A stretch of 64,000 nt of DNA from Micromonospora tarensis (lineage in GTDB: Bacteria; Actinomycetota; Actinomycetes; Mycobacteriales; Micromonosporaceae), in assembly GCF_016803395.1 (NCBI RefSeq), contig NZ_JAEVHL010000005.1:1-64000 (forward strand), given 5' to 3'. The notes under the pieces were generated by a model. It was not told where the DNA came from. It was given only the letters and a program-made list of their open reading frames with translations, and searched no databases. This document shows positions 1-64,000 of this stretch, piece after piece. How positions within the stretch are numbered: position 1 is the stretch's first letter; every line of letters starts with the position of its first letter. A program made the position numbers and the translations under genes.

Positions 1-1
1 A

Positions 2-202
2 CTCGCGGGCGGCGCGATGATCGGCGTCGCGGACGCCGCGTTCGCGGCGCTCGGCCAGGTGCCGGACCCGGACGACGCGGCCGACCTGGCCAGGATGCGG
101 GCCACCGCGGTCGAGGCGCTCGGCGCCGCCGCGTTCGACGTGGAGTACGCCGTGGGTCAGCTCCTCGAACCGCAGGCCGCCTTCCCGCCCGACCAGCGCT
201 GA
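2..202 (+). CDS. C-terminal fragment of a regulator-like protein (5' end outside window)
   Basis: The reading frame is open from the first bases and stops at a TGA at 200-202, so only about the last 66 residues are present. The visible sequence (pattern G-A-M..V..A..AALG..PDP.D..D..R.......LG..AF...YA.G..L) resembles the extreme C-terminus of large ATP-binding, TPR-containing LuxR or AfsR/SARP-type regulators, which end in a helix pair with a similar LG..AF..A...G..L pattern. That resemblance is an inference from pattern memory; no DNA-binding domain is in the window. It could equally be the end of an unrelated helical protein. Confidence 0.5.
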   Translation, partial: LAGGAMIGVADAAFAALGQVPDPDDAADLARMRATAVEALGAAAFDVEYAVGQLLEPQAAFPPDQR

Positions 203-225
203 CCGCGGGCGACCCCACCGGCCGG

Positions 226-540
226 TCAGGTGCCGGCCGGCTTCCGGTACGCCCAGGTGGCGCGGCAGGCGACCAGCGACGCCACCAGGATCAGGCTGAG
301 CACGGCCGCGCCGCCATCGGTCACCCACGAGGGCAACAGGCCCGGCACGCCGAAGCGTTCCCGGGTCACCTCGAACACCTCCGGCGGTATCGCCACCACG
401 CCGCCGCCTGCGTCACGTTCACCAGCAGGACCACCCAGAACAGCCAGCCCCGCCGGCCGCGGGCCAGGAGCCCGAGGCGACGACGCCGGCGGCGGTGATC
501 AGTCGACGATCAACCACAACGAGATGGCGGAGAGCCCTAA
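226..540 (-). pseudogene. Decayed or frameshifted small membrane protein
   Basis: No single frame is open, but the three minus-strand frames join into one plausible membrane protein: LSAISLWLIVD, then LITAAGVV, then a basic stretch with WLFWVVLLVNVTQA, then VVAIPPEVFEVTRERFGV, and finally a hydrophobic helix (AAVLSLILVASLVACRATW) ending in YRKPAGT and a stop at 226-228. Each join needs one restored base (near 498, 476 and 404). The fragments give about three membrane segments. It lies directly downstream of the F420 oxidoreductase gene and may have been its last operon member. Family not recognised. Either a real pseudogene or a cluster of sequencing errors. Confidence 0.5.
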
Positions 541-1253
541 GCCGCGCCGGGTGAGGTCGCGGAGCGGGCGGCGGCGATCGTCCGCCCACGCTCCGACTCG
601 GGGAAGCGGTCGAGCATGACGCGCAGCTCGTCGGCGCTCACGTTCGCGCCGAACAACTCGCTGCCCGGCTCGAGTCGTACCCCCTCGGCGAGCGGGCCGG
701 CGACGACCGGATCGAAGCCGAGCGCGTCGACCAGGGCCGCGGCCTCGGTGAGATCGGCGGTGTCGTCCCCGGCGACCGCGATGGCCTTGCGGCCGGTCGT
801 GCCAGCGGGTCGCGCCTCGTCCTCGAGATCGTGGTAGCCCATGTGGTTGAACGCCTTGACGACGCGGGAACCGGGCAGGAACGCCCTGACGATCTCGCTC
901 GACGAGGTGCGTGGGTCGGTCAGGTCCGCGCGGATGCCGTCGATCTCCCACCAGTAGTTCATCGCGTCGACGACGAGCTTGCCGCGGAGCGCCTCGGCGG
1001 GGATGCTGCGGTACTTGCCCAGTGGCAGGGCGAGGATGACGATGTCGGCGTTGGCTGCCGCGTCGGCCCCGGTGGTGGCCACCGCGCCCGGCGCGAGGAC
1101 CTCGACGGTGAGGGCGATCTTCGCCGGGTCGCCGGATCCGGCGACCAGCACCCGGTAGCCGGCGGCGACGGCGAGCCGGGCGAGCACGGTGCCCACCTTG
1201 CCGGCCCCGAGGATCCCGAGGGTCTGGGGCCGGCTCCGGTCGTTGTCGTTCAT
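537..1253 (-). CDS. NADPH-dependent F420 reductase-like oxidoreductase
   Basis: 238 residues. The N-terminus has the Rossmann motif [18 protein letters not shown] (about residues 12-29), then [20 protein letters not shown] and VVDAMNYWW, then the [17 protein letters not shown] segment typical of the NADP-binding, coenzyme-F420-dependent oxidoreductase family (Fno/YqeF-like). The family transfers hydride between NADP(H) and cofactor F420 or acts as an NADP-dependent reductase. It is 27 bp downstream of two luciferase-like flavin/F420 monooxygenase genes on the same strand, a natural functional pairing: one enzyme supplies reduced cofactor, the others use it. Cytosolic. The ATG start gives a complete Rossmann fold. 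F420 specificity is inferred from family and context only. Confidence 0.85.
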
Positions 1254-1280
1254 GTCGTCCTCTCGGTGCTAATGGGCTGA

Positions 1281-2309
1281 TCAGGCCAGGATGTCGCGGA
1301 CCATCGGGATCACCTTGGAGCCGTACAGCTCCACGGCACGCATCCGGGCGCTCGCCGGCTGCGCTCCGGCCGAGTAGATGAGGTCGAACCGGCCGACATC
1401 GAGGCTGCGGATCGCGCGGGCCATCCGGCGGGCCACGGTCTCCGGAGATCCGATGTAGAGGGAGCCGTGCTCCACCTCGGAGTCGAACTCCTGGCGGCGG
1501 ATCGGTGGCCAACCCCGCAGCTTGCCGATTCGGTCTCGCATGATCCGGTAGTGCGGCCAGTAGGTCTCCTTGGCCTCCTCGTCGGTGTCGGCGATGAAGC
1601 CGGGCGAGTGCATCCCGACCGGGTGCGCGGTCGTGCCGAGTTGGTCGGCCGCCCGGCGGTACAGGTCGATGTAGGGCGCGAACCGCTCGGGGGCGCCACC
1701 GATGATGGCGAGCATGAGCGGAAGGCCGTACTGGGCGGTGCGGACGACCGACTGCGGGGAGCCGCCGACGCCCACCCAGGTGTTCAGGTGACCGGATTCG
1801 GTCTTCGGGAAGACGTCGGCGTTCTCCAGCGGGGCGCGCAGGGTGCCGCTCCAGGTGACCGGCTTCTCGTCGAGCAGCTTGACGAACAGCTCGATCTTCT
1901 CCTCGAACAGCGTGTCGTAGTCGCGCAGGTCGTAGCCGAAGAGCGGGAACGACTCGGTGAACGAGCCACGACCGAGGATGACCTCGGCCCGGCCGTTGGA
2001 CAGCGCGTCGACGGTGGCGAACCGCTGGAACACCCGGACCGGGTCGTCGGAGCTGAGCACTGTCACGCCGGAGGCCAGCCGGATCCGGGAGGTGCGGGTG
2101 GCGATGCCGGCCAGCACCGTCTCCGGCGTCGACACTGAGTATTCGGGCCGGTGGTGCTCGCCCAGCGCGATGACGTCGACGCCCAGCTCGTCCGCGAGCA
2201 CCGCCTCGTCGACGACCTGTCGGATCGCCGCCGCGTGCGAGACGAGCTTGCCGGCGTCGTCCTGCGGCACGTCGCCGAAGGTGTCGAGGCCGAACATGAG
2301 ATCAGACAT
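1281..2309 (-). CDS. LLM-class flavin-dependent oxidoreductase (luciferase-like), copy 1
   Basis: 342 residues from the ATG at 2307-2309. An upstream in-frame start exists but would add 16 non-conserved residues. The TIM-barrel begins MFGLDTFGDV and carries ALGEHHRPEYSVSTPETVLAGIA, RIRLASGVTVLSSDDPVR and GRAEVILGRGSFTESFPLFGYD, hallmarks of the bacterial-luciferase-like monooxygenase superfamily using FMN or F420. It overlaps the end of the next copy by 8 bp (ATGTCTGA at 2302-2309), implying translational coupling. The two copies clearly diverged from a common ancestor and may form a heterodimer as in bacterial luciferase, which is an inference. Likely controlled by the divergent MarR gene. 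Substrate unknown. Confidence 0.85.
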   Translation of the reverse strand: MSDLMFGLDTFGDVPQDDAGKLVSHAAAIRQVVDEAVLADELGVDVIALGEHHRPEYSVSTPETVLAGIATRTSRIRLASGVTVLSSDDPVRVFQRFATVDALSNGRAEVILGRGSFTESFPLFGYDLRDYDTLFEEKIELFVKLLDEKPVTWSGTLRAPLENADVFPKTESGHLNTWVGVGGSPQSVVRTAQYGLPLMLAIIGGAPERFAPYIDLYRRAADQLGTTAHPVGMHSPGFIADTDEEAKETYWPHYRIMRDRIGKLRGWPPIRRQEFDSEVEHGSLYIGSPETVARRMARAIRSLDVGRFDLIYSAGAQPASARMRAVELYGSKVIPMVRDILA

Positions 2310-3351
2310 GGGTGGGCTCCTTCGCGAGCAGTTCCCGGACCCGCGGCGCCACCGCACTGCCCAGCAGTTCGATGGTGCGTGCGCGTGCCTCGCGGGGCAG
2401 GTGCATGATGTCGTACTTCAGGTCGAAGCGGCTCAGCCGCAGGTCACGGGCGACTGTGACGATCTTCTGCGCCACCGTCTCCGGTGATCCGACGAAGAGC
2501 GCGCCGTGGTCGATTTCGGCCTCGTAGCGCGCACGGTCCGGTTTGTAGAAGCCGCGCTCCTTGGCGAGCGCCGCCGCGACCGGCTGCCAGTAGCGCCACC
2601 ACGTCTCCACCGCCTCCTCGTCGGTCTCCGCGACCAGGCCGAGTGAGTGCTGCCCGATCGGCTGCGGGGTATGCCCGAACTGTTCGAGCGCCTTGGTGTA
2701 GAGGTCGACGTGGCCGGCGAAGCGCTGGGGGCGCCCGCCGATGATCGCGAGCATCAGCGGTAGTCCGTGCCGGGCGGCGCGGACCACTGAGTTCGGGCTG
2801 CCCCCGACGCCGATCCAGGTCGGGATGCCGCCGGGCCGCATCCGTGGGTGCAGGCGCTGCGCGGTCAGCGGGCTCCGGACGGTCCCGGACCAGGTAACCG
2901 GTTCGTCCCGTTGGAGTCGCAGGAAGAGATCCAGCTTCTCCTCGAACAACCGCTCGTAGTCGGCCAGGTCGTAACCGAACAGCGGGAACGACTCGGTCGC
3001 CGAGGCGCGCCCGAGGACCAACTGGGCGCGGCCGTTCGAGACGGCGTCCACTGTCGCGAACTCGTGGTAGAGCCGTACCGGATCGTTGGTGCTGAGCACC
3101 GTGACCGAGGTGCCGAGGCGGATCCGCTCGGTCGCGGTCGCGGCGGCCGCGAGCAACACGGGCGTCGCGGAGTCGTTGTGGCCCTCCCGATAGTGCTCAC
3201 CGACGCTGAACACGTCGAGCCCGACCGACTCGGCGAGCCGTGCCTCGTCCACCAGGAGCCGGACGGTCTCGGCGTCGCTCAACACCCGACCGCCGTCGGT
3301 CGCCACCTCCCCGAACGAGTTGAGCCCCAGTTCGAAGTCTGTAGCTGCCAT
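2302..3351 (-). CDS. LLM-class flavin-dependent oxidoreductase (luciferase-like), copy 2
   Basis: 349 residues from the ATG at 3349-3351, preceded by a good ribosome-binding site (GAGGAGACC). Begins MAATDFELGLNSFGEVATDG and keeps the same blocks as the neighbouring copy: SVGEHYREGHNDSATPVLLA, RIRLGTSVTVLSTNDPVR, GRAQLVLGRASATESFPLFG, TWIGVGGSPNSVVRAA. It is the first gene of a three-gene minus-strand operon (this gene, copy 1, NADP:F420-type oxidoreductase). The 108-bp gap to the divergent marR gene holds two perfect palindromes, so repression by MarR is likely. Cytosolic two-electron oxidoreductase or monooxygenase; substrate cannot be inferred. Confidence 0.85.
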   Translation of the reverse strand: MAATDFELGLNSFGEVATDGGRVLSDAETVRLLVDEARLAESVGLDVFSVGEHYREGHNDSATPVLLAAAATATERIRLGTSVTVLSTNDPVRLYHEFATVDAVSNGRAQLVLGRASATESFPLFGYDLADYERLFEEKLDLFLRLQRDEPVTWSGTVRSPLTAQRLHPRMRPGGIPTWIGVGGSPNSVVRAARHGLPLMLAIIGGRPQRFAGHVDLYTKALEQFGHTPQPIGQHSLGLVAETDEEAVETWWRYWQPVAAALAKERGFYKPDRARYEAEIDHGALFVGSPETVAQKIVTVARDLRLSRFDLKYDIMHLPREARARTIELLGSAVAPRVRELLAKEPTHV

Positions 3352-3402
3352 GGTCTCCTCCTCGGTGCGTTCAACCGGTGACCCGCGGAGCGGACCTATC
3401 GG

Positions 3403-3414
3403 TTGACATGTCAA
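3403..3414. promoter_or_regulatory. Palindromic operator, probably for the adjacent MarR
   Basis: Perfect 12-bp palindrome TTGACATGTCAA in the divergent marR/LLM intergenic region. It shares the TTGAC..GTCAA arms with a second palindrome 29 bp away. MarR dimers usually bind such sites to control themselves and a divergent operon. Confidence 0.7.
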
Positions 3415-3430
3415 TGATGCTAACTTGGCG

Positions 3431-3444
3431 ATTGACGCGTCAAT
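3431..3444. promoter_or_regulatory. Second palindromic operator, probably for MarR
   Basis: Perfect 14-bp palindrome ATTGACGCGTCAAT, 16 bp before the marR start codon at 3460. Its position next to the marR translation start suits autorepression. Read on the minus strand it includes a TTGACG hexamer that could be the -35 of the LLM operon. Confidence 0.7.
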
Positions 3445-3459
3445 TCCCGGGAGAGTGCG

Positions 3460-3951
3460 ATGACGGAGGCCACACCCGTCCGGCGGGCAGGGCGTCAGCT
3501 GCCGACCGCTGACGAGCTGCGGATCTGGCGGGACTTCATCGAGACGACGGCGGCGCTCGGCTCCCGCCTCGAGTCCCGCCTACAGAGCGACTCCTCGCTG
3601 TCGACCGGGGACTACGCCGTGCTGCTCGCGCTCAGCGAGGCGGAGGGGCAGGCGATGCGCTCCTCGGAGCTCGCCGCGCACATCGGCTGGGAGCGCAGCC
3701 GGCTCTCCCACCACCTGGGGCGGATGGAACGTCGCGGCCTGATCCGCCGCCAGGAGTGCCCGACCGTTCCCCGGGGGGCGGAGGTGCTGCTCACGGCGGC
3801 CGGCGCCGAGGCGTTCGGCGGAGCCACCTTCCCGCACCTGCGCGCCATCCGGGAACTGTTCGTGGACGCCCTCACGCCGGATCAGCTCGTCGCGGCCGGC
3901 GAGATCGCGGCGGCGCTGCGGACGCGTCTCGACGTCCTGCGCAGGGAGTGA
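3460..3951 (+). CDS. MarR-family transcriptional regulator
   Basis: 163 residues, ATG start with GGGAGAG upstream. The winged helix-turn-helix is clear: LSTGDYAVLLALSEAEG, then SSELAAHIGWERSRLSHHLG (recognition helix, about residues 69-88), RMERRGLIRRQECPTVPRGA (wing) and VLLTAAGAEAF. The C-terminal helix for dimerisation follows (LVAAGEIAAALRTRLDVLR). It is divergent from the LLM/F420 redox operon and separated from it by two palindromes with TTGAC/GTCAA arms. Likely a ligand-responsive repressor of that operon and of itself; the ligand is unknown. Confidence 0.9.
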   Translation: MTEATPVRRAGRQLPTADELRIWRDFIETTAALGSRLESRLQSDSSLSTGDYAVLLALSEAEGQAMRSSELAAHIGWERSRLSHHLGRMERRGLIRRQECPTVPRGAEVLLTAAGAEAFGGATFPHLRAIRELFVDALTPDQLVAAGEIAAALRTRLDVLRRE

Positions 3952-3988
3952 TCGCCCGCGCATTGATAACTGTGAGTGCGCGGGCGAT
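3951..3988 (+). terminator. Terminator hairpin after marR
   Basis: A 12-bp perfect stem, ATCGCCCGCGCA pairing with TGCGCGGGCGAT, with a 14-base loop. It begins at the last base of the marR stop codon and lies before the ABC exporter gene. Confidence 0.65.
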
Positions 3989-4056
3989 TGCCGAGAGCTA
4001 CAGCCGGGTGGTCCAATCCTCCAGAAAGCCGGCTCACCGCCCGGGAGGTACGTCCC

Positions 4057-6024
4057 ATGACCGAGACCGCCACCGCCGAGACCGTCAGACCAGAGCGGGC
4101 GCACCCCGGACGGACCGAGTCGGTGCTGCCGGAACTGCGGGAGATGTGGTGGGAGACGGGGGTGCGGGCGCGGGCGGAGGCCGGCGTCTTCGCCGTCTTC
4201 GCGGAGTTGCCCAGGCTGGTCTGGACCGCCCTGGGCATCAGTTGGCGCGCGGACCGACTCCGTACCGGCGTGGTGGCCGCCGCGACGGTCGGCGCCGGGG
4301 TGATGGCGGCCTTCGGGTTGCTGGCCACCCAACGGGTGCTGGTGGAGTTGTTCGCCGGCGGGCCGACCGCCGACAAGGTACGGGCGGCGCTGCCCGCCCT
4401 GGCCGTGCTGGCGGTGACAGTCGCGCTCCGCGCCGGCATGGGCATCGCCACCGGGTACGCGCAGAACGGGCTGACGCCCCGGGTCAGCCGCGAGGTGGAG
4501 CGCGGCCTGTTCGAGGTGTCGACGGCGGTCCGGCTGGAGGCGTTCGACGCCGACGCGTTCGCCGACGACATGGAACGCGCCTCCCGGGGGACCGAGTCGA
4601 CGATCGGGCTGGTGCAGGCGTCGATGAACCTGCTCGCCGGGCTGGCCGGGCTGCTCGCCGTGGCGGCGGCCGTCGTCATCATCCATCCGTTGCTGCTGGT
4701 GGCGCTCCTGGTCGCCACGGTGCCCAACGCCTGGGCGTCGCTACGCTCCGGGCACCTGCGGTACCAGACGTACACCGCCGGGTCGGTGCGCCGGCGTCGA
4801 CTGTGGTTGCTGCACAAGCTGATGGCCGAACGCGCCTCGGCACCGGAGCTGCGCTCGTACGGGCTGCGCGGGTTCCTGCTCGACCAGTACGACCGGGTGA
4901 TGCGGGTGGAGACCGACATCCAACTCGCGCTCGCCCGCCGGGTCACCACGACCACCACCGTCGGGGCGATCATCGGTGGCCTCGCCACCGGCACCGTCTA
5001 CGTCCTGCTCGGGCTGCTGCTCCTGGACGGGCAGATCCCGCTCGCCGCCGCGGCGACCTGCGTGATCGCGGTGCAGTCCGCGCAGCGGTCGCTCTCCATC
5101 GCCACCTTCCAGGTCGACCACGTCTACACCGAGGGCCAGCACTTCGGCGACTACACGGGCTTCATGACCCGGGCCGCCGCGTACCTGCCCGACGCCACCC
5201 GGCCCGGGGCGGGCGCCCGCACCGAACGGCTGCGGGAGTTGACCGTCCGGGAGGTGCGGTTGTGCTACCCGGACCGGGACACCCCGGCCGTGGACGGCGT
5301 CACGTTGACCATCACCGCCGGGCAGACGGTCGCGTTCGTCGGGGAGAACGGCTCGGGCAAGACGACCCTGGCCGCGATGATCGCCGGCCTCCGCGCCCCC
5401 AGCGAGGGCACCATCGAATGGAACGGCCGACCGCTGTCGGACTGGGACGTCGGCGGGCTGCGCGCCCGGATCGCGGTGGTGACGCAGGAATACCACAAGT
5501 GGCCGTTCACCGCCGCCACCAACATCGCCATCGGCGACGTCGACACCGAGGCCCGGCAGGACCGCATCGAGGCCGCCGCCGCCCGCGCGGTCGCCCACCA
5601 GATGATCAACGAGCTGCCGCACGGGTACGAGACGCTGCTCGACCGCACCTTCGCGCGCGGCCAGGACCTCTCCGGTGGGCAGTGGCAGCGGATCACCGCC
5701 GCCCGCGGGTTCCTCCGCGACGCCGAACTGCTGATCATGGATGAACCGTCCTCCGCGCTCGACCCGCGCGCCGAGGACGCCCTGTTCCAGGCGATCCGGG
5801 ACCGAAGGGGGCGAGGCACCACGATCCTCATCACGCACCGGCTGGCGAACGTCCGGCACGCCGACCGGATCTTCGTCCTGCACCAGGGCCGGCTGGTCGA
5901 GGCCGGAACCCACGACGGCCTCGTCGCCGCCGGCGGGCGGTACGCGGAGCTGTTCGCCCTCCAGGCCGCCGGCTACGACACCAGCCGGGCCGAGGACCGC
6001 ACGCCGCCCCCGACTCCCCGTTGA
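4057..6024 (+). CDS. ABC exporter, fused permease and ATPase
   Basis: 655 residues from the ATG at 4057, preceded by CGGGAGG. Residues about 65-330 form the membrane domain, with hydrophobic helices such as VAAATVGAGVMAAFGLLA, LAGLLAVAAAVVIIHPLLLV and VGAIIGGLATGTVYVLLGLL. Residues about 395-640 are the ATPase, with Walker A GENGSGKTT, signature LSGGQWQRITAARG, Walker B LLIMDEPSSALDP and the switch His in ILITHRL. A type IV half-transporter exporter that should dimerise. It sits just upstream of a sensor kinase/response regulator pair on the same strand, which may control it. Substrate unknown. Confidence 0.88.
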   Translation: MTETATAETVRPERAHPGRTESVLPELREMWWETGVRARAEAGVFAVFAELPRLVWTALGISWRADRLRTGVVAAATVGAGVMAAFGLLATQRVLVELFAGGPTADKVRAALPALAVLAVTVALRAGMGIATGYAQNGLTPRVSREVERGLFEVSTAVRLEAFDADAFADDMERASRGTESTIGLVQASMNLLAGLAGLLAVAAAVVIIHPLLLVALLVATVPNAWASLRSGHLRYQTYTAGSVRRRRLWLLHKLMAERASAPELRSYGLRGFLLDQYDRVMRVETDIQLALARRVTTTTTVGAIIGGLATGTVYVLLGLLLLDGQIPLAAAATCVIAVQSAQRSLSIATFQVDHVYTEGQHFGDYTGFMTRAAAYLPDATRPGAGARTERLRELTVREVRLCYPDRDTPAVDGVTLTITAGQTVAFVGENGSGKTTLAAMIAGLRAPSEGTIEWNGRPLSDWDVGGLRARIAVVTQEYHKWPFTAATNIAIGDVDTEARQDRIEAAAARAVAHQMINELPHGYETLLDRTFARGQDLSGGQWQRITAARGFLRDAELLIMDEPSSALDPRAEDALFQAIRDRRGRGTTILITHRLANVRHADRIFVLHQGRLVEAGTHDGLVAAGGRYAELFALQAAGYDTSRAEDRTPPPTPR

Positions 6025-6116
6025 CGACCAACGCCAGGGCGGCCCTGTCCGTGCGCCGGCAGCGCCCGGCGCTTCGGCCGTTCGCGGCGTACCGGGGGGA
6101 GGTTAGGCTGCGGTCT

Positions 6117-7261
6117 ATGTCGGGGGCGTGGTGGCGTGGTCGACCGGCGGACACCGCCCTGGTGCTCGCCGTCGGTCTGGTCGCCCTCGTCGGCCTGGTG
6201 GTGCAGTCACACGGCATCGACACCACCGCCGAATGGGCCGCGCTGCCGGTGGTGTTGGCCTCCTCCGGTGCGCTGCTCGTCCGCCGTGGCCATCCGGTGC
6301 CGGTGGGCGTCGTGGCGCTCGCCGCGGTCGGCGCGTACGGGGCGTTGCTGCATCGGCCCGGCCCGATCATGCTGGTCTTCGTCGTGGCGCTCTACACAGT
6401 TGTCGACGAGGGATTTCTCTGGGTCGCCATCGGGCTCGGCGTCGCCTCGGTGATCGCCTTCGCCGTCGCGGACAACGACAACCGGTCTCCGGGCAGCATG
6501 AACGGGGCGACCCTGCTGCACGCCGGTTGGCTGGTCGCGGTCATCGTCGGGGTGACCCGTAACCGCCGGGCCTATCTCGCGGAGGCGCAGGCTCGGGCGG
6601 TCGCCGCCGAGCGGCGGACGGAGGAGGAGGCCGGCGCCGGGCCACCGAGGAGCGGCTACGCATCGCCCGCGAGCTGCACGACGTCCTCGGCCATCACCTT
6701 TCGCTGATCAATGTGCAGGCCAGTGCCGCGCTGCACCGGCCGGACCCGACCCGCTCCGAGCAGGCGCTCACCGCGATCAAGCAGACCAGCAAGGAGACGC
6801 TGCGGGAGTTGCGGGCGACGCTGGGCGTGCTGCGGCAGGAGGGCGCGGCAGGTGTGGTGGCCGCACCCGGCCTGACCCGCCTGCGGGAGTTGGTCACGAC
6901 GGCCGGTCGGGCCGAGCTGGAGATCCGCGCCGAACTCGCCGAAACCCGATCGCTGCCGCCGGAGGTCGACCTGGCGGTGTACCGGATCGTCCAGGAGGCC
7001 CTCACCAACGTGGCGCGGCACGCGGGCGCCACCGCCGCGGTGGTCCGGGTCCGGCCCGACCAGGACGACGTGCTCGTCGAGGTCGAGGACGACGGCACCG
7101 GCCAACCGGGCGCGCCGGGCAGCGGCATCATCGGTATGCGTGAGCGGGCACGAGCGCTCGGCGGTTCGTTGACCACGGGGCCGCAGCCGGGCGGCGGCTT
7201 CCGGGTCAGCGCCCGACTGCCGCTGCGACCCGAACCGACACCGGCGGGGGAGCAGCCGTGA
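6117..7261 (+). pseudogene. Two-component sensor histidine kinase (NarL-type partner), interrupted by a frameshift
   Basis: The 5' frame (6117 to about 6640) encodes an N-terminal domain with about six membrane segments ending AEAQARAVAAERRTEEEAG. The 3' frame (about 6640 to 7261) resumes with RATEERLRIARELHDVLGHH, the HisKA_3 phospho-acceptor box, then the HATPase (VYRIVQEALTNVARHAGA, VEDDGTG, GIIGMRERARALGG). Restoring one base near 6638-6641 makes one continuous kinase of about 381 residues, so this is probably a sequencing error, though real inactivation is possible. The ATG at 6117 is preferred over the TTG at 6021 because the membrane domain begins there. The stop overlaps the GTG start of the response regulator. 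Confidence 0.75.
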
Positions 7262-7920
7262 TCCGGCTGCTGCTCGTCGACGACCAGACGCTGGTACGCG
7301 CCGGCTTCCGGTCCATTTTGGACGGCGAGGACGGCATCGAGGTGGTCGGTGAGGCCGCCGACGGGGCCGAGGCGGTGCGGCTGGCCGGGCAGCTGCGGCC
7401 GGATGTCGTCCTGATGGACATCCGGATGCCCGTGCTGGACGGCCTCGCCGCCACCGGGCAGATCATCGCGACCTCGGCGGCCCGCGTGATCATCCTGAGC
7501 ACGTTCGACCTGGACGAGTACGTCTACGGTGCGCTGCGGGCCGGGGCGAGTGGCTTCCTGGTCAAGGACACCGAACCGGCGGAGTTGATCCACGGGGTGC
7601 GGGTGGTGGCCCGGGGTGACGCGCTGATCGCACCGTCGATCACCCGCCGGTTGATCGCCGAGTTCGCGGCCCGGGCCGGGCAACCGGACCCGGGGCCGCG
7701 ACTGAGCGTGCTCACCGAGCGGGAGCGCGAGGTGCTGACGTTGGTCGCCGCCGGCCTCTCCAACGACGAGATCGCCGCGCGGTTGGTGTTGAGCCCGGCC
7801 ACCGCCAAGACACATGTCAGTCGGATCATGACCAAGACACAGGTGCGGGACCGGGCGCAGTTGGTGATCCTCGCCTACGAGTCCGGGCTGACCGTGCCCG
7901 GCTGGCTGGCCCGCGCCTGA
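7258..7920 (+). CDS. NarL/LuxR-family response regulator
   Basis: 220 residues with a GTG start overlapping the kinase stop (GTGA). The receiver domain begins IRLLLVDDQTLVRAGFRSIL. The phospho-acceptor Asp is near residue 54 in VVLMDIRMPVLDGL, with the conserved Lys in GFLVKDTEP. The C-terminal LuxR helix-turn-helix reads LTEREREVLTLVAAGLSNDE followed by IAARLVLSPATAKTHVSRIM. Partner of the kinase encoded immediately upstream; a plausible target is the ABC exporter operon just before it, as often seen for such pairs. Confidence 0.9.
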   Translation: MIRLLLVDDQTLVRAGFRSILDGEDGIEVVGEAADGAEAVRLAGQLRPDVVLMDIRMPVLDGLAATGQIIATSAARVIILSTFDLDEYVYGALRAGASGFLVKDTEPAELIHGVRVVARGDALIAPSITRRLIAEFAARAGQPDPGPRLSVLTEREREVLTLVAAGLSNDEIAARLVLSPATAKTHVSRIMTKTQVRDRAQLVILAYESGLTVPGWLARA

Positions 7921-7971
7921 CCGACCCGCCCCGGGCACCGTCACATCGGCGTCACCCGGTGTCGTGGCGGA

Positions 7972-8358
7972 TCAGGCGGCGAGCCGGCGGGCCCGCACCA
8001 GGGCCAGCCCACCGAGGACCACGCCGAGCAGACCGACGGCCAGGGCCACGAAGGCGCCGCCGCGCCCGTTGCCCGTGCCGACGCCACCGTCGGAGGTGGC
8101 CACCACCAGCCCGCCGAGCGCCATCCCGATCAACCCTGTCGCCAGGGCCAACCCGGCTCCGAGGCCGGCGCCGAACCGACCGGCGGGACGGGCCAGTGCC
8201 AGCCCACCGATGACGCTGCCGACCAGCCCCAGCAGGACGGCGCTACTGGCACCGAGCCGTCCGGAACTCATGGCGAGAGCGGCGGCAGCGTGCGGCTGGG
8301 CCGAGGCGTGTGCTGCCGGTGCGGCTACGGCGGTGACGAGCAGGTGACGGACGGACAT
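7972..8358 (-). CDS. Small glycine-rich membrane protein (DUF6223-like)
   Basis: 128 residues starting MSVRHLLVTAVAAPAAHASA. Three hydrophobic, Gly/Ala-rich segments (AVLLGLVGSVIGGLALARP, GLALATGLIGMALGGLVVAT, FVALAVGLLGVVLGGLALVR) repeat the pattern GL.G.VLGGLAL.R, suggesting internal duplication. This matches my recollection of the actinobacterial DUF6223 family; function unknown. No obvious operon partner: it is convergent with the response regulator gene and upstream lies a lipoprotein gene on the same strand, 224 bp away. Confidence 0.65.
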   Translation of the reverse strand: MSVRHLLVTAVAAPAAHASAQPHAAAALAMSSGRLGASSAVLLGLVGSVIGGLALARPAGRFGAGLGAGLALATGLIGMALGGLVVATSDGGVGTGNGRGGAFVALAVGLLGVVLGGLALVRARRLAA

Positions 8359-8582
8359 CGTGGATCCCCTCGGTCGCTGTGACGGGTACAGGCCGCAGCG
8401 TAGGGACCGGACAGCTCGTGGGTCGTCAGGCCGGAGATGGCAACGGTTCTACCGCCCTGGAGGTACGCGCGCGTGCTGTCGTACCTCGGCAGTTGTGGCA
8501 GCCCGTCGCGGACGCCCGCGCTCGGCCCGGCATCCGGTCGTCCGGCGCACGGCGCTCGGGCCGATCGGTCGGAGCCGCTGGG

Positions 8583-9341
8583 TCACCGCTGCCAGGCGTC
8601 GATGGCGCGTACGCCGTCACGCACTGTCCGGTCCAGCATGGTGGGGTTGCCGCTGGTGCCCTCCCAACCCTGGTCGTCGAGGACGGTGACCACGGTGTCG
8701 ACCCGGGCCACGGCGATCTGGCTGGACGCCTTACCGCCGGTGCGTTCCCCGTTCAGGCTCGTCTCGGCCCACGTCCGGGTCAGCAGCAGCGCCTCGTCGC
8801 CGACGCCGGGCAGGGTGGTGCTCCGCACGGTGACGGGACCCGACCGGTCGTAGGAGGGACAGGCCGCGACGGCGCTCCGCAGGCGGGTCAGGTACGCCGA
8901 GGCGCCGTCCCCGTCGAAGGTGAAGATGGTTTGGTGGATCATCCCCTGCGGCACGTTGCTGGCCGGCTCGTCGGCCAGCTGGTAGGTGACTGTCATCGCG
9001 GCGCTCGCGGTGACCTGTCGGCCCCCGGTGCCGAACTCGTTGCCGCACAGCTTCGGTAGGGCGTCCCCGACCGGTGTCGACCGTCGGGGAGACTTGCGCA
9101 GCTCGGTGGGGAGCTCGACGAATGCCGATGTCGGGATGGTCGCCGGCGTGCTGCCGCTCGGGGCCGGCGGGTCCGTCGGGGTCGCCGACGCCGGGGCGGA
9201 GGCCGGCACCGCGCTGGTCGGGGCCGCGGCGGGCGGATCCTCGGTAGCGGTGCAGGCGGCGAGTGCCACCGTGCCGAGCAACGGGATCAGCGCGATCAGG
9301 CGTCGCGGACGGGCGGTCCGTGTTGATCGGTCTCGGCTCAT
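8583..9341 (-). CDS. Secreted lipoprotein, PknH-sensor-like
   Basis: 252 residues from the ATG at 9339-9341. A basic N-terminus (MSRDRSTRTARPRR) and hydrophobic helix lead into a lipobox LGTVALAAC with lipidated Cys near residue 29. A Ser/Pro/Ala linker follows (residues about 34-70), then a globular domain containing LPKLCGNEFGTGG, SNVPQGMIHQTIFTF, AACPSYDRSGPVTVRS and DTVVTVLDDQGWEG. The layout resembles the extracellytoplasmic sensor-type lipoproteins related to the PknH domain, which is an inference. Anchored to the outer face of the membrane; ligand unknown. No operon partner. Confidence 0.7.
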   Translation of the reverse strand: MSRDRSTRTARPRRLIALIPLLGTVALAACTATEDPPAAAPTSAVPASAPASATPTDPPAPSGSTPATIPTSAFVELPTELRKSPRRSTPVGDALPKLCGNEFGTGGRQVTASAAMTVTYQLADEPASNVPQGMIHQTIFTFDGDGASAYLTRLRSAVAACPSYDRSGPVTVRSTTLPGVGDEALLLTRTWAETSLNGERTGGKASSQIAVARVDTVVTVLDDQGWEGTSGNPTMLDRTVRDGVRAIDAWQR

Positions 9342-9689
9342 GGTCACCCCTCGGCTGTCTCCGGGCAGTTCCCTGCGACGAGCAGTCCGAAACGACCACG
9401 CACCGCCGTCGGACGCTGACCCGACCGGCGGAAAACGGGGTGTCGCCACCCCGGACAGGGCGTTAGGATCCCCGGATGACCAGCGTGATCGCCCAGTGCA
9501 CCGGATCGTCGTGTGACGTCCAGGTCGGTGCGCGGCGACGCCGGCGATCCGTCGCCCGCCCGCGCTGACCATTCTCCTGCGACCGGCGGATCGAGCCGCC
9601 GGTCATCTGCTGGTCGTCCTCGGTCCGCCCGCATCTCCCCAGCCAACGGCTCGCGTGACGGCGCGGGTCCGAGCGAGATCGGCGTACTC
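9342..9689. other. Intergenic region between divergent lipoprotein and argS genes
   Basis: About 350 bp with no supported gene. It must contain both divergent promoters, but I see no clear hexamers, operator or strong hairpin. The plus-strand frame in front of argS is open from 9513, but those extra 59 residues are low-complexity and not typical of ArgRS. Confidence 0.5.
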
Positions 9690-11407
9690 ATGGATCTTGA
9701 AAAGTTGCTGTCCGGCCGGCTGGCGCCGGCGTTCGCCGCGGTGGCCGGCGGCCCGGTCGACCCGCTCGTGCGGCGGTCTGCACGCGCGGACTTCCAGTCC
9801 GACGCGCCGCTGGCGTTGGCCCGGCGGCTGGGCCGGCCGCCGCGCGACGTCGCCGCCGCCGTGCTGGAGCATGCGACGCTCGACGACATCTGCGTGTCGG
9901 CGGAGGTCTCCGGGCCGGGTTTCCTCAATCTCACCATTGCCGACCGGGTGCTGGCCGACCTGACTCTCGGGCTGGCCGGCGACGCCCGGCTCGGCGTGCC
10001 GTCGACGGCGGCGCCGCAGACCGTGGTGGTCGACTATTCGGCGCCCAACGTGGCCAAGGAGATGCACGTGGGGCACCTTCGCTCCACCGTCATCGGGGAC
10101 GCGGCGGCGCGGCTGCTCGACTGGCTCGGGCACCGGGTGGTGCGGGTCAACCACCTGGGGGACTGGGGGACACCGTTCGGCATGCTGATCGAGCACCTGG
10201 CCGACCTCGGCGAGGCCGAGGCGGCGCACGAGTTGTCGATGGGCGACCTGGACGCCTTCTATCGGGCGGCCCGGGTCAAGTTCGACGGCGACGTGGCCTT
10301 TCAGGAACGGTCCCGGCTACGGGTGGTCGCCCTCCAGGGCGGTGACGAGCGGACGCTGCGGTTGTGGCGGCTGCTGGTGGAGCAGTCCGAGCGGTACTTC
10401 CTGACCGTGTACGACCTGCTGGACGTGACGTTGTCCGAGGGCGACTTTCGGGGCGAGAGCGCCTACAACAACCTGCTCGCGGGCGTCGTCGACGACCTGG
10501 AGCGACTGGGGCTGCTGGTAGCCAGCGGCAGCGCCGACTGTGTGTTCCCGCCCGGCTTCGTCGGCCGGAACGGTGAACCCCTGCCGCTGATCGTGCGCAA
10601 GAGCGACGGTGGCTACGGTTATCCCGCCACCGACCTGGCCGCGCTGCGGCAGCGCGTCGACGACCTGGGCGCTACCCGGTTGCTGTACGTCGTCGGGCTG
10701 CCGCAGCGGCAGCACTTCGCGATGGTGTTCGCTGCCGCCCAGGCGGCCGGTTGGCTGGGCCCGCCGGCGCAGGCCGAGCATGTGGGCTTCGGTTCGATCC
10801 TCGGCGCTGACGGCCGGATGCTGCGCAGTCGGGCGGGAGAGTCGGTGAAGCTGGTCGGGCTCCTGGAGGAAGCCATCACGCGCGCCAGCGACCTGGCCCG
10901 GAGCAGGAACCCGGAGCTGGGCCCCGAGGCCGTCACGGAGATCGGTCGTGCCGTCGGGATCGGCGCGATCAAGTACGCCGACCTGTGCACGGATCGGGCC
11001 AAGGACTATGTCCTGGACTGGGAGCGGATGCTCGCCCTCGACGGCAACACCGCGCCCTACCTCCAGTACGCGTACGCCCGGTCCGGTCGGTGCTCCGGCG
11101 GGCCGGGACGGACGCGCGGCTGGATGTGCCCATCGTGCTGGCGCAGCCGGCGGAGCGGGCGCTGGCGGTCGAGTTGCTCGGCTTCGGCGCCACGGTCGTC
11201 GAGGTCGAGCGGAGCCTTGAATTCCATCAACTAGCCGGTTATCTGCACCGGCTCGCGACGGCGTTCAGCGCGTTCTACGAGCGCTGCCCGATGTTGCGGG
11301 CGCCGGACGAGCTGCGCCGGAGCCGGCTGCTGCTGGCGGAGTTGACCGCTCGGACCCTGCGGCTGGGGCTGGGCCTGCTCGGCATCCGAACCCTTGAGCG
11401 GATGTGA
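9690..11407 (+). pseudogene. argS: Arginyl-tRNA synthetase, interrupted by a frameshift
   Basis: The 5' frame begins MDLEKLLSGRLAPAFAA and includes the ArgRS N-terminal additional domain (PLVRRSARADFQSDAPLALA), the HIGH motif SAPNVAKEMHVGHLRST (HVGH near residues 126-129), NHLGDWGTPFGMLIEHL and a degenerate KMSKS region (ADGRMLRSRAGESV). After APYLQYAYAR the frame is lost near 11082. The +1 frame then gives VRSVLRRAGTDA and the anticodon-binding DALR domain to the end (GYLHRLATAFSAFYERCP, LGLGLLGIRTLERM). Restoring one G gives about 572 residues, the normal length. An essential enzyme is unlikely to be dead, so this is a sequencing error or a second argS copy. Confidence 0.8.
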
Positions 11408-11427
11408 CGAGCCGGTCGTCCGCCCGG

Positions 11428-11799
11428 TCAGCGGGTTCGCTTCGTCGCTCGCTTTCGAGGCGGCGTCAGCAGGTCGGCGATCTGCGCGATCGCGGCGGGC
11501 ACCAGGCGGTAGTACGCCCAGACGCCGCGCTTGTCGCGTTCGAGCAGGCCGGCCTCGGTGAGGATCCGAAGGTGGTGGCTCACGGTCGGCTGGGAGAGGT
11601 TGAGCGCCGCGGTGAGGTCACTCACCGAGGCCTCACCGTCCGGTGCGGACTGGATCAGACTGAGCAGTCGCAGTCGCGCCGGGTCGGCGAAGGCCTTCAG
11701 CACCCCGGCCAGCCGCTCGGCGTCGGCCCGCTTGATCGGGTCGCCGGTGAGCGGCGAGATCGCAGGCATGGCAGTTTTCGCAGTTCCCACGCCTGCCAT
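11428..11799 (-). CDS. ArsR/SmtB-family regulator lacking the usual cysteines
   Basis: 123 residues from the ATG at 11797-11799. A winged helix-turn-helix is obvious: RADAERLAGVLKAFADPARL, LRLLSLIQSAPDGEASVSDL, TAALNLSQPTVSHHLRILTE, AGLLERDKRGVWAYYRLVP. In arsenic-sensing ArsR proteins the helix entering the reader domain reads E.CVCDL; here it reads EASVSDL, and the protein contains no cysteine. Metal binding through that site is therefore unlikely. It may be ligand-independent, redox-insensitive or respond through other residues. It is convergent with argS and no efflux gene is adjacent. Longer starts upstream give non-conserved sequence. Confidence 0.85.
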   Translation of the reverse strand: MAGVGTAKTAMPAISPLTGDPIKRADAERLAGVLKAFADPARLRLLSLIQSAPDGEASVSDLTAALNLSQPTVSHHLRILTEAGLLERDKRGVWAYYRLVPAAIAQIADLLTPPRKRATKRTR

Positions 11800-11917
11800 A
11801 GTGACACCAAAACCATCAATAAGTCGGCAGAACCGACACCAGTCCTCCGATGGCGTCCGGATGGCCGGGGCGGACAGCCGAACGTGAGTCTCACCCCGAC
11901 GGTCGTGGCGGCGTAGC

Positions 11918-11951
11918 GGCCGTGTGGGGCTCCGCCGCGCCCCACACGGCC
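11918..11951 (-). terminator. Terminator hairpin downstream of the xylanase gene
   Basis: A 13-bp perfect stem, GGCCGTGTGGGGC with GCCCCACACGGCC, and an 8-base loop. It lies about 40 bp past the stop codon of the minus-strand xylanase gene. Confidence 0.7.
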
Positions 11952-11993
11952 CTACACCGACGTACACGCCGTCGAATCAGCTGAGCCTCCGGG

Positions 11994-13187
11994 TCAGCGC
12001 CGGGGTTTCGGCGCGACGCGCGGCTGCACGTACGGCGGCCCAGCGAAGATCAGGTCCGACTTCAGCTCGTGGTACGCCCGCTTGGGCTGGTAGTTCTCGT
12101 CGTAGATCGTGGCCAGACCCTCCGGCGGGTCGTCGAACCAGCCCGGCACCCACGAATGGTTGTCGCTGAAACCCCAGACCGTGTACGACAGGCAGCTCCG
12201 GACGGCGAGGCACGCCTTCATCAGCACGCTGAAGTTGGCGGCCGACGCCTGTAGGCGGGGGTTGATCTCCTCCGCGTTGCCGGCCTGGACCGCCGCCGTC
12301 AGCTGGCTGCGGACGTCGACCTCGGTGAACGCGGTCGCCACGCCGAGCCCGGCGAACTTCTTCAGCGCGGCGGTCACCTGGAGGGTGTCGAAGTTGCCGT
12401 ACTGGGTGCCCAGGTGGCCCTGGGAGCCGACGCCGTCGATCGGCACACCCCGGGCGCGCAGGCTCTTGGTCATGTCGTACACGAACTGGGTCTTGTCGTC
12501 GGCCGGGTTGCCCGAACCGAACGCCTCGATGTTGTAGTCGTTGTAGAACAGCAGCGCCTTGGGGTCGGCGGCGCGCGCCCAGCGGAACGCGTCGGCGATG
12601 TAGCCGGGCCCGAGGTGCTCCGCCCAGAAGCCCTTGTAGTGCAGCGTCGACGGGGTGTCCCAGGGGTCACTGACCGCCTCGTTGACCACGTCCCACTGCC
12701 AGATCTTGCCCTTGTAGCGGTTGACGACTGTGGTGATGTGCTTGCGCAGCAGCTCGCGCAGCTCCTGCTTGCTGATCGAGCCGTCGGCGACGCCACTGGT
12801 CAGCCACGCGGGCAGCTGGTTGTGCCAGACCAGCACGTGGCCCCGCACGCTCTGCCGGTTGCGCTTCGCGAAGTCGACGAGCTGGTCGGCCGGCCCCCAG
12901 TTGTAGCTGCCGCGGGTGGGCTCCAGGCTCTCCCACTTCATCACGTTCTCGGCGGTGACCGAGGAGAACTCGGACGTGACCAGCTTGCGGTACTGCGGGT
13001 CGCTGGCGTCGTTGAGGGCATCCATGTTCACCGCGGTGCCGACGTGCAGGCCGTGGCGCAGGCCGAGGGTGGCGAGGCTCTGCGCGGTGGGGTCGTACGG
13101 CCGGCTCGCGGTGGCCGGCACCGTGTTCAGCGCCGCGACGGTCGCGACGGCGACCGCGCCGACGGTCGTCCACTGTCGTAACTTCAT
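11994..13187 (-). CDS. Secreted endo-1,4-beta-xylanase, GH10
   Basis: 397 residues with a signal peptide (MKLRQWTTVGAVAVATVAAL, cleavage near TAS at 26-28). The GH10 barrel shows HGLHVGTAVN, SSVTAENVMKWESLEP, RGHVLVWHNQLPAWL, the acid/base Glu near 170 in WQWDVVNEAVSDPW, YNDYNIEAFG, GSQGHLGTQYG and the nucleophile Glu near 289 in TAFTEVDVR, then YTVWGFSDNHSWVPGWF. It cleaves xylan backbones outside the cell. There is no attached carbohydrate-binding module. The start has a strong site (GAGAGGAAGG). The upstream region carries repeated GAAA(C) motifs, including a CGAAACTTTCG palindrome, so induction by xylan products is likely. Confidence 0.95.
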   Translation of the reverse strand: MKLRQWTTVGAVAVATVAALNTVPATASRPYDPTAQSLATLGLRHGLHVGTAVNMDALNDASDPQYRKLVTSEFSSVTAENVMKWESLEPTRGSYNWGPADQLVDFAKRNRQSVRGHVLVWHNQLPAWLTSGVADGSISKQELRELLRKHITTVVNRYKGKIWQWDVVNEAVSDPWDTPSTLHYKGFWAEHLGPGYIADAFRWARAADPKALLFYNDYNIEAFGSGNPADDKTQFVYDMTKSLRARGVPIDGVGSQGHLGTQYGNFDTLQVTAALKKFAGLGVATAFTEVDVRSQLTAAVQAGNAEEINPRLQASAANFSVLMKACLAVRSCLSYTVWGFSDNHSWVPGWFDDPPEGLATIYDENYQPKRAYHELKSDLIFAGPPYVQPRVAPKPRR

Positions 13188-13201
13188 GTGCCTTCCTCTC
13201 G

Positions 13202-13215
13202 ATCAATAGATTGAT
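13202..13215. promoter_or_regulatory. Inverted repeat in the xylanase leader
   Basis: ATCAAT-AG-ATTGAT, 6-bp arms, about 15 bp before the xylanase start and next to its ribosome-binding site. It could bind a regulator or form a small leader hairpin. Confidence 0.35.
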
Positions 13216-13318
13216 GTCGATCTAGAAGGTGAGGGTCAGGTGCTGGCGAAGATGGGCATGGGTTGCGGCCGGGCGTCGCAAGGGCGGACGGTCGCGGGTG
13301 ACGCCGGTAGTTCCGGCT

Positions 13319-13439
13319 GGAAACCGGAAACCTGCTCGAAACGTTAAGGGTGTCGATGTCCGGGCGTCAACGCTGAAAACTTCCGGAAATGAGTCAACTG
13401 AGCTGGGTGACCCCGACTGAGTGATCGGCGAAACTTTCG
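13319..13439 (-). promoter_or_regulatory. Cluster of GAAAC-type boxes upstream of the xylanase gene
   Basis: This 121-bp stretch has GGAAACC at 13319-13325 and again at 13326-13332, CGAAACG at 13337-13343, TGAAAACTTCC at 13374-13384, GGAAATG just after it, and the perfect palindrome CGAAACTTTCG at 13429-13439. CGAAA-N-TTTCG palindromes are described upstream of streptomycete xylanase genes as regulator-binding sites. The region lies between the xylanase gene and the next gene's terminator, so it should serve the xylanase. Confidence 0.5.
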
Positions 13440-13518
13440 GGGGTCAGCGACGGTGGTCCACCGTCGGGGCCTGCCGCAGCGCGACGCCGGCCCACGGCGA
13501 AGTCACCGGGCGCACGCC

Positions 13519-13558
13519 GGCCCGGCACGGTCGACGCCATGGCCGACCGTGCCGGGCC
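13519..13558 (-). terminator. Terminator hairpin after the PIG-L deacetylase gene
   Basis: A perfect 15-bp stem, GGCCCGGCACGGTCG with CGACCGTGCCGGGCC, and a 10-base loop, 22 bp past the minus-strand stop codon at 13581. Confidence 0.75.
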
Positions 13559-13580
13559 GGGAAGTCCCGGGGAAGACCGG

Positions 13581-14402
13581 TCAGCGCAGACCGGCGAAGA
13601 GATCGTTCTCGGGAGTCGGCGCGTCCGTGCGGTCCCGGACCCGCAGGAAGGTCTCCACGCCCATCAGCTCGATGAACCGTTCCTGGCCGAGCTGGAGGAA
13701 GAAGATGTTCTCGGTCTGGCTGGCGTGCGCGGCCAGCGCCTCGAACTTCTGCGCGCCGTAGTCGCTGGTGTCGACCCAGGTGGTGATCTCGTCGTCCGGG
13801 AGGCCGAGCTGCGGACCCGCCTCCTCCGGCTCGGCCCACTCGACGCCGAGTTCCTTCATCACCCGGCCGAACTCCGCGAACGCCGTCCGGGGCACTGTGG
13901 TCCAGTAGACCTTCGCCGGAACGTCGGTCTGCTCGACCGCGGCCATGGTGATCCGATGGGCCTGGATGTGGTCCGGGTGGCCGTAGAAACCGTTCTCGTC
14001 GTACGTGACGATCACGTCGGGCTGGTACCGCCGGATCAGCTCCGCGAGTCGGGCCGCCGCCTCCGCCACGGGCGTGGTCCAGAACGAGCCGGGCAGGTCG
14101 TTGGTGGGCCAACCCATCATGCCGGAGTCGGCGTAACCGAGAGTCTCCAGGTGGGTGACCTTCAACGCCGCGCAGCTGGCCTCCAACTCGGTGTGGCGCA
14201 TCGCCACCACGGCGGCCGGGTCGTGCCCCTCCTCGCCCGGCTTGACCCCGCCGGGGCCGTCACCGCAGCGCCCGTCGGTGCAGGTCACCAGGACGGTGGT
14301 AACCCCCTCCGCGGCGTAGCGGGCAAGGACGCCGCCGGTGCTCGTCGCCTCGTCGTCGGGGTGGGCGTGCACCGCCATCAGGGTCAGAGGTCGCTCAGCC
14401 AT
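13581..14402 (-). CDS. PIG-L-family deacetylase, mycothiol-pathway type (MshB/Mca-like)
   Basis: 273 residues. Zinc-site motifs are clear: HAHPDDEA near residues 12-19 and GHPDHIQAH near 146-154, with VTYDENGFYGHPDH between. GGVLARYAAEGV and VTCTDGRCGDGPGG are typical of the MshB/Mca group, which hydrolyse N-acetylglucosaminyl-inositol (mycothiol biosynthesis) or mycothiol S-conjugates (detoxification). I cannot separate the two roles from sequence alone. The length fits either. Single gene with its own terminator, divergent from an alpha/beta hydrolase. Its presence supports an actinobacterial host. Confidence 0.85.
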   Translation of the reverse strand: MAERPLTLMAVHAHPDDEATSTGGVLARYAAEGVTTVLVTCTDGRCGDGPGGVKPGEEGHDPAAVVAMRHTELEASCAALKVTHLETLGYADSGMMGWPTNDLPGSFWTTPVAEAAARLAELIRRYQPDVIVTYDENGFYGHPDHIQAHRITMAAVEQTDVPAKVYWTTVPRTAFAEFGRVMKELGVEWAEPEEAGPQLGLPDDEITTWVDTSDYGAQKFEALAAHASQTENIFFLQLGQERFIELMGVETFLRVRDRTDAPTPENDLFAGLR

Positions 14403-14537
14403 GCCATCACCCTACGCATCCCGCCCAGCGCGGTATGCGTCGAGTGGTTGTTGGCCGAACAGCGCTCAGCTCCGCCACCGGTGCCTAGATTCGGCTCTGG
14501 TCGGCACGTGGGGTGAATCGGGGCAGAGGAGACGTCG

Positions 14538-15443
14538 ATGGCAAAGGCCGCTGCGGGGTTCGCTGAGGTGCGACAGATCGACGCCGGGCTGCTCAACGTG
14601 GGCTACGTGGACGCCGGCCCACCCGACGGAGAGCCGGTGATCCTGCTGCACGGTTGGCCGTACGACATCCACAGCTTCGTCGACGTCGTGCCGGCGCTCA
14701 CCGCCGCCGGCTACCGGGTCGTCCTGCCATACCTGCGGGGTTACGGCTCGACCCGGTTCCTCGCCGACGACGCCATGCGCAACGGCGAACCGGCGGCCAT
14801 GGCGCTCGACCTCATCGCCCTGATGGACGCGCTGAAGATCGACACCGCGAAGCTGGCCGGGTTCGACTGGGGCGCCCGAACGGCCGATGTCGTGGCCGCG
14901 CTCTGGCCCGAGCGCTGTCGAGGGCTGGTCTCGGTGAGCGGCTACCTGATCGACGGCCAGGCGTCGGGCCGGGTGCCGCTGCCGCCGAAGGCGGAATTCG
15001 CCTGGTGGTACCAGTACTACTTCGCCACCGAGCGCGGCCGGGAGGGGTACGACAAGAACCGGCGCGACTTCGCCAAGCTGATCTGGCAGACCGCGTCGCC
15101 CAGGTGGACGTTCGACGACGCGACGTTCGAGCGCAGCGCGGCGGCGTTCGACAACCCCGACCACGTCGACATCGTGATCCACAACTACCGGTGGCGACTG
15201 GCCCTCGCCGACGGCGAGCCCCGGTACGACGAGATCGAGCAGCGCCTGGCCGCGAAGCCGAAGATCAACGTGCCGAGCATCTCCCTGGAGGGGGACGCCA
15301 ACGGCGCGCCGCACCTGGAGCCCACCGTCTACGGCAAGCAGTTCGCCGGTCAGTACGAGCACCGGATGGTTGGCGGCGGTGTCGGGCACAACCTGCCGCA
15401 GGAAGCGCCGCAGGCCTTCGCGGACGCGGTGATGCAGGTCTGA
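14538..15443 (+). CDS. Alpha/beta hydrolase, epoxide hydrolase or haloalkane dehalogenase-like
   Basis: 301 residues, ATG preceded by CAGAGGAG. Oxyanion motif LLHGWPYDIHS (about 36-46), and the nucleophile elbow LAGFDWGARTADVVAALWPE with Asp near residue 110 instead of Ser. An Asp nucleophile places it with epoxide hydrolases, haloalkane dehalogenases and fluoroacetate dehalogenases rather than esterases. The catalytic His is in MVGGGVGHNLPQEAP. A cap region with aromatic residues (FAWWYQYYFATERGREGYDK) sits between. Cytosolic. It is convergent with prfH, 4 bp apart, so not in an operon with it. Substrate unknown. Confidence 0.82.
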   Translation: MAKAAAGFAEVRQIDAGLLNVGYVDAGPPDGEPVILLHGWPYDIHSFVDVVPALTAAGYRVVLPYLRGYGSTRFLADDAMRNGEPAAMALDLIALMDALKIDTAKLAGFDWGARTADVVAALWPERCRGLVSVSGYLIDGQASGRVPLPPKAEFAWWYQYYFATERGREGYDKNRRDFAKLIWQTASPRWTFDDATFERSAAAFDNPDHVDIVIHNYRWRLALADGEPRYDEIEQRLAAKPKINVPSISLEGDANGAPHLEPTVYGKQFAGQYEHRMVGGGVGHNLPQEAPQAFADAVMQV

Positions 15444-15447
15444 GTCG

Positions 15448-16083
15448 TCAGCCGCGGCGGCCCGGGCGCTGAGCCGTGGGGCGTTCCACGCGTACCGGAT
15501 CGCCACGGACGAGGCCGTCGTGGACGCGCCACCGGGTGGTGCTGACGGCACGCCGGGTCGCCTCGTCGCCGTCCTCGACGCGGTCGCGCAGCAGGCGCAG
15601 GGCGATCCGGCGGTTCAGACCGAACTGCCGCTCCTGGTCCACCACGACGACGATGCCCGACGGGCGGTGCGTCGCGCGTACCGCCGTACTGGCCTTGTTC
15701 CGGTGCTGGCCGCCCGGCCCGCCGGTCCGGCAGGCGACGATGTCCACGTCCGCCTCCCGAAACGTCGTCGGCTGGGCGTCGGGCTGCGGTGGCTGGGCGG
15801 TGACGTACCAGTTCTTCCGCCCGGTGCTGGCCCGGTAGGGGCTCGGCGCCTGCCAGCACAGCGTGCCGGTCCACGAGCCCGCGAACGCCCCGGCGTCGGC
15901 CCCCGAGATCCGGATGAGCACCGACCGGTAGGTGCCGGAACTCTCGCCGGGCACCGCCTGAACCTGCTCGATGGTCAGACCTCGCCGGGTGCCGTCCGCC
16001 CGCAGGCGGTGCAGCAGCCGGGTCAACGCCCAGGCGCACTCCCGCGGTCCACGACCGGCCGACAGCAGCAGGAGCACGGTCAC
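15448..16083 (-). CDS. prfH: Peptide chain release factor-like protein PrfH
   Basis: 211 residues from a GTG at 16081-16083 that overlaps the rtcB stop codon by 4 bp (GTGA). The C-terminal half is a class I release factor domain with the GGQ motif (near 124-126) in ACRTGGPGGQHRNKASTAV and VVVDQERQFGLNRRIALRLL. The N-terminal half differs from RF1/RF2: it is short, lacks the coiled-coil domain 1 and has its own pattern (LLLSAGRGPRECAWALTRLL, VQAVPGESSGTYRSVLIRIS, WTGTLCWQAPSPYR, RKNWYV), which is that of PrfH. PrfH proteins act with a linked RtcB to free peptides from ribosomes whose 16S decoding-site RNA has been cut, so that the RNA can be religated. Confidence 0.88.
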   Translation of the reverse strand: MTVLLLLSAGRGPRECAWALTRLLHRLRADGTRRGLTIEQVQAVPGESSGTYRSVLIRISGADAGAFAGSWTGTLCWQAPSPYRASTGRKNWYVTAQPPQPDAQPTTFREADVDIVACRTGGPGGQHRNKASTAVRATHRPSGIVVVVDQERQFGLNRRIALRLLRDRVEDGDEATRRAVSTTRWRVHDGLVRGDPVRVERPTAQRPGRRG

Positions 16084-17266
16084 GACCGGCCCCGCCTGCC
16101 GCGGTGGCCCCGCCGGTCCGGCCGGTACGCCGACCCGGGGTCGGGCGTCTTGTAGGTGACCAGGGGGATCGTGCTGACCACCGGCGTGGCCAGTCGGTGC
16201 TGCACCAGGTCGGCGATCACCTGCTCGACGCGCTTGTACGCGGTGGGCGCCTCTTCGAAGAGCAACTGCCGGTCGCCGCAGACCACAAGCGAACCCACCG
16301 GGGTACGGCGCAGCTCCTCTACCGTGTGCTTGGCCCGGCCCCGACGCAGGGCGTCGCGCGCGACATCTTGCGACCGGCGCCGTGCGCCACCGAGTGGTTC
16401 GCCTCCGGCCCCGCGTGGGCGGCCACCAGGTAGGACGCCGTGCCTCGGGTGCCGGCGACGAGGACATCGCGGCCGTCACCCGGCGCCGCGCCCTTGCGGT
16501 GCAGGTAGCCCCCGTCGCGGACCTCGACCAGGTTGTGGCACTGGTCGACGATCGGGTCGGTGGGCGCGGTCCCCAACGCGTACGCGACCCGGGCGGCCAG
16601 CACCCGGCGGTTGAGCGATCCCCAGCGCACGGCGTCGTCGTGCATCGCCAGGTACGCGGCGGGGTCGGGAGCCGGCCCGGCGCCGTGCACCTCGGTGTGT
16701 GCCCGCAAGATCCGTTCGCCCAGGCCACGAGAGCCGCTGTGCACGATGAGCAGCAGATCGCCCGCGGTGAGCCCCAGTCGACTCGCGTGACCCGGGTCGA
16801 GGATGGTGTCGACGCGGGCCAGCTCCACGAAGTGGTTGCCCCGGCCGACCGTGCCGAGACCGTCCAGGTGGCCGGCCGGCACCGCGCCCTCCACCAGGGC
16901 CCAGGCGGGGTCGTCGGCGTCCCGCACCGGGTCGAGCGCCTGGTCGAGGTCGGGGAACCGGGTGGCGAGCCGCTCCGGTACGGCACGCTTGAGCCTGATC
17001 GGGAACACGGCGATGCCGCAGCCGATGTCGGACCCGACCAGGAACGGGTACAGCACGGCCGACGCCATGGCGGCGCCGATGGGCGCGCCCTTGCCGGGGT
17101 GCAGGTCCGGCATCGCGGCGACGTGCCGCATGCCGTCCAGGGCGGCGACCTGCCGGCACTGCGTGAGCGCCGCGGACTCGATCCAGCTCGCGGCAGAGGC
17201 GAACACCGTGACGGTGGCCGGGGTGGACGGGGGCAGGGACTCCCGAGGGAGGTGCTGCTGGGACAA
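16080..17266 (-). pseudogene. rtcB: RNA-splicing ligase RtcB (short, PrfH-associated type), frameshift near the 3' end
   Basis: Starts at a TTG (17264-17266) and runs MSQQHLPRESL, SWIESAALTQCRQVAALDGM, then the metal-site blocks: MPDLHPGKGAPIGAA (54-60), Cys near 83 in GSDIGCGIAVF, GRGNHFVELA, LIVHSGSRGLGER and the guanylylated His near 295 in SVAHGAGRKMSR. Just after this the frame slips near 16355. The other frame continues DALRRGRAKHTVEELRRTPV, then VYKR-type EAPTAYKRVEQVIADLVQ and VVSTIPLVTYKTPDPG to a stop at 16080. One restored base gives about 395 residues, the size of RtcB paralogues paired with PrfH. It joins 2',3'-cyclic phosphate or 3'-phosphate and 5'-OH RNA ends using GTP and Mn2+. 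Probably intact in the cell. Confidence 0.85.
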
Positions 17267-17449
17267 GACTGCTCACTTCTCGAGCGGGACGTGGGAACGG
17301 ACGGCGTCACGGCCCCCGGGAGGCGTCACCGGTGGCGCGGAAGCAGCGGAAGGTGCCCGTCAGTACGTCATGGGCGTCACTCTCGCGGAGTACGCCAGGC
17401 ACGACAAGCGATTTTCCTTCGCGACATACGCTGCCGCGATGAGTAGGTG

Positions 17450-18148
17450 TCAGGCCGGTCTGGTCGCGCGTCCGTGCGCGCAGGGTGCGGAGGGGCTGTT
17501 GCTGGTGGCCGGGAAACGGAACCGGCGCAGCTGCTCGATCTGGAAGCCGGCCGCCCGGATGGCGCCCACGGTGTCCCGGCTGGTGTGGCAGCCGGCGAAC
17601 AGCTTCGGCCACAGCGTCGCGTCGACGAGTCGTTGGGCACGGTGCAGACGGCTGGCTTCCGCCGCGGCGACGTGCTCGAAGAACCGCAACTCGCCGCCGG
17701 GCCGTAGCACCCGGCTGACCTCGGCCAGCGCGCCGGCCTGGTCGGGCACGGTGCACAGCACCAACGCCAGCACCGCCGCGTCGAACTCGCCGGTTCCGGC
17801 CGGCAGCGCCTCGGCCAGGCCGTCGACGACGGTGACCGAAACCGGCGCGGACCGGGCGGCGCGCTCGGCGGCGGCACGGAGCCGTCGTTCCGGTTCGACC
17901 GCGACGACCTCGCGCACCTCCGGCGGATAGTGCGAGAACATCCGCCCGTTGCCGGCACCGATCTCGATCACCCGGCCGGAGAGGCCGGCGACCAGGTCGC
18001 CTCGGAACGCCGCCGTGCCGGCCCGGTCCATGGCGACGCTGAGCCGTTCGTAGACCCGGGCGAACACCGGGTGGGACACCGCGGCCACGTCGACCTCCAA
18101 ACAGGTGGGTGCGCTCCGTCGAACTGTTTCGTAGCGATTGTCCTGCAC
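17450..18148 (-). CDS. Class I SAM-dependent methyltransferase
   Basis: Up to 232 residues from the ATG at 18148. Conserved sequence starts near VDVAAVSHPVFARVYERLS, so a GTG at 18088 or the TTG at 18100 could be the true start. SAM-binding motif I is VIEIGAGNGRMFSHYP. Later motifs are VVAVEPERRLRAAAERAA, VVDGLAEALPAGTGEFDAAV and LVLCTVPDQAGALAEVSRVL followed by RPGGELRFFEHV, the pattern of UbiE/TMT-type small-molecule methyltransferases. It lies 183 bp upstream of rtcB on the same strand. Cotranscription is possible but unproven, and nothing marks it as an RNA methylase. Acceptor unknown. Confidence 0.85.
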   Translation of the reverse strand: MQDNRYETVRRSAPTCLEVDVAAVSHPVFARVYERLSVAMDRAGTAAFRGDLVAGLSGRVIEIGAGNGRMFSHYPPEVREVVAVEPERRLRAAAERAARSAPVSVTVVDGLAEALPAGTGEFDAAVLALVLCTVPDQAGALAEVSRVLRPGGELRFFEHVAAAEASRLHRAQRLVDATLWPKLFAGCHTSRDTVGAIRAAGFQIEQLRRFRFPATSNSPSAPCAHGRATRPA

Positions 18149-18216
18149 CGGCGCTCGGTTTCCGTCTTACTGGTGGCGAACACGATTCGGCCCGGCAGAC
18201 AGGACGTGGTACGACC

Positions 18217-18972
18217 ATGAAGATCGTCGTGATCGGGGGCAGCGGCCTCATCGGTACCAAGCTCGTGGGCATCCTCGGTGCCCAGGGCCACCAGGCGGTG
18301 CCGGCATCGCCGAAGACCGGCGTCAACACGCTGACCGGCGAGGGGGTGGCCGACGCGCTCACCGGCGCCCAGGTCGTGGTGGACGTGTCGAACTCGCCGT
18401 CGTTCGAGGACGCCGCGGTGCTGGAGTTCTTCCAGACGTCCACCCGGACGCTCCTCGCCGGCGCGTTGGACGCCGGGGTGGGCCACTACGTGGCGCTCTC
18501 CATCGTGGGGTCTGACCGGATCCGGGACAGCGGGTACATGCGGGCCAAGGCCGCCCAGGAACAGCTCATCGTCGAGTCCGAGATCCCGTACTCGGTGGTA
18601 CACGCCACCCAGTTCTTCGAGTTCCTCCAGGGCATCATCGACGCCGGTACGGACGGCGACACCGTGCACCTCGCGCCGGTGCTCATCCAGCCGATGGCCG
18701 GGGACGACGTCGCGGCGGCGGTGGCCGAGGTCGCGGTGGGTACGCCGGTGAACGGCGTGGTCGAGATCGCCGGCCCGGAGCAGTTCCGCCTCGACGAACT
18801 GGGCCGATCCGTCCTCGCCGGGCAGCACGACCCGCGCCCGGTGGTGGCCGACCCCGACGCCCGGTACTTCGGCGCCAAGCTGGGCGAACGTTCGCTCGTT
18901 CCGGCCGACGGCGCCCGCCTCGCCGCGACCAACCTCGACGACTGGCGGACGCGGGCGAAGCGCGGGGCGTGA
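18217..18972 (+). CDS. NAD(P)-binding NmrA/SDR-like protein
   Basis: 251 residues from the ATG at 18217. The Rossmann motif is VVIGGSGLIGTKLVGILGAQ (4-23). Then come NTLTGEGVADALTGAQVVVD, GVGHYVALSIVGSDRI, SGYMRAKAAQEQLIVESEIP and YSVVHATQFFEFLQ, all typical of atypical short-chain dehydrogenases of the NmrA / NAD(P)H-azoreductase-like group. The catalytic YxxxK survives as YMRAK. Probably cytosolic redox enzyme or NAD(P)H sensor; substrate unknown. Divergent from the methyltransferase gene with only 68 bp between starts, so the two could share control. Confidence 0.8.
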   Translation: MKIVVIGGSGLIGTKLVGILGAQGHQAVPASPKTGVNTLTGEGVADALTGAQVVVDVSNSPSFEDAAVLEFFQTSTRTLLAGALDAGVGHYVALSIVGSDRIRDSGYMRAKAAQEQLIVESEIPYSVVHATQFFEFLQGIIDAGTDGDTVHLAPVLIQPMAGDDVAAAVAEVAVGTPVNGVVEIAGPEQFRLDELGRSVLAGQHDPRPVVADPDARYFGAKLGERSLVPADGARLAATNLDDWRTRAKRGA

Positions 18973-18981
18973 GCCGGCGCG

Positions 18982-21342
18982 CTACGTCGGCGGCGCGGGC
19001 GGGTCGGGTCGCCGGTCGAGGCACCGCGCCAACTCCCGCACGGCCTCGGTGAACGGCTCGTCGGACTCGCCCGGCCAGTGCCCGTGGATGGGCGGGGCGA
19101 CGCTGTCGCCGGGAGGGGCCACCAGGTCGTGCGGATCGCGTTGGCGGCGGTCCACCCTGGCGGCCGGGTCGTCGGTGGTGACCGGCGCGGGTTGCGGTCG
19201 GGGGGAGAAGATCCAGCCGCCGATGGGGTCGGTGTCGCGCCACAGGTTGACCCAGCGCCAACCCACCCGGCGGCCGATCTCGCGCAGTGCCGCGTCGTTG
19301 ACGAAGGCGGGAAAGAGCCGGGCGTAGAGGCGCCGCAGCGGTGATCCGTGGGTGAGCAGGGCGACCCGGTTGCCGACCCGTGGCGGCAACTGGAGCACCG
19401 TGGCGGCGAGCAGAACCGAGCCGTGGCTGTGTCCGGTGAGCAGCACCGCGTTGCCGCGCTCGACGAGATAGGTGATGCGGCGGGCCAGCTCCGGCACGGC
19501 CCGCTCCGAGTAGCAGGGCGGTGCGAACGGGTGTGCGGCGCGGGGCCAGAAGGTGCCGAGATCCCAGAGCACGCCGACGTGCCGGCGGAACGGCACGGTC
19601 CGGTAGGCGAAGACGCCCCCGAGGATCAGGCCGAGGATGATCGCCGCGATCACCCAGCTACCGAAGGCGATGCCGAAGGTGATCGCGTCCGCCGGCAGTC
19701 TGGCGTTCCGCTCGATGACGTCGCCGGGAAACTGCCCGAGCAGGGCGAGGGTGGTGGTGGCGGTGCCGAGCCCGGCGAGGCACCCGTAGACCACGGCCAG
19801 CGGCACTGTCTTCTCGGTGAAGCGGGCCTGGGCTATCGCGTCTCGGACCTGCCGTAACCGGGGCCCGGCCTCGGCCGGTGGGTCCGGGTAGTCACGCCCG
19901 ACGATCGCCGCGGCGGCCCGACGCCGACCGGGGCGGGTGATCAGGATGACGAGACCGGCGACGATCGCGGTGACCAGCAACGCCCGGAAGAAGCCGTAGA
20001 TCGCCCAGGTGTAGGCCCGGGGCGGACCTTCGGCGATGCCCTCCCCGGTCGACACGTCGCGATCCAGGAAGTCCGCCACCCGGTAGACCAACTCTGCGGA
20101 GTACGCCACCGCCAGGCTGATCCCGGTGGCCGCGACCACGAGTCCACCCAGCCCGAACAGCGGGGTGGAGCCGCGCTGCCGGCCCCGCCGCCAGAGCAGC
20201 ACCACGCCCAGCGCGACCAGCAGCGTCGTCTGGGCGACGAACAACCCGGCCAGGGTGGTGTCGTAGCCGGGCAGCTCAGGCTCCTTCTGCCACGGCCGCG
20301 CGCTGGTCAGCACGTGCGCCACGACGACGACGGTCAGGACGATGGCGGCCGTCCGGAGCGCACGGGTGACCGCGTCGAGGCGCTCGTTGCCGGCGGACCT
20401 GTCGATCAGCGGCGGCGTGCAGAGCAGCCCGACACAGACAGTCAGGATCACGCCGGTGGTCACCGTCAGCGCGATCGTGGCCGCCGAGCCACCGCTGGCG
20501 GCACGCGCCACCAGCAGGGTGAGGTCCAGCGTCGCGAACGCCGCCGCGACGTGGATGGCGCGCATCCGACCCACCAGCGGCTCGGCGTCCCACTGACCGA
20601 CAGTGCCGAGTCGAGACGCGGAGACTGTCTGATCGGGCGCCCGGAACGCCTCGAAGGTCCGGCCGGGGCGGTTGCTGATCCGCCAGATCAGGCCGATCGC
20701 GGCGGCCGGGACCAGCGCGAGCACCGTCAGCCGCGCGCCGACCGGTCGCCCACCCAGCCAGGACAACCAGCTCCGCCCGGCCAGGCAGTCGGCCGAGGCC
20801 AGGCACTTCCAGCCCACCAGGTCCAGCGCGACGCCGGCGATGGCGAGCACGTACAGCACGGTGAGCGTGAGCCCCAGCAGCCGGCACAGGGACTTGACCA
20901 CCGCCTCGACGCCGGGGTTCGCCGGGCGCATCCAGATCGCGACGTTGACCAGCATGAAGGGCAGCAGGAAGACCACCGCCAGGGTGCGGGCCACCGTCCC
21001 GGAGGGCAGATCACCCCAGCGGTACGCCTCCAGCGTCACGCCGGGCACGCCCCCGGTGTCCGCGCACCGGGGGCGTGGCCGGTAGAAGCCGCCACTGCTG
21101 TCGCCCGCGACCTGCCCGGACTCATGCAGGTCCAGCATCTGTGCGGCGCTCGCGCCCGAGACCCCGTGCACCCGTAGCTCCACGACGTTCTCGGAGCTGT
21201 CCGGCCCCTTCAACCCCGCTGATCCATCCGACGTCCCCCCGAGGCGTCTCGCCGCACCCCGGGTCACGAGACCCGCCAGCAGGTGGCGGGCCGCCCTTGC
21301 GATGACGGCAGAGCGGGGTCTACCCGAACCGGACGGCCTCAA
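18982..21342 (-). CDS. Large multi-pass membrane protein with a serine-hydrolase-like GHSHGS motif
   Basis: Up to 786 residues. The TTG start at 21342 is uncertain; recognisable sequence begins near residue 54 (VVELRVHGVSGASAAQMLDL). There are about eight or more hydrophobic segments, for example TLAVVFLLPFMLVNVAIWM, TVLYVLAIAGVALDLVGW, LTVLALVPAAAIGLIW, AIVLTVVVVAHVL and WVIAAIILGLILGGVFAYR. The C-terminal cytoplasmic-type part contains NAVLLTGHSHGSVLLAATVL, a nucleophile-elbow motif (G-H-S-H-G), followed by VALLTHGSPLRRLYARLFP and WRWVNLWRDTDPIGGWIF, as in lipase-like alpha/beta hydrolases. ELRVHGVSG may be the oxyanion-side strand, so hydrolase elements flank the membrane part. Family of unknown function known from actinomycetes; convergent with the NmrA-like gene 9 bp away. 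Confidence 0.7.
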   Translation of the reverse strand: MRPSGSGRPRSAVIARAARHLLAGLVTRGAARRLGGTSDGSAGLKGPDSSENVVELRVHGVSGASAAQMLDLHESGQVAGDSSGGFYRPRPRCADTGGVPGVTLEAYRWGDLPSGTVARTLAVVFLLPFMLVNVAIWMRPANPGVEAVVKSLCRLLGLTLTVLYVLAIAGVALDLVGWKCLASADCLAGRSWLSWLGGRPVGARLTVLALVPAAAIGLIWRISNRPGRTFEAFRAPDQTVSASRLGTVGQWDAEPLVGRMRAIHVAAAFATLDLTLLVARAASGGSAATIALTVTTGVILTVCVGLLCTPPLIDRSAGNERLDAVTRALRTAAIVLTVVVVAHVLTSARPWQKEPELPGYDTTLAGLFVAQTTLLVALGVVLLWRRGRQRGSTPLFGLGGLVVAATGISLAVAYSAELVYRVADFLDRDVSTGEGIAEGPPRAYTWAIYGFFRALLVTAIVAGLVILITRPGRRRAAAAIVGRDYPDPPAEAGPRLRQVRDAIAQARFTEKTVPLAVVYGCLAGLGTATTTLALLGQFPGDVIERNARLPADAITFGIAFGSWVIAAIILGLILGGVFAYRTVPFRRHVGVLWDLGTFWPRAAHPFAPPCYSERAVPELARRITYLVERGNAVLLTGHSHGSVLLAATVLQLPPRVGNRVALLTHGSPLRRLYARLFPAFVNDAALREIGRRVGWRWVNLWRDTDPIGGWIFSPRPQPAPVTTDDPAARVDRRQRDPHDLVAPPGDSVAPPIHGHWPGESDEPFTEAVRELARCLDRRPDPPAPPT

Positions 21343-21408
21343 TCGCGAACCCGCGCCGGGAGGACGCCGGCCCCGCGTCGGGCGCGGCGGGCGCCGGCTG
21401 TCGACGGG

Positions 21409-21690
21409 TCAGGACGCGACGACGTCCAGGGCCGCGGCCGTGCGGACCGACGCCTCCGGGCTCCAGAGGTACGTCCGAAGGCGAGCTGTCCGTTCACGAA
21501 CGTCGGGACGAACCGCCACCGCACCGACAGCGGACCGTCCAGCAGGAACCGCCGGATCGCGGCCTGTGACGATCTTGTAGAGCCGGACGCGTAGCGCGCC
21601 TCGATCCTCGTACCGGTGTCGGTTCTGCCAGGCGCGCGTGAAGGTCGCGGTACTCGTCGATCAGCCGAGCAAGCGTCACGGTGGTGCGGC
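21409..21690 (-). pseudogene. Relic of an ECF-type sigma factor with SnoaL-like tail
   Basis: Joining minus-strand frames recovers FTRAWQNRHRYEDRGALRVR followed by LYKIVT, which matches the sigma-70 region 2 signature (FLRAW....RYEGR.ALR.WLYRIAT). Then IRRFLLDGPLSVRWRFVPTF, VNGQLAFG and YLWSPEASVRTAAALDVVAS to a stop at 21409-21411, which matches the C-terminal SnoaL-like domain of large ECF sigma factors (ANGQPAFG.Y...ALDV). The middle, including sigma region 4 and the helix-turn-helix, is missing, and at least three frame changes are needed. This is a genuine deletion remnant, not just sequencing error. Confidence 0.55.
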
Positions 21691-21779
21691 CTACCGCCGG
21701 CACGGCGGACGTCTGCCCGTCGTGCGATCGGGCTGGCGGTCGCAAGGACTGTTCCGGTCGTGGCCGGGTAGGTGCCGCC

Positions 21780-22927
21780 ATGGTCGCTGCCGGTCGGCGC
21801 GGAGCGGACGCGGGCGCTCCGGCCGTCGTCCGACTCTGGGGTCGCCTGGTGGCGACGCTGCGCGATCGGTTCCGTCGGGTGCGGACCATCGGCGGCCTCG
21901 CCGTGCAGGCCGGGCTGGCCGCGGCGCTGTCCTGGTTCGTGGCGCACGAGCTGTTGCACGTGTCGCAGCCGGTCTTCGCGCCGATCTCGGCAGTCTCGAC
22001 GCTGGCCGCCTCTGTCGGTCAGCGGCTGCGCCGCACCGTGGAGCTGATCATCGGTGTCACCGTCGGGGTGCTGATCGGTGATCTGCTGCTCGTGGTGATC
22101 GGCACCGGGTGGTGGCAACTCGCTCTGATCGTGGTGCTGGCGATCGTTGTCGCGCTGTTCCTCGCGGGCAGCGCGGCGGTGGTGATCCAGGCCGGGGCGA
22201 CCGCGGTGCTGATCTCCACGCTCAGTCCGTCCATCCGCGATCTGGAGATCCCCCGCTTCGTGGACGCGCTTGTCGGGGGAGGGATGGCGCTGCTGGTCAC
22301 CGCCGTGCTGCTGCCGCTGAACCCGCTGCGGGTGCTCAACCGGGCGGCACGACCGGTGTTGGAACTGCTCGTCACCCAGCTCGATGCCACTGCCGAGGCG
22401 CTCCGCGCGCGCGACGCCGCGCGGGCCCGTACCGCCCGGGGCGAGCTGCGGCAGAGCGCGGGCCCGTTGAAGGCCTTCGTGGAGGCGACCCAGGGAGCTC
22501 GGGAGGCCAGCACCCTGTCGCCGGTGTACTGGCACCAGCGGCACGGGCCGGTGGGCCGCTACGCGCAGGCCGCGGAGCCGATCGACCGGGCGATGCGCAA
22601 CAGCGGAACGCTGATCCGGCGGGCGGTGACGCTGATCGAGGACGGGGAGCCGGTTCCGGAGTCGCTGCCGGGGGCGGTGGGCGATCTCGCCGAGGCCGTC
22701 CGATCGCTCAAGCGGCAGTTCGCCGCCGCCGATGAACCGCACCGGCCCGGGAGCAGGCGCTACGGGCGGTCCGGACGGCGGGCCACGCCTACCGGGCGGG
22801 GGTCGGCTTCTCGGGGGCGGTGGTGGTGGCACAGGTCCGGACCACGGTCAGCGACCTCCTGGTGGCCAGTGGGTTGACCCAGGAGGAGGCGAATCGCCTG
22901 GTCCGGAGGGCTTTCGGGGACCTTTGA
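21780..22927 (+). pseudogene. FUSC/aromatic-acid-exporter-like membrane protein, frameshift near 3' end
   Basis: Starts MVAAGRRGADAGAPAVVRLW. The N-terminal half has about six membrane segments (TIGGLAVQAGLAAALSWFV, PVFAPISAVSTLAASVGQRL, LIIGVTVGVLIGDLLLVVIG, LALIVVLAIVVALFLAG, ALVGGGMALLVTAVLLPL), the FUSC/YgaE-like fold. The second half is helical and cytosolic (PVLELLVTQLDATAEALRAR). At about 22745 the frame is lost after AAADEPHR. Restoring one G gives AREQALRAVRTAGHAYRAGV and VRTTVSDLLVASGLTQEEAN to a stop at 22925-22927, a natural ending. Total about 382 residues. Members export aromatic acids or small amphipathic molecules, or have unknown roles. Confidence 0.7.
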
Positions 22928-22956
22928 GGGACTGCCGAACCGCTGCCGAGCCAGCC

Positions 22957-23021
22957 GGTGGCACCTTTGTGAGCCAAAGACTGTTGCAGTCTGAGCCAAA
23001 GTGGTGCCATCATGGTGCCAT
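22957..23021 (+). promoter_or_regulatory. Nested direct and inverted repeats before the ribbon-helix-helix gene
   Basis: Two copies of TGAGCCAAAG (22970-22979 and 22992-23001) are 22 bp apart. Between them is a perfect inverted repeat AGACTG-TTG-CAGTCT (22978-22992). Then come two copies of TGGTGCCAT (23002-23010 and 23013-23021), 11 bp apart, the second overlapping the start codon, plus an inverted half-site TGGCACC at 22959-22965. Spacing by whole helical turns fits cooperative binding by a small dimeric regulator, probably the adjacent gene product. Confidence 0.55.
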
Positions 23022-23544
23022 GGAGCTGAGGTCATACGTCGAGAACCTGCGAGACGAGTTCGCCGTGGCCGCCGAGGGCGTGGACCCGGAGGGTCGGGCA
23101 CTGGCCGAACGACTCTTCACCCAGTTGGAGGCGGCCACCCGTCTCACGCTGCTGGAGGCACTGTCCGACGCCGCCGACGAGATCACCCGGGACCTCGCCC
23201 CGGGGTCGGTGCACGTTCGGTTGCGCGGGCGCGAACCCGACTTCGTGGTGACGCCGGCCAGCCCACCGGTCGAGGCGGTGCACGACGTCACCGGCCCACC
23301 CCCGCTGTCGGCGCCACTGCCCGCGCCCGAGGGTGACGACGGCGGCACCTCGCGGATCAACCTGCGCCTTCCCGACCATCTGAAAGCCAGCGTCGAGGAG
23401 GCCGCCGGCCGGGCCGGGCTGTCGGTCAACGCCTGGCTGGTGCGCGCCGTGGCCGGCGCCGTCGCCGGCGGCGAGACGGAGCGTCGTCCGCCCCGTCGGC
23501 CGGAACCGCGCTCCGGCCAGCACTTCACCGGCTGGGCGCGCTGA
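23020..23544 (+). CDS. Ribbon-helix-helix (HicB/Arc-like) protein
   Basis: 174 residues from the ATG at 23020. The N-terminal half is helical and acidic (MELRSYVENLRDEFAVAAEG, RLFTQLEAATRLTLLEALSD). A Pro-rich linker follows (SPPVEAVHDVTGPPPLSAPL), then a ribbon-helix-helix DNA-binding unit SRINLRLPDHLKASVEEAAG followed by RAGLSVNAWLVRAVAGAVAG (about 111-150). This is the fold of HicB antitoxins and Arc/MetJ repressors. No HicA toxin gene is adjacent. It instead heads an operon-like string with a DUF4097 protein and a DrrAB-type ABC transporter, so it probably represses that string through the repeats before its start. Confidence 0.75.
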   Translation: MELRSYVENLRDEFAVAAEGVDPEGRALAERLFTQLEAATRLTLLEALSDAADEITRDLAPGSVHVRLRGREPDFVVTPASPPVEAVHDVTGPPPLSAPLPAPEGDDGGTSRINLRLPDHLKASVEEAAGRAGLSVNAWLVRAVAGAVAGGETERRPPRRPEPRSGQHFTGWAR

Positions 23545-23619
23545 CCCCCTCCCGGTTGACCCTTCCACCGCGCCGCTGACCAGCGGCGATCGTCGCCGAC
23601 CACCTTTCGGGAGAGCACC

Positions 23620-24462
23620 ATGCCTGTTTTCGACACACCAGAACCGATTTCCGCCCGGATCGAGATGCCGGTCGGGGACGTCTGGATCGCCGCCAGCGAC
23701 CGCACCGACACGGTGGTGACGGTGCGTCCACGCGACCCGTCCAGCAAGGCCGACCTGAGCGCCGCCGAACAGACCACCGTCGAGTTCACCGCCGGGCAAC
23801 TGGTGATCAGGGTGCCGAAGAGTTGGCGCCGCTACGGGTTCGGCGCCGGGCCGTCGGTCGACGTCCTGGTCGAGCTGCCGACCGGGTCGCGGCTGCACGC
23901 CGAGTCGTCGTGGGCGGCATTCCGCGGCGAGGGTCGACTCGGCGAGTGTCGGATCAAGACCGGCGGTAACGTCCGGCTCGACGAGACCGGGCCGCTGGAG
24001 ATCGATTCCAGCCACGGCGAGGTCGCGGTCGAGCGCGTCCTGGGCGCCGCGCGGGTGAAGGCGTCGTCCGGCAAGGTGCGCCTCGGCGTGGTCGACGGCA
24101 CGGCCGAGATAAAGAACTCCTCCGGTGACTGCTGGATCGGCAGCACCGGCGGCGACGCCCGGATCAACACCGCGTACGGCGACGTCACAGTGGACGCGTC
24201 GATGGCCTCGGTGACCGCCCGCACCGCGTACGGCAACCTCCGGCTGGGCGAGATCGTGCGCGGGGCGATCGAGTTGCAGACCTCCTACGGCGCGATCGAG
24301 GTCGGCATCCGTCGCGGCACGGCGGCCTGGCTCGACGTGAGTTCCAAACACGGTCGGGTGCACAACGCGCTCGAGTCCACCGACAGCCCGGCGCAGACCG
24401 ACGAGACGGTCGAGGTCCGGGCGAACACCTCCTACGGCGACATCACCATCCGCCGGGCCTGA
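23620..24462 (+). CDS. DUF4097-family beta-strand repeat protein
   Basis: 280 residues, start preceded by TTTCGGGAGAG. It consists of a regular series of short beta-strand repeats such as GPLEIDSSHGEVAVERVLGA, ARVKASSGKVRLGVVDGTAE, IKNSSGDCWIGSTGGDARIN and TAYGDVTVDASMASVTARTA, ending TSYGDITIRRA, predicting a right-handed beta-helix or stacked sheet. There is no signal peptide, so it is probably cytosolic. Function unknown. The fixed position between the ribbon-helix-helix gene and an ABC-2 transporter suggests a role as sensor, scaffold or accessory to that transporter. Confidence 0.8.
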   Translation: MPVFDTPEPISARIEMPVGDVWIAASDRTDTVVTVRPRDPSSKADLSAAEQTTVEFTAGQLVIRVPKSWRRYGFGAGPSVDVLVELPTGSRLHAESSWAAFRGEGRLGECRIKTGGNVRLDETGPLEIDSSHGEVAVERVLGAARVKASSGKVRLGVVDGTAEIKNSSGDCWIGSTGGDARINTAYGDVTVDASMASVTARTAYGNLRLGEIVRGAIELQTSYGAIEVGIRRGTAAWLDVSSKHGRVHNALESTDSPAQTDETVEVRANTSYGDITIRRA

Positions 24463-24495
24463 CCCGACACCACCGAGACCACTGATGAGGAGACC

Positions 24496-25473
24496 ATGAC
24501 CAGCTCCACGAAGCCCGCGATCGTCGCCACCGACCTACGGAAGTCCTACGGCGACAAGGTCGTGCTGGACGGCATCGACCTGATGATCACCGAGGGCACG
24601 ATCTTCGCGTTGCTCGGGCCCAACGGCGCCGGCAAGACCACCACAGTGCAGATCCTCTCCACCCTGGTGAACGCCGACGGCGGCACCGCCCGGGTCTTCG
24701 GCCACGACCTGACCCGGGAGCCCGACGCGGTACGCGAGCTGATCGGCGTCACCGGCCAGTTCTCCGCCGTCGACAATCTGCTCACCGGGCGGGAGAACCT
24801 CAACCTGATGGCCGATCTCTGTCACCTGGACCGGGCGGCCGGGCGGCGACGGATCACCGACCTGCTCGACCAGTTCGACCTGGTTGAGGCGGCGGGCAAG
24901 CCGGTGTCGACGTACTCCGGCGGCATGCGGCGGCGGCTCGACCTCGCGATGACCCTGGTCGGCGAGCCCCGCGTCATCTTCCTCGACGAGCCGACCACCG
25001 GCCTCGACCCGCGCAGCCGCCGAGCCATGTGGCAGATCATCCGCGCGCTCGTGGCCGAGGGCGTCACCATCCTGCTCACCACGCAGTATCTGGAGGAGGC
25101 CGACCAGCTCGCCGACCGGGTCGCCTTCCTCGACCACGGCCGACTGATCGCCGAGGGCACGCCGCGCGAACTCAAGCGGCTCATTCCGGGCGGCCACGTG
25201 GTGTTGCACTTCGCCGACCAGGAGGGGCTCGACACGGCGGCCCGCACGTTCGTGACCGCCACCCGTGACGAGGCGGCGCTCACCCTCCAGGTGCCGAGCG
25301 ACGGCGGGGTCGGGTCACTGCGTGCCCTGCTCGACCAGCTGGACCGCGGCTCGATCAGCGTGGCCGGGCTCTCCGTGCACACCCCCGATCTCGACGACGT
25401 CTTCCTCGCCCTCACCGGCCAACCCGACATCCGGGCCGGCCGACCCGACCACGAAAGGTCTGCCGCGCGATGA
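24496..25473 (+). CDS. ABC transporter ATP-binding protein, DrrA-like
   Basis: 325 residues, start preceded by GAGGAGACC. Walker A GPNGAGKTTTVQIL (near 43-56), the Q-loop in VTGQFSAVDNLLTGRENL, signature STYSGGMRRRLDLAMTLVGE, Walker B VIFLDEPTTGLDPRSR, and LLTTQYLEEADQLADRVAFL. The C-terminal extension (HVVLHFADQEGLDTAA..) with VHTPDLDDVFLALTGQ is typical of the daunorubicin-resistance DrrA group of ABC-2 exporters. Its stop overlaps the ATG of the permease gene by 4 bp. It energises efflux of a hydrophobic compound, probably a drug or lipid; substrate not predictable. Confidence 0.92.
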   Translation: MTSSTKPAIVATDLRKSYGDKVVLDGIDLMITEGTIFALLGPNGAGKTTTVQILSTLVNADGGTARVFGHDLTREPDAVRELIGVTGQFSAVDNLLTGRENLNLMADLCHLDRAAGRRRITDLLDQFDLVEAAGKPVSTYSGGMRRRLDLAMTLVGEPRVIFLDEPTTGLDPRSRRAMWQIIRALVAEGVTILLTTQYLEEADQLADRVAFLDHGRLIAEGTPRELKRLIPGGHVVLHFADQEGLDTAARTFVTATRDEAALTLQVPSDGGVGSLRALLDQLDRGSISVAGLSVHTPDLDDVFLALTGQPDIRAGRPDHERSAAR

Positions 25474-26258
25474 GCACCCTCTCCCTCGCCGCCCGCGACT
25501 CGGGCACGATGCTGCGGCGCAACCTCCTGCACATGCGGCGCTACCCGTCGATGACCCTGCTGCTCATCGGCATCCCGGTCATCCTCCTGCTGCTCTTCGT
25601 GTACGTCTTCGGTGGCACGCTCGGCGCCGGCCTCGGGCCGTCCGGCGACCGCTCCGACTACGCCAACTACGTCACGCCCGGCATCCTGCTCATCACGGTG
25701 GTCAGCGCGGCGCAGGGCACCGCCATCTCGGTCGCGATGGACATGACCGAGGGCATCATCGCCCGGTTCCGGACGATGGCGATCTTTCGACCGTCGGTGC
25801 TGACCGGCCACGTACTGGGCAGCCTGATCCAGACCATGCTCGGCCTCGCGGCCGTCACCGGGGTGGCGCTGCTCATCGGCTTCCGGCCCACGGCCGGCCC
25901 GGTCGAGTGGCTCGCCGTGATCGGCGTCCTCGCCATGATCACCTTTGCGCTGACCTGGCTCTCCGTCGCTCTCGGTTTGGTGAGCGACAGTGTCGAGACG
26001 GCCAGCAACCTGCCCATGCCGCTGATCCTCCTGCCGTTTTTGGGCAGCGGCTTCGTCCCCACCGACTCCATGCCGACGCCGGTGCGCTGGTTCGCCGACT
26101 ACCAGCCCTTCACGCCGGTCATGGAGACCCTTCGTGGCCTGCTGCTCGGCTCCGGCATCGGCGCGGACGGCATCATCGCGGTTGGCTGGTGCCTCGTCAT
26201 CAGCGTGCTCTCCTTCCTCTGGGCCAAGAATCTCTACAACCGCAACCGCGCGGCCTGA
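25470..26258 (+). CDS. ABC-2 type permease, DrrB-like
   Basis: 262 residues, translationally coupled to the ATPase by an ATGA overlap. Six membrane segments are apparent: SMTLLLIGIPVILLLLFVYV, ILLITVVSAAQGTAISVAM, TMLGLAAVTGVALLIGF, WLAVIGVLAMITFALTWLS, MPLILLPFLGSGFV and GADGIIAVGWCLVISVLSFL. The motif MTEGIIARFRTMAIFRPSVL after the second helix is the coupling helix conserved in ABC-2 permeases. Together with the upstream ATPase it forms a DrrAB-type exporter. It closes the string that begins with the ribbon-helix-helix and DUF4097 genes. Confidence 0.9.
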   Translation: MSTLSLAARDSGTMLRRNLLHMRRYPSMTLLLIGIPVILLLLFVYVFGGTLGAGLGPSGDRSDYANYVTPGILLITVVSAAQGTAISVAMDMTEGIIARFRTMAIFRPSVLTGHVLGSLIQTMLGLAAVTGVALLIGFRPTAGPVEWLAVIGVLAMITFALTWLSVALGLVSDSVETASNLPMPLILLPFLGSGFVPTDSMPTPVRWFADYQPFTPVMETLRGLLLGSGIGADGIIAVGWCLVISVLSFLWAKNLYNRNRAA

Positions 26259-26445
26259 CCCGAGCGGCGTCCGACATCTCGGGTACGCCAACAACCGACA
26301 ACCCGGCCCGGTGGGCCGGGTCGTCGGCGTTGTCCACCGACGAGATCGACTGGACCTCCGTGCGGTCGGGGCATTCGGTACGACGACGACGGCACCCCGA
26401 CCGCACCGAAGCCGAGTTGATCAGGGGGCGGCTCGAGACGTCGAA

Positions 26446-26459
26446 TGTTATCGATAACA
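26446..26459. promoter_or_regulatory. LacI-type operator O1 (araB region)
   Basis: Perfect 14-bp palindrome TGTTATCGATAACA with the central CG typical of LacI-family sites. It is 442 bp before araB, making it a candidate distal looping site. Confidence 0.75.
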
Positions 26460-26577
26460 CGCGCTGCGGAGTCGGCAGTGCCCGATGGGCGGTGTCTCTG
26501 GTGGCGCTCGGTCATGAGCATGCGGCGCTGGAGGGTCGTTCCGTGGCGATAAGCCGGAGCGCACTGAGGCCCGATGA

Positions 26578-26591
26578 TGTTATCGCTGACA
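26578..26591. promoter_or_regulatory. LacI-type operator O2 (araB region)
   Basis: TGTTATCGCTGACA, one mismatch from a palindrome of the same class, 132 bp from O1 and 269 bp from O3. Confidence 0.65.
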
Positions 26592-26832
26592 TCGCGACCG
26601 GTCCGGTGGCTGGTCGCGATCGGACGGTTGTCGCACGGTCTCGCCGGGCGCTGCTTCCTGTCACCCGCCTGCCGACGGTGTCGGTCGGGTCGGCGGGCCG
26701 CGGTAGGCCACTCCGGGCGGCCGTGTCCGGACCTGGCGCAGAATTCGTGTCTTTTGCCCCTATCCGACCTGAAATCGCCCAAGTCGGTATCCGCTTCTGC
26801 GTTCCGTTACGGAGCTGTTGCGGGTGGATGTC

Positions 26833-26861
26833 TTGACGAGTCTGGATGTGAGCGTTAACAC
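26833..26861 (+). promoter_or_regulatory. araB promoter with overlapping LacI-type operator O3
   Basis: TTGACG at 26833-26838, 17-bp spacing, TAACAC at 26856-26861. Operator TGTGAGCGTTAACA covers 26847-26860, overlapping the -10 box, so binding would block RNA polymerase. The same arrangement is seen before the second sugar-binding protein gene at 41.7 kb. Confidence 0.7.
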
Positions 26862-26887
26862 TATCCCCGTTAACGGTGGAGGTGAAC

Positions 26888-28570
26888 ATGAACCGTGTGG
26901 ACGGAGCTGACGACCGCTACGTCGTCGGTGTCGACTTCGGCACCCTGTCCGGGCGAGCTCTGGTGGTCCGTGTCGGTGATGGTGCCGAGTTGGGGACCGC
27001 GGTGCACGAGTACGGCGACGGCGTGATCAGCACGGCGCTTCCGGGAGGTCGATCGCTACCCCCGGACTGGGCCCTGCAGAATCCGGACGACTACCGCGAC
27101 GTCCTGCGGTACGCCGTGCCGGCGGCGGTGTCCGCCGCCGGAGTGGACCCGGCGGCGGTGGTCGGCATCGGCATCGACTTCACCGCCTGCACGGTGCTGC
27201 CGACCCTCGCCGACGGCACTCCGCTCTGCGAGACGCCCGAGCTGCGGGACCGGCCGCACGCCTGGGTCAAGCTGTGGAAGCACCACGCCGCGCAGCCGCA
27301 CGCCGACCGGATCAACGCGCTGGCCCACGAGCGGGCGGAGCCGTGGATCGGCCGCTACGGCGGCAAGATCTCCGCCGAGTGGCAGTTCGCCAAGGGTCTA
27401 CAGATCCTGGAGGAGGACCCGGAGGTCTACGACCGGGCCGAGCGCTTCATCGAGGCGGCCGACTGGATCGTCTGGCAGCTCTGCGGCGCCGAGACCCGCA
27501 ACGTCTGCACTGCCGGCTACAAGGGCATCCTGCAGGACGGCCAGTACCCGTCCGAGGAGTTCCTGACCGCGCTCAACCCCGCCTTCGGTGACTTCGTGGC
27601 CAAGCTGGACGGTCCGTTGCTGCCGCTGGGTGACCGGGCCGGCGCGCTCACCGCCCAGGCCGCCGCGTGGACCGGTCTGCCGGAGGGGATCGCGGTGGCC
27701 GTCGGCAACGTCGACGCGCACGTCACCGCGGCGTCCGCCCAGGCCGTGGAGCCCGGCCGGCTGGTCGCCATCATGGGCACCTCCACCTGTCACGTGGTCA
27801 ACGGTGCCCAGGTCGCCGAGGTGGCCGGCATGTGTGGTGTCGTGGACGGTGGCATCAGCCCCGGCGCGTGGGGTTACGAGGCCGGGCAGAGCGGTGTCGG
27901 CGACATCTTCGGGTGGTTCGTCGAACACGCCGCCCCGGCCGGTGTCGCCTCGCACGAACGCCTCACCGAGTTGGCCGCGAGCCAGCCCGTCGGCGCCCAC
28001 GGCCTGATCGCTCTGGACTGGTGGAACGGCAACCGCTCGTTGCTGGTCAACCACGACCTGAGCGGCATGATCGTCGGGATGACCCTGGCCACCAGGCCGC
28101 AGGACATCTACCGGGCGCTGCTGGAGTCCACCGCGTACGGCACGCGGATGATCATCGAGGCGTTCGTCGACGCCGGAGTCGCGGTGAACGACCTGGTGAT
28201 CGCCGGTGGCCTCACCAACAACGCGCTGCTGATGCAGATCTACGCCGACGTGACCAGGCGGCCGCTGAACATCATCGCCTCGGCGCAGGGGCCGGCGCTG
28301 GGCTCGGCGATTCACGCCGCCGTCGCCGCCGGCGCGTACCCGTCCATCCACGAGGCCTCGCAGGCGATGGGCCGGGTGCACGAGGCCGTCTACCGTCCGG
28401 ACCCCGAGCGGGCCCGCGCCTACGACGCCCTGTACGCCGAGTACCGGACACTGCACGACCACTTCGGACGCGGCGGCAACGACGTCCTGCTCCGCCTGCG
28501 GGCGATCCGCAACGCGGCGGTGGTGACCGCCGCCAGCACACCCGAGACCGCATTGGAGGTGGTCGCGTGA
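26888..28570 (+). CDS. araB: Ribulokinase
   Basis: 560 residues from the ATG at 26888, chosen over the GTG at 26876 because of GGAGGTG placed just upstream. FGGY-kinase features: VVGVDFGTLSGRALVVR at the N-terminus, GIGIDFTACTVLP, then PHAWVKLWKHHAAQPHADRI and the ribulokinase signature KISAEWQFAKGLQILEEDPE. The ATPase half has VAIMGTSTCHVVN, GLIALDWWNGNRSLLVNHDL, VIAGGLTNNALLMQIYADVT and QGPALGSAIHAAVAAGAYP. It phosphorylates L-ribulose to L-ribulose 5-phosphate in arabinose catabolism. First gene of an araB-araD pair with a 4-bp overlap, under three LacI-type operators. Confidence 0.95.
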   Translation: MNRVDGADDRYVVGVDFGTLSGRALVVRVGDGAELGTAVHEYGDGVISTALPGGRSLPPDWALQNPDDYRDVLRYAVPAAVSAAGVDPAAVVGIGIDFTACTVLPTLADGTPLCETPELRDRPHAWVKLWKHHAAQPHADRINALAHERAEPWIGRYGGKISAEWQFAKGLQILEEDPEVYDRAERFIEAADWIVWQLCGAETRNVCTAGYKGILQDGQYPSEEFLTALNPAFGDFVAKLDGPLLPLGDRAGALTAQAAAWTGLPEGIAVAVGNVDAHVTAASAQAVEPGRLVAIMGTSTCHVVNGAQVAEVAGMCGVVDGGISPGAWGYEAGQSGVGDIFGWFVEHAAPAGVASHERLTELAASQPVGAHGLIALDWWNGNRSLLVNHDLSGMIVGMTLATRPQDIYRALLESTAYGTRMIIEAFVDAGVAVNDLVIAGGLTNNALLMQIYADVTRRPLNIIASAQGPALGSAIHAAVAAGAYPSIHEASQAMGRVHEAVYRPDPERARAYDALYAEYRTLHDHFGRGGNDVLLRLRAIRNAAVVTAASTPETALEVVA

Positions 28571-29259
28571 GCACCGAGGTGACCCGACGGATCCGTGAGC
28601 TGCGCGAGACCGTCGCCCGCCTGCACGGCGAGCTGACCCGCAACAACCTGGTCGCGTGGACGTCCGGCAACGTCTCCGCGCGCGTTCCCGGCCAGGACCT
28701 GATGGTGATCAAGCCGAGCGGGGTGAGCTACGACGACCTCACCGCCGCCACGATGGTGGTGTGCGACCTCGACGGCGTCCTCGTCGAGGGAGACTTCGCG
28801 CCGTCCAGCGACACCGCCGCCCACGCGTACGTCTACCGGGCCATGCCCGAGGTCGGTGGGGTCGTGCACACGCACAGCTCGTACGCCACCGCCTGGGCGG
28901 CGTGCGGGGAGTCGATTCCCTGCCACCTGACCGCGCAGGCCGACGAGTTCGGCGGGGAGATCCCGATCGGCCCGTTCGCGCTGATCGGCGGCGACGACAT
29001 CGGCAAGGGCATCGTCGCCACGCTCGCCGGGCACCGCTCACCGGCGGTGTTGATGCGTAACCACGGCGTGTTCACCATCGGCCGGAACGCCCGCGCGGCG
29101 GTCAAGGCGGCGGTCATGTGCGAGGACGTGGCCCGCACCGCGTACCTGGCCCGCACCCTCGGGCAGCCGGTGCCGATGGCACAGGCCGACATCGACTCCC
29201 TCCACGACCGCTATCAGAACGTCTACGGTCAACACCCAGTCGCACCGGCGGGTTCCTGA
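28567..29259 (+). CDS. araD: L-ribulose-5-phosphate 4-epimerase (class II aldolase family)
   Basis: 230 residues from a GTG overlapping the araB stop (GTGA). Class II aldolase/epimerase motifs: RNNLVAWTSGNVSAR, MVIKPSGVSYDDLT, the acid pocket SSDTAAHAYVYRAMPEVGGV, metal ligands HTHSSYATAWA and the later His in LMRNHGVFTIGRNARAA. It converts L-ribulose 5-phosphate to D-xylulose 5-phosphate, the last dedicated step before the pentose phosphate pathway. The sequence between residues 115 and 130 differs from enterobacterial AraD, so an actinobacterial subtype. Operon context (araB before it) makes the assignment firm. Confidence 0.92.
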   Translation: MSTEVTRRIRELRETVARLHGELTRNNLVAWTSGNVSARVPGQDLMVIKPSGVSYDDLTAATMVVCDLDGVLVEGDFAPSSDTAAHAYVYRAMPEVGGVVHTHSSYATAWAACGESIPCHLTAQADEFGGEIPIGPFALIGGDDIGKGIVATLAGHRSPAVLMRNHGVFTIGRNARAAVKAAVMCEDVARTAYLARTLGQPVPMAQADIDSLHDRYQNVYGQHPVAPAGS

Positions 29260-29387
29260 CTCTTCCCCGATCATCGGGACCCGCCGGTCTGCACCACGAC
29301 GCACCAGCACGCACCACCCGCGTACACCGCTCTGTCGCACCTCGGCGGTTGGCGCGGTTACCCACCACATCCAGCCAAGGAGATTCG

Positions 29388-30392
29388 ATGGGAAAGATGC
29401 GAACGCAGTCCGTTCGGTGGCGCGCTGTCGCGGTCCTCGCCAGCGCGTTGCTGGTCGGGGGCGTGGCGGCCTGCGGCAACAGTGACACGGGCGGCGGCGG
29501 GTCCAAGGATGACGGCAAGATCACGATGGGCTTCTCCCAGGTCGGTGCGGAGAGCGGGTGGCGTACGGCGAACACCACCTCGATCAAGGAGTCCGCGGCC
29601 GCGGCGGGTATCGAGCTGAAGTTCGACGACGCCCAGCAGAAGCAGGAAAACCAGATCAAGGCGATCCGCAACTACATCCAGCAGAAGGTCGACGTGATCG
29701 CCTTCTCGCCGGTGGTGGAGTCCGGCTGGGACACCGTGCTCAAGGAGGCCAAGGACGCCAAGATCCCGGTCATCCTGACCGACCGTTCGGTGGACTCGGC
29801 CGACAAGTCGCTGTACAAGACGTTCCTCGGCTCGGACTTCGTCAAGGAGGGCCGCCTCGCGGGTGAGTGGCTGGTCGAGCAGAAGAAGACCGCCTCGGGC
29901 CCGGTGAACATCGTCGAGCTACAGGGCAACACCGGTGCGGCGCCGGCCAACGACCGGAAGAAGGGCTTCGGTGAGGCGATCGCCGCCAACCCGAACCTGA
30001 AGATCATCGCTTCCCAGCCGGGTGACTTCACCCGGGCGGGTGGCAAGCAGGTCATGGAGCAGTTCCTCAAGGCCAACCCGAAGATCGACGTGCTGTTCGC
30101 GCACAACGACGACATGGGTCTGGGCGCGCTCGAGGCGATCACCGCGGCCGGCAAGGTGCCCGGCAAGGACATCACCATCATCACCGTCGACGCGGTCAAG
30201 GACGGCATGCAGGCGCTCGCCGACGGGAAGTTCAACTTCATCGCGGAGTGCAGCCCGCTGCTCGGCCCGCAGCTGATGGACCTGGCCAAGAAGGTCCACG
30301 CGGGCGAGGAGGTGCCTGCTCGGATCGAGACCGAGGAGACCACCTTCACCCAGGAGCAGGCCAAGGAGGCCCTGCCCAACCGTAAGTACTGA
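29388..30392 (+). CDS. Sugar ABC transporter substrate-binding lipoprotein, YtfQ-like
   Basis: 334 residues from the ATG at 29388 (AAGGAG upstream). Signal peptide with lipobox VGGVAACGNS (Cys near 29), then a Gly/Ser linker. The periplasmic-binding type I fold: ITMGFSQVGAESGWRTANTT, FDDAQQKQENQIKAIRNYIQ, VDVIAFSPVVESGWDTVLKE, VILTDRSVDSADKSLYKTFL and LFAHNDDMGLGALEAI. These blocks closely follow YtfQ, the galactofuranose/arabinofuranose binding protein, so arabinose in furanose form is a likely ligand. It heads the importer operon and is followed by an intercistronic hairpin, which would raise its level over the membrane parts. Confidence 0.9.
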   Translation: MGKMRTQSVRWRAVAVLASALLVGGVAACGNSDTGGGGSKDDGKITMGFSQVGAESGWRTANTTSIKESAAAAGIELKFDDAQQKQENQIKAIRNYIQQKVDVIAFSPVVESGWDTVLKEAKDAKIPVILTDRSVDSADKSLYKTFLGSDFVKEGRLAGEWLVEQKKTASGPVNIVELQGNTGAAPANDRKKGFGEAIAANPNLKIIASQPGDFTRAGGKQVMEQFLKANPKIDVLFAHNDDMGLGALEAITAAGKVPGKDITIITVDAVKDGMQALADGKFNFIAECSPLLGPQLMDLAKKVHAGEEVPARIETEETTFTQEQAKEALPNRKY

Positions 30393-30399
30393 TCGACGA

Positions 30400-30429
30400 C
30401 GGGGTCGCCGCGCTCGCGTGGCGACCCCG
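30400..30429 (+). terminator. Intercistronic hairpin after the YtfQ-like gene
   Basis: 10-bp perfect stem CGGGGTCGCC with GGCGACCCCG. No U-run follows. It lies between the binding-protein gene and its ATPase gene, so it probably attenuates transcription or protects the upstream mRNA rather than ending the operon. Confidence 0.55.
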
Positions 30430-30577
30430 CCGCGTCATTTCCTTACCCACAACGGACCGGGCCTGGCCCGCGACCATCCCGCAACACCCCCGCCGAGCGA
30501 CCCGCAGGGACGAGCGGCGGAGGTCGCGGGGGCGTCGCGGCCCTTCCGTGTCGACGACCCAGAAGAGGTCTGATGGG

Positions 30578-32119
30578 ATGACGGATAGCCGTCCGGTCCT
30601 GACGATGACCGGGATCAGCAAGTCCTTCCCCGGGGTGCGCGCACTCCACGACGTCAACTTCCGGCTCTTTCCCGGCGAGGTGCACGCCCTGATGGGCGAG
30701 AACGGCGCCGGCAAGTCCACCCTCATCAAGGTGCTGACCGGCGTCTACGACACCGACGCGGGCACGATCACCCTCGCCGACGAGCCGGTGTCGTTCACCG
30801 GGCCGATGCAGGCGACCGCCGCCGGGGTGAGCACCGTTTTCCAGGAGGTCAACCTCTGCACCAACCTCTCGGTCGCGGAGAACATCTTCATCGGCCGTGA
30901 GCCCCGGCGTCTCGGCGCCGTCCGCTGGGCTGAGGTCCGCCGCCGCGCCCGGGCCCTGCTGGCCCGCCTCGACCTCGACCTCGACGTCAGCGCGCCGCTC
31001 GGCTCGTACTCGCTGGCGATCCAGCAGATGGTCGCCATCGCCCGCGCGATCGACATCCAGGCCCGGGTGCTGATCCTGGACGAGCCGACCTCCAGCCTCG
31101 ACGCCGGTGAGGTGGCGCAGTTGTTCCGCATCATGCGGCAACTGCGCGACGAGGGCATCGCCATCCTGTTCGTGACCCACTTCCTCGACCAGGTCTACGA
31201 GATCGCTGACCGGATCACCGTGCTGCGCAACGGCGGGCTCGTCGGCGAGTACCTCACCGCCGAGCTGCCCCAGCTCTCCCTGGTGGAGAAGATGATCGGC
31301 AAGGAGCTCGACGTCCTGGAGGGCATCGAGGAGCACGCCCGTCGGGACCTGGCCGCGCTGGAGGAGGGCACCCCGCTGGTGGCGGTGTCGAACTTCTCCC
31401 GCGCGGGCGCTGTCGAGCCGTTCAGTCTCACCATCCACTCCGGCGAGGTGGTGGGCCTGGCCGGCCTGCTGGGCTCCGGGCGTACCGAGGTCGCGCGGTT
31501 GTTGTTCGGCGCCGATCGGACCGACGGTGGACAGGTCGCCATCGACGGCACGGCGAGCAGCCTGCGCACCCCCGCCCAGGCCATCGACCACGGTGTCGGC
31601 TTCTGTTCCGAGAACCGCCGCGCCGAGGGCATCGTCGCCGACCTGTCGGTGCGGGAGAACATGATCCTGGCCATGCAGGCGGCCCGCGGCTGGCTGCGGC
31701 CCATTCCGCGTCGTCGTCAGGACGAGCTGGTCGACAAGTACATCAAGGCGCTCAACATCCGGCCGGCGGACCCGGAGGCGCCGGTCCGGAACCTCTCCGG
31801 CGGCAACCAGCAGAAGGTGCTCCTGGCCCGCTGGCTGATCACCGAGCCGCGGCTGCTGATCCTGGACGAGCCGACCCGGGGCATCGACATCGGCGCGAAG
31901 ACCGAGATCCAGAAGCTGGTGGCGCAGCTGTCCGACGGTGGCATGGCGGTGCTGTTCATCTCCGCCGAGCTGGAGGAGGTGCTGCGGCTCAGTCACAAGG
32001 TGGCGGTGATGCGGGACCGGCAGATGGTGGCGCAGCTCGCCAACGACGACAGCCTGGACGCCGACCGCATCATGCAGACCATCGCCAGCGGATCTCACCG
32101 GGAGGAGGCAGACCGATGA
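30578..32119 (+). CDS. Sugar ABC transporter ATPase with two ATP-binding domains, YtfR-like
   Basis: 513 residues from the ATG at 30578 (AGAGG upstream; a GTG at 30548 is possible). First domain: Walker [16 protein letters not shown]-loop FQEVNLCTNLSVAENIFIG, Walker [19 protein letters not shown], signature replaced by SYSLAIQQMVAIARAI. Second domain: degenerate Walker A GLLGSGRTEVARLLFG, EGIVADLSVRENMILA, signature [16 protein letters not shown], Walker [17 protein letters not shown]. This asymmetric double ATPase is typical of monosaccharide importers. REPRRLGAVRW is the block seen in YtfR. Coupled to the next permease gene by an ATGA overlap. Confidence 0.92.
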   Translation: MTDSRPVLTMTGISKSFPGVRALHDVNFRLFPGEVHALMGENGAGKSTLIKVLTGVYDTDAGTITLADEPVSFTGPMQATAAGVSTVFQEVNLCTNLSVAENIFIGREPRRLGAVRWAEVRRRARALLARLDLDLDVSAPLGSYSLAIQQMVAIARAIDIQARVLILDEPTSSLDAGEVAQLFRIMRQLRDEGIAILFVTHFLDQVYEIADRITVLRNGGLVGEYLTAELPQLSLVEKMIGKELDVLEGIEEHARRDLAALEEGTPLVAVSNFSRAGAVEPFSLTIHSGEVVGLAGLLGSGRTEVARLLFGADRTDGGQVAIDGTASSLRTPAQAIDHGVGFCSENRRAEGIVADLSVRENMILAMQAARGWLRPIPRRRQDELVDKYIKALNIRPADPEAPVRNLSGGNQQKVLLARWLITEPRLLILDEPTRGIDIGAKTEIQKLVAQLSDGGMAVLFISAELEEVLRLSHKVAVMRDRQMVAQLANDDSLDADRIMQTIASGSHREEADR

Positions 32120-33185
32120 GCGACACCACGAGCCGCTACCGGACGATGATCGGTCACCGGCTGTTCTGGCCCGCCGCCGTGCTGTTCGTCATGCTCGCCG
32201 CGAACACCATCTATCGGCCCGGGTTCCTGTCCATCGAGCTCAAGGACGGGCACCTGTACGGCACGCCGATCGACATCCTGCGGCTGAGCGCGCCGCTGAT
32301 CCTCGTAGCACTGGGCATGACCCTGGTCATCTCCACCGGCGGCATCGACCTCTCGGTCGGCTCGCTCTGCGCGATCAGCGCGCGATCGCCTGCATGTACA
32401 TCAGCAAGCAGCCCGACCAGAACAGCCTCGGCGTGGTGCTGACCGCCCTCGCGATGGCGATGGGCGTCTCGCTGGTGCTCGGCGCCTGGAACGGGGTGCT
32501 GGTGGCAGTGATCGGTATCCAACCGATTATCGCCACCCTGATCCTGATGGTGGCCGGTCGGGGCCTCGCCCAGCTGGTCACCGAGGGTCAGATCATCACC
32601 ATCAACTCCGAGCCGTACCGGGCGATCGGCCTGGGTCACGCGCTGACCCTGCCGCTGGCCATCTTCATCGCCCTCGCCGCGGCCCTGCTCGTCGCCGCGT
32701 TCACCAGGCGGACCGCGCTCGGCATGATCGTCGAGTCGGTGGGCGGTAACTCCGAGGCCAGCCGGTTGGCGGGCATTCGCTCCGGCCGGGTGGTGTTCCT
32801 CGTCTACGTGGTCAGCGCCGCGTGCGCCGCGGTGGCCGGCTTCATGATGACCGCGAACGTGTCCAGCGCCGACGGCAACGCGGCCGGTCTCTGGGTGGAG
32901 CTGGACGCGATCCTCGCGGTCGTCATCGGCGGCACGTCCCTCGCGGGCGGCCGGTTCTTCCTCAGTGGCACGATCATCGGTGCGCTGATCATCCAGACCC
33001 TGACCACCACGGTGTACGCCATGAACATCTCGCCGCAGACGTCGCTGCTGTTCAAGGCGGTCGTCGTCATCGCCGTCTGCCTCATCCAGGCGCCGGCCTT
33101 CCGGGCCCGGTTCCGCCGCCGCAGGCGCGGCACCCCGCCGCCCGTCGCCATCGCCGACAAGCCGAAGGAGCAGGTGCCGGCATGA
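32116..33185 (+). pseudogene. Sugar ABC transporter permease (YtfT-like), interrupted by a frameshift
   Basis: The 5' frame gives MSDTTSRYRTMIGHRLFWPA, a first membrane helix, then PLILVALGMTLVISTGGIDL and SVGSLCAIS before losing frame near 32381. The other frame continues AIACMYISKQPDQNSLGVVL, IGIQPIIATLILMVAGRGLA and AFTRRTALGMIVESVGGNSE ASRLAGIR. Restoring one G in AGCGCGCG makes a 356-residue permease with the family motif GG.DLSVG intact. It matches YtfT-type monosaccharide permeases and lies between its ATPase and a second permease with 4-bp overlaps on both sides. Sequencing error is the simplest reading. Confidence 0.8.
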
Positions 33186-34171
33186 CCACTGGATCGCTCA
33201 CCGCCCCTCGGACCCGGTTCCGACTGCCGAGGCGGCAGATACCGGTGCTGGCGACGCTCGCGCTGCTGCTGGTGATGTACGGCATCGGTGTGTCCCAGTA
33301 CACGGCGTTCTCCAACGTGCAGGTCATCTTCAACGTCTTCATCGACAACGGCTTCCTGCTCGTGGTCGCGGTGGGCATGACCTTCGTGATCCTCACCGGC
33401 GGCATCGACCTGTCGGTGGGCTCGGTGGTCGCGATGACGGCGATGGTGTCGGCCGCGCTGCTGCAGAACGGCATGCCGGCGGCGCTGGTGCTGGTCATCG
33501 CCCTGCTCATCGGCCCCACGCTCGGCCTGCTGATGGGTTGCGCCATCCATTTCTTCGAGATCCAGCCGTTCATCGTGACGCTCGCCGGGATGTTCTTCGC
33601 CCGGGGCATGTGCACGTTCATCTCCGGCGCGTCGATCCCGATCACCGACGGGTTCTGGACCTCGATGTCGCAGGAGCGGATCGGCAACCCCGCCGGCAAC
33701 TTCGTGTCGATCAGCGTGCTGATCGCCTTCGCCGTGGTCGCCGTCGCCGCGTACACGCTGGCCTACACCCGGCTGGGGCGCAACGTGTACGCCATCGGCG
33801 GCAACCCGCAGTCGGCGCTGCTGATGGGTCTGCCGGTGGGTCGCACCCGGATCGCCGTCTACACGATCAGTGGTCTGTGCTCGGCGATCGGCGGCATCCT
33901 GCTGTCCTTCTACACCCTCTCCGGCGCTCCGCTGATCGCGGTGGGGATGGAGCTGGACGTCATCGCCGCCGTCGTCATCGGTGGCACGGTGCTCACCGGA
34001 GGTGCCGGCTACGTCTTCGGCACGGTGCTCGGCGTCCTGGTCCTGGGCGTGATCCAGACCCTCATCACCTTCGACGGGAGCCTCAACTCCTGGTGGACCA
34101 AGATCGTGATTGGCGGCCTGCTCTTCGCGTTCATCCTTCTCCAGCGCCTCATCGGAATTCGTTACAAGTGA
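33182..34171 (+). CDS. Sugar ABC transporter permease, YjfF-like
   Basis: 329 residues, ATGA overlap with the previous permease. Around nine hydrophobic segments including [40 protein letters not shown] followed by [39 protein letters not shown] and [20 protein letters not shown]. The [12 protein letters not shown] motif and the [14 protein letters not shown] segment are typical of YjfF. Monosaccharide importers of this type use two different permeases in a heterodimer with one double ATPase. It is followed 26 bp later by araA, so transport and isomerisation are cotranscribed. Confidence 0.92.
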
Positions 34172-34197
34172 CCGCCCCTCTCGCGGAAGGCAACCCC

Positions 34198-35700
34198 ATG
34201 GCACCACACACCGCACCCGAGATCTGGTTCCTCACCGGCAGCCAAGGCATGTACGGCGAGGAGACGCTCCGCCAGGTGGCCGAGCAGTCCCGTCAGATCG
34301 CGGCCGCACTCGACGACTCACCGCAGATTCCCGCCCGAGTGGTCTGGAAGCCCGTCCTGACCAACAGCGGCGAGATCCTGCAGGTCTGCCGGGACGCCGC
34401 CGCCCAGGGCGCGATCGGGGTCATCGCCTGGATGCACACGTTCTCACCGGCGAAGATGTGGATCTCGGGTCTGGACGCGCTGCAGACGCCGCTGCTGCAC
34501 CTGCACACCCAGGCCAACGTTCTGTTGCCCTGGAACGACATCGACATGGACTTCATGAACCTGAACCAGGCCGCCCACGGCGACCGCGAGTTCGGGTACA
34601 TCCAGACCCGTCTTGGGGTGGCCCGCAAGACGGTGGCCGGCCACGTCAGCGACCCGCGGGTGGCCGCTCGGGTCGGGGCGTGGGCGCGTGCCGCGCTGGG
34701 CTGGTCGGCGATGCGGTCGCTGCGGCTGGCCCGCTTCGGTGACAACATGCGCGACGTCGCGGTGACCGAGGGCGACAAGGTCGAGGCGGAGCTGCGCTTC
34801 GGGGTCTCGGTCAACACCTACGGCGTCAACGACCTGGTCGAGGTGGTCGGCGAGGTCACCGACGCGCAGGTGGACGACCTGGTGAAGGAGTACGAGGACA
34901 CCTACCGCATCGTCGGCGAGCTGCTCTCCGGGGGCGAGCGGCACGACTCGCTGCGCTACGCCGCACGCCTGGAGCTGGGCATGCGGGCGTTCCTGGACGC
35001 GGGCGGGTTCCGGGCGTTCACCACGAACTTCGAGGACCTCGGCGGGCTGCGTCAGCTGCCGGGCATCGCCGTCCAGCGGTTGATGGCCGACGGCTACGGC
35101 TTCGGTGGTGAGGGTGACTGGAAGACCTCAGTTTTGGTGCACACCCTCAAGTCGATGTCGGTGGGCGTGGACGGCGGCACGTCGTTCATGGAGGACTACA
35201 CCTACGACCTCACCCCGGGTGAGGAACTGGTGCTCGGCGCCCACATGCTCGAGGTCTGCCCGACCATCGCGTCCGACGTGCCCAAGGTGGAGATCCACCC
35301 GCTGAGCATCGGTGGCCGGGAGGACCCGGTCCGGCTGGTGTTCGACGCCGCACCCGGCCCGGCTGTGGTGCTGGGGCTGGCCGACATGGGGGAGCGCTTC
35401 CGGCTCGTCGCCAACGAGATCGACGTGGTGTCCCCGCCGCAGCCGCTGCGCCGGCTGCCGGTGGCCCGGGCGGTCTGGCGGCCGCGACCCGACCTGCCGG
35501 TGTCGGCCGAGGCGTGGATCACCGCGGGCGCACCGCACCACACCGTGCTCTCCCAGGCGGTGGGCGTGGAGGAGCTGCACGACCTGGCCGAGATGAGCCG
35601 CACCGAACTCGTGGTCATCGACGCCGACACGGAGCCCCGCCGCTTCGCCGACGAGCTGCGGTGGAACCAGGCCTACCACCGGCTGGCTCGCGGCTTCTGA
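34198..35700 (+). CDS. araA: L-arabinose isomerase
   Basis: 500 residues, the usual AraA length, from the ATG at 34198. Begins [20 protein letters not shown]. Then [60 protein letters not shown] and [20 protein letters not shown], all AraA hallmarks. Metal-binding Glu and His residues lie in [48 protein letters not shown] and [12 protein letters not shown]. It converts L-arabinose to L-ribulose, feeding AraB and AraD encoded 6 kb upstream. Last gene of the importer operon, followed by a strong terminator hairpin. Cytosolic, Mn2+-dependent in the family. Confidence 0.97.
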
Positions 35701-35726
35701 CCCGCGCGGCCTGATCGCGCTCGACC

Positions 35727-35766
35727 CGGGTGGTCCATCCCTGCCTGCGGCGGGGTGGACCACCCG
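35727..35766 (+). terminator. Terminator hairpin after araA
   Basis: 15-bp stem CGGGTGGTCCATCCC with GGGGTGGACCACCCG (one wobble), 10-base loop, 26 bp after the araA stop codon. Confidence 0.75.
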
Positions 35767-35810
35767 TTCGCGCGTGCTACCGGCGTGCCGCGCGGCGGCC
35801 GTGTTACGGC

Positions 35811-35837
35811 TTGACTAACAGCATGTTATCGCTCACA
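35811..35837 (+). promoter_or_regulatory. Promoter region and LacI-type operator O4 before the GH43 gene
   Basis: TTGACT at 35811-35816 is a good -35 box. The operator TGTTATCGCTCACA follows at 35824-35837, where a -10 box would lie. A leader of about 200 bp separates it from the GH43 start and shows no recognisable element. Confidence 0.65.
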
Positions 35838-36038
35838 GTCTATAGCCAAGATGGTCGATGTCTCTGGCTGTCCGGCCACGCGCGCGTTCCACCTCTCTCG
35901 GTTGCGGCAGCTCAGCGTCGCGACTGTCGGGCTGGCGGTGTTAGCGATCACATGGTCGGACCTCGGTCAGCTCGGTGCCCCGCCCGGTGCCGCGGACGCC
36001 GACCCAGATCGCTCGGTTCGCGTCAGCAGAGGAGGATC

Positions 36039-38144
36039 ATGCTTTCCATCGGTCGGGTTCCCCGGGGTGCGCCACGTCGGCGCGGGTGGCTGTCGAGACT
36101 TGCTGTCGCCGCGATGACACTGGTGGTCGGTGGCGCGGCCGCAGCCGTCGCCGCGGCGCCCGCGTCAGCGGCGACTGTCGACACCAGTGCCTGGTACGTG
36201 TTGGTGAACCGCAACAGCGGCAAGGCCCTGGACGTGTACAACCTGGCGACCAACGACGGTGCGCGGATCACGCAGTGGACCCGCAACAATGGCAACCAGC
36301 AGCAGTGGCAGTTCGTCGACTCCGGTGGTGGCTACTACCGGTTGAAGTCGCGGCTGTCCGGCAAGGTGTTGGACGTCTCGGGCTTCTCGACCGCCAACGG
36401 CGCCAGCATCGTGCAGTGGAGCGACACCAACGGCACCAACCAGCAGTTCCGGTTGGCCGACTCGGACAGCGGCTACGTCCGGCTGATCAACCGGAACAGC
36501 AACAAGGTGATGGAGGTGCAGGGCGCCTCGACCGCCGACGGCGGCAACATCGTGCAGTACGACGACTGGAGCGGCACCAACCAGCAGTGGCAGCTCGTCC
36601 GCGTCGACGGCGGCACCGACCCCACCACGCCGCCCCCGTCGAACGGCACCTTCTCGAACCCGGCAATCTGGCAGGACTTCGCGGACGTCGACATCATCCG
36701 GGTCGACAACGCCTACTACCTGTCGGCGTCCACCATGCACTACTCGCCGGGCGCGCCGGTGCTGCGCTCCTACGACCTGGTGAACTGGGAGTTCGCCGGG
36801 CACTCCGTACCGCGCCTGGACTTCGGGTCGAAGTACGACATGAACGGCGGCAACGCGTACGTCGACGGGATCTGGGCGTCGACGTTGAACTACCGGCCGA
36901 GCAACCGGACGTACTACTGGGCCGGGTGCATTGACTTCGCGCAGACCCACATCTACACCGCGTCCGCCGTCGACGGCGCGTGGAGCAAGCACACCACCAT
37001 CCCGAACTGCTACTACGACGCCGGGATGCTGATCGACGACAACGACACCATGTACGTGGCGTACGGCAACGGCACCATCAGCGTGGCCCAGCTGTCCGCT
37101 GACGGGAAGTCCCAGGTCCGCGCCCAGCAGGTGTACCAGACGCCGTCGAGCATCGGGACGCTGGAGGGCGCCCGCTTCTACAAGCGCAACGGCGCCTACT
37201 ACATCTGGCTCACCCGCCCGGCCAACGGCCAGTACGTGCTGAAGTCGACGAACGGTCCGTTCGGCCCGTACGAGCAGCGTCAGGTCCTGCTCAACCTGCC
37301 CGGCCCGATCTCCGGCGGCGGTGTGCCACACCAGGGCGGGCTGGTGCAGACCCAGAACGGCGACTGGTACTACATGTCCTTCGTCGACGCGTACCCCGGT
37401 GGTCGGATGCCGGCCCTGGCGCCGATCACCTGGACCGGCGACGGTTGGCCCGTGTTGCAGACGGTCAACGGCACGTGGGGCAGCTCGTACCCGAAGCCGA
37501 ACCTGCCGGCGCCGCCCCGGGCGGTCAAGCCGCTCACCGGCACCGACACCTTCGCCGGCACCACGCTGGGCCCGCAGTGGGAGTGGAACCACAACCCGGA
37601 CAACAGCAAGTGGTCGGTCAACAACGGGCTCAACCTGCAGACCGCCACCGTCACCGGGGATCTGTACAAGGCGCGCAACACCCTGACCCACCGCATCCAG
37701 GGGCCCACCTCGACCGCCACCATCGAGCTGGACTACTCCACCATGCGCGACGGTGACCGCACCGGTCTGGCGGTGCTGCGCAACTCGTCCGCCTGGATCG
37801 GAGTTCGGCGGGACAACGGGGCCACCCGTCTGGTCATGCAGAACGGTCTCACGATGGACGGCAGTTGGAACACCACGAGCACCGGCAGCGAGGTGGCGAG
37901 CACCGCCGTCTCCGGGGGCCGGATCTGGCTGCGCGCCAACGCCGACATCAGACCCGGATCCGGCCGACAGGCCCGCTTCTCGTACAGCACGGACGGGGTC
38001 AACTTCACCTCGTTCGGCAACGCCCTGACGCTGGCGAACAACTGGCAGTTCTTCATGGGCTACCGCTTCGCCATCTTCAACCACGCCACCCAGGCGCTCG
38101 GTGGCGCGGTCACCGTGCGGCGGTTCGATCTGACCACACCGTGA
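36039..38144 (+). CDS. Secreted CBM13-GH43 glycosidase (arabinofuranosidase/beta-xylosidase type)
   Basis: 701 residues, ATG preceded by GAGGAGGATC. Signal peptide to about residue 45 (AAAPASA). Residues 47-190 form a ricin-type CBM13 trefoil with three NQQQWQ/NQQFRL/NQQWQL repeats. A DPTTPPPS linker follows. Residues 205-490 are a GH43 five-bladed propeller: Asp base in WQDFADVDIIRVDNAYYLSA (213-216), Asp near 327 in NCYYDAGMLIDDND and acid Glu near 376 in GTLEGARFYKRNG. Residues 550-701 are the GH43 C-terminal lectin-like domain (TLGPQWEWNHNPDNSKWSVN). It releases arabinose or xylose from side chains outside the cell; locus and operator O4 favour arabinose. Confidence 0.9.
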   Translation: MLSIGRVPRGAPRRRGWLSRLAVAAMTLVVGGAAAAVAAAPASAATVDTSAWYVLVNRNSGKALDVYNLATNDGARITQWTRNNGNQQQWQFVDSGGGYYRLKSRLSGKVLDVSGFSTANGASIVQWSDTNGTNQQFRLADSDSGYVRLINRNSNKVMEVQGASTADGGNIVQYDDWSGTNQQWQLVRVDGGTDPTTPPPSNGTFSNPAIWQDFADVDIIRVDNAYYLSASTMHYSPGAPVLRSYDLVNWEFAGHSVPRLDFGSKYDMNGGNAYVDGIWASTLNYRPSNRTYYWAGCIDFAQTHIYTASAVDGAWSKHTTIPNCYYDAGMLIDDNDTMYVAYGNGTISVAQLSADGKSQVRAQQVYQTPSSIGTLEGARFYKRNGAYYIWLTRPANGQYVLKSTNGPFGPYEQRQVLLNLPGPISGGGVPHQGGLVQTQNGDWYYMSFVDAYPGGRMPALAPITWTGDGWPVLQTVNGTWGSSYPKPNLPAPPRAVKPLTGTDTFAGTTLGPQWEWNHNPDNSKWSVNNGLNLQTATVTGDLYKARNTLTHRIQGPTSTATIELDYSTMRDGDRTGLAVLRNSSAWIGVRRDNGATRLVMQNGLTMDGSWNTTSTGSEVASTAVSGGRIWLRANADIRPGSGRQARFSYSTDGVNFTSFGNALTLANNWQFFMGYRFAIFNHATQALGGAVTVRRFDLTTP

Positions 38145-38242
38145 CACCAGTCACACAACTGTCGAGTTGACCGGTGGCGTGGGCGGCGTACGCCTGCCGT
38201 CGCCGCGAGCCCGCACCACCGGCTGCCGTCCCCGCCGGCCTG

Positions 38243-38269
38243 CCCCCCGCTCTGTCCAGGAGCGGGGGG
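38243..38269 (+). terminator. Terminator hairpin after the GH43 gene
   Basis: CCCCCCGCTC pairs with GAGCGGGGGG across a 7-base loop, extendable by flanking GGCC..GGCC. It lies 99 bp past the GH43 stop; the remaining 250 bp up to lacI holds no gene and no clear operator. Confidence 0.7.
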
Positions 38270-38517
38270 TGGGCCGGTGTCGGCCCGACCGGACCGGCAC
38301 TCGGCGCGGGAACTGTGTTGCACGACTCCGGCGCATTGCCCGGTCCCGGCAGTGCCGTGCCCTATTCGGGGCTGTTGCTGGCGTAGACTGTCGGCGATCC
38401 AGCGCTGGTCACCTGGGATTCAGCACCGGCGTGGTGACTGAGCGAGGGGGATCGGGCCGGGCCGCTCCAGTCGACGTCGACCGGGCCGCGGGCCGGAGAC
38501 GTAGCGGGGGGAGCGAA

Positions 38518-39525
38518 ATGGCCGTCCACGGTCCCGCGATGACGGACGTCGCCCGTCTCGCCGGTGTCTCCCATCAAACCGTGTCGCGGGTGCTCAACGG
38601 GCACCCCAACGTCCGTGAGCAGACCCGGCTTCGGGTGCGGGCGGCGATCGCCGAACTCGGCTACCGCCCCAACGGCGCGGCACGCGCGCTGGTGACCGGC
38701 CGATCGCAGGTCATCGGGGTGGTGGCGCAGAACACGACGCTCTACGGTCCGGCGTCGCTGCTGGCGGCGCTGGAGCAGACCGCCGCGGAGGAGGGCTTCG
38801 CGGTCAGCGTCGGCAGCGTGCGGAACCTGGACCACCGCTCGATCTCGGCGGCGGTTGAGCGGCACCTGTCGCACCGGGTCGCCGGCATCGTGGTCATCGC
38901 GCCGGTCGAGTCGGCCGGTGAGGCGTTGGAACGCCTGCCGAAGGACGTCCCGCTGGTCACTGTCGACGGCGACCCGAGCCGGCCGGTGCCCCTGGTGACT
39001 GTCGACCAGGTGGCGGGTGCACGGGCGGCGACGCAGCATCTGCTCGACGCCGGCCACCGCACCGTCTGGCACGTCTCCGGGCCGTCCGACTGGTTCGACA
39101 GCGTCGGGCGGATCGACGGCTGGCGGCAGGCACTGCTGGCCGCCGGGCTGGAGCCGCCGCCACCGATGCCGGGGGACTGGTCCGCGGCCTCGGGTTACCG
39201 GTCCGGGCAGATGTTGGCGCGCATGCCCGAGGTCACCGCCGTCTTCACCGCCAACGACCACCTCGCGCTCGGTGTGCTGCGGGCGTTGCACGAGTTCGGT
39301 CGGCGGGTGCCGCACGACATCAGCGTGGTCGGCTTCGACGACGTGCCGGAGGCGGCATACTTCATCCCCCCGCTGACCACCGTCCGGCCGGACTTCGACG
39401 CGGTGGCGCGGGCGAGCCTGCAGATGCTGCTGACCCAGATCGAGTCGGGCACCGGCGGGGCGCTGCGGCAGACCGTCGCGCCGGCCCTCGTCGCCCGCGA
39501 GAGCGTCGGCCCACCGCGTCGCTGA
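38518..39525 (+). CDS. LacI-family transcriptional regulator, probable arabinose repressor
   Basis: 335 residues from the ATG at 38518 (GGGGGGAGCGAA upstream). The helix-turn-helix and hinge read MTDVARLAGVSHQTVSRVLN, GHPNVREQTRLRVRAAIAEL and GYRPNGAARALVTGRSQVIG. The hinge helix with RAL is typical. The effector domain has TVDGDPSRPVPLVTVDQVAG, HVSGPSDWFDSVGRIDGWRQ, VFTANDHLALGVLRALHEFG and VVGFDDVPEAAYFIPPLTTV, a sugar-binding type I fold. It lies in the middle of the arabinose locus, and six sites with LacI-type symmetry (TGTTANCGNTAACA) precede its transcription units. It is therefore the likely repressor; no such site precedes its own gene. Confidence 0.9.
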   Translation: MAVHGPAMTDVARLAGVSHQTVSRVLNGHPNVREQTRLRVRAAIAELGYRPNGAARALVTGRSQVIGVVAQNTTLYGPASLLAALEQTAAEEGFAVSVGSVRNLDHRSISAAVERHLSHRVAGIVVIAPVESAGEALERLPKDVPLVTVDGDPSRPVPLVTVDQVAGARAATQHLLDAGHRTVWHVSGPSDWFDSVGRIDGWRQALLAAGLEPPPPMPGDWSAASGYRSGQMLARMPEVTAVFTANDHLALGVLRALHEFGRRVPHDISVVGFDDVPEAAYFIPPLTTVRPDFDAVARASLQMLLTQIESGTGGALRQTVAPALVARESVGPPRR

Positions 39526-39679
39526 CGGTCGGTCACACCGGCGACGCCGCCGGGTGTGCGAGCTGCCCGCCGCTGTCATCAGTGCATGTCGATGCTCCGT
39601 TTCCTGACTGATAAGACGCGACTCGATGGCGCGCCGGGGGCGCGATATCGACGCGTGGTGATATGACGTCGGGAAGCTA

Positions 39680-39734
39680 TTGAACCTCGTGAAATGTCGC
39701 CGTAACATGACTGACGTCTCTGTTAACGCTAACA
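39680..39734 (+). promoter_or_regulatory. GH27 promoter with LacI-type operator O5
   Basis: TTGAAC at 39680-39685, 17-bp spacing, TAACAT at 39703-39708. The operator TGTTAACGCTAACA occupies 39721-39734, just past the expected transcription start, a roadblock position. Confidence 0.75.
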
Positions 39735-39764
39735 AAAATTGGCGTCCAGCTATCAGCCTGCTGA

Positions 39765-41456
<1,692 letters not shown>

Positions 41457-41503
41457 CTGCCCGGGCTCCGCGGCCGGCCAGGTCGCGGCAGTCCACCTGA
41501 ATG

Positions 41504-41543
41504 CTGGTGCCCGCGGATGACCGCCGTCGTCCGCGGGCACCAG
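41504..41543 (+). terminator. Terminator hairpin after the GH27 gene
   Basis: 14-bp perfect stem CTGGTGCCCGCGGA with TCCGCGGGCACCAG, 12-base loop, 48 bp after the stop codon. Confidence 0.8.
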
Positions 41544-41669
41544 CCTGTCCGGCAACGCGACGATGACGCCGAGTCGTCACCTCCCGCCCTTCCGGCGGAT
41601 CGATCACATGACTACGCTCGCCTGGATGCGCCGTTACGAGACCGTGACACCGGTATTACCGGCCAGGTG

Positions 41670-41697
41670 TTGACGCAATCTATGTGAGCGCTAACAC
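41670..41697 (+). promoter_or_regulatory. Promoter with LacI-type operator O6 before the second sugar importer
   Basis: TTGACG at 41670-41675, 16-bp spacing, TAACAC at 41692-41697. Operator TGTGAGCGCTAACA at 41683-41696 overlaps the -10 box, the same layout as at araB. This puts the second importer in the same regulon. Confidence 0.72.
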
Positions 41698-41758
41698 TAC
41701 CCGAAAGATGACAGTTGGCCCCGGCAGTCGGCGGGGGAGTCCAAGAGAGGAGAACCCC

Positions 41759-42901
41759 GTGGGCAGGAGATTCCTGGTTGCTCTCGGCAGCGCGGCACTG
41801 GCGTTGAGCCTGGCGGCGTGCAGTGGTGAGGGAGCGGGTAGCGGTGGCAACACCGACAGTGACAAGCCCGGCGACCTGACCATCGGCGTGTCGATGCCGA
41901 CCCAGACGTCGGAGCGCTGGATCGCCGACGGTAACGCGGTGAAGTCGAAGCTGGAGGCGAAGGGCTACAAGGTCGACCTCCAGTACGCCGGCGACGACAT
42001 CCCCACCCAGTCGCAGCAGGTCGACCAGATGATCACCCGGGGCGCGGACGTCCTGGTCGTCGCGGCGATCGACGGCACGGCGCTCAGCAGCCAGCTGCAG
42101 GCCGCCGCTGACGCGAAGATCCCGGTCATCGCGTACGACCGGTTGATCCGGGGCAGCAAGAACGTCGACTTCTACGTCAGCTTCGACAACTACAAGGTCG
42201 GCGTCGCCCAGGCCACCGGGCTGCTCGTCGGCCTCGGCCTGCAGAACAAGGACGGCTCGAAGGGTACGGCGAAGGGCCCGTTCAACATCGAGCTGTTCGC
42301 CGGCTCGCTCGACGACAACAACACCCAGTTCTTCTTCGGTGGCGCGATGGAGACCCTGAAGCCGTTCATCGACAACGGGACCCTGCGGGTCAAGTCCAAG
42401 CAGACCACCATCGAGCAGGTGGCCACCCTGCGCTGGCAGCAGGAGACCGCGCAGAAGCGCATGGAGGACCTGCTCACCTCCAGCTACAACGACGGCTCGA
42501 AGGTCGACGGCGTGCTCTCCCCGTACGACGGCATCTCCCGGGGCATCATCACCGCCCTGCAGAACGCCGGCTACGGCAGCGCCGCCAAGAAGCTCCCGGC
42601 GGTGACCGGCCAGGACGCGGAGATCGCGTCGATCAAGCTGATCAACGACGGGGTGCAGACCTGCACCGTCTTCAAGGACACCCGGCTGCTGGCCGAGCAG
42701 GCCGTGAACGCCGCCGAGGCGTTCCTGCAGAAGAAGCAGCCGCAGGCCAACGACACGCAGACGTACAACAACGGCGTCAAGGTCGTCCCGGCGTTCCTGC
42801 TGCCGATCGTCACTGTCTACAAGGACGACATCAAGACCGCGCTGATCGACTCCGGCTACTGGACGGCGGAAGAGGTCGCCGCCGGTCAGGCCAAGAAGTA
42901 A
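41759..42901 (+). CDS. Sugar ABC transporter substrate-binding lipoprotein, ChvE-like
   Basis: 380 residues from the GTG at 41759, chosen because GAGAGGAG precedes it and the earlier frame start lies inside the operator. Signal peptide and lipobox [12 protein letters not shown] (Cys near 21). The mature protein follows ChvE/xylose-binding type: [80 protein letters not shown] and [19 protein letters not shown]. ChvE binds aldoses such as L-arabinose, D-galactose and D-glucose, with Asp in AYDRLI as a sugar contact. First gene of a three-gene importer under operator O6. Confidence 0.93.
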
Positions 42902-42911
42902 GCCAATCGTC

Positions 42912-42932
42912 GCCCGGCGGTCACCGCCGGGC
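42912..42932 (+). terminator. Intercistronic hairpin after the ChvE-like gene
   Basis: GCCCGGCGG pairs with CCGCCGGGC across a 3-base loop, 10 bp after the stop codon. It has the same position as the hairpin after the YtfQ-like gene and likely sets the excess of binding protein over the ATPase and permease. Confidence 0.6.
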
Positions 42933-42980
42933 CCGACGTCTGGGCGGACCGCGTCCAGACCTGACCGGAGGACAGTGACC

Positions 42981-44515
<1,535 letters not shown>

Positions 44516-44519
<4 letters not shown>

Positions 44520-45766
44520 CAAGCATCAAGACCTCTTCGACGGAGCGTCCGACGCCCTCGGACAGCACACCCGCCGCCGCCCTGCACAGCGGGACGAGTG
44601 ACCTGCGGGCGCTGGTGTTGAACAACCTGCGGCAGAGCGGGATCTACGTCGCCCTGGTCGTCATCGTCGCGCTCTTCGCGGTCCTGACCGACGGGGTGTT
44701 GCTGAGCCCCGGCAACATCACCAACATCGTTCTCCAGTACTCGTACATCCTGGTGCTCGCGATCGGGATGGTCATCCTGATCATCGGTGGGCACATCGAC
44801 CTGTCGGTCGGGTCGGTGGTCGCGTTGACCGGAGCGGTCTCCGCCGTCCTGGTGATCCAGCAGGGTCACCCGTGGTGGATCGGCGTGCTGGCGGCGCTGG
44901 TCGTGGGCGTCGCGGTCGGCGCGTGGCACGGCTTCTGGGTGGCGTACGCCGGCATCCCGGCCTTCATCGTGACCCTGGCCGGCATGCTGCTGTTCCGGGG
45001 ACTCACCCTGCGGGTGCTCGACAACATCTCGCTGTCGCCGTTCCCGGCCGAGTACCAGAAGGTCGCGGCGGGCTTCCTCAACGGCCTGCTCGGTGGAAAC
45101 GGGTTCGACGCCTTCACGTTGCTGATCGGCGCCATCGCCGTCGCCGGGTACGCGGTCAGTGGCTTCCGCACCCGGGTGGCGCGGATCCGCTACCAGCAGC
45201 CCGTCGAGTCCTTCCCGCTGTTCGTCGCCCGGGTCGTGCTGGTCGGCGCGGTCATCATGTACTTCGCCTGGCAGTTGGCGCACGCCCGAGGGCTGCCGAT
45301 CGTGCTGATCATCCTGGCGTTCCTGGTGCTGGTCTACGGCCTGCTCACCCGGCGTACCGTCTTCGGTCGCCAGGTCTACGCGATCGGCGGCAACCTGTCG
45401 GCGGCGGCGCTGTCCGGGGTCAAGGTCCGCACCGTCAACTTCTGGATGTTCGTCAACATGGGCTTCCTGGCGGCGGTGGCCGGCGTCATCTACTCGTCGC
45501 GGTCCAACGGCGCCCAGCCCGCCGCCGGCAACATGTTCGAGTTGGACGCGATCGCCGCGGCCTTCATCGGCGGGGCGGCGGTCACCGGCGGCGTGGGCAC
45601 CGTGGTGGGTGCGATGGTCGGTGGTCTGATCATGGCGGTGATGAGCAACGGCATGCAGCTGATGGGCATCGACCAGTCGACCCAGTCGGTGGTGAAGGGC
45701 CTCGTCCTGCTCGTCGCGGTCGCCTTCGACGTCTACAACAAGCGCCGGGCCGGCACGGCCCGCTGA
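44516..45766 (+). CDS. Sugar ABC transporter permease, GguB/MmsB-like
   Basis: 416 residues, ATGA overlap with the ATPase. It is longer than usual permeases of the family, with about ten to twelve membrane segments: [40 protein letters not shown] followed by [37 protein letters not shown] and [20 protein letters not shown]. The [14 protein letters not shown] motif is the GguB/XylH signature. A long cytoplasmic loop ([20 protein letters not shown]) is also found in XylH-type permeases. One permease only, so it should work as a homodimer. Closes the operon and is followed by a strong terminator. Confidence 0.94.
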
Positions 45767-45780
45767 CGTCCCGGCAAGCC

Positions 45781-45823
45781 GCCAGTGTGCCCCTGCCCGT
45801 TCGACGGGCGGGGGCACACTGGC
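45781..45823 (+). terminator. Strong terminator after the GguB-like gene
   Basis: 19-bp stem GCCAGTGTGCCCCTGCCCG with CGGGCGGGGGCACACTGGC (one T-G wobble) and TTCGA loop, 14 bp past the permease stop. Confidence 0.88.
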
Positions 45824-45889
45824 GTTCGGCGGTGGCCCCGCGCCGCAGGCTGGGTGCCACGCTCGACTCGGACCTCACCTCTCGCGGTG

Positions 45890-45925
45890 CTGTAGGGCTG
45901 CCCCACATGTGGGGCAGCTCTACAG
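45890..45925. repeat. 36-bp near-perfect palindrome
   Basis: CTGTAGGGCTGCCCCACA is followed directly by TGTGGGGCAGCTCTACAG, 18-bp arms with one mismatch and no spacer. It lies between convergent genes and could be a bidirectional terminator or a protein-binding/cruciform site. Confidence 0.7.
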
Positions 45926-45952
45926 GGAGCCGCACCGGAGCCAAGGGCTCGA

Positions 45953-45989
45953 CGCCGCGGCGCGGTGGGAAGCACCCCGCGCCGCGGCG
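45953..45989. terminator. GC-rich hairpin in the convergent intergenic region
   Basis: CGCCGCGGCGCGG pairs with CCGCGCCGCGGCG, 13 bp perfect, 11-base loop. Third of four consecutive hairpins. Confidence 0.6.
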
Positions 45990-45996
45990 AAGGGGA

Positions 45997-46028
45997 ATCC
46001 CGCTGCACCCCGCAGGGTGCAGCGGGAT
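45997..46028 (-). terminator. Terminator hairpin for the metallophosphoesterase gene
   Basis: ATCCCGCTGCACC pairs with GGTGCAGCGGGAT, 13 bp perfect, 6-base loop, 12 bp past the minus-strand stop at 46040. Confidence 0.75.
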
Positions 46029-46039
46029 CGATCGGGCGG

Positions 46040-47415
46040 TCAGTGGCAGTTGCCGGTGCCGCTGTCGGTGTAGCTCTGCCCGGCGACCGGCACGAACTGC
46101 CAGTCGTAGCTGCCGGAGTGCAGGGTGAACTTCAGCACGCCCCAGGCCGAGCTGTTACGCGCTTCGCTGTTGGGCTGGATGGTGCCGAAGCCGTAGTGGC
46201 CCGCGCCGCCCATCCCGGCCACGAAGCTGCGCAGACCCCGGCTGGCGTCGGCTCCGCCGGACGGGTTCATCGGCGCGAACCGCTCGTACACGTGGTTGTG
46301 CCCCCACACCACCACGTCGGCGTTGTAGTCGTAGAGCGCCTGGTACAGCGGGCGGGTCGAGGTCGACGGCGCGTGGTTGGAGCTGGAGGTGAAGAGCGGG
46401 TGGTGCCAGTACGCGATCGTGCACGGCTTGCTGCTGGCGGCCAGGTCGGCGCGCAGCCACTGCTCCTGCGTCGAGCCGGCCGACATGCTGATGTTCGAGT
46501 TCAGCGACACGACGTGCCAGTTGCCGAGGTCGAACGAGTAGTAGCCGCGGCCGCTCGGGCCGGCGGACGTACCGAAGTAGTTGTAGTAGCCGGTCGCGCC
46601 CGACGTGTTGTAGTCGTGGTTGCCCGGCGACGGGCGGGTGCGGCTCTTGTGCCGACCCCAGGTGGGCTCGTAGTAGCTGTTGAACTGCGAGGCGGTGCCG
46701 CTGTCGTAGACGTTGTCGCCGGTGGTGAAGACCGTCCCCGGAATGGTGTCGAGCAGCGCCGCGGTGGCGCTGTCGCCGGAGCCGGAGTCGGCGATGTCGC
46801 CCGCGCCGACGAACACCGGGTCGCCCGACGGGGGCGGCGTGGTGGTGCCGGTGGTGACCACCAGTTGCGGGGCGTCGGCGCGCTCTCGCGGGTGTCGTAG
46901 TAGGCGCCGTCGCCGCTGGCCGAGGTGGCACCGAAGCTGTACGTGCCGTTGCCGGTGACGGCGGAGGTGACGTCGACCTCGTACCAGGTGTTGCCGCTGA
47001 CCGCCCCGATCGTGCCGAGTGTGGCTCCGTCGATGGCCGGCTGGTTGTTCCAGGTGGTCCCGGTCTCCGACCACGTCGTGTTGGACATCCGGCGGAACGT
47101 GCCGCCGGCGTCGCTGCCGCTGTTGCCGCTGATCGTGCGCAGCCGCAGCTTGGCGCTGGTCACGGTGCCGCTGACGCCGCTCACGGTGAAGCGCAGGAAC
47201 GCGCGGCGCGCCGGTGAGTTGTCGACCACGACCTGCGTCGCGGTGCCGTAGTTGGTGGCGGCGGTGTCGTTCTGCACGTAGGTGTCGGCGACGGGCGTGA
47301 ACGTCACGCTCGCCGCCGACGCCGTGCCGGCGCCGGTCACGACGGCGGCGGTCGCGGCGAGGACCACCGTGGCCACCCCCAGCGTCACCGACGGACGAGG
47401 GAATCGAATGTCCAT
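46040..47415 (-). pseudogene. Secreted DNRLRE-domain metallophosphoesterase, interrupted by a frameshift
   Basis: Start ATG at 47415 with AAGGAG upstream. Signal peptide (GVATVVLAATAAVVTGAGTA-SA). Residues about 35-190 are a DNRLRE-type beta domain: VTFTPVADTYVQNDTAATNY, GTATQVVVDNSPARRAFLRF and NTWYEVDVTSAVTGNGTYSF. The frame is lost near 46880. The other frame continues LVVTTGTTTPPPSGDPVFVG and the calcineurin-like phosphoesterase motifs GAGDIADSG, GDNVYDSG, GNHDYN, YWHHPLF and WGHNHVYER. One missing G reconciles the two into one protein of about 458 residues. Extracellular phosphoesterase of unknown substrate, possibly phosphate scavenging. Confidence 0.82.
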
Positions 47416-47482
47416 CCAGGACTCCTTCACATCGTGGGAAGAGCGCAAGGAATGTAGGAGAGTCGACGGTCCGGCGGGCCAC

Positions 47483-47541
47483 GGTCATATGAACAGTACG
47501 CTCAGGCAGTGAAACATCTCGATGTTTGTCACCTGTTCACC
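47483..47541. promoter_or_regulatory. Possible PHO-type boxes between divergent genes
   Basis: GTTCACC at 47535-47541 reads toward the MFS gene. GTTCATATGACC (47494-47483) and GTTTCAC (47515-47509) read toward the phosphoesterase gene. PhoP boxes of streptomycetes are tandem 11-bp units beginning G(G/T)TCA(C/T)(C/T). The units here are imperfect and the spacing (about 21 bp) is not ideal, so this is tentative. Confidence 0.3.
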
Positions 47542-47636
47542 TGACGCACGCCTGCCCGCCTCCGAGGTGCCCTTGTCGCCACCGCGCCCAGTCGCCACGA
47601 TGGCTGACCGTCAGCTACCGACCCGAGGAGATGCGC

Positions 47637-48917
47637 GTGTACCTGTCGACCGTCTCCCGGCCGGTCGCCGAGCCACCCGGACCCGGGCCACGGCGTCGAC
47701 GGCTCGCCCTGGTCAGCGGCAACGTCGTCGCGCTCGGCACGGTCAGTCTGATCACCGACGTCTCGGCCGAGATGGTGGCCGCGGTCCTGCCGCTCTACCT
47801 GGTCCTGGGACTGCACCTCAGCCCGGTGGCCTTCGGGGTGCTCGACGGCGTCCACACCGGCGCGACAGCACTGCTGCGCGTCGTCGGTGGTTTCGTCGCC
47901 GACCGGTTCCGGCGGCGCAAGCTGGTCGCCGGCGTCGGCTACACGCTCTCGGCGGTCGCGAAACTCGGCCTGCTGCTCGCCGGTCGGTCGGTGCCGGCGA
48001 TCGGCGCCGTCATCGCCGTCGACCGGCTCGGCAAGGGTGTCCGCAGCGCACCGCGCGACGCGCTGATCACGCTCTCCACCCCACCCGAGGCGCTGGGTCG
48101 GGCGTTCGGGGTGCACCGGGCGATGGACAGCGTCGGGGCCTTCCTCGGGCCGCTCGCGGCGTTCGCGGTCCTGCTGGTCGTCGGGCAGTCCTACGACGCG
48201 GTCTTCGTCACCAGCTTCTGCGTCGCGGCCCTGGCCGTCGTGGTGCTCGTCCTCTTCGTCCGGGAACACGCGCCCGGCGAGCCGGCGGAGCGCCCCGACG
48301 AGCCGAAGGTCTCCGTCCGCGAGGCGCTCGGCCTGTTCCGCGCCGGACCCGCCCGCCGACTGGTGCTGGCCGCGGCGATGCTCGGGCTGGCCACCATCGG
48401 CGACGGCTTCGTCTACCTGCTGCTGCAACGCCGGGAAGACCTCGGCCTGCGCTGGTTTCCGCTGCTCGCCGTCGGGACCAGCCTCGCCTACCTGGTGCTC
48501 GCCGCCCCGCTCGGCGTGCTCGCCGACCGGATCGGCCGGCTGCCCGTGGTGATCGGCGGCTACACCGCCCTCGGTGCGACGTACCTGCTGCTGGCCGGCC
48601 CGGTCGAGGGCTGGCCGCTGATCGCCCTGACCCTGACGCTGTACGGCGCGTTCTACGCGGCCACCGACGGCGTGCTCATCGCGCTCGCCGGACCGGTGCT
48701 GCCGGCGCGGGTGCGGACCACCGGTATCGCGTTGGTGCAGACCGGGCAGGCGCTGGCGTACCTCGTCTCGTCCGTCCTGTTCGGTCTCGCCTGGCAGGCG
48801 TGGGGCCCGGAGAACGCGATCCGCGCGGCGGCCGTGGCCGTGGCCGGCGTCCTGGTCGGCACCCTGCTCCTGCTGGCCCACCCCACCCGACTCACCACCC
48901 GGAAGGCGCCCCGATGA
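47637..48917 (+). CDS. MFS transporter
   Basis: 426 residues from the GTG at 47637. GAGGAG ends six bases before this GTG but directly abuts the ATG at 47631, so the GTG is the better start. Twelve hydrophobic segments are predicted. The loop after helix two has the MFS signature DGVHTGATALLRVVGGFVAD followed by RFRRRKLVAGVGYTL, and the sequence DRLGKGVRSAPRDALI appears between helices four and five. The second half repeats the pattern (APLGVLADRIGRLPVVIGGY). No substrate can be assigned. The stop overlaps the start of the next gene (ATGA), so the two are cotranscribed. Confidence 0.88.
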   Translation: MYLSTVSRPVAEPPGPGPRRRRLALVSGNVVALGTVSLITDVSAEMVAAVLPLYLVLGLHLSPVAFGVLDGVHTGATALLRVVGGFVADRFRRRKLVAGVGYTLSAVAKLGLLLAGRSVPAIGAVIAVDRLGKGVRSAPRDALITLSTPPEALGRAFGVHRAMDSVGAFLGPLAAFAVLLVVGQSYDAVFVTSFCVAALAVVVLVLFVREHAPGEPAERPDEPKVSVREALGLFRAGPARRLVLAAAMLGLATIGDGFVYLLLQRREDLGLRWFPLLAVGTSLAYLVLAAPLGVLADRIGRLPVVIGGYTALGATYLLLAGPVEGWPLIALTLTLYGAFYAATDGVLIALAGPVLPARVRTTGIALVQTGQALAYLVSSVLFGLAWQAWGPENAIRAAAVAVAGVLVGTLLLLAHPTRLTTRKAPR

Positions 48918-49897
48918 CCGCGATGTCGACCCGAGCGAAGCTCGCCGTGGTGGTCACCGCAACCGTGCTGCTGGGCAGCGCGGCGGCCGGCTACGTGGCC
49001 ATGGCGGCCGAACCGGACCGGACGACGCCGCCGGTCGGCGGCGAGCAGGCGGTCACCCTGGCACCCGGCCCACGCCTGCTGGCGATCACCGATCGGCACC
49101 TCTCCACCGTCGCCACGACCGACCCCGCCGGCTCGCGCACCGTCTCCGGCCTGGAATGCCTGCGGGTGTACGCGGCCGCCGGCACCGGCGTCTGCCTGAA
49201 GCCGGAGACCGCCTGGTCGTACCAGGTCGTGGTGCTCGACGCCGCGCTGCGCGAGACCCGGGCGGTGAACGTGCCCGGTCTGCCGAACCGGGCCCGGGTC
49301 TCGGCCTCCGGGCGGATGGTCTCCTGGACGACGTTCGTCGGTGGCGACTCCTACACCTCCAGTGGCTTCTCCACCCGCACCGGGATCCTCGACACCACCA
49401 CCGGCGCCACGGTGGCCTCGCTGGAGGAGTTCGCGATCACCCGGGACGGCCGCGGCTACCGCAACCCGGACGTCAACTACTGGGGCGTCACCTTCACCGC
49501 CGACGACAACCGCTTCTACGCGACCATGTCGACAGCTGGGAAGCGATACCTGGTCCAAGGTGATCTCGCCGCCCGTACGGTGCGGACGCTGAAGGAGAAC
49601 GTGGAGTGCCCGTCGCTGTCGCCCGACGGCACCCGGATCGCGTTCAAGGAGGCGATCGACGCCGACCCGGCAAAGGGCTGGCGGCTGTCCGTCCTCGACC
49701 TGGCGACCATGCGCGTCACCGCGACGGCCGAGACCGCAAGCGTCGACGACCAGGCCGCCTGGCTGGACGGCGGCGCGCTGGCCTACACGCTGCGTAAGGA
49801 CGACGGTCAGCCCGACGTCTGGAGTGTTCCGGCGGACGGATCCGGCGCACCGAAGCTGCTGATCCCCGGCGCCGAGTCGCCGTCCCCGCTCACCTGA
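48914..49897 (+). CDS. Exported TolB-like beta-propeller protein
   Basis: 327 residues, ATGA overlap with the MFS gene. An N-terminal hydrophobic helix (AKLAVVVTATVLLGSAAAGY) acts as signal or anchor. The rest has WD40/TolB-like blades: ECPSLSPDGTRIAFKEAIDA, KGWRLSVLDLATMRVTATAE and DQAAWLDGGALAYTLRKDDG followed by QPDVWSVPADGSGAPKLL. The phrase LSPDGTRIAF and the AWLDGGALAY/DVWSVPADG pair are typical of PD40 repeats. Located outside the membrane. Function unknown; linked to the transporter by translational coupling. Confidence 0.75.
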   Translation: MTAMSTRAKLAVVVTATVLLGSAAAGYVAMAAEPDRTTPPVGGEQAVTLAPGPRLLAITDRHLSTVATTDPAGSRTVSGLECLRVYAAAGTGVCLKPETAWSYQVVVLDAALRETRAVNVPGLPNRARVSASGRMVSWTTFVGGDSYTSSGFSTRTGILDTTTGATVASLEEFAITRDGRGYRNPDVNYWGVTFTADDNRFYATMSTAGKRYLVQGDLAARTVRTLKENVECPSLSPDGTRIAFKEAIDADPAKGWRLSVLDLATMRVTATAETASVDDQAAWLDGGALAYTLRKDDGQPDVWSVPADGSGAPKLLIPGAESPSPLT

Positions 49898-50014
49898 GGC
49901 CCACGACGCCCGGCGGCCAGGACACCTGACCGCCTTGGTGCGGCCAACATCCCGTCATGTCGGATTCCGCGCCGCACCCATCGCCGTTCATCGACGTTCC
50001 CGAGGCTGTTGACC

Positions 50015-51541
50015 ATGACAAGGCTCAGCCGTCGCATTTTCGTCCTCAGTGGACTACTGACCGCCGGCGTCGCGGTGACACCCCGCCAGGGTGCCCGCGC
50101 CGCGACGCCGTACCCCTTCAAACTCGGTGTGGCCTCCGGTGATCCGGCGCCCGACAGCGTGGTGCTCTGGACCCGGCTGGCACCGTCGCCGCTCAACGCC
50201 GACGGGCAGGGTGGCATGGCCGACGCCGACGTGACAGTCGAGTGGCAGGTGTCCACCACCGACCGGTTCACCTCGCTGGTCGCCTCCGGCTCGGTGGTGG
50301 CCCGGTACGCCGACGCGCACTCCGTGCACGCTATCGCGGGCGGGCTCGCCGCCGACTCGGACTACTACTACCGGTTCCGGGCCCAGGGCCAGATCTCCCC
50401 GGTCGGCCGGACCCGGACCGCCCCGGCGCCCAGTTCCTTCGGCCGTGACCTGGTGATGGCCTTCGCCTCCTGCGCACACTACGAAGCCGGCTACTACACC
50501 GCGTACCGGCGGATGGCCGAGGACAACCCGGGGCTGATCCTGCACCTCGGCGACTACATCTACGAGGGTGGTGTCGGCACCTCCAGCGTGCGGCAGCACG
50601 TCGGTGCCGAGATCGTCTCGCTGGCCGACTACCGCCGCCGGTACGCGCTCTACAAGTCCGACCCGGACCTGCAGGCGGCCCACGCGGCGGCGCCCTGGCT
50701 GGTGGTGCCGGACGACCACGAGGTGGAGAACAACTACGCCAACATGGTCCGCAACGACAGCAGCCCGACGCTTACCGCCGCCCAGTGGACCGCCCGGCGG
50801 ACCGCCGCGTACCGCGCCTACTACGAGAACATGCCGCTTCGGCCGGCGTCGGCGGCGAGCGGCAACAGCATCCCGCTGTACCGGCGGGTCCGGTGGGGAC
50901 AGCTCGCCACCTTCCACATGCTCGACACCCGGCAGTTCCGCGACGACCAGGCGTGCGGTGACGGCTGGAAGGTCTGCGCGGACGCCGATCTGCCCTCCCG
51001 GTCGCTGACCGGCGCGACCCAGGAGGCGTGGCTGCTCGACGGGCTGGCCCAGCGCTACGGCACCTGGGACATCCTCGGCCAGCAGGTCTTCTTCGCCCAG
51101 CAGTCGGACGCGAACGGGGCGATGAGCATGGACGCGTGGGACGGCTACCGGGCCTCCCGCAGCCGGATCCAGACCGGCTGGCAGCAGCGGGGGGTGCGCA
51201 ACCCGTTGGTGCTCACCGGTGACGTGCACCGGTCGTGGGCCAACGACCTCAAGGCCGACTACGCCAACCCGTCCTCGGCCACCATCGGCACCGAGCTGGT
51301 CTGCACCTCGATCACCTCGACCGGCAACGGTAGCGGCAGCACCACGGTCCCGAACGCGGCGGCCAACCCGCACCTGAAGTTCTACTCGGACCGGCGCGGC
51401 TACGTCCGTACCACGATCAGCCGCAGCCAGGTCCGCGCGGACTTCCGCGCGGTGAACACGGTGACCGAGCACGGCGCGGCGGCCTCCACACTGCGCTCGT
51501 TCGTCATCCTCGACGGCCAGCCCGGCCTCCAGGCCGGTTAG
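50015..51541 (+). CDS. phoD: Alkaline phosphatase D (PhoD), Tat-exported
   Basis: 508 residues from the ATG at 50015 (TTG at 50009 possible). A Tat signal is present: LSRRIFVLSGLLTAGVAVTP (twin Arg at 7-8 by this count). PhoD domains: N-terminal beta domain GVASGDPAPDSVVLWTRLAP, then the metallophosphatase with FASCAHYEAGYYTAYRRMAE, LHLGDYIYEGGV, VVPDDHEVENNYA, LDTRQFRDDQACGDGWKVC, GQQVFFAQQSDANGAMSMDA and LTGDVHRSWANDLK. The cysteine-ligated Fe/Ca site of PhoD fits the FASC motif. It hydrolyses phosphomono- and diesters outside the cell under phosphate limitation in the family. Followed 12 bp later by a secreted protein gene. Confidence 0.92.
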   Translation: MTRLSRRIFVLSGLLTAGVAVTPRQGARAATPYPFKLGVASGDPAPDSVVLWTRLAPSPLNADGQGGMADADVTVEWQVSTTDRFTSLVASGSVVARYADAHSVHAIAGGLAADSDYYYRFRAQGQISPVGRTRTAPAPSSFGRDLVMAFASCAHYEAGYYTAYRRMAEDNPGLILHLGDYIYEGGVGTSSVRQHVGAEIVSLADYRRRYALYKSDPDLQAAHAAAPWLVVPDDHEVENNYANMVRNDSSPTLTAAQWTARRTAAYRAYYENMPLRPASAASGNSIPLYRRVRWGQLATFHMLDTRQFRDDQACGDGWKVCADADLPSRSLTGATQEAWLLDGLAQRYGTWDILGQQVFFAQQSDANGAMSMDAWDGYRASRSRIQTGWQQRGVRNPLVLTGDVHRSWANDLKADYANPSSATIGTELVCTSITSTGNGSGSTTVPNAAANPHLKFYSDRRGYVRTTISRSQVRADFRAVNTVTEHGAAASTLRSFVILDGQPGLQAG

Positions 51542-51553
51542 GAGAGCGCCACC

Positions 51554-52867
51554 ATGACCGCGATCACCGCACTACTCACCGCGTCCCTGCTGGTCCCGAA
51601 CGTGGTGCCGGCACCCACCGCGATGACCGCCGAGGCGGTCACCTGGACCACCGCGAACAGCGTCGCCACCGGCGACCAGGACCTGCCCGCCATCGCCATG
51701 AACCGCAACGGTCAGGTCGCGGTGGTGTGGGAGGACGACCGGGACAGCACCGCACCGGAGGACGACACGCACAGCGAGGTCTACCTGCGGCTGTTCCGCG
51801 ACGGCACCCCCGCGTACGAGCTGAAGCTCTCCACCGGCGGCACCAGCGGGGCCGCCTGGCGACACATCAGCCCGGACGTCGGGCTCGACGACCGGGGCAA
51901 CGCCGTGGTCGTCTGGGCCGCCGACGGCGACGGCAACGGCGTCTACAACATCCAGTACCGGGTGGTCTCGCCCACCGGCGCGGTGCTCGGCTCGGGGCAG
52001 GCCAACGCCTCCGACGCCGGGCAGCAGATCTGGCCGAAGGTCGCCGTCGACCCGGACGGCGCACCCAGCAACGCCGCCGCCGTCGGCTTCAGCGTGGTCT
52101 GGGAGGACGTGCAGGGCACCGCTCCGGCCACCGTCAAGGCCGCCGGCTTCACCGCGGCGACCACCAAGGCGTACGAGGTGACGGCCTCGCAGACGACCGG
52201 TGCGCACCACCGCCCGGACGTGGCGGTGTCGGCCTCCGGTGAGGCGCTGGTGGTCTGGGACGAGGACGCCGACGCGAACGGCTCGTACAACATCGGGCTG
52301 ACCCGGCTGGCCCGGGCCAACGGCGCGGTGGTGCTGTCCCGTCGGACGGCCAACGCGCAGAGCGGCGGGCAGCAGCAGCGCGCCTCGGTCGCGGCGAACT
52401 TCGCCGGGGACTTCACCGTCGGGTGGGAATCCGACCACACCGGCACCCGGGGCGTCTGGTCCCGATCGTTCACCGCGACCGGTACGGCCCGGCACGACGA
52501 GGTCCAGGTCTCCACCGGGACCGGTGCCGGCGTACCCAGCGTCGGCATCGACGACCAGGACAACGTCGTGGTGGGCTGGACGGTGTCGGGCACCAACCCG
52601 GACGTCTGGGCGCGCGGTCTGAACCCGGACGGCACGTCCGCCGGCCGGCTGGCGGCCCAGGCGCTGAGCCAGAGCACGACGGGTCGCCAGGAGCACTTCG
52701 CGCTCGCCGCGTCGCCCTGGGGTGAGGTGAGCGTCTGTTACACCGACGACAACGACGGAAACGCCTTCGACCAGGTGCTCCTCGGCCTGGGCACGACGAA
52801 CTCGACCTGGCTCATGTCCGCCGACGAGCTGCGTCGGCTCAAGGCGCGGGGCACCCCGACCCACTGA
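51554..52867 (+). CDS. Secreted repeat protein of unknown function downstream of phoD
   Basis: 437 residues, start preceded by GGAGAG. Signal peptide (ITALLTASLLVPNVVPAPTA). The rest is a run of about seven blades of roughly 50 residues with the core N..G..VVVWEDD.D: IAMNRNGQVAVVWEDDRDST, VGLDDRGNAVVVWAADGDGN, VGFSVVWEDVQGTAPAT, VAVSASGEALVVWDEDADAN and VAANFAGDFTVGWESDHTG. This suggests a beta-propeller or stacked beta repeats binding calcium through the Asp-rich loops. It lies 12 bp after phoD on the same strand, so likely cotranscribed. No enzymatic motif seen. Confidence 0.7.
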   Translation: MTAITALLTASLLVPNVVPAPTAMTAEAVTWTTANSVATGDQDLPAIAMNRNGQVAVVWEDDRDSTAPEDDTHSEVYLRLFRDGTPAYELKLSTGGTSGAAWRHISPDVGLDDRGNAVVVWAADGDGNGVYNIQYRVVSPTGAVLGSGQANASDAGQQIWPKVAVDPDGAPSNAAAVGFSVVWEDVQGTAPATVKAAGFTAATTKAYEVTASQTTGAHHRPDVAVSASGEALVVWDEDADANGSYNIGLTRLARANGAVVLSRRTANAQSGGQQQRASVAANFAGDFTVGWESDHTGTRGVWSRSFTATGTARHDEVQVSTGTGAGVPSVGIDDQDNVVVGWTVSGTNPDVWARGLNPDGTSAGRLAAQALSQSTTGRQEHFALAASPWGEVSVCYTDDNDGNAFDQVLLGLGTTNSTWLMSADELRRLKARGTPTH

Positions 52868-52882
52868 GCTGACCGGGTCCGG

Positions 52883-53821
52883 TCAGCGGGCGTGGCCGGG
52901 CTCGCCGCTGGCGCTGGCCACCCCGTCGTCTCCGTCGAGGGACGAGGGGGTGGCCACGGCGCGCAGAGTGATCGACTGGTCGTCCTGGTCGACCTCGAAC
53001 AACGTCCCGGCCGGGAAGGCCGCCGACGTCTCGGGTGGCAACTGGATCGTGCCGTCACCGGCCACCACCGCGAAGTCCCGTCCGTCACGCCCCTCGGCGC
53101 CGACCCGGCCGTCGCGGATGGTGACCGCTCGGCCCAGCCGGGCACCCACCTCGCCGTCATGGGTCACCACGACCACGGTGGTGCCCCGCCTCGCGTTGAC
53201 GGTGTCCAGCGCCGCGAGCACCTCGTCGCGACCGGCCACGTCGAGCTGACTCGTCGGCTCGTCGACCAGGAGCAGGCCGGGCCCGGCGGCGAGCCCCTGC
53301 GCCAGAGCGGCCCGCTGGCGCTGCCCCGGGGTCAGGTCGCTCACCCGCCGCGCGCCGGCGCCGCCGAGACCGACCAGATCCAGGATCGCCTCCGGTGGGT
53401 CGAGCCGGCGTCCGGCGAGGCGTGCCGCGGGTCGCTGCGCCAACCAGATGTTGCGGGACAGCGACAGGTACGGCAGCAGGTTGCGTTCGGCGCCCTGGAG
53501 CACCGTGCCGACCGTGGCCCCGCGGAGGGCGGCCAGGCCCTTGGCGGAGAGTCGGGACAGCTCGTCGTCGCCCACGTAGACCCGCCCGGCGGAGGGTCGC
53601 ATGAGCCCACCGAGGATCGCCACCAACGTGGACTTGCCGGAGCCGGACGGACCCACCAGCGCCAGCATCTCGCCGGCCGCGATGTTCAGGTCCACGCCGG
53701 AGAGAGCGACGACGTCGCCGGTGGCGGTGGGGTAGATGTGGATCAGCCGGTGGCAGGTGACGGCCACGCCCCCGGCCGGCTGTGCGGCGGTCTCCGCCGC
53801 GTCCTGCCGCGCGGCGGTCAT
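52883..53821 (-). CDS. ABC transporter ATPase with C-terminal extension (MacB/LolD-like)
   Basis: 312 residues. Walker A LVGPSGSGKSTLVAILGGLM, Q-loop VLQGAERNLLPYLSLSRNIW, signature DLTPGQRQRAALAQGLAAGP (Thr-Pro instead of Ser-Gly), Walker B LLLVDEPTSQLD, switch VVVVTHDGEVGARLG. An extension of about 70 residues after the ATPase core ends RDFAVVAGDGTIQLPPETSA and may be a small beta domain. Start overlaps the permease stop by 4 bp. Its layout matches ATPases that work with FtsX/MacB-type mechanotransmission permeases. Energises the adjacent 1013-residue permease. Confidence 0.88.
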   Translation of the reverse strand: MTAARQDAAETAAQPAGGVAVTCHRLIHIYPTATGDVVALSGVDLNIAAGEMLALVGPSGSGKSTLVAILGGLMRPSAGRVYVGDDELSRLSAKGLAALRGATVGTVLQGAERNLLPYLSLSRNIWLAQRPAARLAGRRLDPPEAILDLVGLGGAGARRVSDLTPGQRQRAALAQGLAAGPGLLLVDEPTSQLDVAGRDEVLAALDTVNARRGTTVVVVTHDGEVGARLGRAVTIRDGRVGAEGRDGRDFAVVAGDGTIQLPPETSAAFPAGTLFEVDQDDQSITLRAVATPSSLDGDDGVASASGEPGHAR

Positions 53822-56800
53822 CGACCGCTCCGGCGGCGCACCGAGGCGGCGACGATCCGGCCGAGCACGGCCGCCGTGAGGGCGAACAGAATGACGGCTG
53901 GCACCGCGAACAACAGCAGCCGGTCGACGTCCGGCCAGTCGGGTAACGGGACCGGTGAGCGGCCGTCACTGAACAGCCGCTGCCCGCCCCGGGTGAGGAG
54001 CCAGATCACCACTGTGACGAGTGCACCCGACCCCACCGCGAACACGACCGGCCACCCGTAACCGCCACGCACGGCGCGTGGTGGCAACCCCTGCCGACGG
54101 AGCGCCACCAGCATGGCCACCCGGGCACGGTGCTCGGCGGAAGCCGTCGCCACCATGCCGGCCGCCCCGATCAGCACCCCGGCCAGCGCGGCAAACACGT
54201 TGAAACGCAGCGCCAGAGCCGCTCCCTGCCGATCGAAATCCTCTCGTACCTGGGTGGCCGTCCGGTCACTCCGCACGACCAGACCCTCTGCGCGAAGCCG
54301 GTCGAGGACGTTTGCGGGAGCCGAACGCGCCAACCAGACCTCCTCGTTGCCGTTCTGGCTGGCGACGGCGAGTCGGTCCGCGTACTCCAGGTCGACGATG
54401 AGACCGGAGCCACCGAGCCGCGGCAGGCGGTCGACCAAGCCTCGGACGGACCCGTTGGTCGGTGTCCCGTCGACACCGTCGTACGGGTGAAGACCGCCGA
54501 GCCCCGTCCCCTTCGACCGGGTCAGGTAGCTGGGCAGCGGGAACGGCGCGTCGGCGACACTGACGCCGGCCGGCCTTGCCCGCCGGGCTTCCGGGAGCTC
54601 GAGGACCAGCGCCGCTTTCGTTCCGCTCGCGGCGCTGACAGACGTGTTAACCGGATCGAGCAGCCGCCACCGTTGCAGATCGGCGAGCTGTGCGCCGGTC
54701 AGCACGACCGTCTCGCCAGCGCCGTCGACGTCGGCAACGCGCAGCTCCTCGAACTGGACCTTGAGTTGCCGGGACACCACGGGAGCGTCGATCTCGATCT
54801 TGACCAGCCGGCATTCCTGCGCGCACTCGGGCACCTGGAGGTCGTAATCCTTCCGGCCGGGCTTGATGTCGTCGCGGGGAGGGAGGACCACCCGGGTTCC
54901 GTTCCGGCCGGAGATCGTGATCGCGAGGCGGACCCGATTCCCGGCGAAGACCTCGGCGTCGAAGTCGGCGGAGAGCGCCACGGTGAGCTGTCGGCCCCGC
55001 AGCCGCACCGGTGTCCCCGGTGCGGCGGGGTGGATGTCTCGGGCGATGTCCGCCAGAGACGCGCCGTACGACGGATGCGGCGCGGCCACCGTCGCCAGCC
55101 GGTCCGAGTCCACGGCCAACAGCGGTGTGCCGGCTGCGGCGGGCGAATTCGACACCACCGCGGCCATCGCGAAGTTGCCCTCGGGGTCGACCGCCCGCAC
55201 GGCCGTCAACAGGTGTGCACGCGACGTCGCGTCGACCTCGACGACGCGGGGCGCGCCGACCTCGACGACCGCCCGGTCGCGGTAGGCGGCCGAAGCGACA
55301 GCAGTCGTCGCGACGGTGAAGGCGAGCATCGCGACGACCACGGTGAGCAGGGCGATCAGGGGCCGGAACCGTGGTTGTCGGGCCACCTGCACCAGGGCGA
55401 GGCCGACCGCTGTCCGGCCGCGTGCGAGCAGCGCCGCACCCACCGCGGCGCCGGCGATCATCGCGACCCGCGCCAGCAGCACACCCGCGGCGAGCGCTCC
55501 GACGACAGGTGCCACCAACGCCAGGCCACTGGGCGATCCGCCAGAGCGCAACTGCACCACGGCGGCCACGGCGACGGACACCGCGACGACGTCGCCGATG
55601 GTCGCCCGCCACCCTCGTACCCGCGCCGGCACCCGGCGTAGCAGGTCGACGACCGGCGCGGACATCATCCGAGCCTGGGCCAGCAGCACCGCGGCGAGCG
55701 CGCCGACGGCACCGATGGTGGCGAATCCGACGGTGGTCGCGTCCATCCTGACGTCGGCGTGGGTCGGGAGGGTGTGCGCGGCGAGCAGTTTGGCGGCGGC
55801 CAGACCGGCCAGGCAGCCGAGGGGAATCGCGACCAGGACGGGCACGGCGTGCTCGCCGATGGCCAGCGCCCACAGTCGTCGGCGCTGCACGCCACGGAGC
55901 AGGAGCAGGCCCTGCTCTGGTCGCCGCTGGTCCGCCGCCGAACCGACCGCGACGAAGAGGACCAGCCAGCAGAGCAGGACGAGCAGCCCCGCGCCCAGTG
56001 CCACGCCGTCGGCCAGTTGCCCGCGTTGCAGCGTGACGCGATCCAACAGACCGGGCAGGCTTGTGCCGGCCCCGTAACCCGCACGGCCCCCGTCGCGCTT
56101 CAGCACCGCGAGCGCCGCCTGCAGGTCCGGTACCGATCGGCTGTCCAACAACTGCTCGGTGGCATAGAGATCGGCCGTCGACCGGAACAGGATCACCCGA
56201 TCGTCGACGAGGGGTGCGGACTCGGCGCTGAAGATGGCGTCCTCGGCGCTACCCGGGATCGATGTGCTGGCCGAATCCGCCGCTGGGGGCCGAATGAACT
56301 CCTGGCCAAGCCAGAACGGATCCTGCACGTCCAGCGGTTGGTAGACGCCGGCCACCCGCACCGGCACCGCGCCGAACGTGAACTGATCCCCGACGACGAC
56401 ACCGAGCCGCGCCGCGGTGTGCGTGCTGACCATGACCTCGGGGAGCTGACCCCTCGAGGTGGCCCGGGGGCAGGCGCCGGTCACGGTGACCCGTTCGCAG
56501 ACCCCCGCCCGATAGGTCAGGTTCGAGGTCACCGTGCCGGCACGGCCGGCGGCGACACCTCCACTCTGGGCGCCCAGGACGACGTCGAACCCGGCCGGCG
56601 TCAACTGCCGGACCTCGCCGGCGAACAGCGTTTTGGTGGGGTCGCCGGGCATCCCCGGATATTCGACGGGCTCGGCGAGTCGCACCCGCAGCTCGTTCGG
56701 CTGCGCGGTGGACAGTTCGTAGCGCCACAGGGCCTGCCCGGCCGCGGCGACGTAACTCGGTGCGGCCGCGGCGGCGGCACTGGCGAGCACCGCGAGCAGA

Positions 56801-56859
56801 AGCACCGCCAGGGCCTGTGCCCGGCGGGCCACGAGCGCTGCCCAGATGATGATCAGCAT
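53818..56859 (-). CDS. FtsX-domain ABC permease
   Basis: 1013 residues, ATG at 56857-56859. A first helix is at the N-terminus (ALAVLLLAVLASAAAAAAPS). A large extracytoplasmic domain follows (FAGEVRQLTPAGFDVVLGAQ, RVAGVYQPLDVQDPFWLGQE). A membrane bundle is at about 290-540 (LGAGLLVLLCWLVLFVAVGS, EHAVPVLVAIPLGCLAGLAA). A second extracytoplasmic domain spans about 550-890, with a final bundle (FAALAGVLIGAAGMVATASA, VVFAVGSGALVTVVIWLLTR, LLFAVPAVILFALTAAVLG). This is a fused double FtsX permease, likely coupling ATP hydrolysis to an outer-face process such as lipoprotein handling, peptide export or signalling. Flanked by two ATPase genes. Confidence 0.85.
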   Translation of the reverse strand: MLIIIWAALVARRAQALAVLLLAVLASAAAAAAPSYVAAAGQALWRYELSTAQPNELRVRLAEPVEYPGMPGDPTKTLFAGEVRQLTPAGFDVVLGAQSGGVAAGRAGTVTSNLTYRAGVCERVTVTGACPRATSRGQLPEVMVSTHTAARLGVVVGDQFTFGAVPVRVAGVYQPLDVQDPFWLGQEFIRPPAADSASTSIPGSAEDAIFSAESAPLVDDRVILFRSTADLYATEQLLDSRSVPDLQAALAVLKRDGGRAGYGAGTSLPGLLDRVTLQRGQLADGVALGAGLLVLLCWLVLFVAVGSAADQRRPEQGLLLLRGVQRRRLWALAIGEHAVPVLVAIPLGCLAGLAAAKLLAAHTLPTHADVRMDATTVGFATIGAVGALAAVLLAQARMMSAPVVDLLRRVPARVRGWRATIGDVVAVSVAVAAVVQLRSGGSPSGLALVAPVVGALAAGVLLARVAMIAGAAVGAALLARGRTAVGLALVQVARQPRFRPLIALLTVVVAMLAFTVATTAVASAAYRDRAVVEVGAPRVVEVDATSRAHLLTAVRAVDPEGNFAMAAVVSNSPAAAGTPLLAVDSDRLATVAAPHPSYGASLADIARDIHPAAPGTPVRLRGRQLTVALSADFDAEVFAGNRVRLAITISGRNGTRVVLPPRDDIKPGRKDYDLQVPECAQECRLVKIEIDAPVVSRQLKVQFEELRVADVDGAGETVVLTGAQLADLQRWRLLDPVNTSVSAASGTKAALVLELPEARRARPAGVSVADAPFPLPSYLTRSKGTGLGGLHPYDGVDGTPTNGSVRGLVDRLPRLGGSGLIVDLEYADRLAVASQNGNEEVWLARSAPANVLDRLRAEGLVVRSDRTATQVREDFDRQGAALALRFNVFAALAGVLIGAAGMVATASAEHRARVAMLVALRRQGLPPRAVRGGYGWPVVFAVGSGALVTVVIWLLTRGGQRLFSDGRSPVPLPDWPDVDRLLLFAVPAVILFALTAAVLGRIVAASVRRRSGR

Positions 56860-56939
56860 TGATGGTGATGCTACTGATCTGGTCCGTCGCTCACCGCCCC
56901 GTGCGGACGGACCGAGACCTACCGGTTATGGCACGTCCC

Positions 56940-57586
56940 TCAATCGCGGACGAGCTCTGCCCGGCCCTCGGCGAGGTGCAGCTCCGCTCCGCAGGCGGCG
57001 GCGACCTCCGGGTCGTGGGTGGCGAACACGACGGCGGCGCCCCGGCGTGCCTCGTCGTGCAGCAGATCCAGAACCCGCTGCCGATTGCCCGCGTCCAGTT
57101 CGCTGGTCACCTCGTCGCCAGCAGCACGCCGCCGCGCAGCGCCAGTCCGCGAGCGAGGGCCGTGCGCTGCTGCTGGCCGCCGGACAGCTCCTCGACCAAC
57201 TGGTCAGCCTGGCCGGAGAGGCCCAGTCGACCCAACATCGCGGCGGTCTGCTGGCGGGCCTCGGGCGCTGCCACGCCGCTGGCGACCAGTGCCACCTGCA
57301 GGTTCTCGGTCGCGGTCAGGATCGGGGCCAGACCGTTGTCCTGCGGGACGAGGACGATCCGGTGCTCGACCGCGTGGTCACGGTCGCGTAGCTCCTGCCC
57401 GTCGACTGTCACCGTGCCGTTTCGCGGGCGCAGCAGGCCGGCCATCGCGTGCAGCAGGGTGGTCTTGCCGGCACCTGACGAACCGGTCAACGCCAGCACC
57501 CGACCCGGGTGGACCGTCACCGACACGTCCCGGAGGACGGCCGGCGCGTCCCCGTAGCCGACCGACACCCTTTGCACAGTCAACAT
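56940..57586 (-). pseudogene. ABC transporter ATPase, interrupted by a frameshift
   Basis: Start ATG at 57584-57586. The 5' frame gives LTVQRVSVGYGDAPAVLRDV, Walker A LTGSSGAGKTTLLHAMAGLL, VLVPQDNGLAPILTATENLQ and signature VEELSGGQQQRTALARGLAL followed by RGGVLLA. The frame is lost near 57118 in the middle of Walker B. The other frame continues DEVTSELDAGNRQRVLDLLH, AAVVFATHDPEVAAACGAEL and HLAEGRAELVRD to a stop at 56940-56942. One restored C gives a normal ATPase of about 215 residues. It is the first gene of a three-gene ABC operon, 80 bp before the FtsX permease. Sequencing error is most likely. Confidence 0.8.
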
Positions 57587-57731
57587 CTCTACCCGCCCCC
57601 TCCGGTACCGGCGTTCCGCAGAGTGCCACGCCCGACCGGATCGCACAATGCTCGTCCAGGGGCGATGCGCGACCCGAAGACGGTCGGCGCGGGCAGGAAA
57701 CCCGGCATGAAGAAAACCTTCCGAGCCTTCG

Positions 57732-57760
57732 TTGACTTCGACGATTTGCTACACAACAAT
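57732..57760 (+). promoter_or_regulatory. Possible promoter of the M23 peptidase gene
   Basis: TTGACT at 57732-57737, 17-bp spacing, AACAAT at 57755-57760, in a locally AT-richer stretch 98 bp before the peptidase start. The rest of the 270-bp intergenic region shows nothing else. Confidence 0.4.
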
Positions 57761-57857
57761 CAGTGCTCATATTCACGTCTGTCTTTGGATGGTCATCCGG
57801 ACGGAGGCACCGTGGCGGAAACCGGCGGCCCGAAACCCCATCGAAAGTGAGGCCACG

Positions 57858-59024
57858 ATGAGACACGGTCGGCGACTGGTCGGCGGCGCAGCCGCGGCCC
57901 TACTGGTGGTCACGAGTCTGATCGGGGCCACACCCAGCGCCGCCGCCGCGGCCGTCACCCCGGCGCTCACCACCGCGGTGACCGCCAAGCTGCTCGGCTC
58001 CGCCGAACTGTCCACCGCCGCCGCGCGACCGGAGACCCGGGTCACCGTCAGCCGCACCAGCGGCCGGTGGGCGTTCGGTACCGCCGTCGCGCTCGCGCCC
58101 CGACAGGAGGACGCCCACCCGACCGGGTCGATCTTCATCGCCCGGTCCGAGCCCGCCGGCTGGCGGATCGCCTTCGACGGCGAGGCCGCCTTCGGCGCAC
58201 TGGCCGCCGAGTCGCCCCTCGTGACGGGTCAGGAGCGGAGCGTGCTCGCCACCACGCCGGCCCCGATGTACGCGGGCGGCGACTACCGGACCGGCACGGC
58301 CCTGCCGTTCGGAGTGGGCCAGACGTGGACGCTCACCAGTGGCCCGCACGGCTGGGGCGGAACCGAGTCGCCGTACAGCTCGGTCGACTTGGCCGGTGGT
58401 GACCAGGTGGTCCGGGCGGCCCGAGCCGGCGCGGCGTACACCATGTGCCAGGGCTGGATCCGGGTCATCCACGACCGGGGCTACTCGACCGACTACTACC
58501 ACCTGTGGAACAGCATCTCCGTCAACGGCGCCAGCGTCGGCCAGGGCGCCGTCCTGGGTAACACCGGCACGGATGTGACCTGCGGTGGAGCCGCCTACGG
58601 CCGGCACGTCCACTTCGGGCTCCGGCAGAACAGCGCGTACGTGCCGATCGCCGGGCACGACATCGGCAAGTGGGTGCTGGCCAACGGGGCCGCCGCCTAC
58701 CAGGGCGGGGCCCGGCACGGTTCGGCCTGGGCCGGCGCCGGGGCGGGTCTCTACAACTACGGTGCGCTCGGCTTCAACCAGGGGGTGGTCGACGCGAACG
58801 GCGGCGGGGTGCTCACCCGCCGTGCCGGCCCGGGGACCGGCTACGGCTCGCTCGGCTCGGTGGCCGACGGCGCCACGGTCACCATCTCCTGCTCCGCCAA
58901 CGGCACCTCGCACACCGGGCGGTACGGCACCACGGCGCTCTGGAACCGGTTGGGCGACGGCAGTTGGGTCTCCGACGCCTACCTGTCGACAGGTGTGAAC
59001 GGTCCGATCAACGGCTGGTGCTGA
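57858..59024 (+). CDS. Secreted M23A-type (beta-lytic/LasA-like) metallopeptidase with SH3-like tail
   Basis: 388 residues from the ATG at 57858 (GTGAGG upstream). Signal peptide ends near ATPSAAAA. Zinc ligands fit the M23A layout: His near 164 in SGPHGWGGTESPYSSVDLAG with Asp 13 residues later (near 177), and the HxH pair near 250-252 in YGRHVHFG; the catalytic His near 215 is in TDYYHLWNSIS. The HxxxD motif of common M23B (LytM) enzymes is absent, so this is the LasA/beta-lytic type, which cuts glycine-containing cross-links. Residues about 310-388 form a bacterial SH3-like domain (GVLTRRAGPGTGYGSLGSVA). Extracellular wall hydrolase, possibly predatory. Confidence 0.87.
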   Translation: MRHGRRLVGGAAAALLVVTSLIGATPSAAAAAVTPALTTAVTAKLLGSAELSTAAARPETRVTVSRTSGRWAFGTAVALAPRQEDAHPTGSIFIARSEPAGWRIAFDGEAAFGALAAESPLVTGQERSVLATTPAPMYAGGDYRTGTALPFGVGQTWTLTSGPHGWGGTESPYSSVDLAGGDQVVRAARAGAAYTMCQGWIRVIHDRGYSTDYYHLWNSISVNGASVGQGAVLGNTGTDVTCGGAAYGRHVHFGLRQNSAYVPIAGHDIGKWVLANGAAAYQGGARHGSAWAGAGAGLYNYGALGFNQGVVDANGGGVLTRRAGPGTGYGSLGSVADGATVTISCSANGTSHTGRYGTTALWNRLGDGSWVSDAYLSTGVNGPINGWC

Positions 59025-59038
59025 CGGGTTCGACAGCC

Positions 59039-59068
59039 GAGGTTGGCGGCTCACCGGCCGCCAACCTC
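59039..59068 (+). terminator. Hairpin between the two cell-wall hydrolase genes
   Basis: 12-bp perfect stem GAGGTTGGCGGC with GCCGCCAACCTC, 6-base loop, 14 bp after the peptidase stop and 20 bp before the next start. Confidence 0.72.
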
Positions 59069-59088
59069 AATCACCGCGAGGAGCGCTC

Positions 59089-60462
59089 ATGTCCGTTCGA
59101 AGTCCGCACCGAGGCCGGTTCCTGCTCGCCCTGACCACCGCCCTGACCGGAGTCGTCGCGGCCGCCGCACCGGCCGCCGCCGACCCCGGTGGGTCGTCCC
59201 CGCCGGCCGCTCCGCTGGCCAGCGCGTTCGACACCGCCGCGGCCCGGTACGACGTCCCACGGGACCTACTGGTGGCGCTCGGGTACGCCGAGTCGCGGCT
59301 GGACATGCACGTCGGCACAGCGAGCGCGGCCGGTGGCTACGGGCTGATGCACCTGGCGAGCAACCGGGCGGCGCGCACCCTGGACGAGGCGGCCACGCTC
59401 ACCCGGCTCAGCCCCGCCGAGCTGCGCACCGAACCCGCGGCGAACGTCCTCGGGGCGGCGGCCGTGCTGCGCTCGTACGCCGATCAGGCGGGCCTCACCG
59501 GCGTGACCCGCGACGACCTGAACGGGTGGTACGGGCCGGTCGCCCGGTACGGCGGCGGCACCGAGGCGTCGGTCGCGCGGCTCTACGCGGACACCGTCTA
59601 CGACCTGCTGCGCGCCGGCTTCACCGGGCGGGGCGAAGCGGTTTCCGGCCGGCCGGTCGCGCCCCGGCGGGGCGTTCTGGAGCGGGCCGCCGTGCTCGGC
59701 GGGATCGGCACCCTCAGCACCGACTACGGGCCGGCCGCGTGGGCGCCGGCCAGCACGAGCAACTACACAACGGCCAGTCGACCGGGCAGTCACCCGGTGA
59801 ACCGCATCGTCATCCACGTGACGCAGGGCTCCTACGCCGGTTCCATCAGCTGGTTCCAGAACCCGGCTGCCCAGGTCAGCGCGCACTACACCGTCCGCTC
59901 CTCGGACGGGGCGGTCACCCAGTCGGTGCGCGAGAAGGACATCGCCTGGCACGCCGGCAACTGGACGTACAACACCCAGTCGATCGGCATCGAGCACGAG
60001 GGGTTCGTCGACAACCCGGCCTGGTTCACCGACGCCATGTACCGCGCGTCCGCCGCGCTCACCCGCAGCCTCGCCACGAAGTACGGCATCCCGAGGGACC
60101 GGTCACACATCATCGGGCACGTCGAGGTGTCCGGTGCCACCCACACCGATCCCGGCCCGAACTGGAACTGGACCTACTACCTGCAACTGGTGAACGGAGT
60201 CACCGGCATCGGCTCCGGCACGGTGCACACCAGCGCGAGCACGCTGAACGTGCGCTCCGGCCCCGGCGTCAGCTATCCGGTGGTCGACGTGGTCGCCAAC
60301 GGTGCCACCGTCGCCGTGTACTGCCAGACCGTCGGCAGCACTGTCACCGGGCCGTACGGCACGACAGCCGTCTGGAACCGGATCGGCACCAACCGCTACG
60401 TCTCCGACGCGTACGTGCTCACCGGGTACGACGGGTACATCCCGAACGTGCCGCGCTGCTGA
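59089..60462 (+). CDS. Secreted peptidoglycan hydrolase: transglycosylase-like + N-acetylmuramoyl-L-alanine amidase + SH3
   Basis: 457 residues, GCGAGGAGC upstream. Signal peptide to APAAA (about 31). Residues 45-150 look like a lytic-transglycosylase domain: FDTAAARYDVPRDLLVALGY, AESRLDMHVGTASAAGGYGL and MHLASN, with Glu in YAESR as the catalytic acid. Residues 225-375 are an amidase_2/PGRP domain: NRIVIHVTQGSYAGSISWFQ, VSAHYTVRSSDGAVTQSVRE, DIAWHAGNWTYNTQSIGIEH and HIIGHVEVSGATHTDPGPNW, with zinc His in VIHVTQ and the ATHTDPGPNW segment. Residues 385-457 are an SH3-like domain similar in layout to that of the M23 neighbour (VWNRIGTNRYVSDAYV versus LWNRLGDGSWVSDAYL), suggesting a shared wall-targeting module. 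Confidence 0.88.
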   Translation: MSVRSPHRGRFLLALTTALTGVVAAAAPAAADPGGSSPPAAPLASAFDTAAARYDVPRDLLVALGYAESRLDMHVGTASAAGGYGLMHLASNRAARTLDEAATLTRLSPAELRTEPAANVLGAAAVLRSYADQAGLTGVTRDDLNGWYGPVARYGGGTEASVARLYADTVYDLLRAGFTGRGEAVSGRPVAPRRGVLERAAVLGGIGTLSTDYGPAAWAPASTSNYTTASRPGSHPVNRIVIHVTQGSYAGSISWFQNPAAQVSAHYTVRSSDGAVTQSVREKDIAWHAGNWTYNTQSIGIEHEGFVDNPAWFTDAMYRASAALTRSLATKYGIPRDRSHIIGHVEVSGATHTDPGPNWNWTYYLQLVNGVTGIGSGTVHTSASTLNVRSGPGVSYPVVDVVANGATVAVYCQTVGSTVTGPYGTTAVWNRIGTNRYVSDAYVLTGYDGYIPNVPRC

Positions 60463-60492
60463 CGGCGCGGCTCGACGCCCGAGCACTGTCGC

Positions 60493-61074
60493 TCAGCCGG
60501 CCGCCGGCGGGTCGAAGAGCAGGGCCAGCTGGGCGTCCAGCGCGTCCAGCGCCTGCTCGGGCGGGTACTGCCCACCCAGCAGATAGACGCCGAGCCCCTC
60601 CATCAGCGCCAGCAGGCCGGCCGCGGCGGCGTCGCCCCGGCCCTCGGGCAGGACGCCGGCGATGAACTCGGTGAGCTGCCGGGTGCCCGCCCGGAGGCCG
60701 GTCGCGGCGGCCGGACGTACCGCCGTGTAGGCGAGGAACGCCAGCGCCACCCGCCCGTCGTTCCGGGTCCCCTCGTCCAGGGGCAGCAGCGCGGCGAGCA
60801 TCGTCCGCAGCAGCAGCCGGGGCGGCGGGTTCTCGCCCAGTCGCGCCACCGCCTCGGTGACCCGGATCTGGCTGCGCTCGCGGACCACACTCAGCGCGAA
60901 CGCCATCATCTCGTCCTTGGTCCGGAAGTAGTGCTGGACCATCCCGGCGGAGACACCGGCCTCGGTGGCCACGTGGCGCAGGCTCACCGCCTCCAGACCC
61001 TGGTCGGCGGCGACCCGCATCAGCGCGTCCGCGATCAGGGTGCGGCGCTCCTGGTGATCGACCTTCTTGGGCAT
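60493..61074 (-). CDS. TetR-family transcriptional regulator
   Basis: 193 residues from the ATG at 61074. N-terminal helix-turn-helix: HQERRTLIADALMRVAADQG, LEAVSLRHVATEAGVSAGMV, QHYFRTKDEMMAFALSVVRE. The C-terminal helical ligand domain follows (RLLLRTMLAALLPLDEGTRN, LLALMEGLGVYLLGGQYPPE, QALDALDAQLALLF), of the TetR_C_6-like type. It is the downstream neighbour of a PH-like membrane protein and a PEP-synthase-like enzyme on the same strand and probably regulates them. No operator palindrome was recognised in the 53-bp gap upstream. Ligand unknown. Confidence 0.88.
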   Translation of the reverse strand: MPKKVDHQERRTLIADALMRVAADQGLEAVSLRHVATEAGVSAGMVQHYFRTKDEMMAFALSVVRERSQIRVTEAVARLGENPPPRLLLRTMLAALLPLDEGTRNDGRVALAFLAYTAVRPAAATGLRAGTRQLTEFIAGVLPEGRGDAAAAGLLALMEGLGVYLLGGQYPPEQALDALDAQLALLFDPPAAG

Positions 61075-61127
61075 GACCTCGATCGTTTCACAGTGGGTGG
61101 CCCGGACACCGCGCCAGTGGGCGGCGG

Positions 61128-61793
61128 CTACCGGCGGGCGGGGTGACCCACCGGCGTGCCCCGCGCGCTGCGCAGCAGGCCGTCCGGGTCGTCGGCGTAC
61201 AGTCGCAGCTCGTCCACCGGCGCGGACCCGGCCTTCGGCAGGTCGACGGTGAGCGGCCGGCGCAGCAGCACGTCGACGCTCGTCTGGCTGCCGACCGAGA
61301 TGGACACCACCCGACGGTCGCCCTCCTGCTCGACCTGCACCGATCTGCTCGACGGCAGCGAGCGGTAGCGCTTGCGCAGCGCCTCGACGTCGGTCCACGG
61401 GATCCAGATGTCGATGCCGGAGCTGAGGCGTACCCGCAGGCCCCGGTCGCCCACCAGGTGGGGGTGGATCGTCATGCTGGCGTACAGCCCGATCATCCAG
61501 AGCAGGCCCCAGACGCCGAGGCCGAGCACGATCCAGCGGGCCGGCCGCCACGGGACCACGTGGGTGACGATGAGGTCGAAGATCGGGATCTCGACGACCG
61601 ACAATCCGATGAAGATGCCGAGGATCGGTTTGACCACGCCGAGGTAGCCGAACGGCTCGTCGCCGGGCGCCAGCGGCAGCGGGCGACGTCGCGCCCACAG
61701 GTAGAGGCTGCGCCACATGGCCGCCTCGGTCACCGCCGCCCGGCGCAGCAGCTGTCCCACACTCGGCCTGGTCGGCGTTTTCGTCTCGGTCAT
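61128..61793 (-). CDS. Membrane protein with a PH-like domain
   Basis: 221 residues from the ATG at 61791-61793. A cytosolic N-terminus (SVGQLLRRAAVTEAAMWRSL) is followed by two membrane helices: YLGVVKPILGIFIGLSVVEI and ARWIVLGLGVWGLLWMIGLY. The C-terminal part (130-221) is a beta-rich domain, HLVGDRGLRVRLSSGIDIWI, PWTDVEALRKRYRSLPSSRS, RRVVSISVGSQTSVDVLLRR, resembling bacterial PH-like domains that read membrane or lipid state. It lies 29 bp after the PEP-synthase-like gene and 53 bp before tetR, all on the minus strand, so likely one operon. Function unknown. Confidence 0.75.
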   Translation of the reverse strand: MTETKTPTRPSVGQLLRRAAVTEAAMWRSLYLWARRRPLPLAPGDEPFGYLGVVKPILGIFIGLSVVEIPIFDLIVTHVVPWRPARWIVLGLGVWGLLWMIGLYASMTIHPHLVGDRGLRVRLSSGIDIWIPWTDVEALRKRYRSLPSSRSVQVEQEGDRRVVSISVGSQTSVDVLLRRPLTVDLPKAGSAPVDELRLYADDPDGLLRSARGTPVGHPARR

Positions 61794-61822
61794 CGTCGTC
61801 CTCACGGTGGCGGTGGTGGCGG

Positions 61823-64000
61823 TCAGTGGACGGTGACGGTCCCGGCCCCGCCGTCGACAGTGACGAGCTGCCCGGTGGAGATCGTCCGGGTGGCCTCCGG
61901 CACGCAGATGACGGCGGGGATGCCGTACTCCCGGGCCACCGTCGGGCCGTGGGCCATGACCGCGCCGGTCTCGGTGACCAGCGCGGCGGCGGTGAGGAAG
62001 AGCGGAGTCCAGCCGGGGTCGGTGGTCGCGGCCACCAGCACGTCGCCCGGTTCGATGTGGGCGGTGCCCGGGTCGCGGACGACCCGGGCGGGGCCGGTCA
62101 CCCGGCCGCCGACGCACCCACACCCGCCAGCGTCCCGTCGCCGGGGGGCGCCGCCGGCACTGTCGTCTCGACGTCGGTGCCGTCGGAGAGCAACGCCACC
62201 GGCACCGACCGGCGACGCAACTCCCGGCGGTGCACGGCCCGCCGGGCGGCGACCACACCGCGCAGGTCAACACCCTGGTGTACGGCGGTGTGCACCTCGT
62301 CGAGGGTCAGGAACATGATGTCGTCGGGCTGGTCCAGCAACCCCGAGTCGTGCAGCTCCGCGCCGATGAGCAGCAGCTGTCGGCGGGTCTCGCGCAGCGG
62401 GTAGAGGCCGGCGAACTTGCCGGCCTCGCGCAGGCCGGCCAACGACCGCGCCCGGCGCAGCAGGAACCCGGCGAGCGTGCCCCGGACCGGTCGCCGACGG
62501 CGGGCGCGGGCGGCCAGCTCCGCCAACGCCGTCTCCGCCGCCGCGGCGGCCCGCTGGAAGCGCCGGTCGGGACCCTGCTCCGGATCGGTGACCCGCAGGT
62601 AGTTGGCGACCGCCGCGAAGACCGGCGTGGGGTCCTCCGCCCAGCGCGGCACACCGAGGTCGACCTCGGCGACGCCCCGGTGACCGTAGCTGTCCAGGAA
62701 GGCCGCGACGCCGAGGTCGGGCAGCGTGCCGCGTAGGTAACGCGCGGCCAGCTCGGCCGGCGGGGTGTCGAGGAGGAGTCGCCGGTGCTCGCCCGCGCCC
62801 TGGGCGAGCCGCCACAGGGCCAGGTCCATCTCGATGGTGACGTTGTGCGGCATGCCGCCCAGCACCGTGTGGATCTCGTCCGGCCGGGCGATGCCCTTCA
62901 GCAGTGCGGTGGGCAGCGCGGCGGCGAGCATCCCCGCGACGATCGGCCACATGATCGCGTCGGCCTGGTCGTCGCCAGTCGCTCGCAGGAAGTTCAGCCG
63001 GTCGGCGGCGGTCCGCAGCTCGGCGGGGGCCGCGGAGCGTACTCTCAGCTGCTCGATCACCGCGAACATCCGGGCGCGCGCGGCGTCGGGACGGGCCAGC
63101 GCCCGCAGGATGCCCACCACCGCGCGGCCGGCCGTGCGCAGCGACGCCGCCCCCTGCCCCCGGCCCCGCCCGGTGCCGCCGCTGGTCGCGGCGAACCGGG
63201 GGTCCGCCAGAACGTGCCGCATCACCGCCTGGGCCCGGGGGCCGAAGTCGACCGCCAGGAGCTTGACCAGTCGCCTGCGCGAGGACCGGTCGCGCACCAG
63301 GTCGGTCAGGTCGCCGTAGAGCCGGCCGCCGATGTCGACGATCTCGACCCGGACGCCGAGCGCGGCGAGCATCGCGGTGATCTGTGTTCGTAGGGTCGCC
63401 ATGCCCATCGGGGTGACCGGTTGCAGCATGCCCTGGACGTGCCCGAACTCCAGGTAGACGCGGGGGAGGGGCTTGTCGGTGGCCGGTGGCGGGGGGAACA
63501 GGCTGGTGATCGGTCGGGACTGCAGCAACCACAGCACGTCGTCGGCGTCGATCGCCCACTCCACGTCCTGCGGGCCGCCGAAGTGCCCCGCCAGCCGCTC
63601 GCCGACGCCCGTAGCCGGGCCAGCTGCGCGGACGTCAGGCATCCGGTGTCGTCGCGGGCGACGTCGTCGAGGACGTAGTGGTCCACTGTCGTCGCGCCGT
63701 CCACGACTGTGGTGCCGAGGCCCGGCGCGGCGTCCACCACCATCTCGTCGCGGCGACCGGTCAGTGGGTTGGCGGTGAAGAGCACCCCCGCCACGGTGGG
63801 CGTGACCATTCGCTGCACGACGACAGCCATCCCCACCTCGTGCTGGCCGATCTGGTGGGCGTCGCGGTAGGCGGTGGCGCGGTCGCTGTGCAGGGAAGCC
63901 CAACACGTCTCGATGGCGGCGACCAACCCGGCGGTGCCGGTGACGTTCAGGACGGTGTCCTGCTGCCCGGCGAAGCTCGCGTCCGGTAGATCCTCGGCGG
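61823..64000 (-). pseudogene. PEP synthase / rifampicin phosphotransferase-like enzyme, partial, with two frameshifts
   Basis: The gene enters from the right edge. The ATP-grasp part reads DLPDASFAGQQDTVLNVTGT, GMAVVVQRMVTPTVAGVLFT and ANPLTGRRDEMVVDAAPGLG. The frame is lost near 63607 and resumes with VGERLAGHFGGPQDVEWAID and ADDVLWLLQSRPITSLFPPP, the end of the ATP-grasp domain. A long middle domain follows (about 63500-62150, GYGHRG-like DSYGHRGVAEVDLGVPRWAE), as in rifampicin phosphotransferases. A second loss near 62103 precedes the mobile phosphohistidine domain: GPARVVRDPGTAHIEPGDVL, TETGAVMAHGPTVAREYGIP with His in MAHG. Domain order (ATP-grasp, middle, His) matches Rph more than PpsA. 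Role could be antibiotic or small-molecule phosphorylation. Confidence 0.75.

Follow-up and report, generated by a model that had tools for sequence, protein, structure and literature searches.

A conserved RHH–Toastrack gene pair with a predicted operator at its own promoter heads a putative DrrAB-type exporter operon of Micromonospora tarensis

In the window, the 64,000-nucleotide stretch of Micromonospora tarensis DNA that was analysed, four consecutive genes on the + strand encode, in this order, a ribbon-helix-helix (RHH) protein, a DUF4097/Toastrack protein, a DrrA-type ATPase and an ABC-2 permease. The RHH–Toastrack pair is the conserved core of this gene set, and the exporter is a common, dispensable third part. 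On balance, we consider it probable that the four genes form an autoregulated operon. Its core would be the RHH protein as repressor with Toastrack as its cytosolic partner, and its output the DrrAB-type exporter. All four genes had been placed within 23020-26258 by a first-pass annotation, and were confirmed at the following coordinates by ORF analysis and by Pfam and NCBIfam models.

23020..23544, + strand: RHH protein gene (174 aa, ATG start), the proposed autorepressor
23620..24462, + strand: Toastrack/DUF4097 gene (PF13349), encoding a beta-helix protein predicted to be cytosolic
24496..25473, + strand: DrrA-subfamily ABC ATPase gene, above the TIGR01188 cut-off
25470..26258, + strand: ABC-2 permease gene (PF01061)

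The permease ORF overlaps the ATPase stop by 4 bases. According to a Pfam scan, the operon is flanked by a FUSC gene and a ribulokinase gene. The latter is the next profile-scanned gene downstream; a 94-aa ORF at 26574-26858 lies outside the scan. A consensus scan found no terminator at the locus. The exporter genes resemble the DrrAB daunorubicin exporter family in the ATPase, which scored 335.5 bits against the DrrA model TIGR01188 (cut-off 312.45), and differ from it in the permease, which scored 46.2 bits against the DrrB model TIGR01247, far below the cut-off of 223.05. The permease matched ABC2_membrane (PF01061) with 87.9 bits (cut-off 26.9), and a crude hydropathy scan found five hydrophobic stretches in it.

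The first-pass annotation had made its reading depend on the four genes being found together in relatives. Neighbourhood analysis found all four in 56 of the 68 named relatives whose downstream sequence spans 3 kb or more, beyond chance, so this reading survived; the set co-occurs in many actinobacteria. The Toastrack gene directly follows the RHH gene in 79 of 80 named loci and in 18 of 20 distant loci, one of which (L127) is on a contig that ends inside Toastrack. No exporter was detected at any of the 20 distant loci, and Toastrack was kept with RHH where no full exporter was detected in 11/68 named and 18/20 distant loci. Solo RHH genes at L126 and L130 indicate that the RHH family can do without Toastrack. 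At L133 the two proteins are fused; as a single case, with the two genes kept separate at the same-genus loci L138, L169 and L170, this fusion was set aside as proof.

At the RHH start, a conserved promoter of leaderless type is overlain by as many as three TGRYGYCA sites spaced 11 bp apart. Its predicted elements are as follows.

22984..22989, + strand: -35-like TTGCAG of the RHH-operon promoter, with a conserved TTG
23002..23009, + strand: operator site 2, TGGTGCCA, at -18 from the ATG and conserved among relatives
23008..23013, + strand: -10-like CATCAT, after an 18-nt spacer, with conserved A2 and T6
23013..23020, + strand: operator site 3, TGGTGCCA, 11 bp downstream of site 2 and ending on the A of the ATG

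Among 121 non-identical close upstream regions, site 2 carried at least 7 of the 8 letters of TGRYGYCA in 103, compared with 6 of 2560 shuffles, and site 3 was found in 110 (37/2560 shuffles). At least two of the three sites were present in 110 of these regions, as opposed to 1 of 2560 shuffles and none of 132 Toastrack starts. The -35-like TTG occupied its position (±1 base) in 117 regions (120/2560 shuffles), and A2 and T6 of the -10-like element were present in 116 (93/2560). The location of the latter element would put the transcription start at or next to the ATG, yielding a leaderless transcript. A plain sigma-70 consensus scan called no promoter at the RHH start. The exact tandem pattern occurs once in the window's own genome, and the reversed-pattern control gave no occurrence. 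Across 1.41 Mb of the 80 named loci, just two tandem occurrences lay away from the RHH start and its 330-bp upstream region, namely one within the RHH gene of L056 and a pair situated 2.1 kb upstream in L058. Visual inspection showed similar sites in at least 7 of the 20 distant loci. In a set of 7 distant rows, just 2 have the sites at the exact offsets. Overall, these data indicate that a predicted operator at RHH's own promoter is conserved. The first-pass suggestion that the system has its own repressor is thus well supported, the repressor role being predicted from sequence.

The RHH protein comprises a helical N-domain and beta hairpin (residues 1-78), a linker, the RHH part at about 110-153, a second linker and a tail. 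Residues 109-155, approximately, align structurally to AtaR, KacA, CopG and Arc, with Z scores near 5 to 6 across 43-47 residues; the domain is small, and a Z under 8 is weak on its own. The VapB antitoxin was also among the aligned structures. Four RHH models in Pfam matched the protein weakly, and the structural alignments and these matches together identify an RHH fold. The RHH strand carries an R-x-[NST]-x-R motif in 126 of 127 proteins, consistent with strand residues reading the bases. A TGGYGCCA site was found in 84 of 98 loci encoding N-strand proteins and in 3 of 19 encoding S- or T-strand proteins, counting loci that have any strict site and omitting 6 (N) and 3 (S/T) loci that have none as well as the frameshifted L024. 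A test on the tree gave 4 supported among 7 total independent pairs, which is not significant; with so few independent pairs, this covariation was set aside as proof.

The first-pass annotation had called the protein HicB-like, and relatives carry the annotation 'HicB family antitoxin'. This holds for the RHH part alone. The HicB model PF05534 scored 20.4 bits, below its cut-off of 21, and matched residues 112-143, the RHH part alone. Among four scanned relatives, L120 (26.8), L121 (29.5) and L054 (22.3) passed this cut-off and L134 (19.5) failed. The N-domain of HicB is partial RNase H-like. In the window protein, AlphaFold predicted two helices and a hairpin for the N-domain, residues 1-109 had no Pfam match up to an E of 1, and residues 1-108 were barely covered in the VIA-align list. 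A search of the window's own genome (532 contigs, 95.6% complete) for the HicA toxin (PF07927) gave no match, whereas the same search gave matches in 7 of 14 control genomes. The locus therefore shares with HicAB toxin-antitoxin systems a weak RHH similarity to PF05534 and differs from them in that the match is limited to RHH, scores below cut-off and occurs in a genome without detected HicA. For these reasons we rejected a filing under HicAB and take 'HicB-like' as a mere label. In these operons the antitoxin annotation is misleading; the proteins are probably repressors of exporter operons.

The Toastrack protein matched PF13349 (DUF4097) with 42.8 bits (cut-off 22.9). Its fold was identified by structure comparison to PDB entries 3lyc (Z 16.7), 4opw (Z 14.6) and 4qrk (Z 11.4), the last two being example structures named for Toastrack in PMC11237479; the earlier description as a beta-helix protein was right. 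That this protein may dock with the transporter, as had also been suggested, agrees less well with the linkage, which points first to RHH. Toastrack stays with RHH also where the exporter is undetected, and the candidate feature for docking is the C-terminal peptide of the RHH protein.

23518..23541, + strand: C-terminal peptide QHFTGWAR, residues 167-174, the proposed Toastrack-binding strand

The conserved RHH C-terminus reads [FY]TGW[AV]R. A loose form of this pattern occurs in 151 of the 153 RHH proteins whose gene precedes Toastrack, as against 1 of 4 without it. That one, L078, has the tail and no Toastrack remnant in the gap between its RHH and ATPase genes; conversely, L128 and L132 have Toastrack and an RHH protein lacking the tail pattern. 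With Toastrack included in the modelled chain, AlphaFold gives residues 167-174 as a strand (block means 72 and 64); without it they are disordered (46 and 44). The Toastrack-containing model was a single chain built by read-through of two TGA codons (pTM 0.64), which places the tail near Toastrack by construction, and Toastrack is the presumed partner of the strand. In RHH–Toastrack mutual information, tail pairs made up 16 of the top 100 versus 7% of all pairs, and linker pairs 30 versus 18%, with no clear couplings. Together, the model and the tail counts suggest that the RHH protein is probably held to Toastrack by its C-terminal tail.

In the autoregulated operon that we favour, RHH dimers would bind the near-palindromic 8-bp TGRYGYCA sites, whose 11-bp spacing stacks them along the same DNA face. 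The stacked dimers would cover the leaderless promoter from -35 to +1, so that the whole operon is repressed. The C-terminal RHH strand is predicted to dock on the Toastrack beta-helix, whereby Toastrack, a product of the same operon, could sense or relay a signal. This might come from a drug-like substrate or reflect the condition of the membrane or of the exporter. Such a signal may then change repressor occupancy via Toastrack and set the exporter level. Arc, MetJ and CopG are RHH repressors with tandem operator sites. The window locus shares with them the RHH fold and near-palindromic sites in 11-bp steps at its promoter, and differs in having an additional helical N-domain and, at the C-terminus, a peptide associated with Toastrack as partner. 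More tentatively, the RHH–Toastrack pair may be a general actinobacterial two-protein signalling unit that predates the exporter, in which a beta-helix sensor would take hold of an autorepressor by the latter's C-terminal beta-strand and the outputs (DrrAB exporter, P450–ferredoxin or none) would be interchangeable.

Alternatively, Toastrack could be an accessory subunit of the exporter, docking on the ATPase or scaffolding it beneath the membrane, with RHH as a local repressor that does not contact it. The frequency of the complete four-gene set is consistent with this, as are the sub-membrane scaffold role proposed for Toastrack in PMC11237479 and the permease–DrrA–DUF4097 set Lun25-27 of the lunaemycin cluster (PMC9866976). 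However, the RHH–Toastrack linkage persists in the named and distant loci where no full exporter was detected, and the conserved RHH tail tracks Toastrack. A role primarily as a transporter subunit was accordingly downgraded, and we judge it unlikely. A toxin-antitoxin-like module, with RHH as the antitoxin and Toastrack as a toxin covered by the RHH tail, seems very improbable. The putatively autoregulated two-gene order, the conserved C-terminal peptide, the alignment of the RHH part to the antitoxins AtaR, KacA and VapB as well as to Arc and CopG, and an occurrence in 43 plasmid records among 72,556 would suit such a module. However, Toastrack matched no toxin or enzyme family in Pfam or NCBIfam, the genome yielded no HicA, a Toastrack paralogue in the same genome (L158) has no RHH relative alongside, and the operon usually runs on into the exporter.

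We also regard as quite improbable that the genes are an antibiotic self-resistance cassette moved along with biosynthetic clusters. Plasmid copies do adjoin NRPS or PKS genes at L161, L162 and L168, and the L160 copy lies in the lunaemycin cluster according to a table of PMC9866976; these are 4 of 9 plasmid places examined among the 43 records. By contrast, an NRPS-like gene occurs within 10 kb in only 4 of the 56 full-length named loci as a raw count, any cluster enrichment being set aside, and the window copy sits between FUSC and ribulokinase genes.

An actinobacterial operon of Toastrack, ABC ATPase and permease with an RHH factor is the subject of one passing sentence in Ravi et al. 2024 (PMC11237479), which also proposes that Toastrack is coupled to transcription and transport. 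The same four genes are adjacent on one strand here, in a predicted operon. That mention, supplement Text S2.4 aside, names neither an operator nor a C-terminal peptide and does not single out RHH–Toastrack as a core, the three points on which the present analysis also extends the first-pass finding. PMC11237479 describes the parent operon type as having a Toastrack anchored in the membrane together with a DUF2884 lipoprotein. Here, by contrast, no hydrophobic segment was found in any of 132 Toastrack rows, the window copy included. A literature search for DUF4097, HicB and ABC transporter together, supplements being outside its scope, returned no paper. In PMC11237479 and PMC9866976, the mode of action of Toastrack is so far a proposal rather than a result. 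Across genomes, Toastrack is linked here to one repressor, whose operator can be read and which carries a short conserved peptide, so that the question of what Toastrack binds or senses becomes experimentally accessible. The gene set is widespread, and the operator makes it easy to test.

The operon shares a Toastrack domain and a weak LiaG match (25.9 bits) with LiaG and other Lia-type stress systems. It differs in that this score is far below the cut-off of 285 and in that PspA, PspC and LiaI-LiaF-TM had no match among the four genes and two flanking genes scanned. The few informative neighbours among relatives, namely antibiotic clusters, P450s and one self-resistance DrrAB pair, point to small-molecule export or detoxification rather than to the membrane-stress or lipid-flux system initially envisaged.

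The set on which this analysis centres comprises four consecutive genes:

23020-26258, + strand, RHH-Toastrack-ATPase-permease set

The first gene encodes a ribbon-helix-helix (RHH) protein of 174 aa, whose RHH part matched the folds of AtaR, KacA, CopG and Arc (Z ∼5-6 over 43-47 residues); its Pfam HicB match was confined to residues 112-143 and lay under the cut-off. The second product is a Toastrack (DUF4097) protein (Pfam, 42.8 bits vs a cut-off of 22.9) with fold matches to 3lyc, 3jx8, 3ljy, 3pet and 4opw (Z 14.6-16.7) and no hydrophobic segment. The third is an ATPase of the DrrA subfamily (335.5 bits vs a cut-off of 312.45) and the fourth, by family match, an ABC-2 permease that did not reach the cut-off of the DrrB model. 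The set is flanked upstream by a FUSC/aromatic-acid-exporter-like protein (21681-22877) and downstream by an L-ribulokinase (26876-28570). Elsewhere in the M. tarensis genome, we observed a second, shorter Toastrack gene without an adjoining RHH relative (L158, G000:C13). The closest DrrAB-like paralogue found there (L159, G000:C45) had neither RHH nor Toastrack genes in the 14 kb taken.

The sections of PMC11237479 available describe a Toastrack-ABC operon that includes a GntR-type factor and state that an RHH factor takes its place in a similar actinobacterial operon; the latter combination is that of the window's set. In the literature searched, as far as its accessible text extends, we found no description of the operator, the RHH tail or an RHH-Toastrack core.

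We compared several samples of loci. Among the 30 best Toastrack loci from M. tarensis and related genomes, the window's copy counted and one locus (L024) frameshifted, all 30 carried the RHH gene, 29 showed ATPase similarity and 28 had the permease. The RHH-based sample comprised the best 80 of at least 595 matches listed, and is therefore biased to near relatives; the nearest were Micromonospora proteins, at 80-88% identity, and a single one from Plantactinospora, at 82%. Within these 80 named loci, Toastrack adjoined the RHH gene in 79. Where at least 3 kb of downstream sequence existed, all four genes occurred in 56/68 and, according to tblastn with the window's proteins, the pair lacked a full exporter in 11/68, one of which (L112) retained a 35-aa ATPase match; a single locus of the 68 (L078) had RHH and exporter without Toastrack. 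We also searched 396 genomes spread across the phylum; the RHH profile matched in 46, M. tarensis included. All four genes were found in 13 of the 18 nearer loci of this sample, three others running to the ATPase before the contig end and two being cut earlier. In the distant loci, Toastrack followed RHH in 18 of the 20 opened, counting a fusion (L133) and a contig ending inside Toastrack (L127); the ATPase-permease pair came next in none of the 20. The core of the gene set is thus the RHH-Toastrack pair.

In L133 (G343), one open frame joins RHH to the second half of Toastrack, without the tail; loci of its genus keep two genes. In L126 and L130, the RHH gene bears TGRYGYCA-like sites at its start and adjoins an ORF that is dapA-like by eye; Toastrack was not found and the TGW tail is absent.

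TGRYGYCA sites lie at −29, −18 and −7 from the RHH start codon, in 11-bp steps. Two promoter features are interleaved with them, a TTG at ∼−35 and an A..T hexamer that covers −12 to −7, as is the ATG. In the window's copy only site 1 is degenerate, sites 2 and 3 matching perfectly. From 132 upstream regions, we removed four duplicates and counted seven distant rows separately, leaving 121 close, non-identical regions. At least two sites occurred in 110/121 of these vs 1/2560 mononucleotide shuffles, and both promoter features in 112/121 vs 2/2560; as related genomes are not independent, these counts represent conservation, not 121 separate events. Toastrack starts, used as a control, had at least two sites in 0/132 and both promoter features in 0/132. 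Several of the 11 exceptions among the close regions bear the same sites shifted by one base or as a variant. Only two of the seven distant rows had sites at the exact offsets; of the 20 distant loci, at least 7 show TGAYGTCA-like sites. The loci come from Micromonospora, Streptomyces, Nonomuraea, Actinomadura and Pseudonocardia, among others.

The M. tarensis genome has a single occurrence of the exact tandem pattern. Across the 80 named loci (1.41 Mb), other occurrences were the same sites read on the reverse strand or lay at most ∼330 bp upstream, except for one within the L056 RHH gene (+260) and one in L058 at −2.1 kb; no second tandem operator was found at the exporter genes. The most economical reading of these sequence patterns is a single autorepressed operon with RHH as its putative repressor. 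The second operator of L058 (7881-7910; Pseudonocardia acaciae), which precedes the RHH gene by ∼2.1 kb, is a possible target in trans; it lies near a minus-strand ORF (6993-7703; TetR-like by eye), at that ORF's upstream end.

A variable linker leads to the C-terminal tail of the RHH protein, which reads [FY]TGW[AV]R or nearly so; distant relatives have related ends (e.g. RLTGYGRS, RMRGTLRT). A loose tail pattern fitted 151 of 153 RHH proteins followed by Toastrack, missing L128 and L132, and one of four not so followed, fitting L078 and missing L126, L130 and the fusion L133. In an AlphaFold model of an RHH-Toastrack read-through chain (mean pLDDT 85.3, pTM 0.64), residues 167-174 form a strand with a disordered stretch on either side. 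The same residues are disordered in RHH modelled alone from the RHH rows of those loci (mean pLDDT 78.7, pTM 0.47). This difference suggests a pairing of the tail with Toastrack but does not prove it.

Among plasmid copies, we opened nine places out of 43 records. In L160 and L167, a P450 and a ferredoxin gene follow Toastrack in place of the exporter; by eye, no tandem operator precedes the P450 gene within 75 bases. NRPS or PKS genes adjoin three of the nine places (L161, L162 and L168); another of the nine is the lunaemycin cluster. In the accessible portions of PMC9866976, the cluster table includes a permease-DrrA-DUF4097 set as well as Lun1-Lun2, and the DrrAB pair is described as conferring self-resistance. 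In the genome collection, NRPS-like genes were nearby in only 4/56 full-length loci. Our best guess is that the operon's exporter is a small-molecule exporter.
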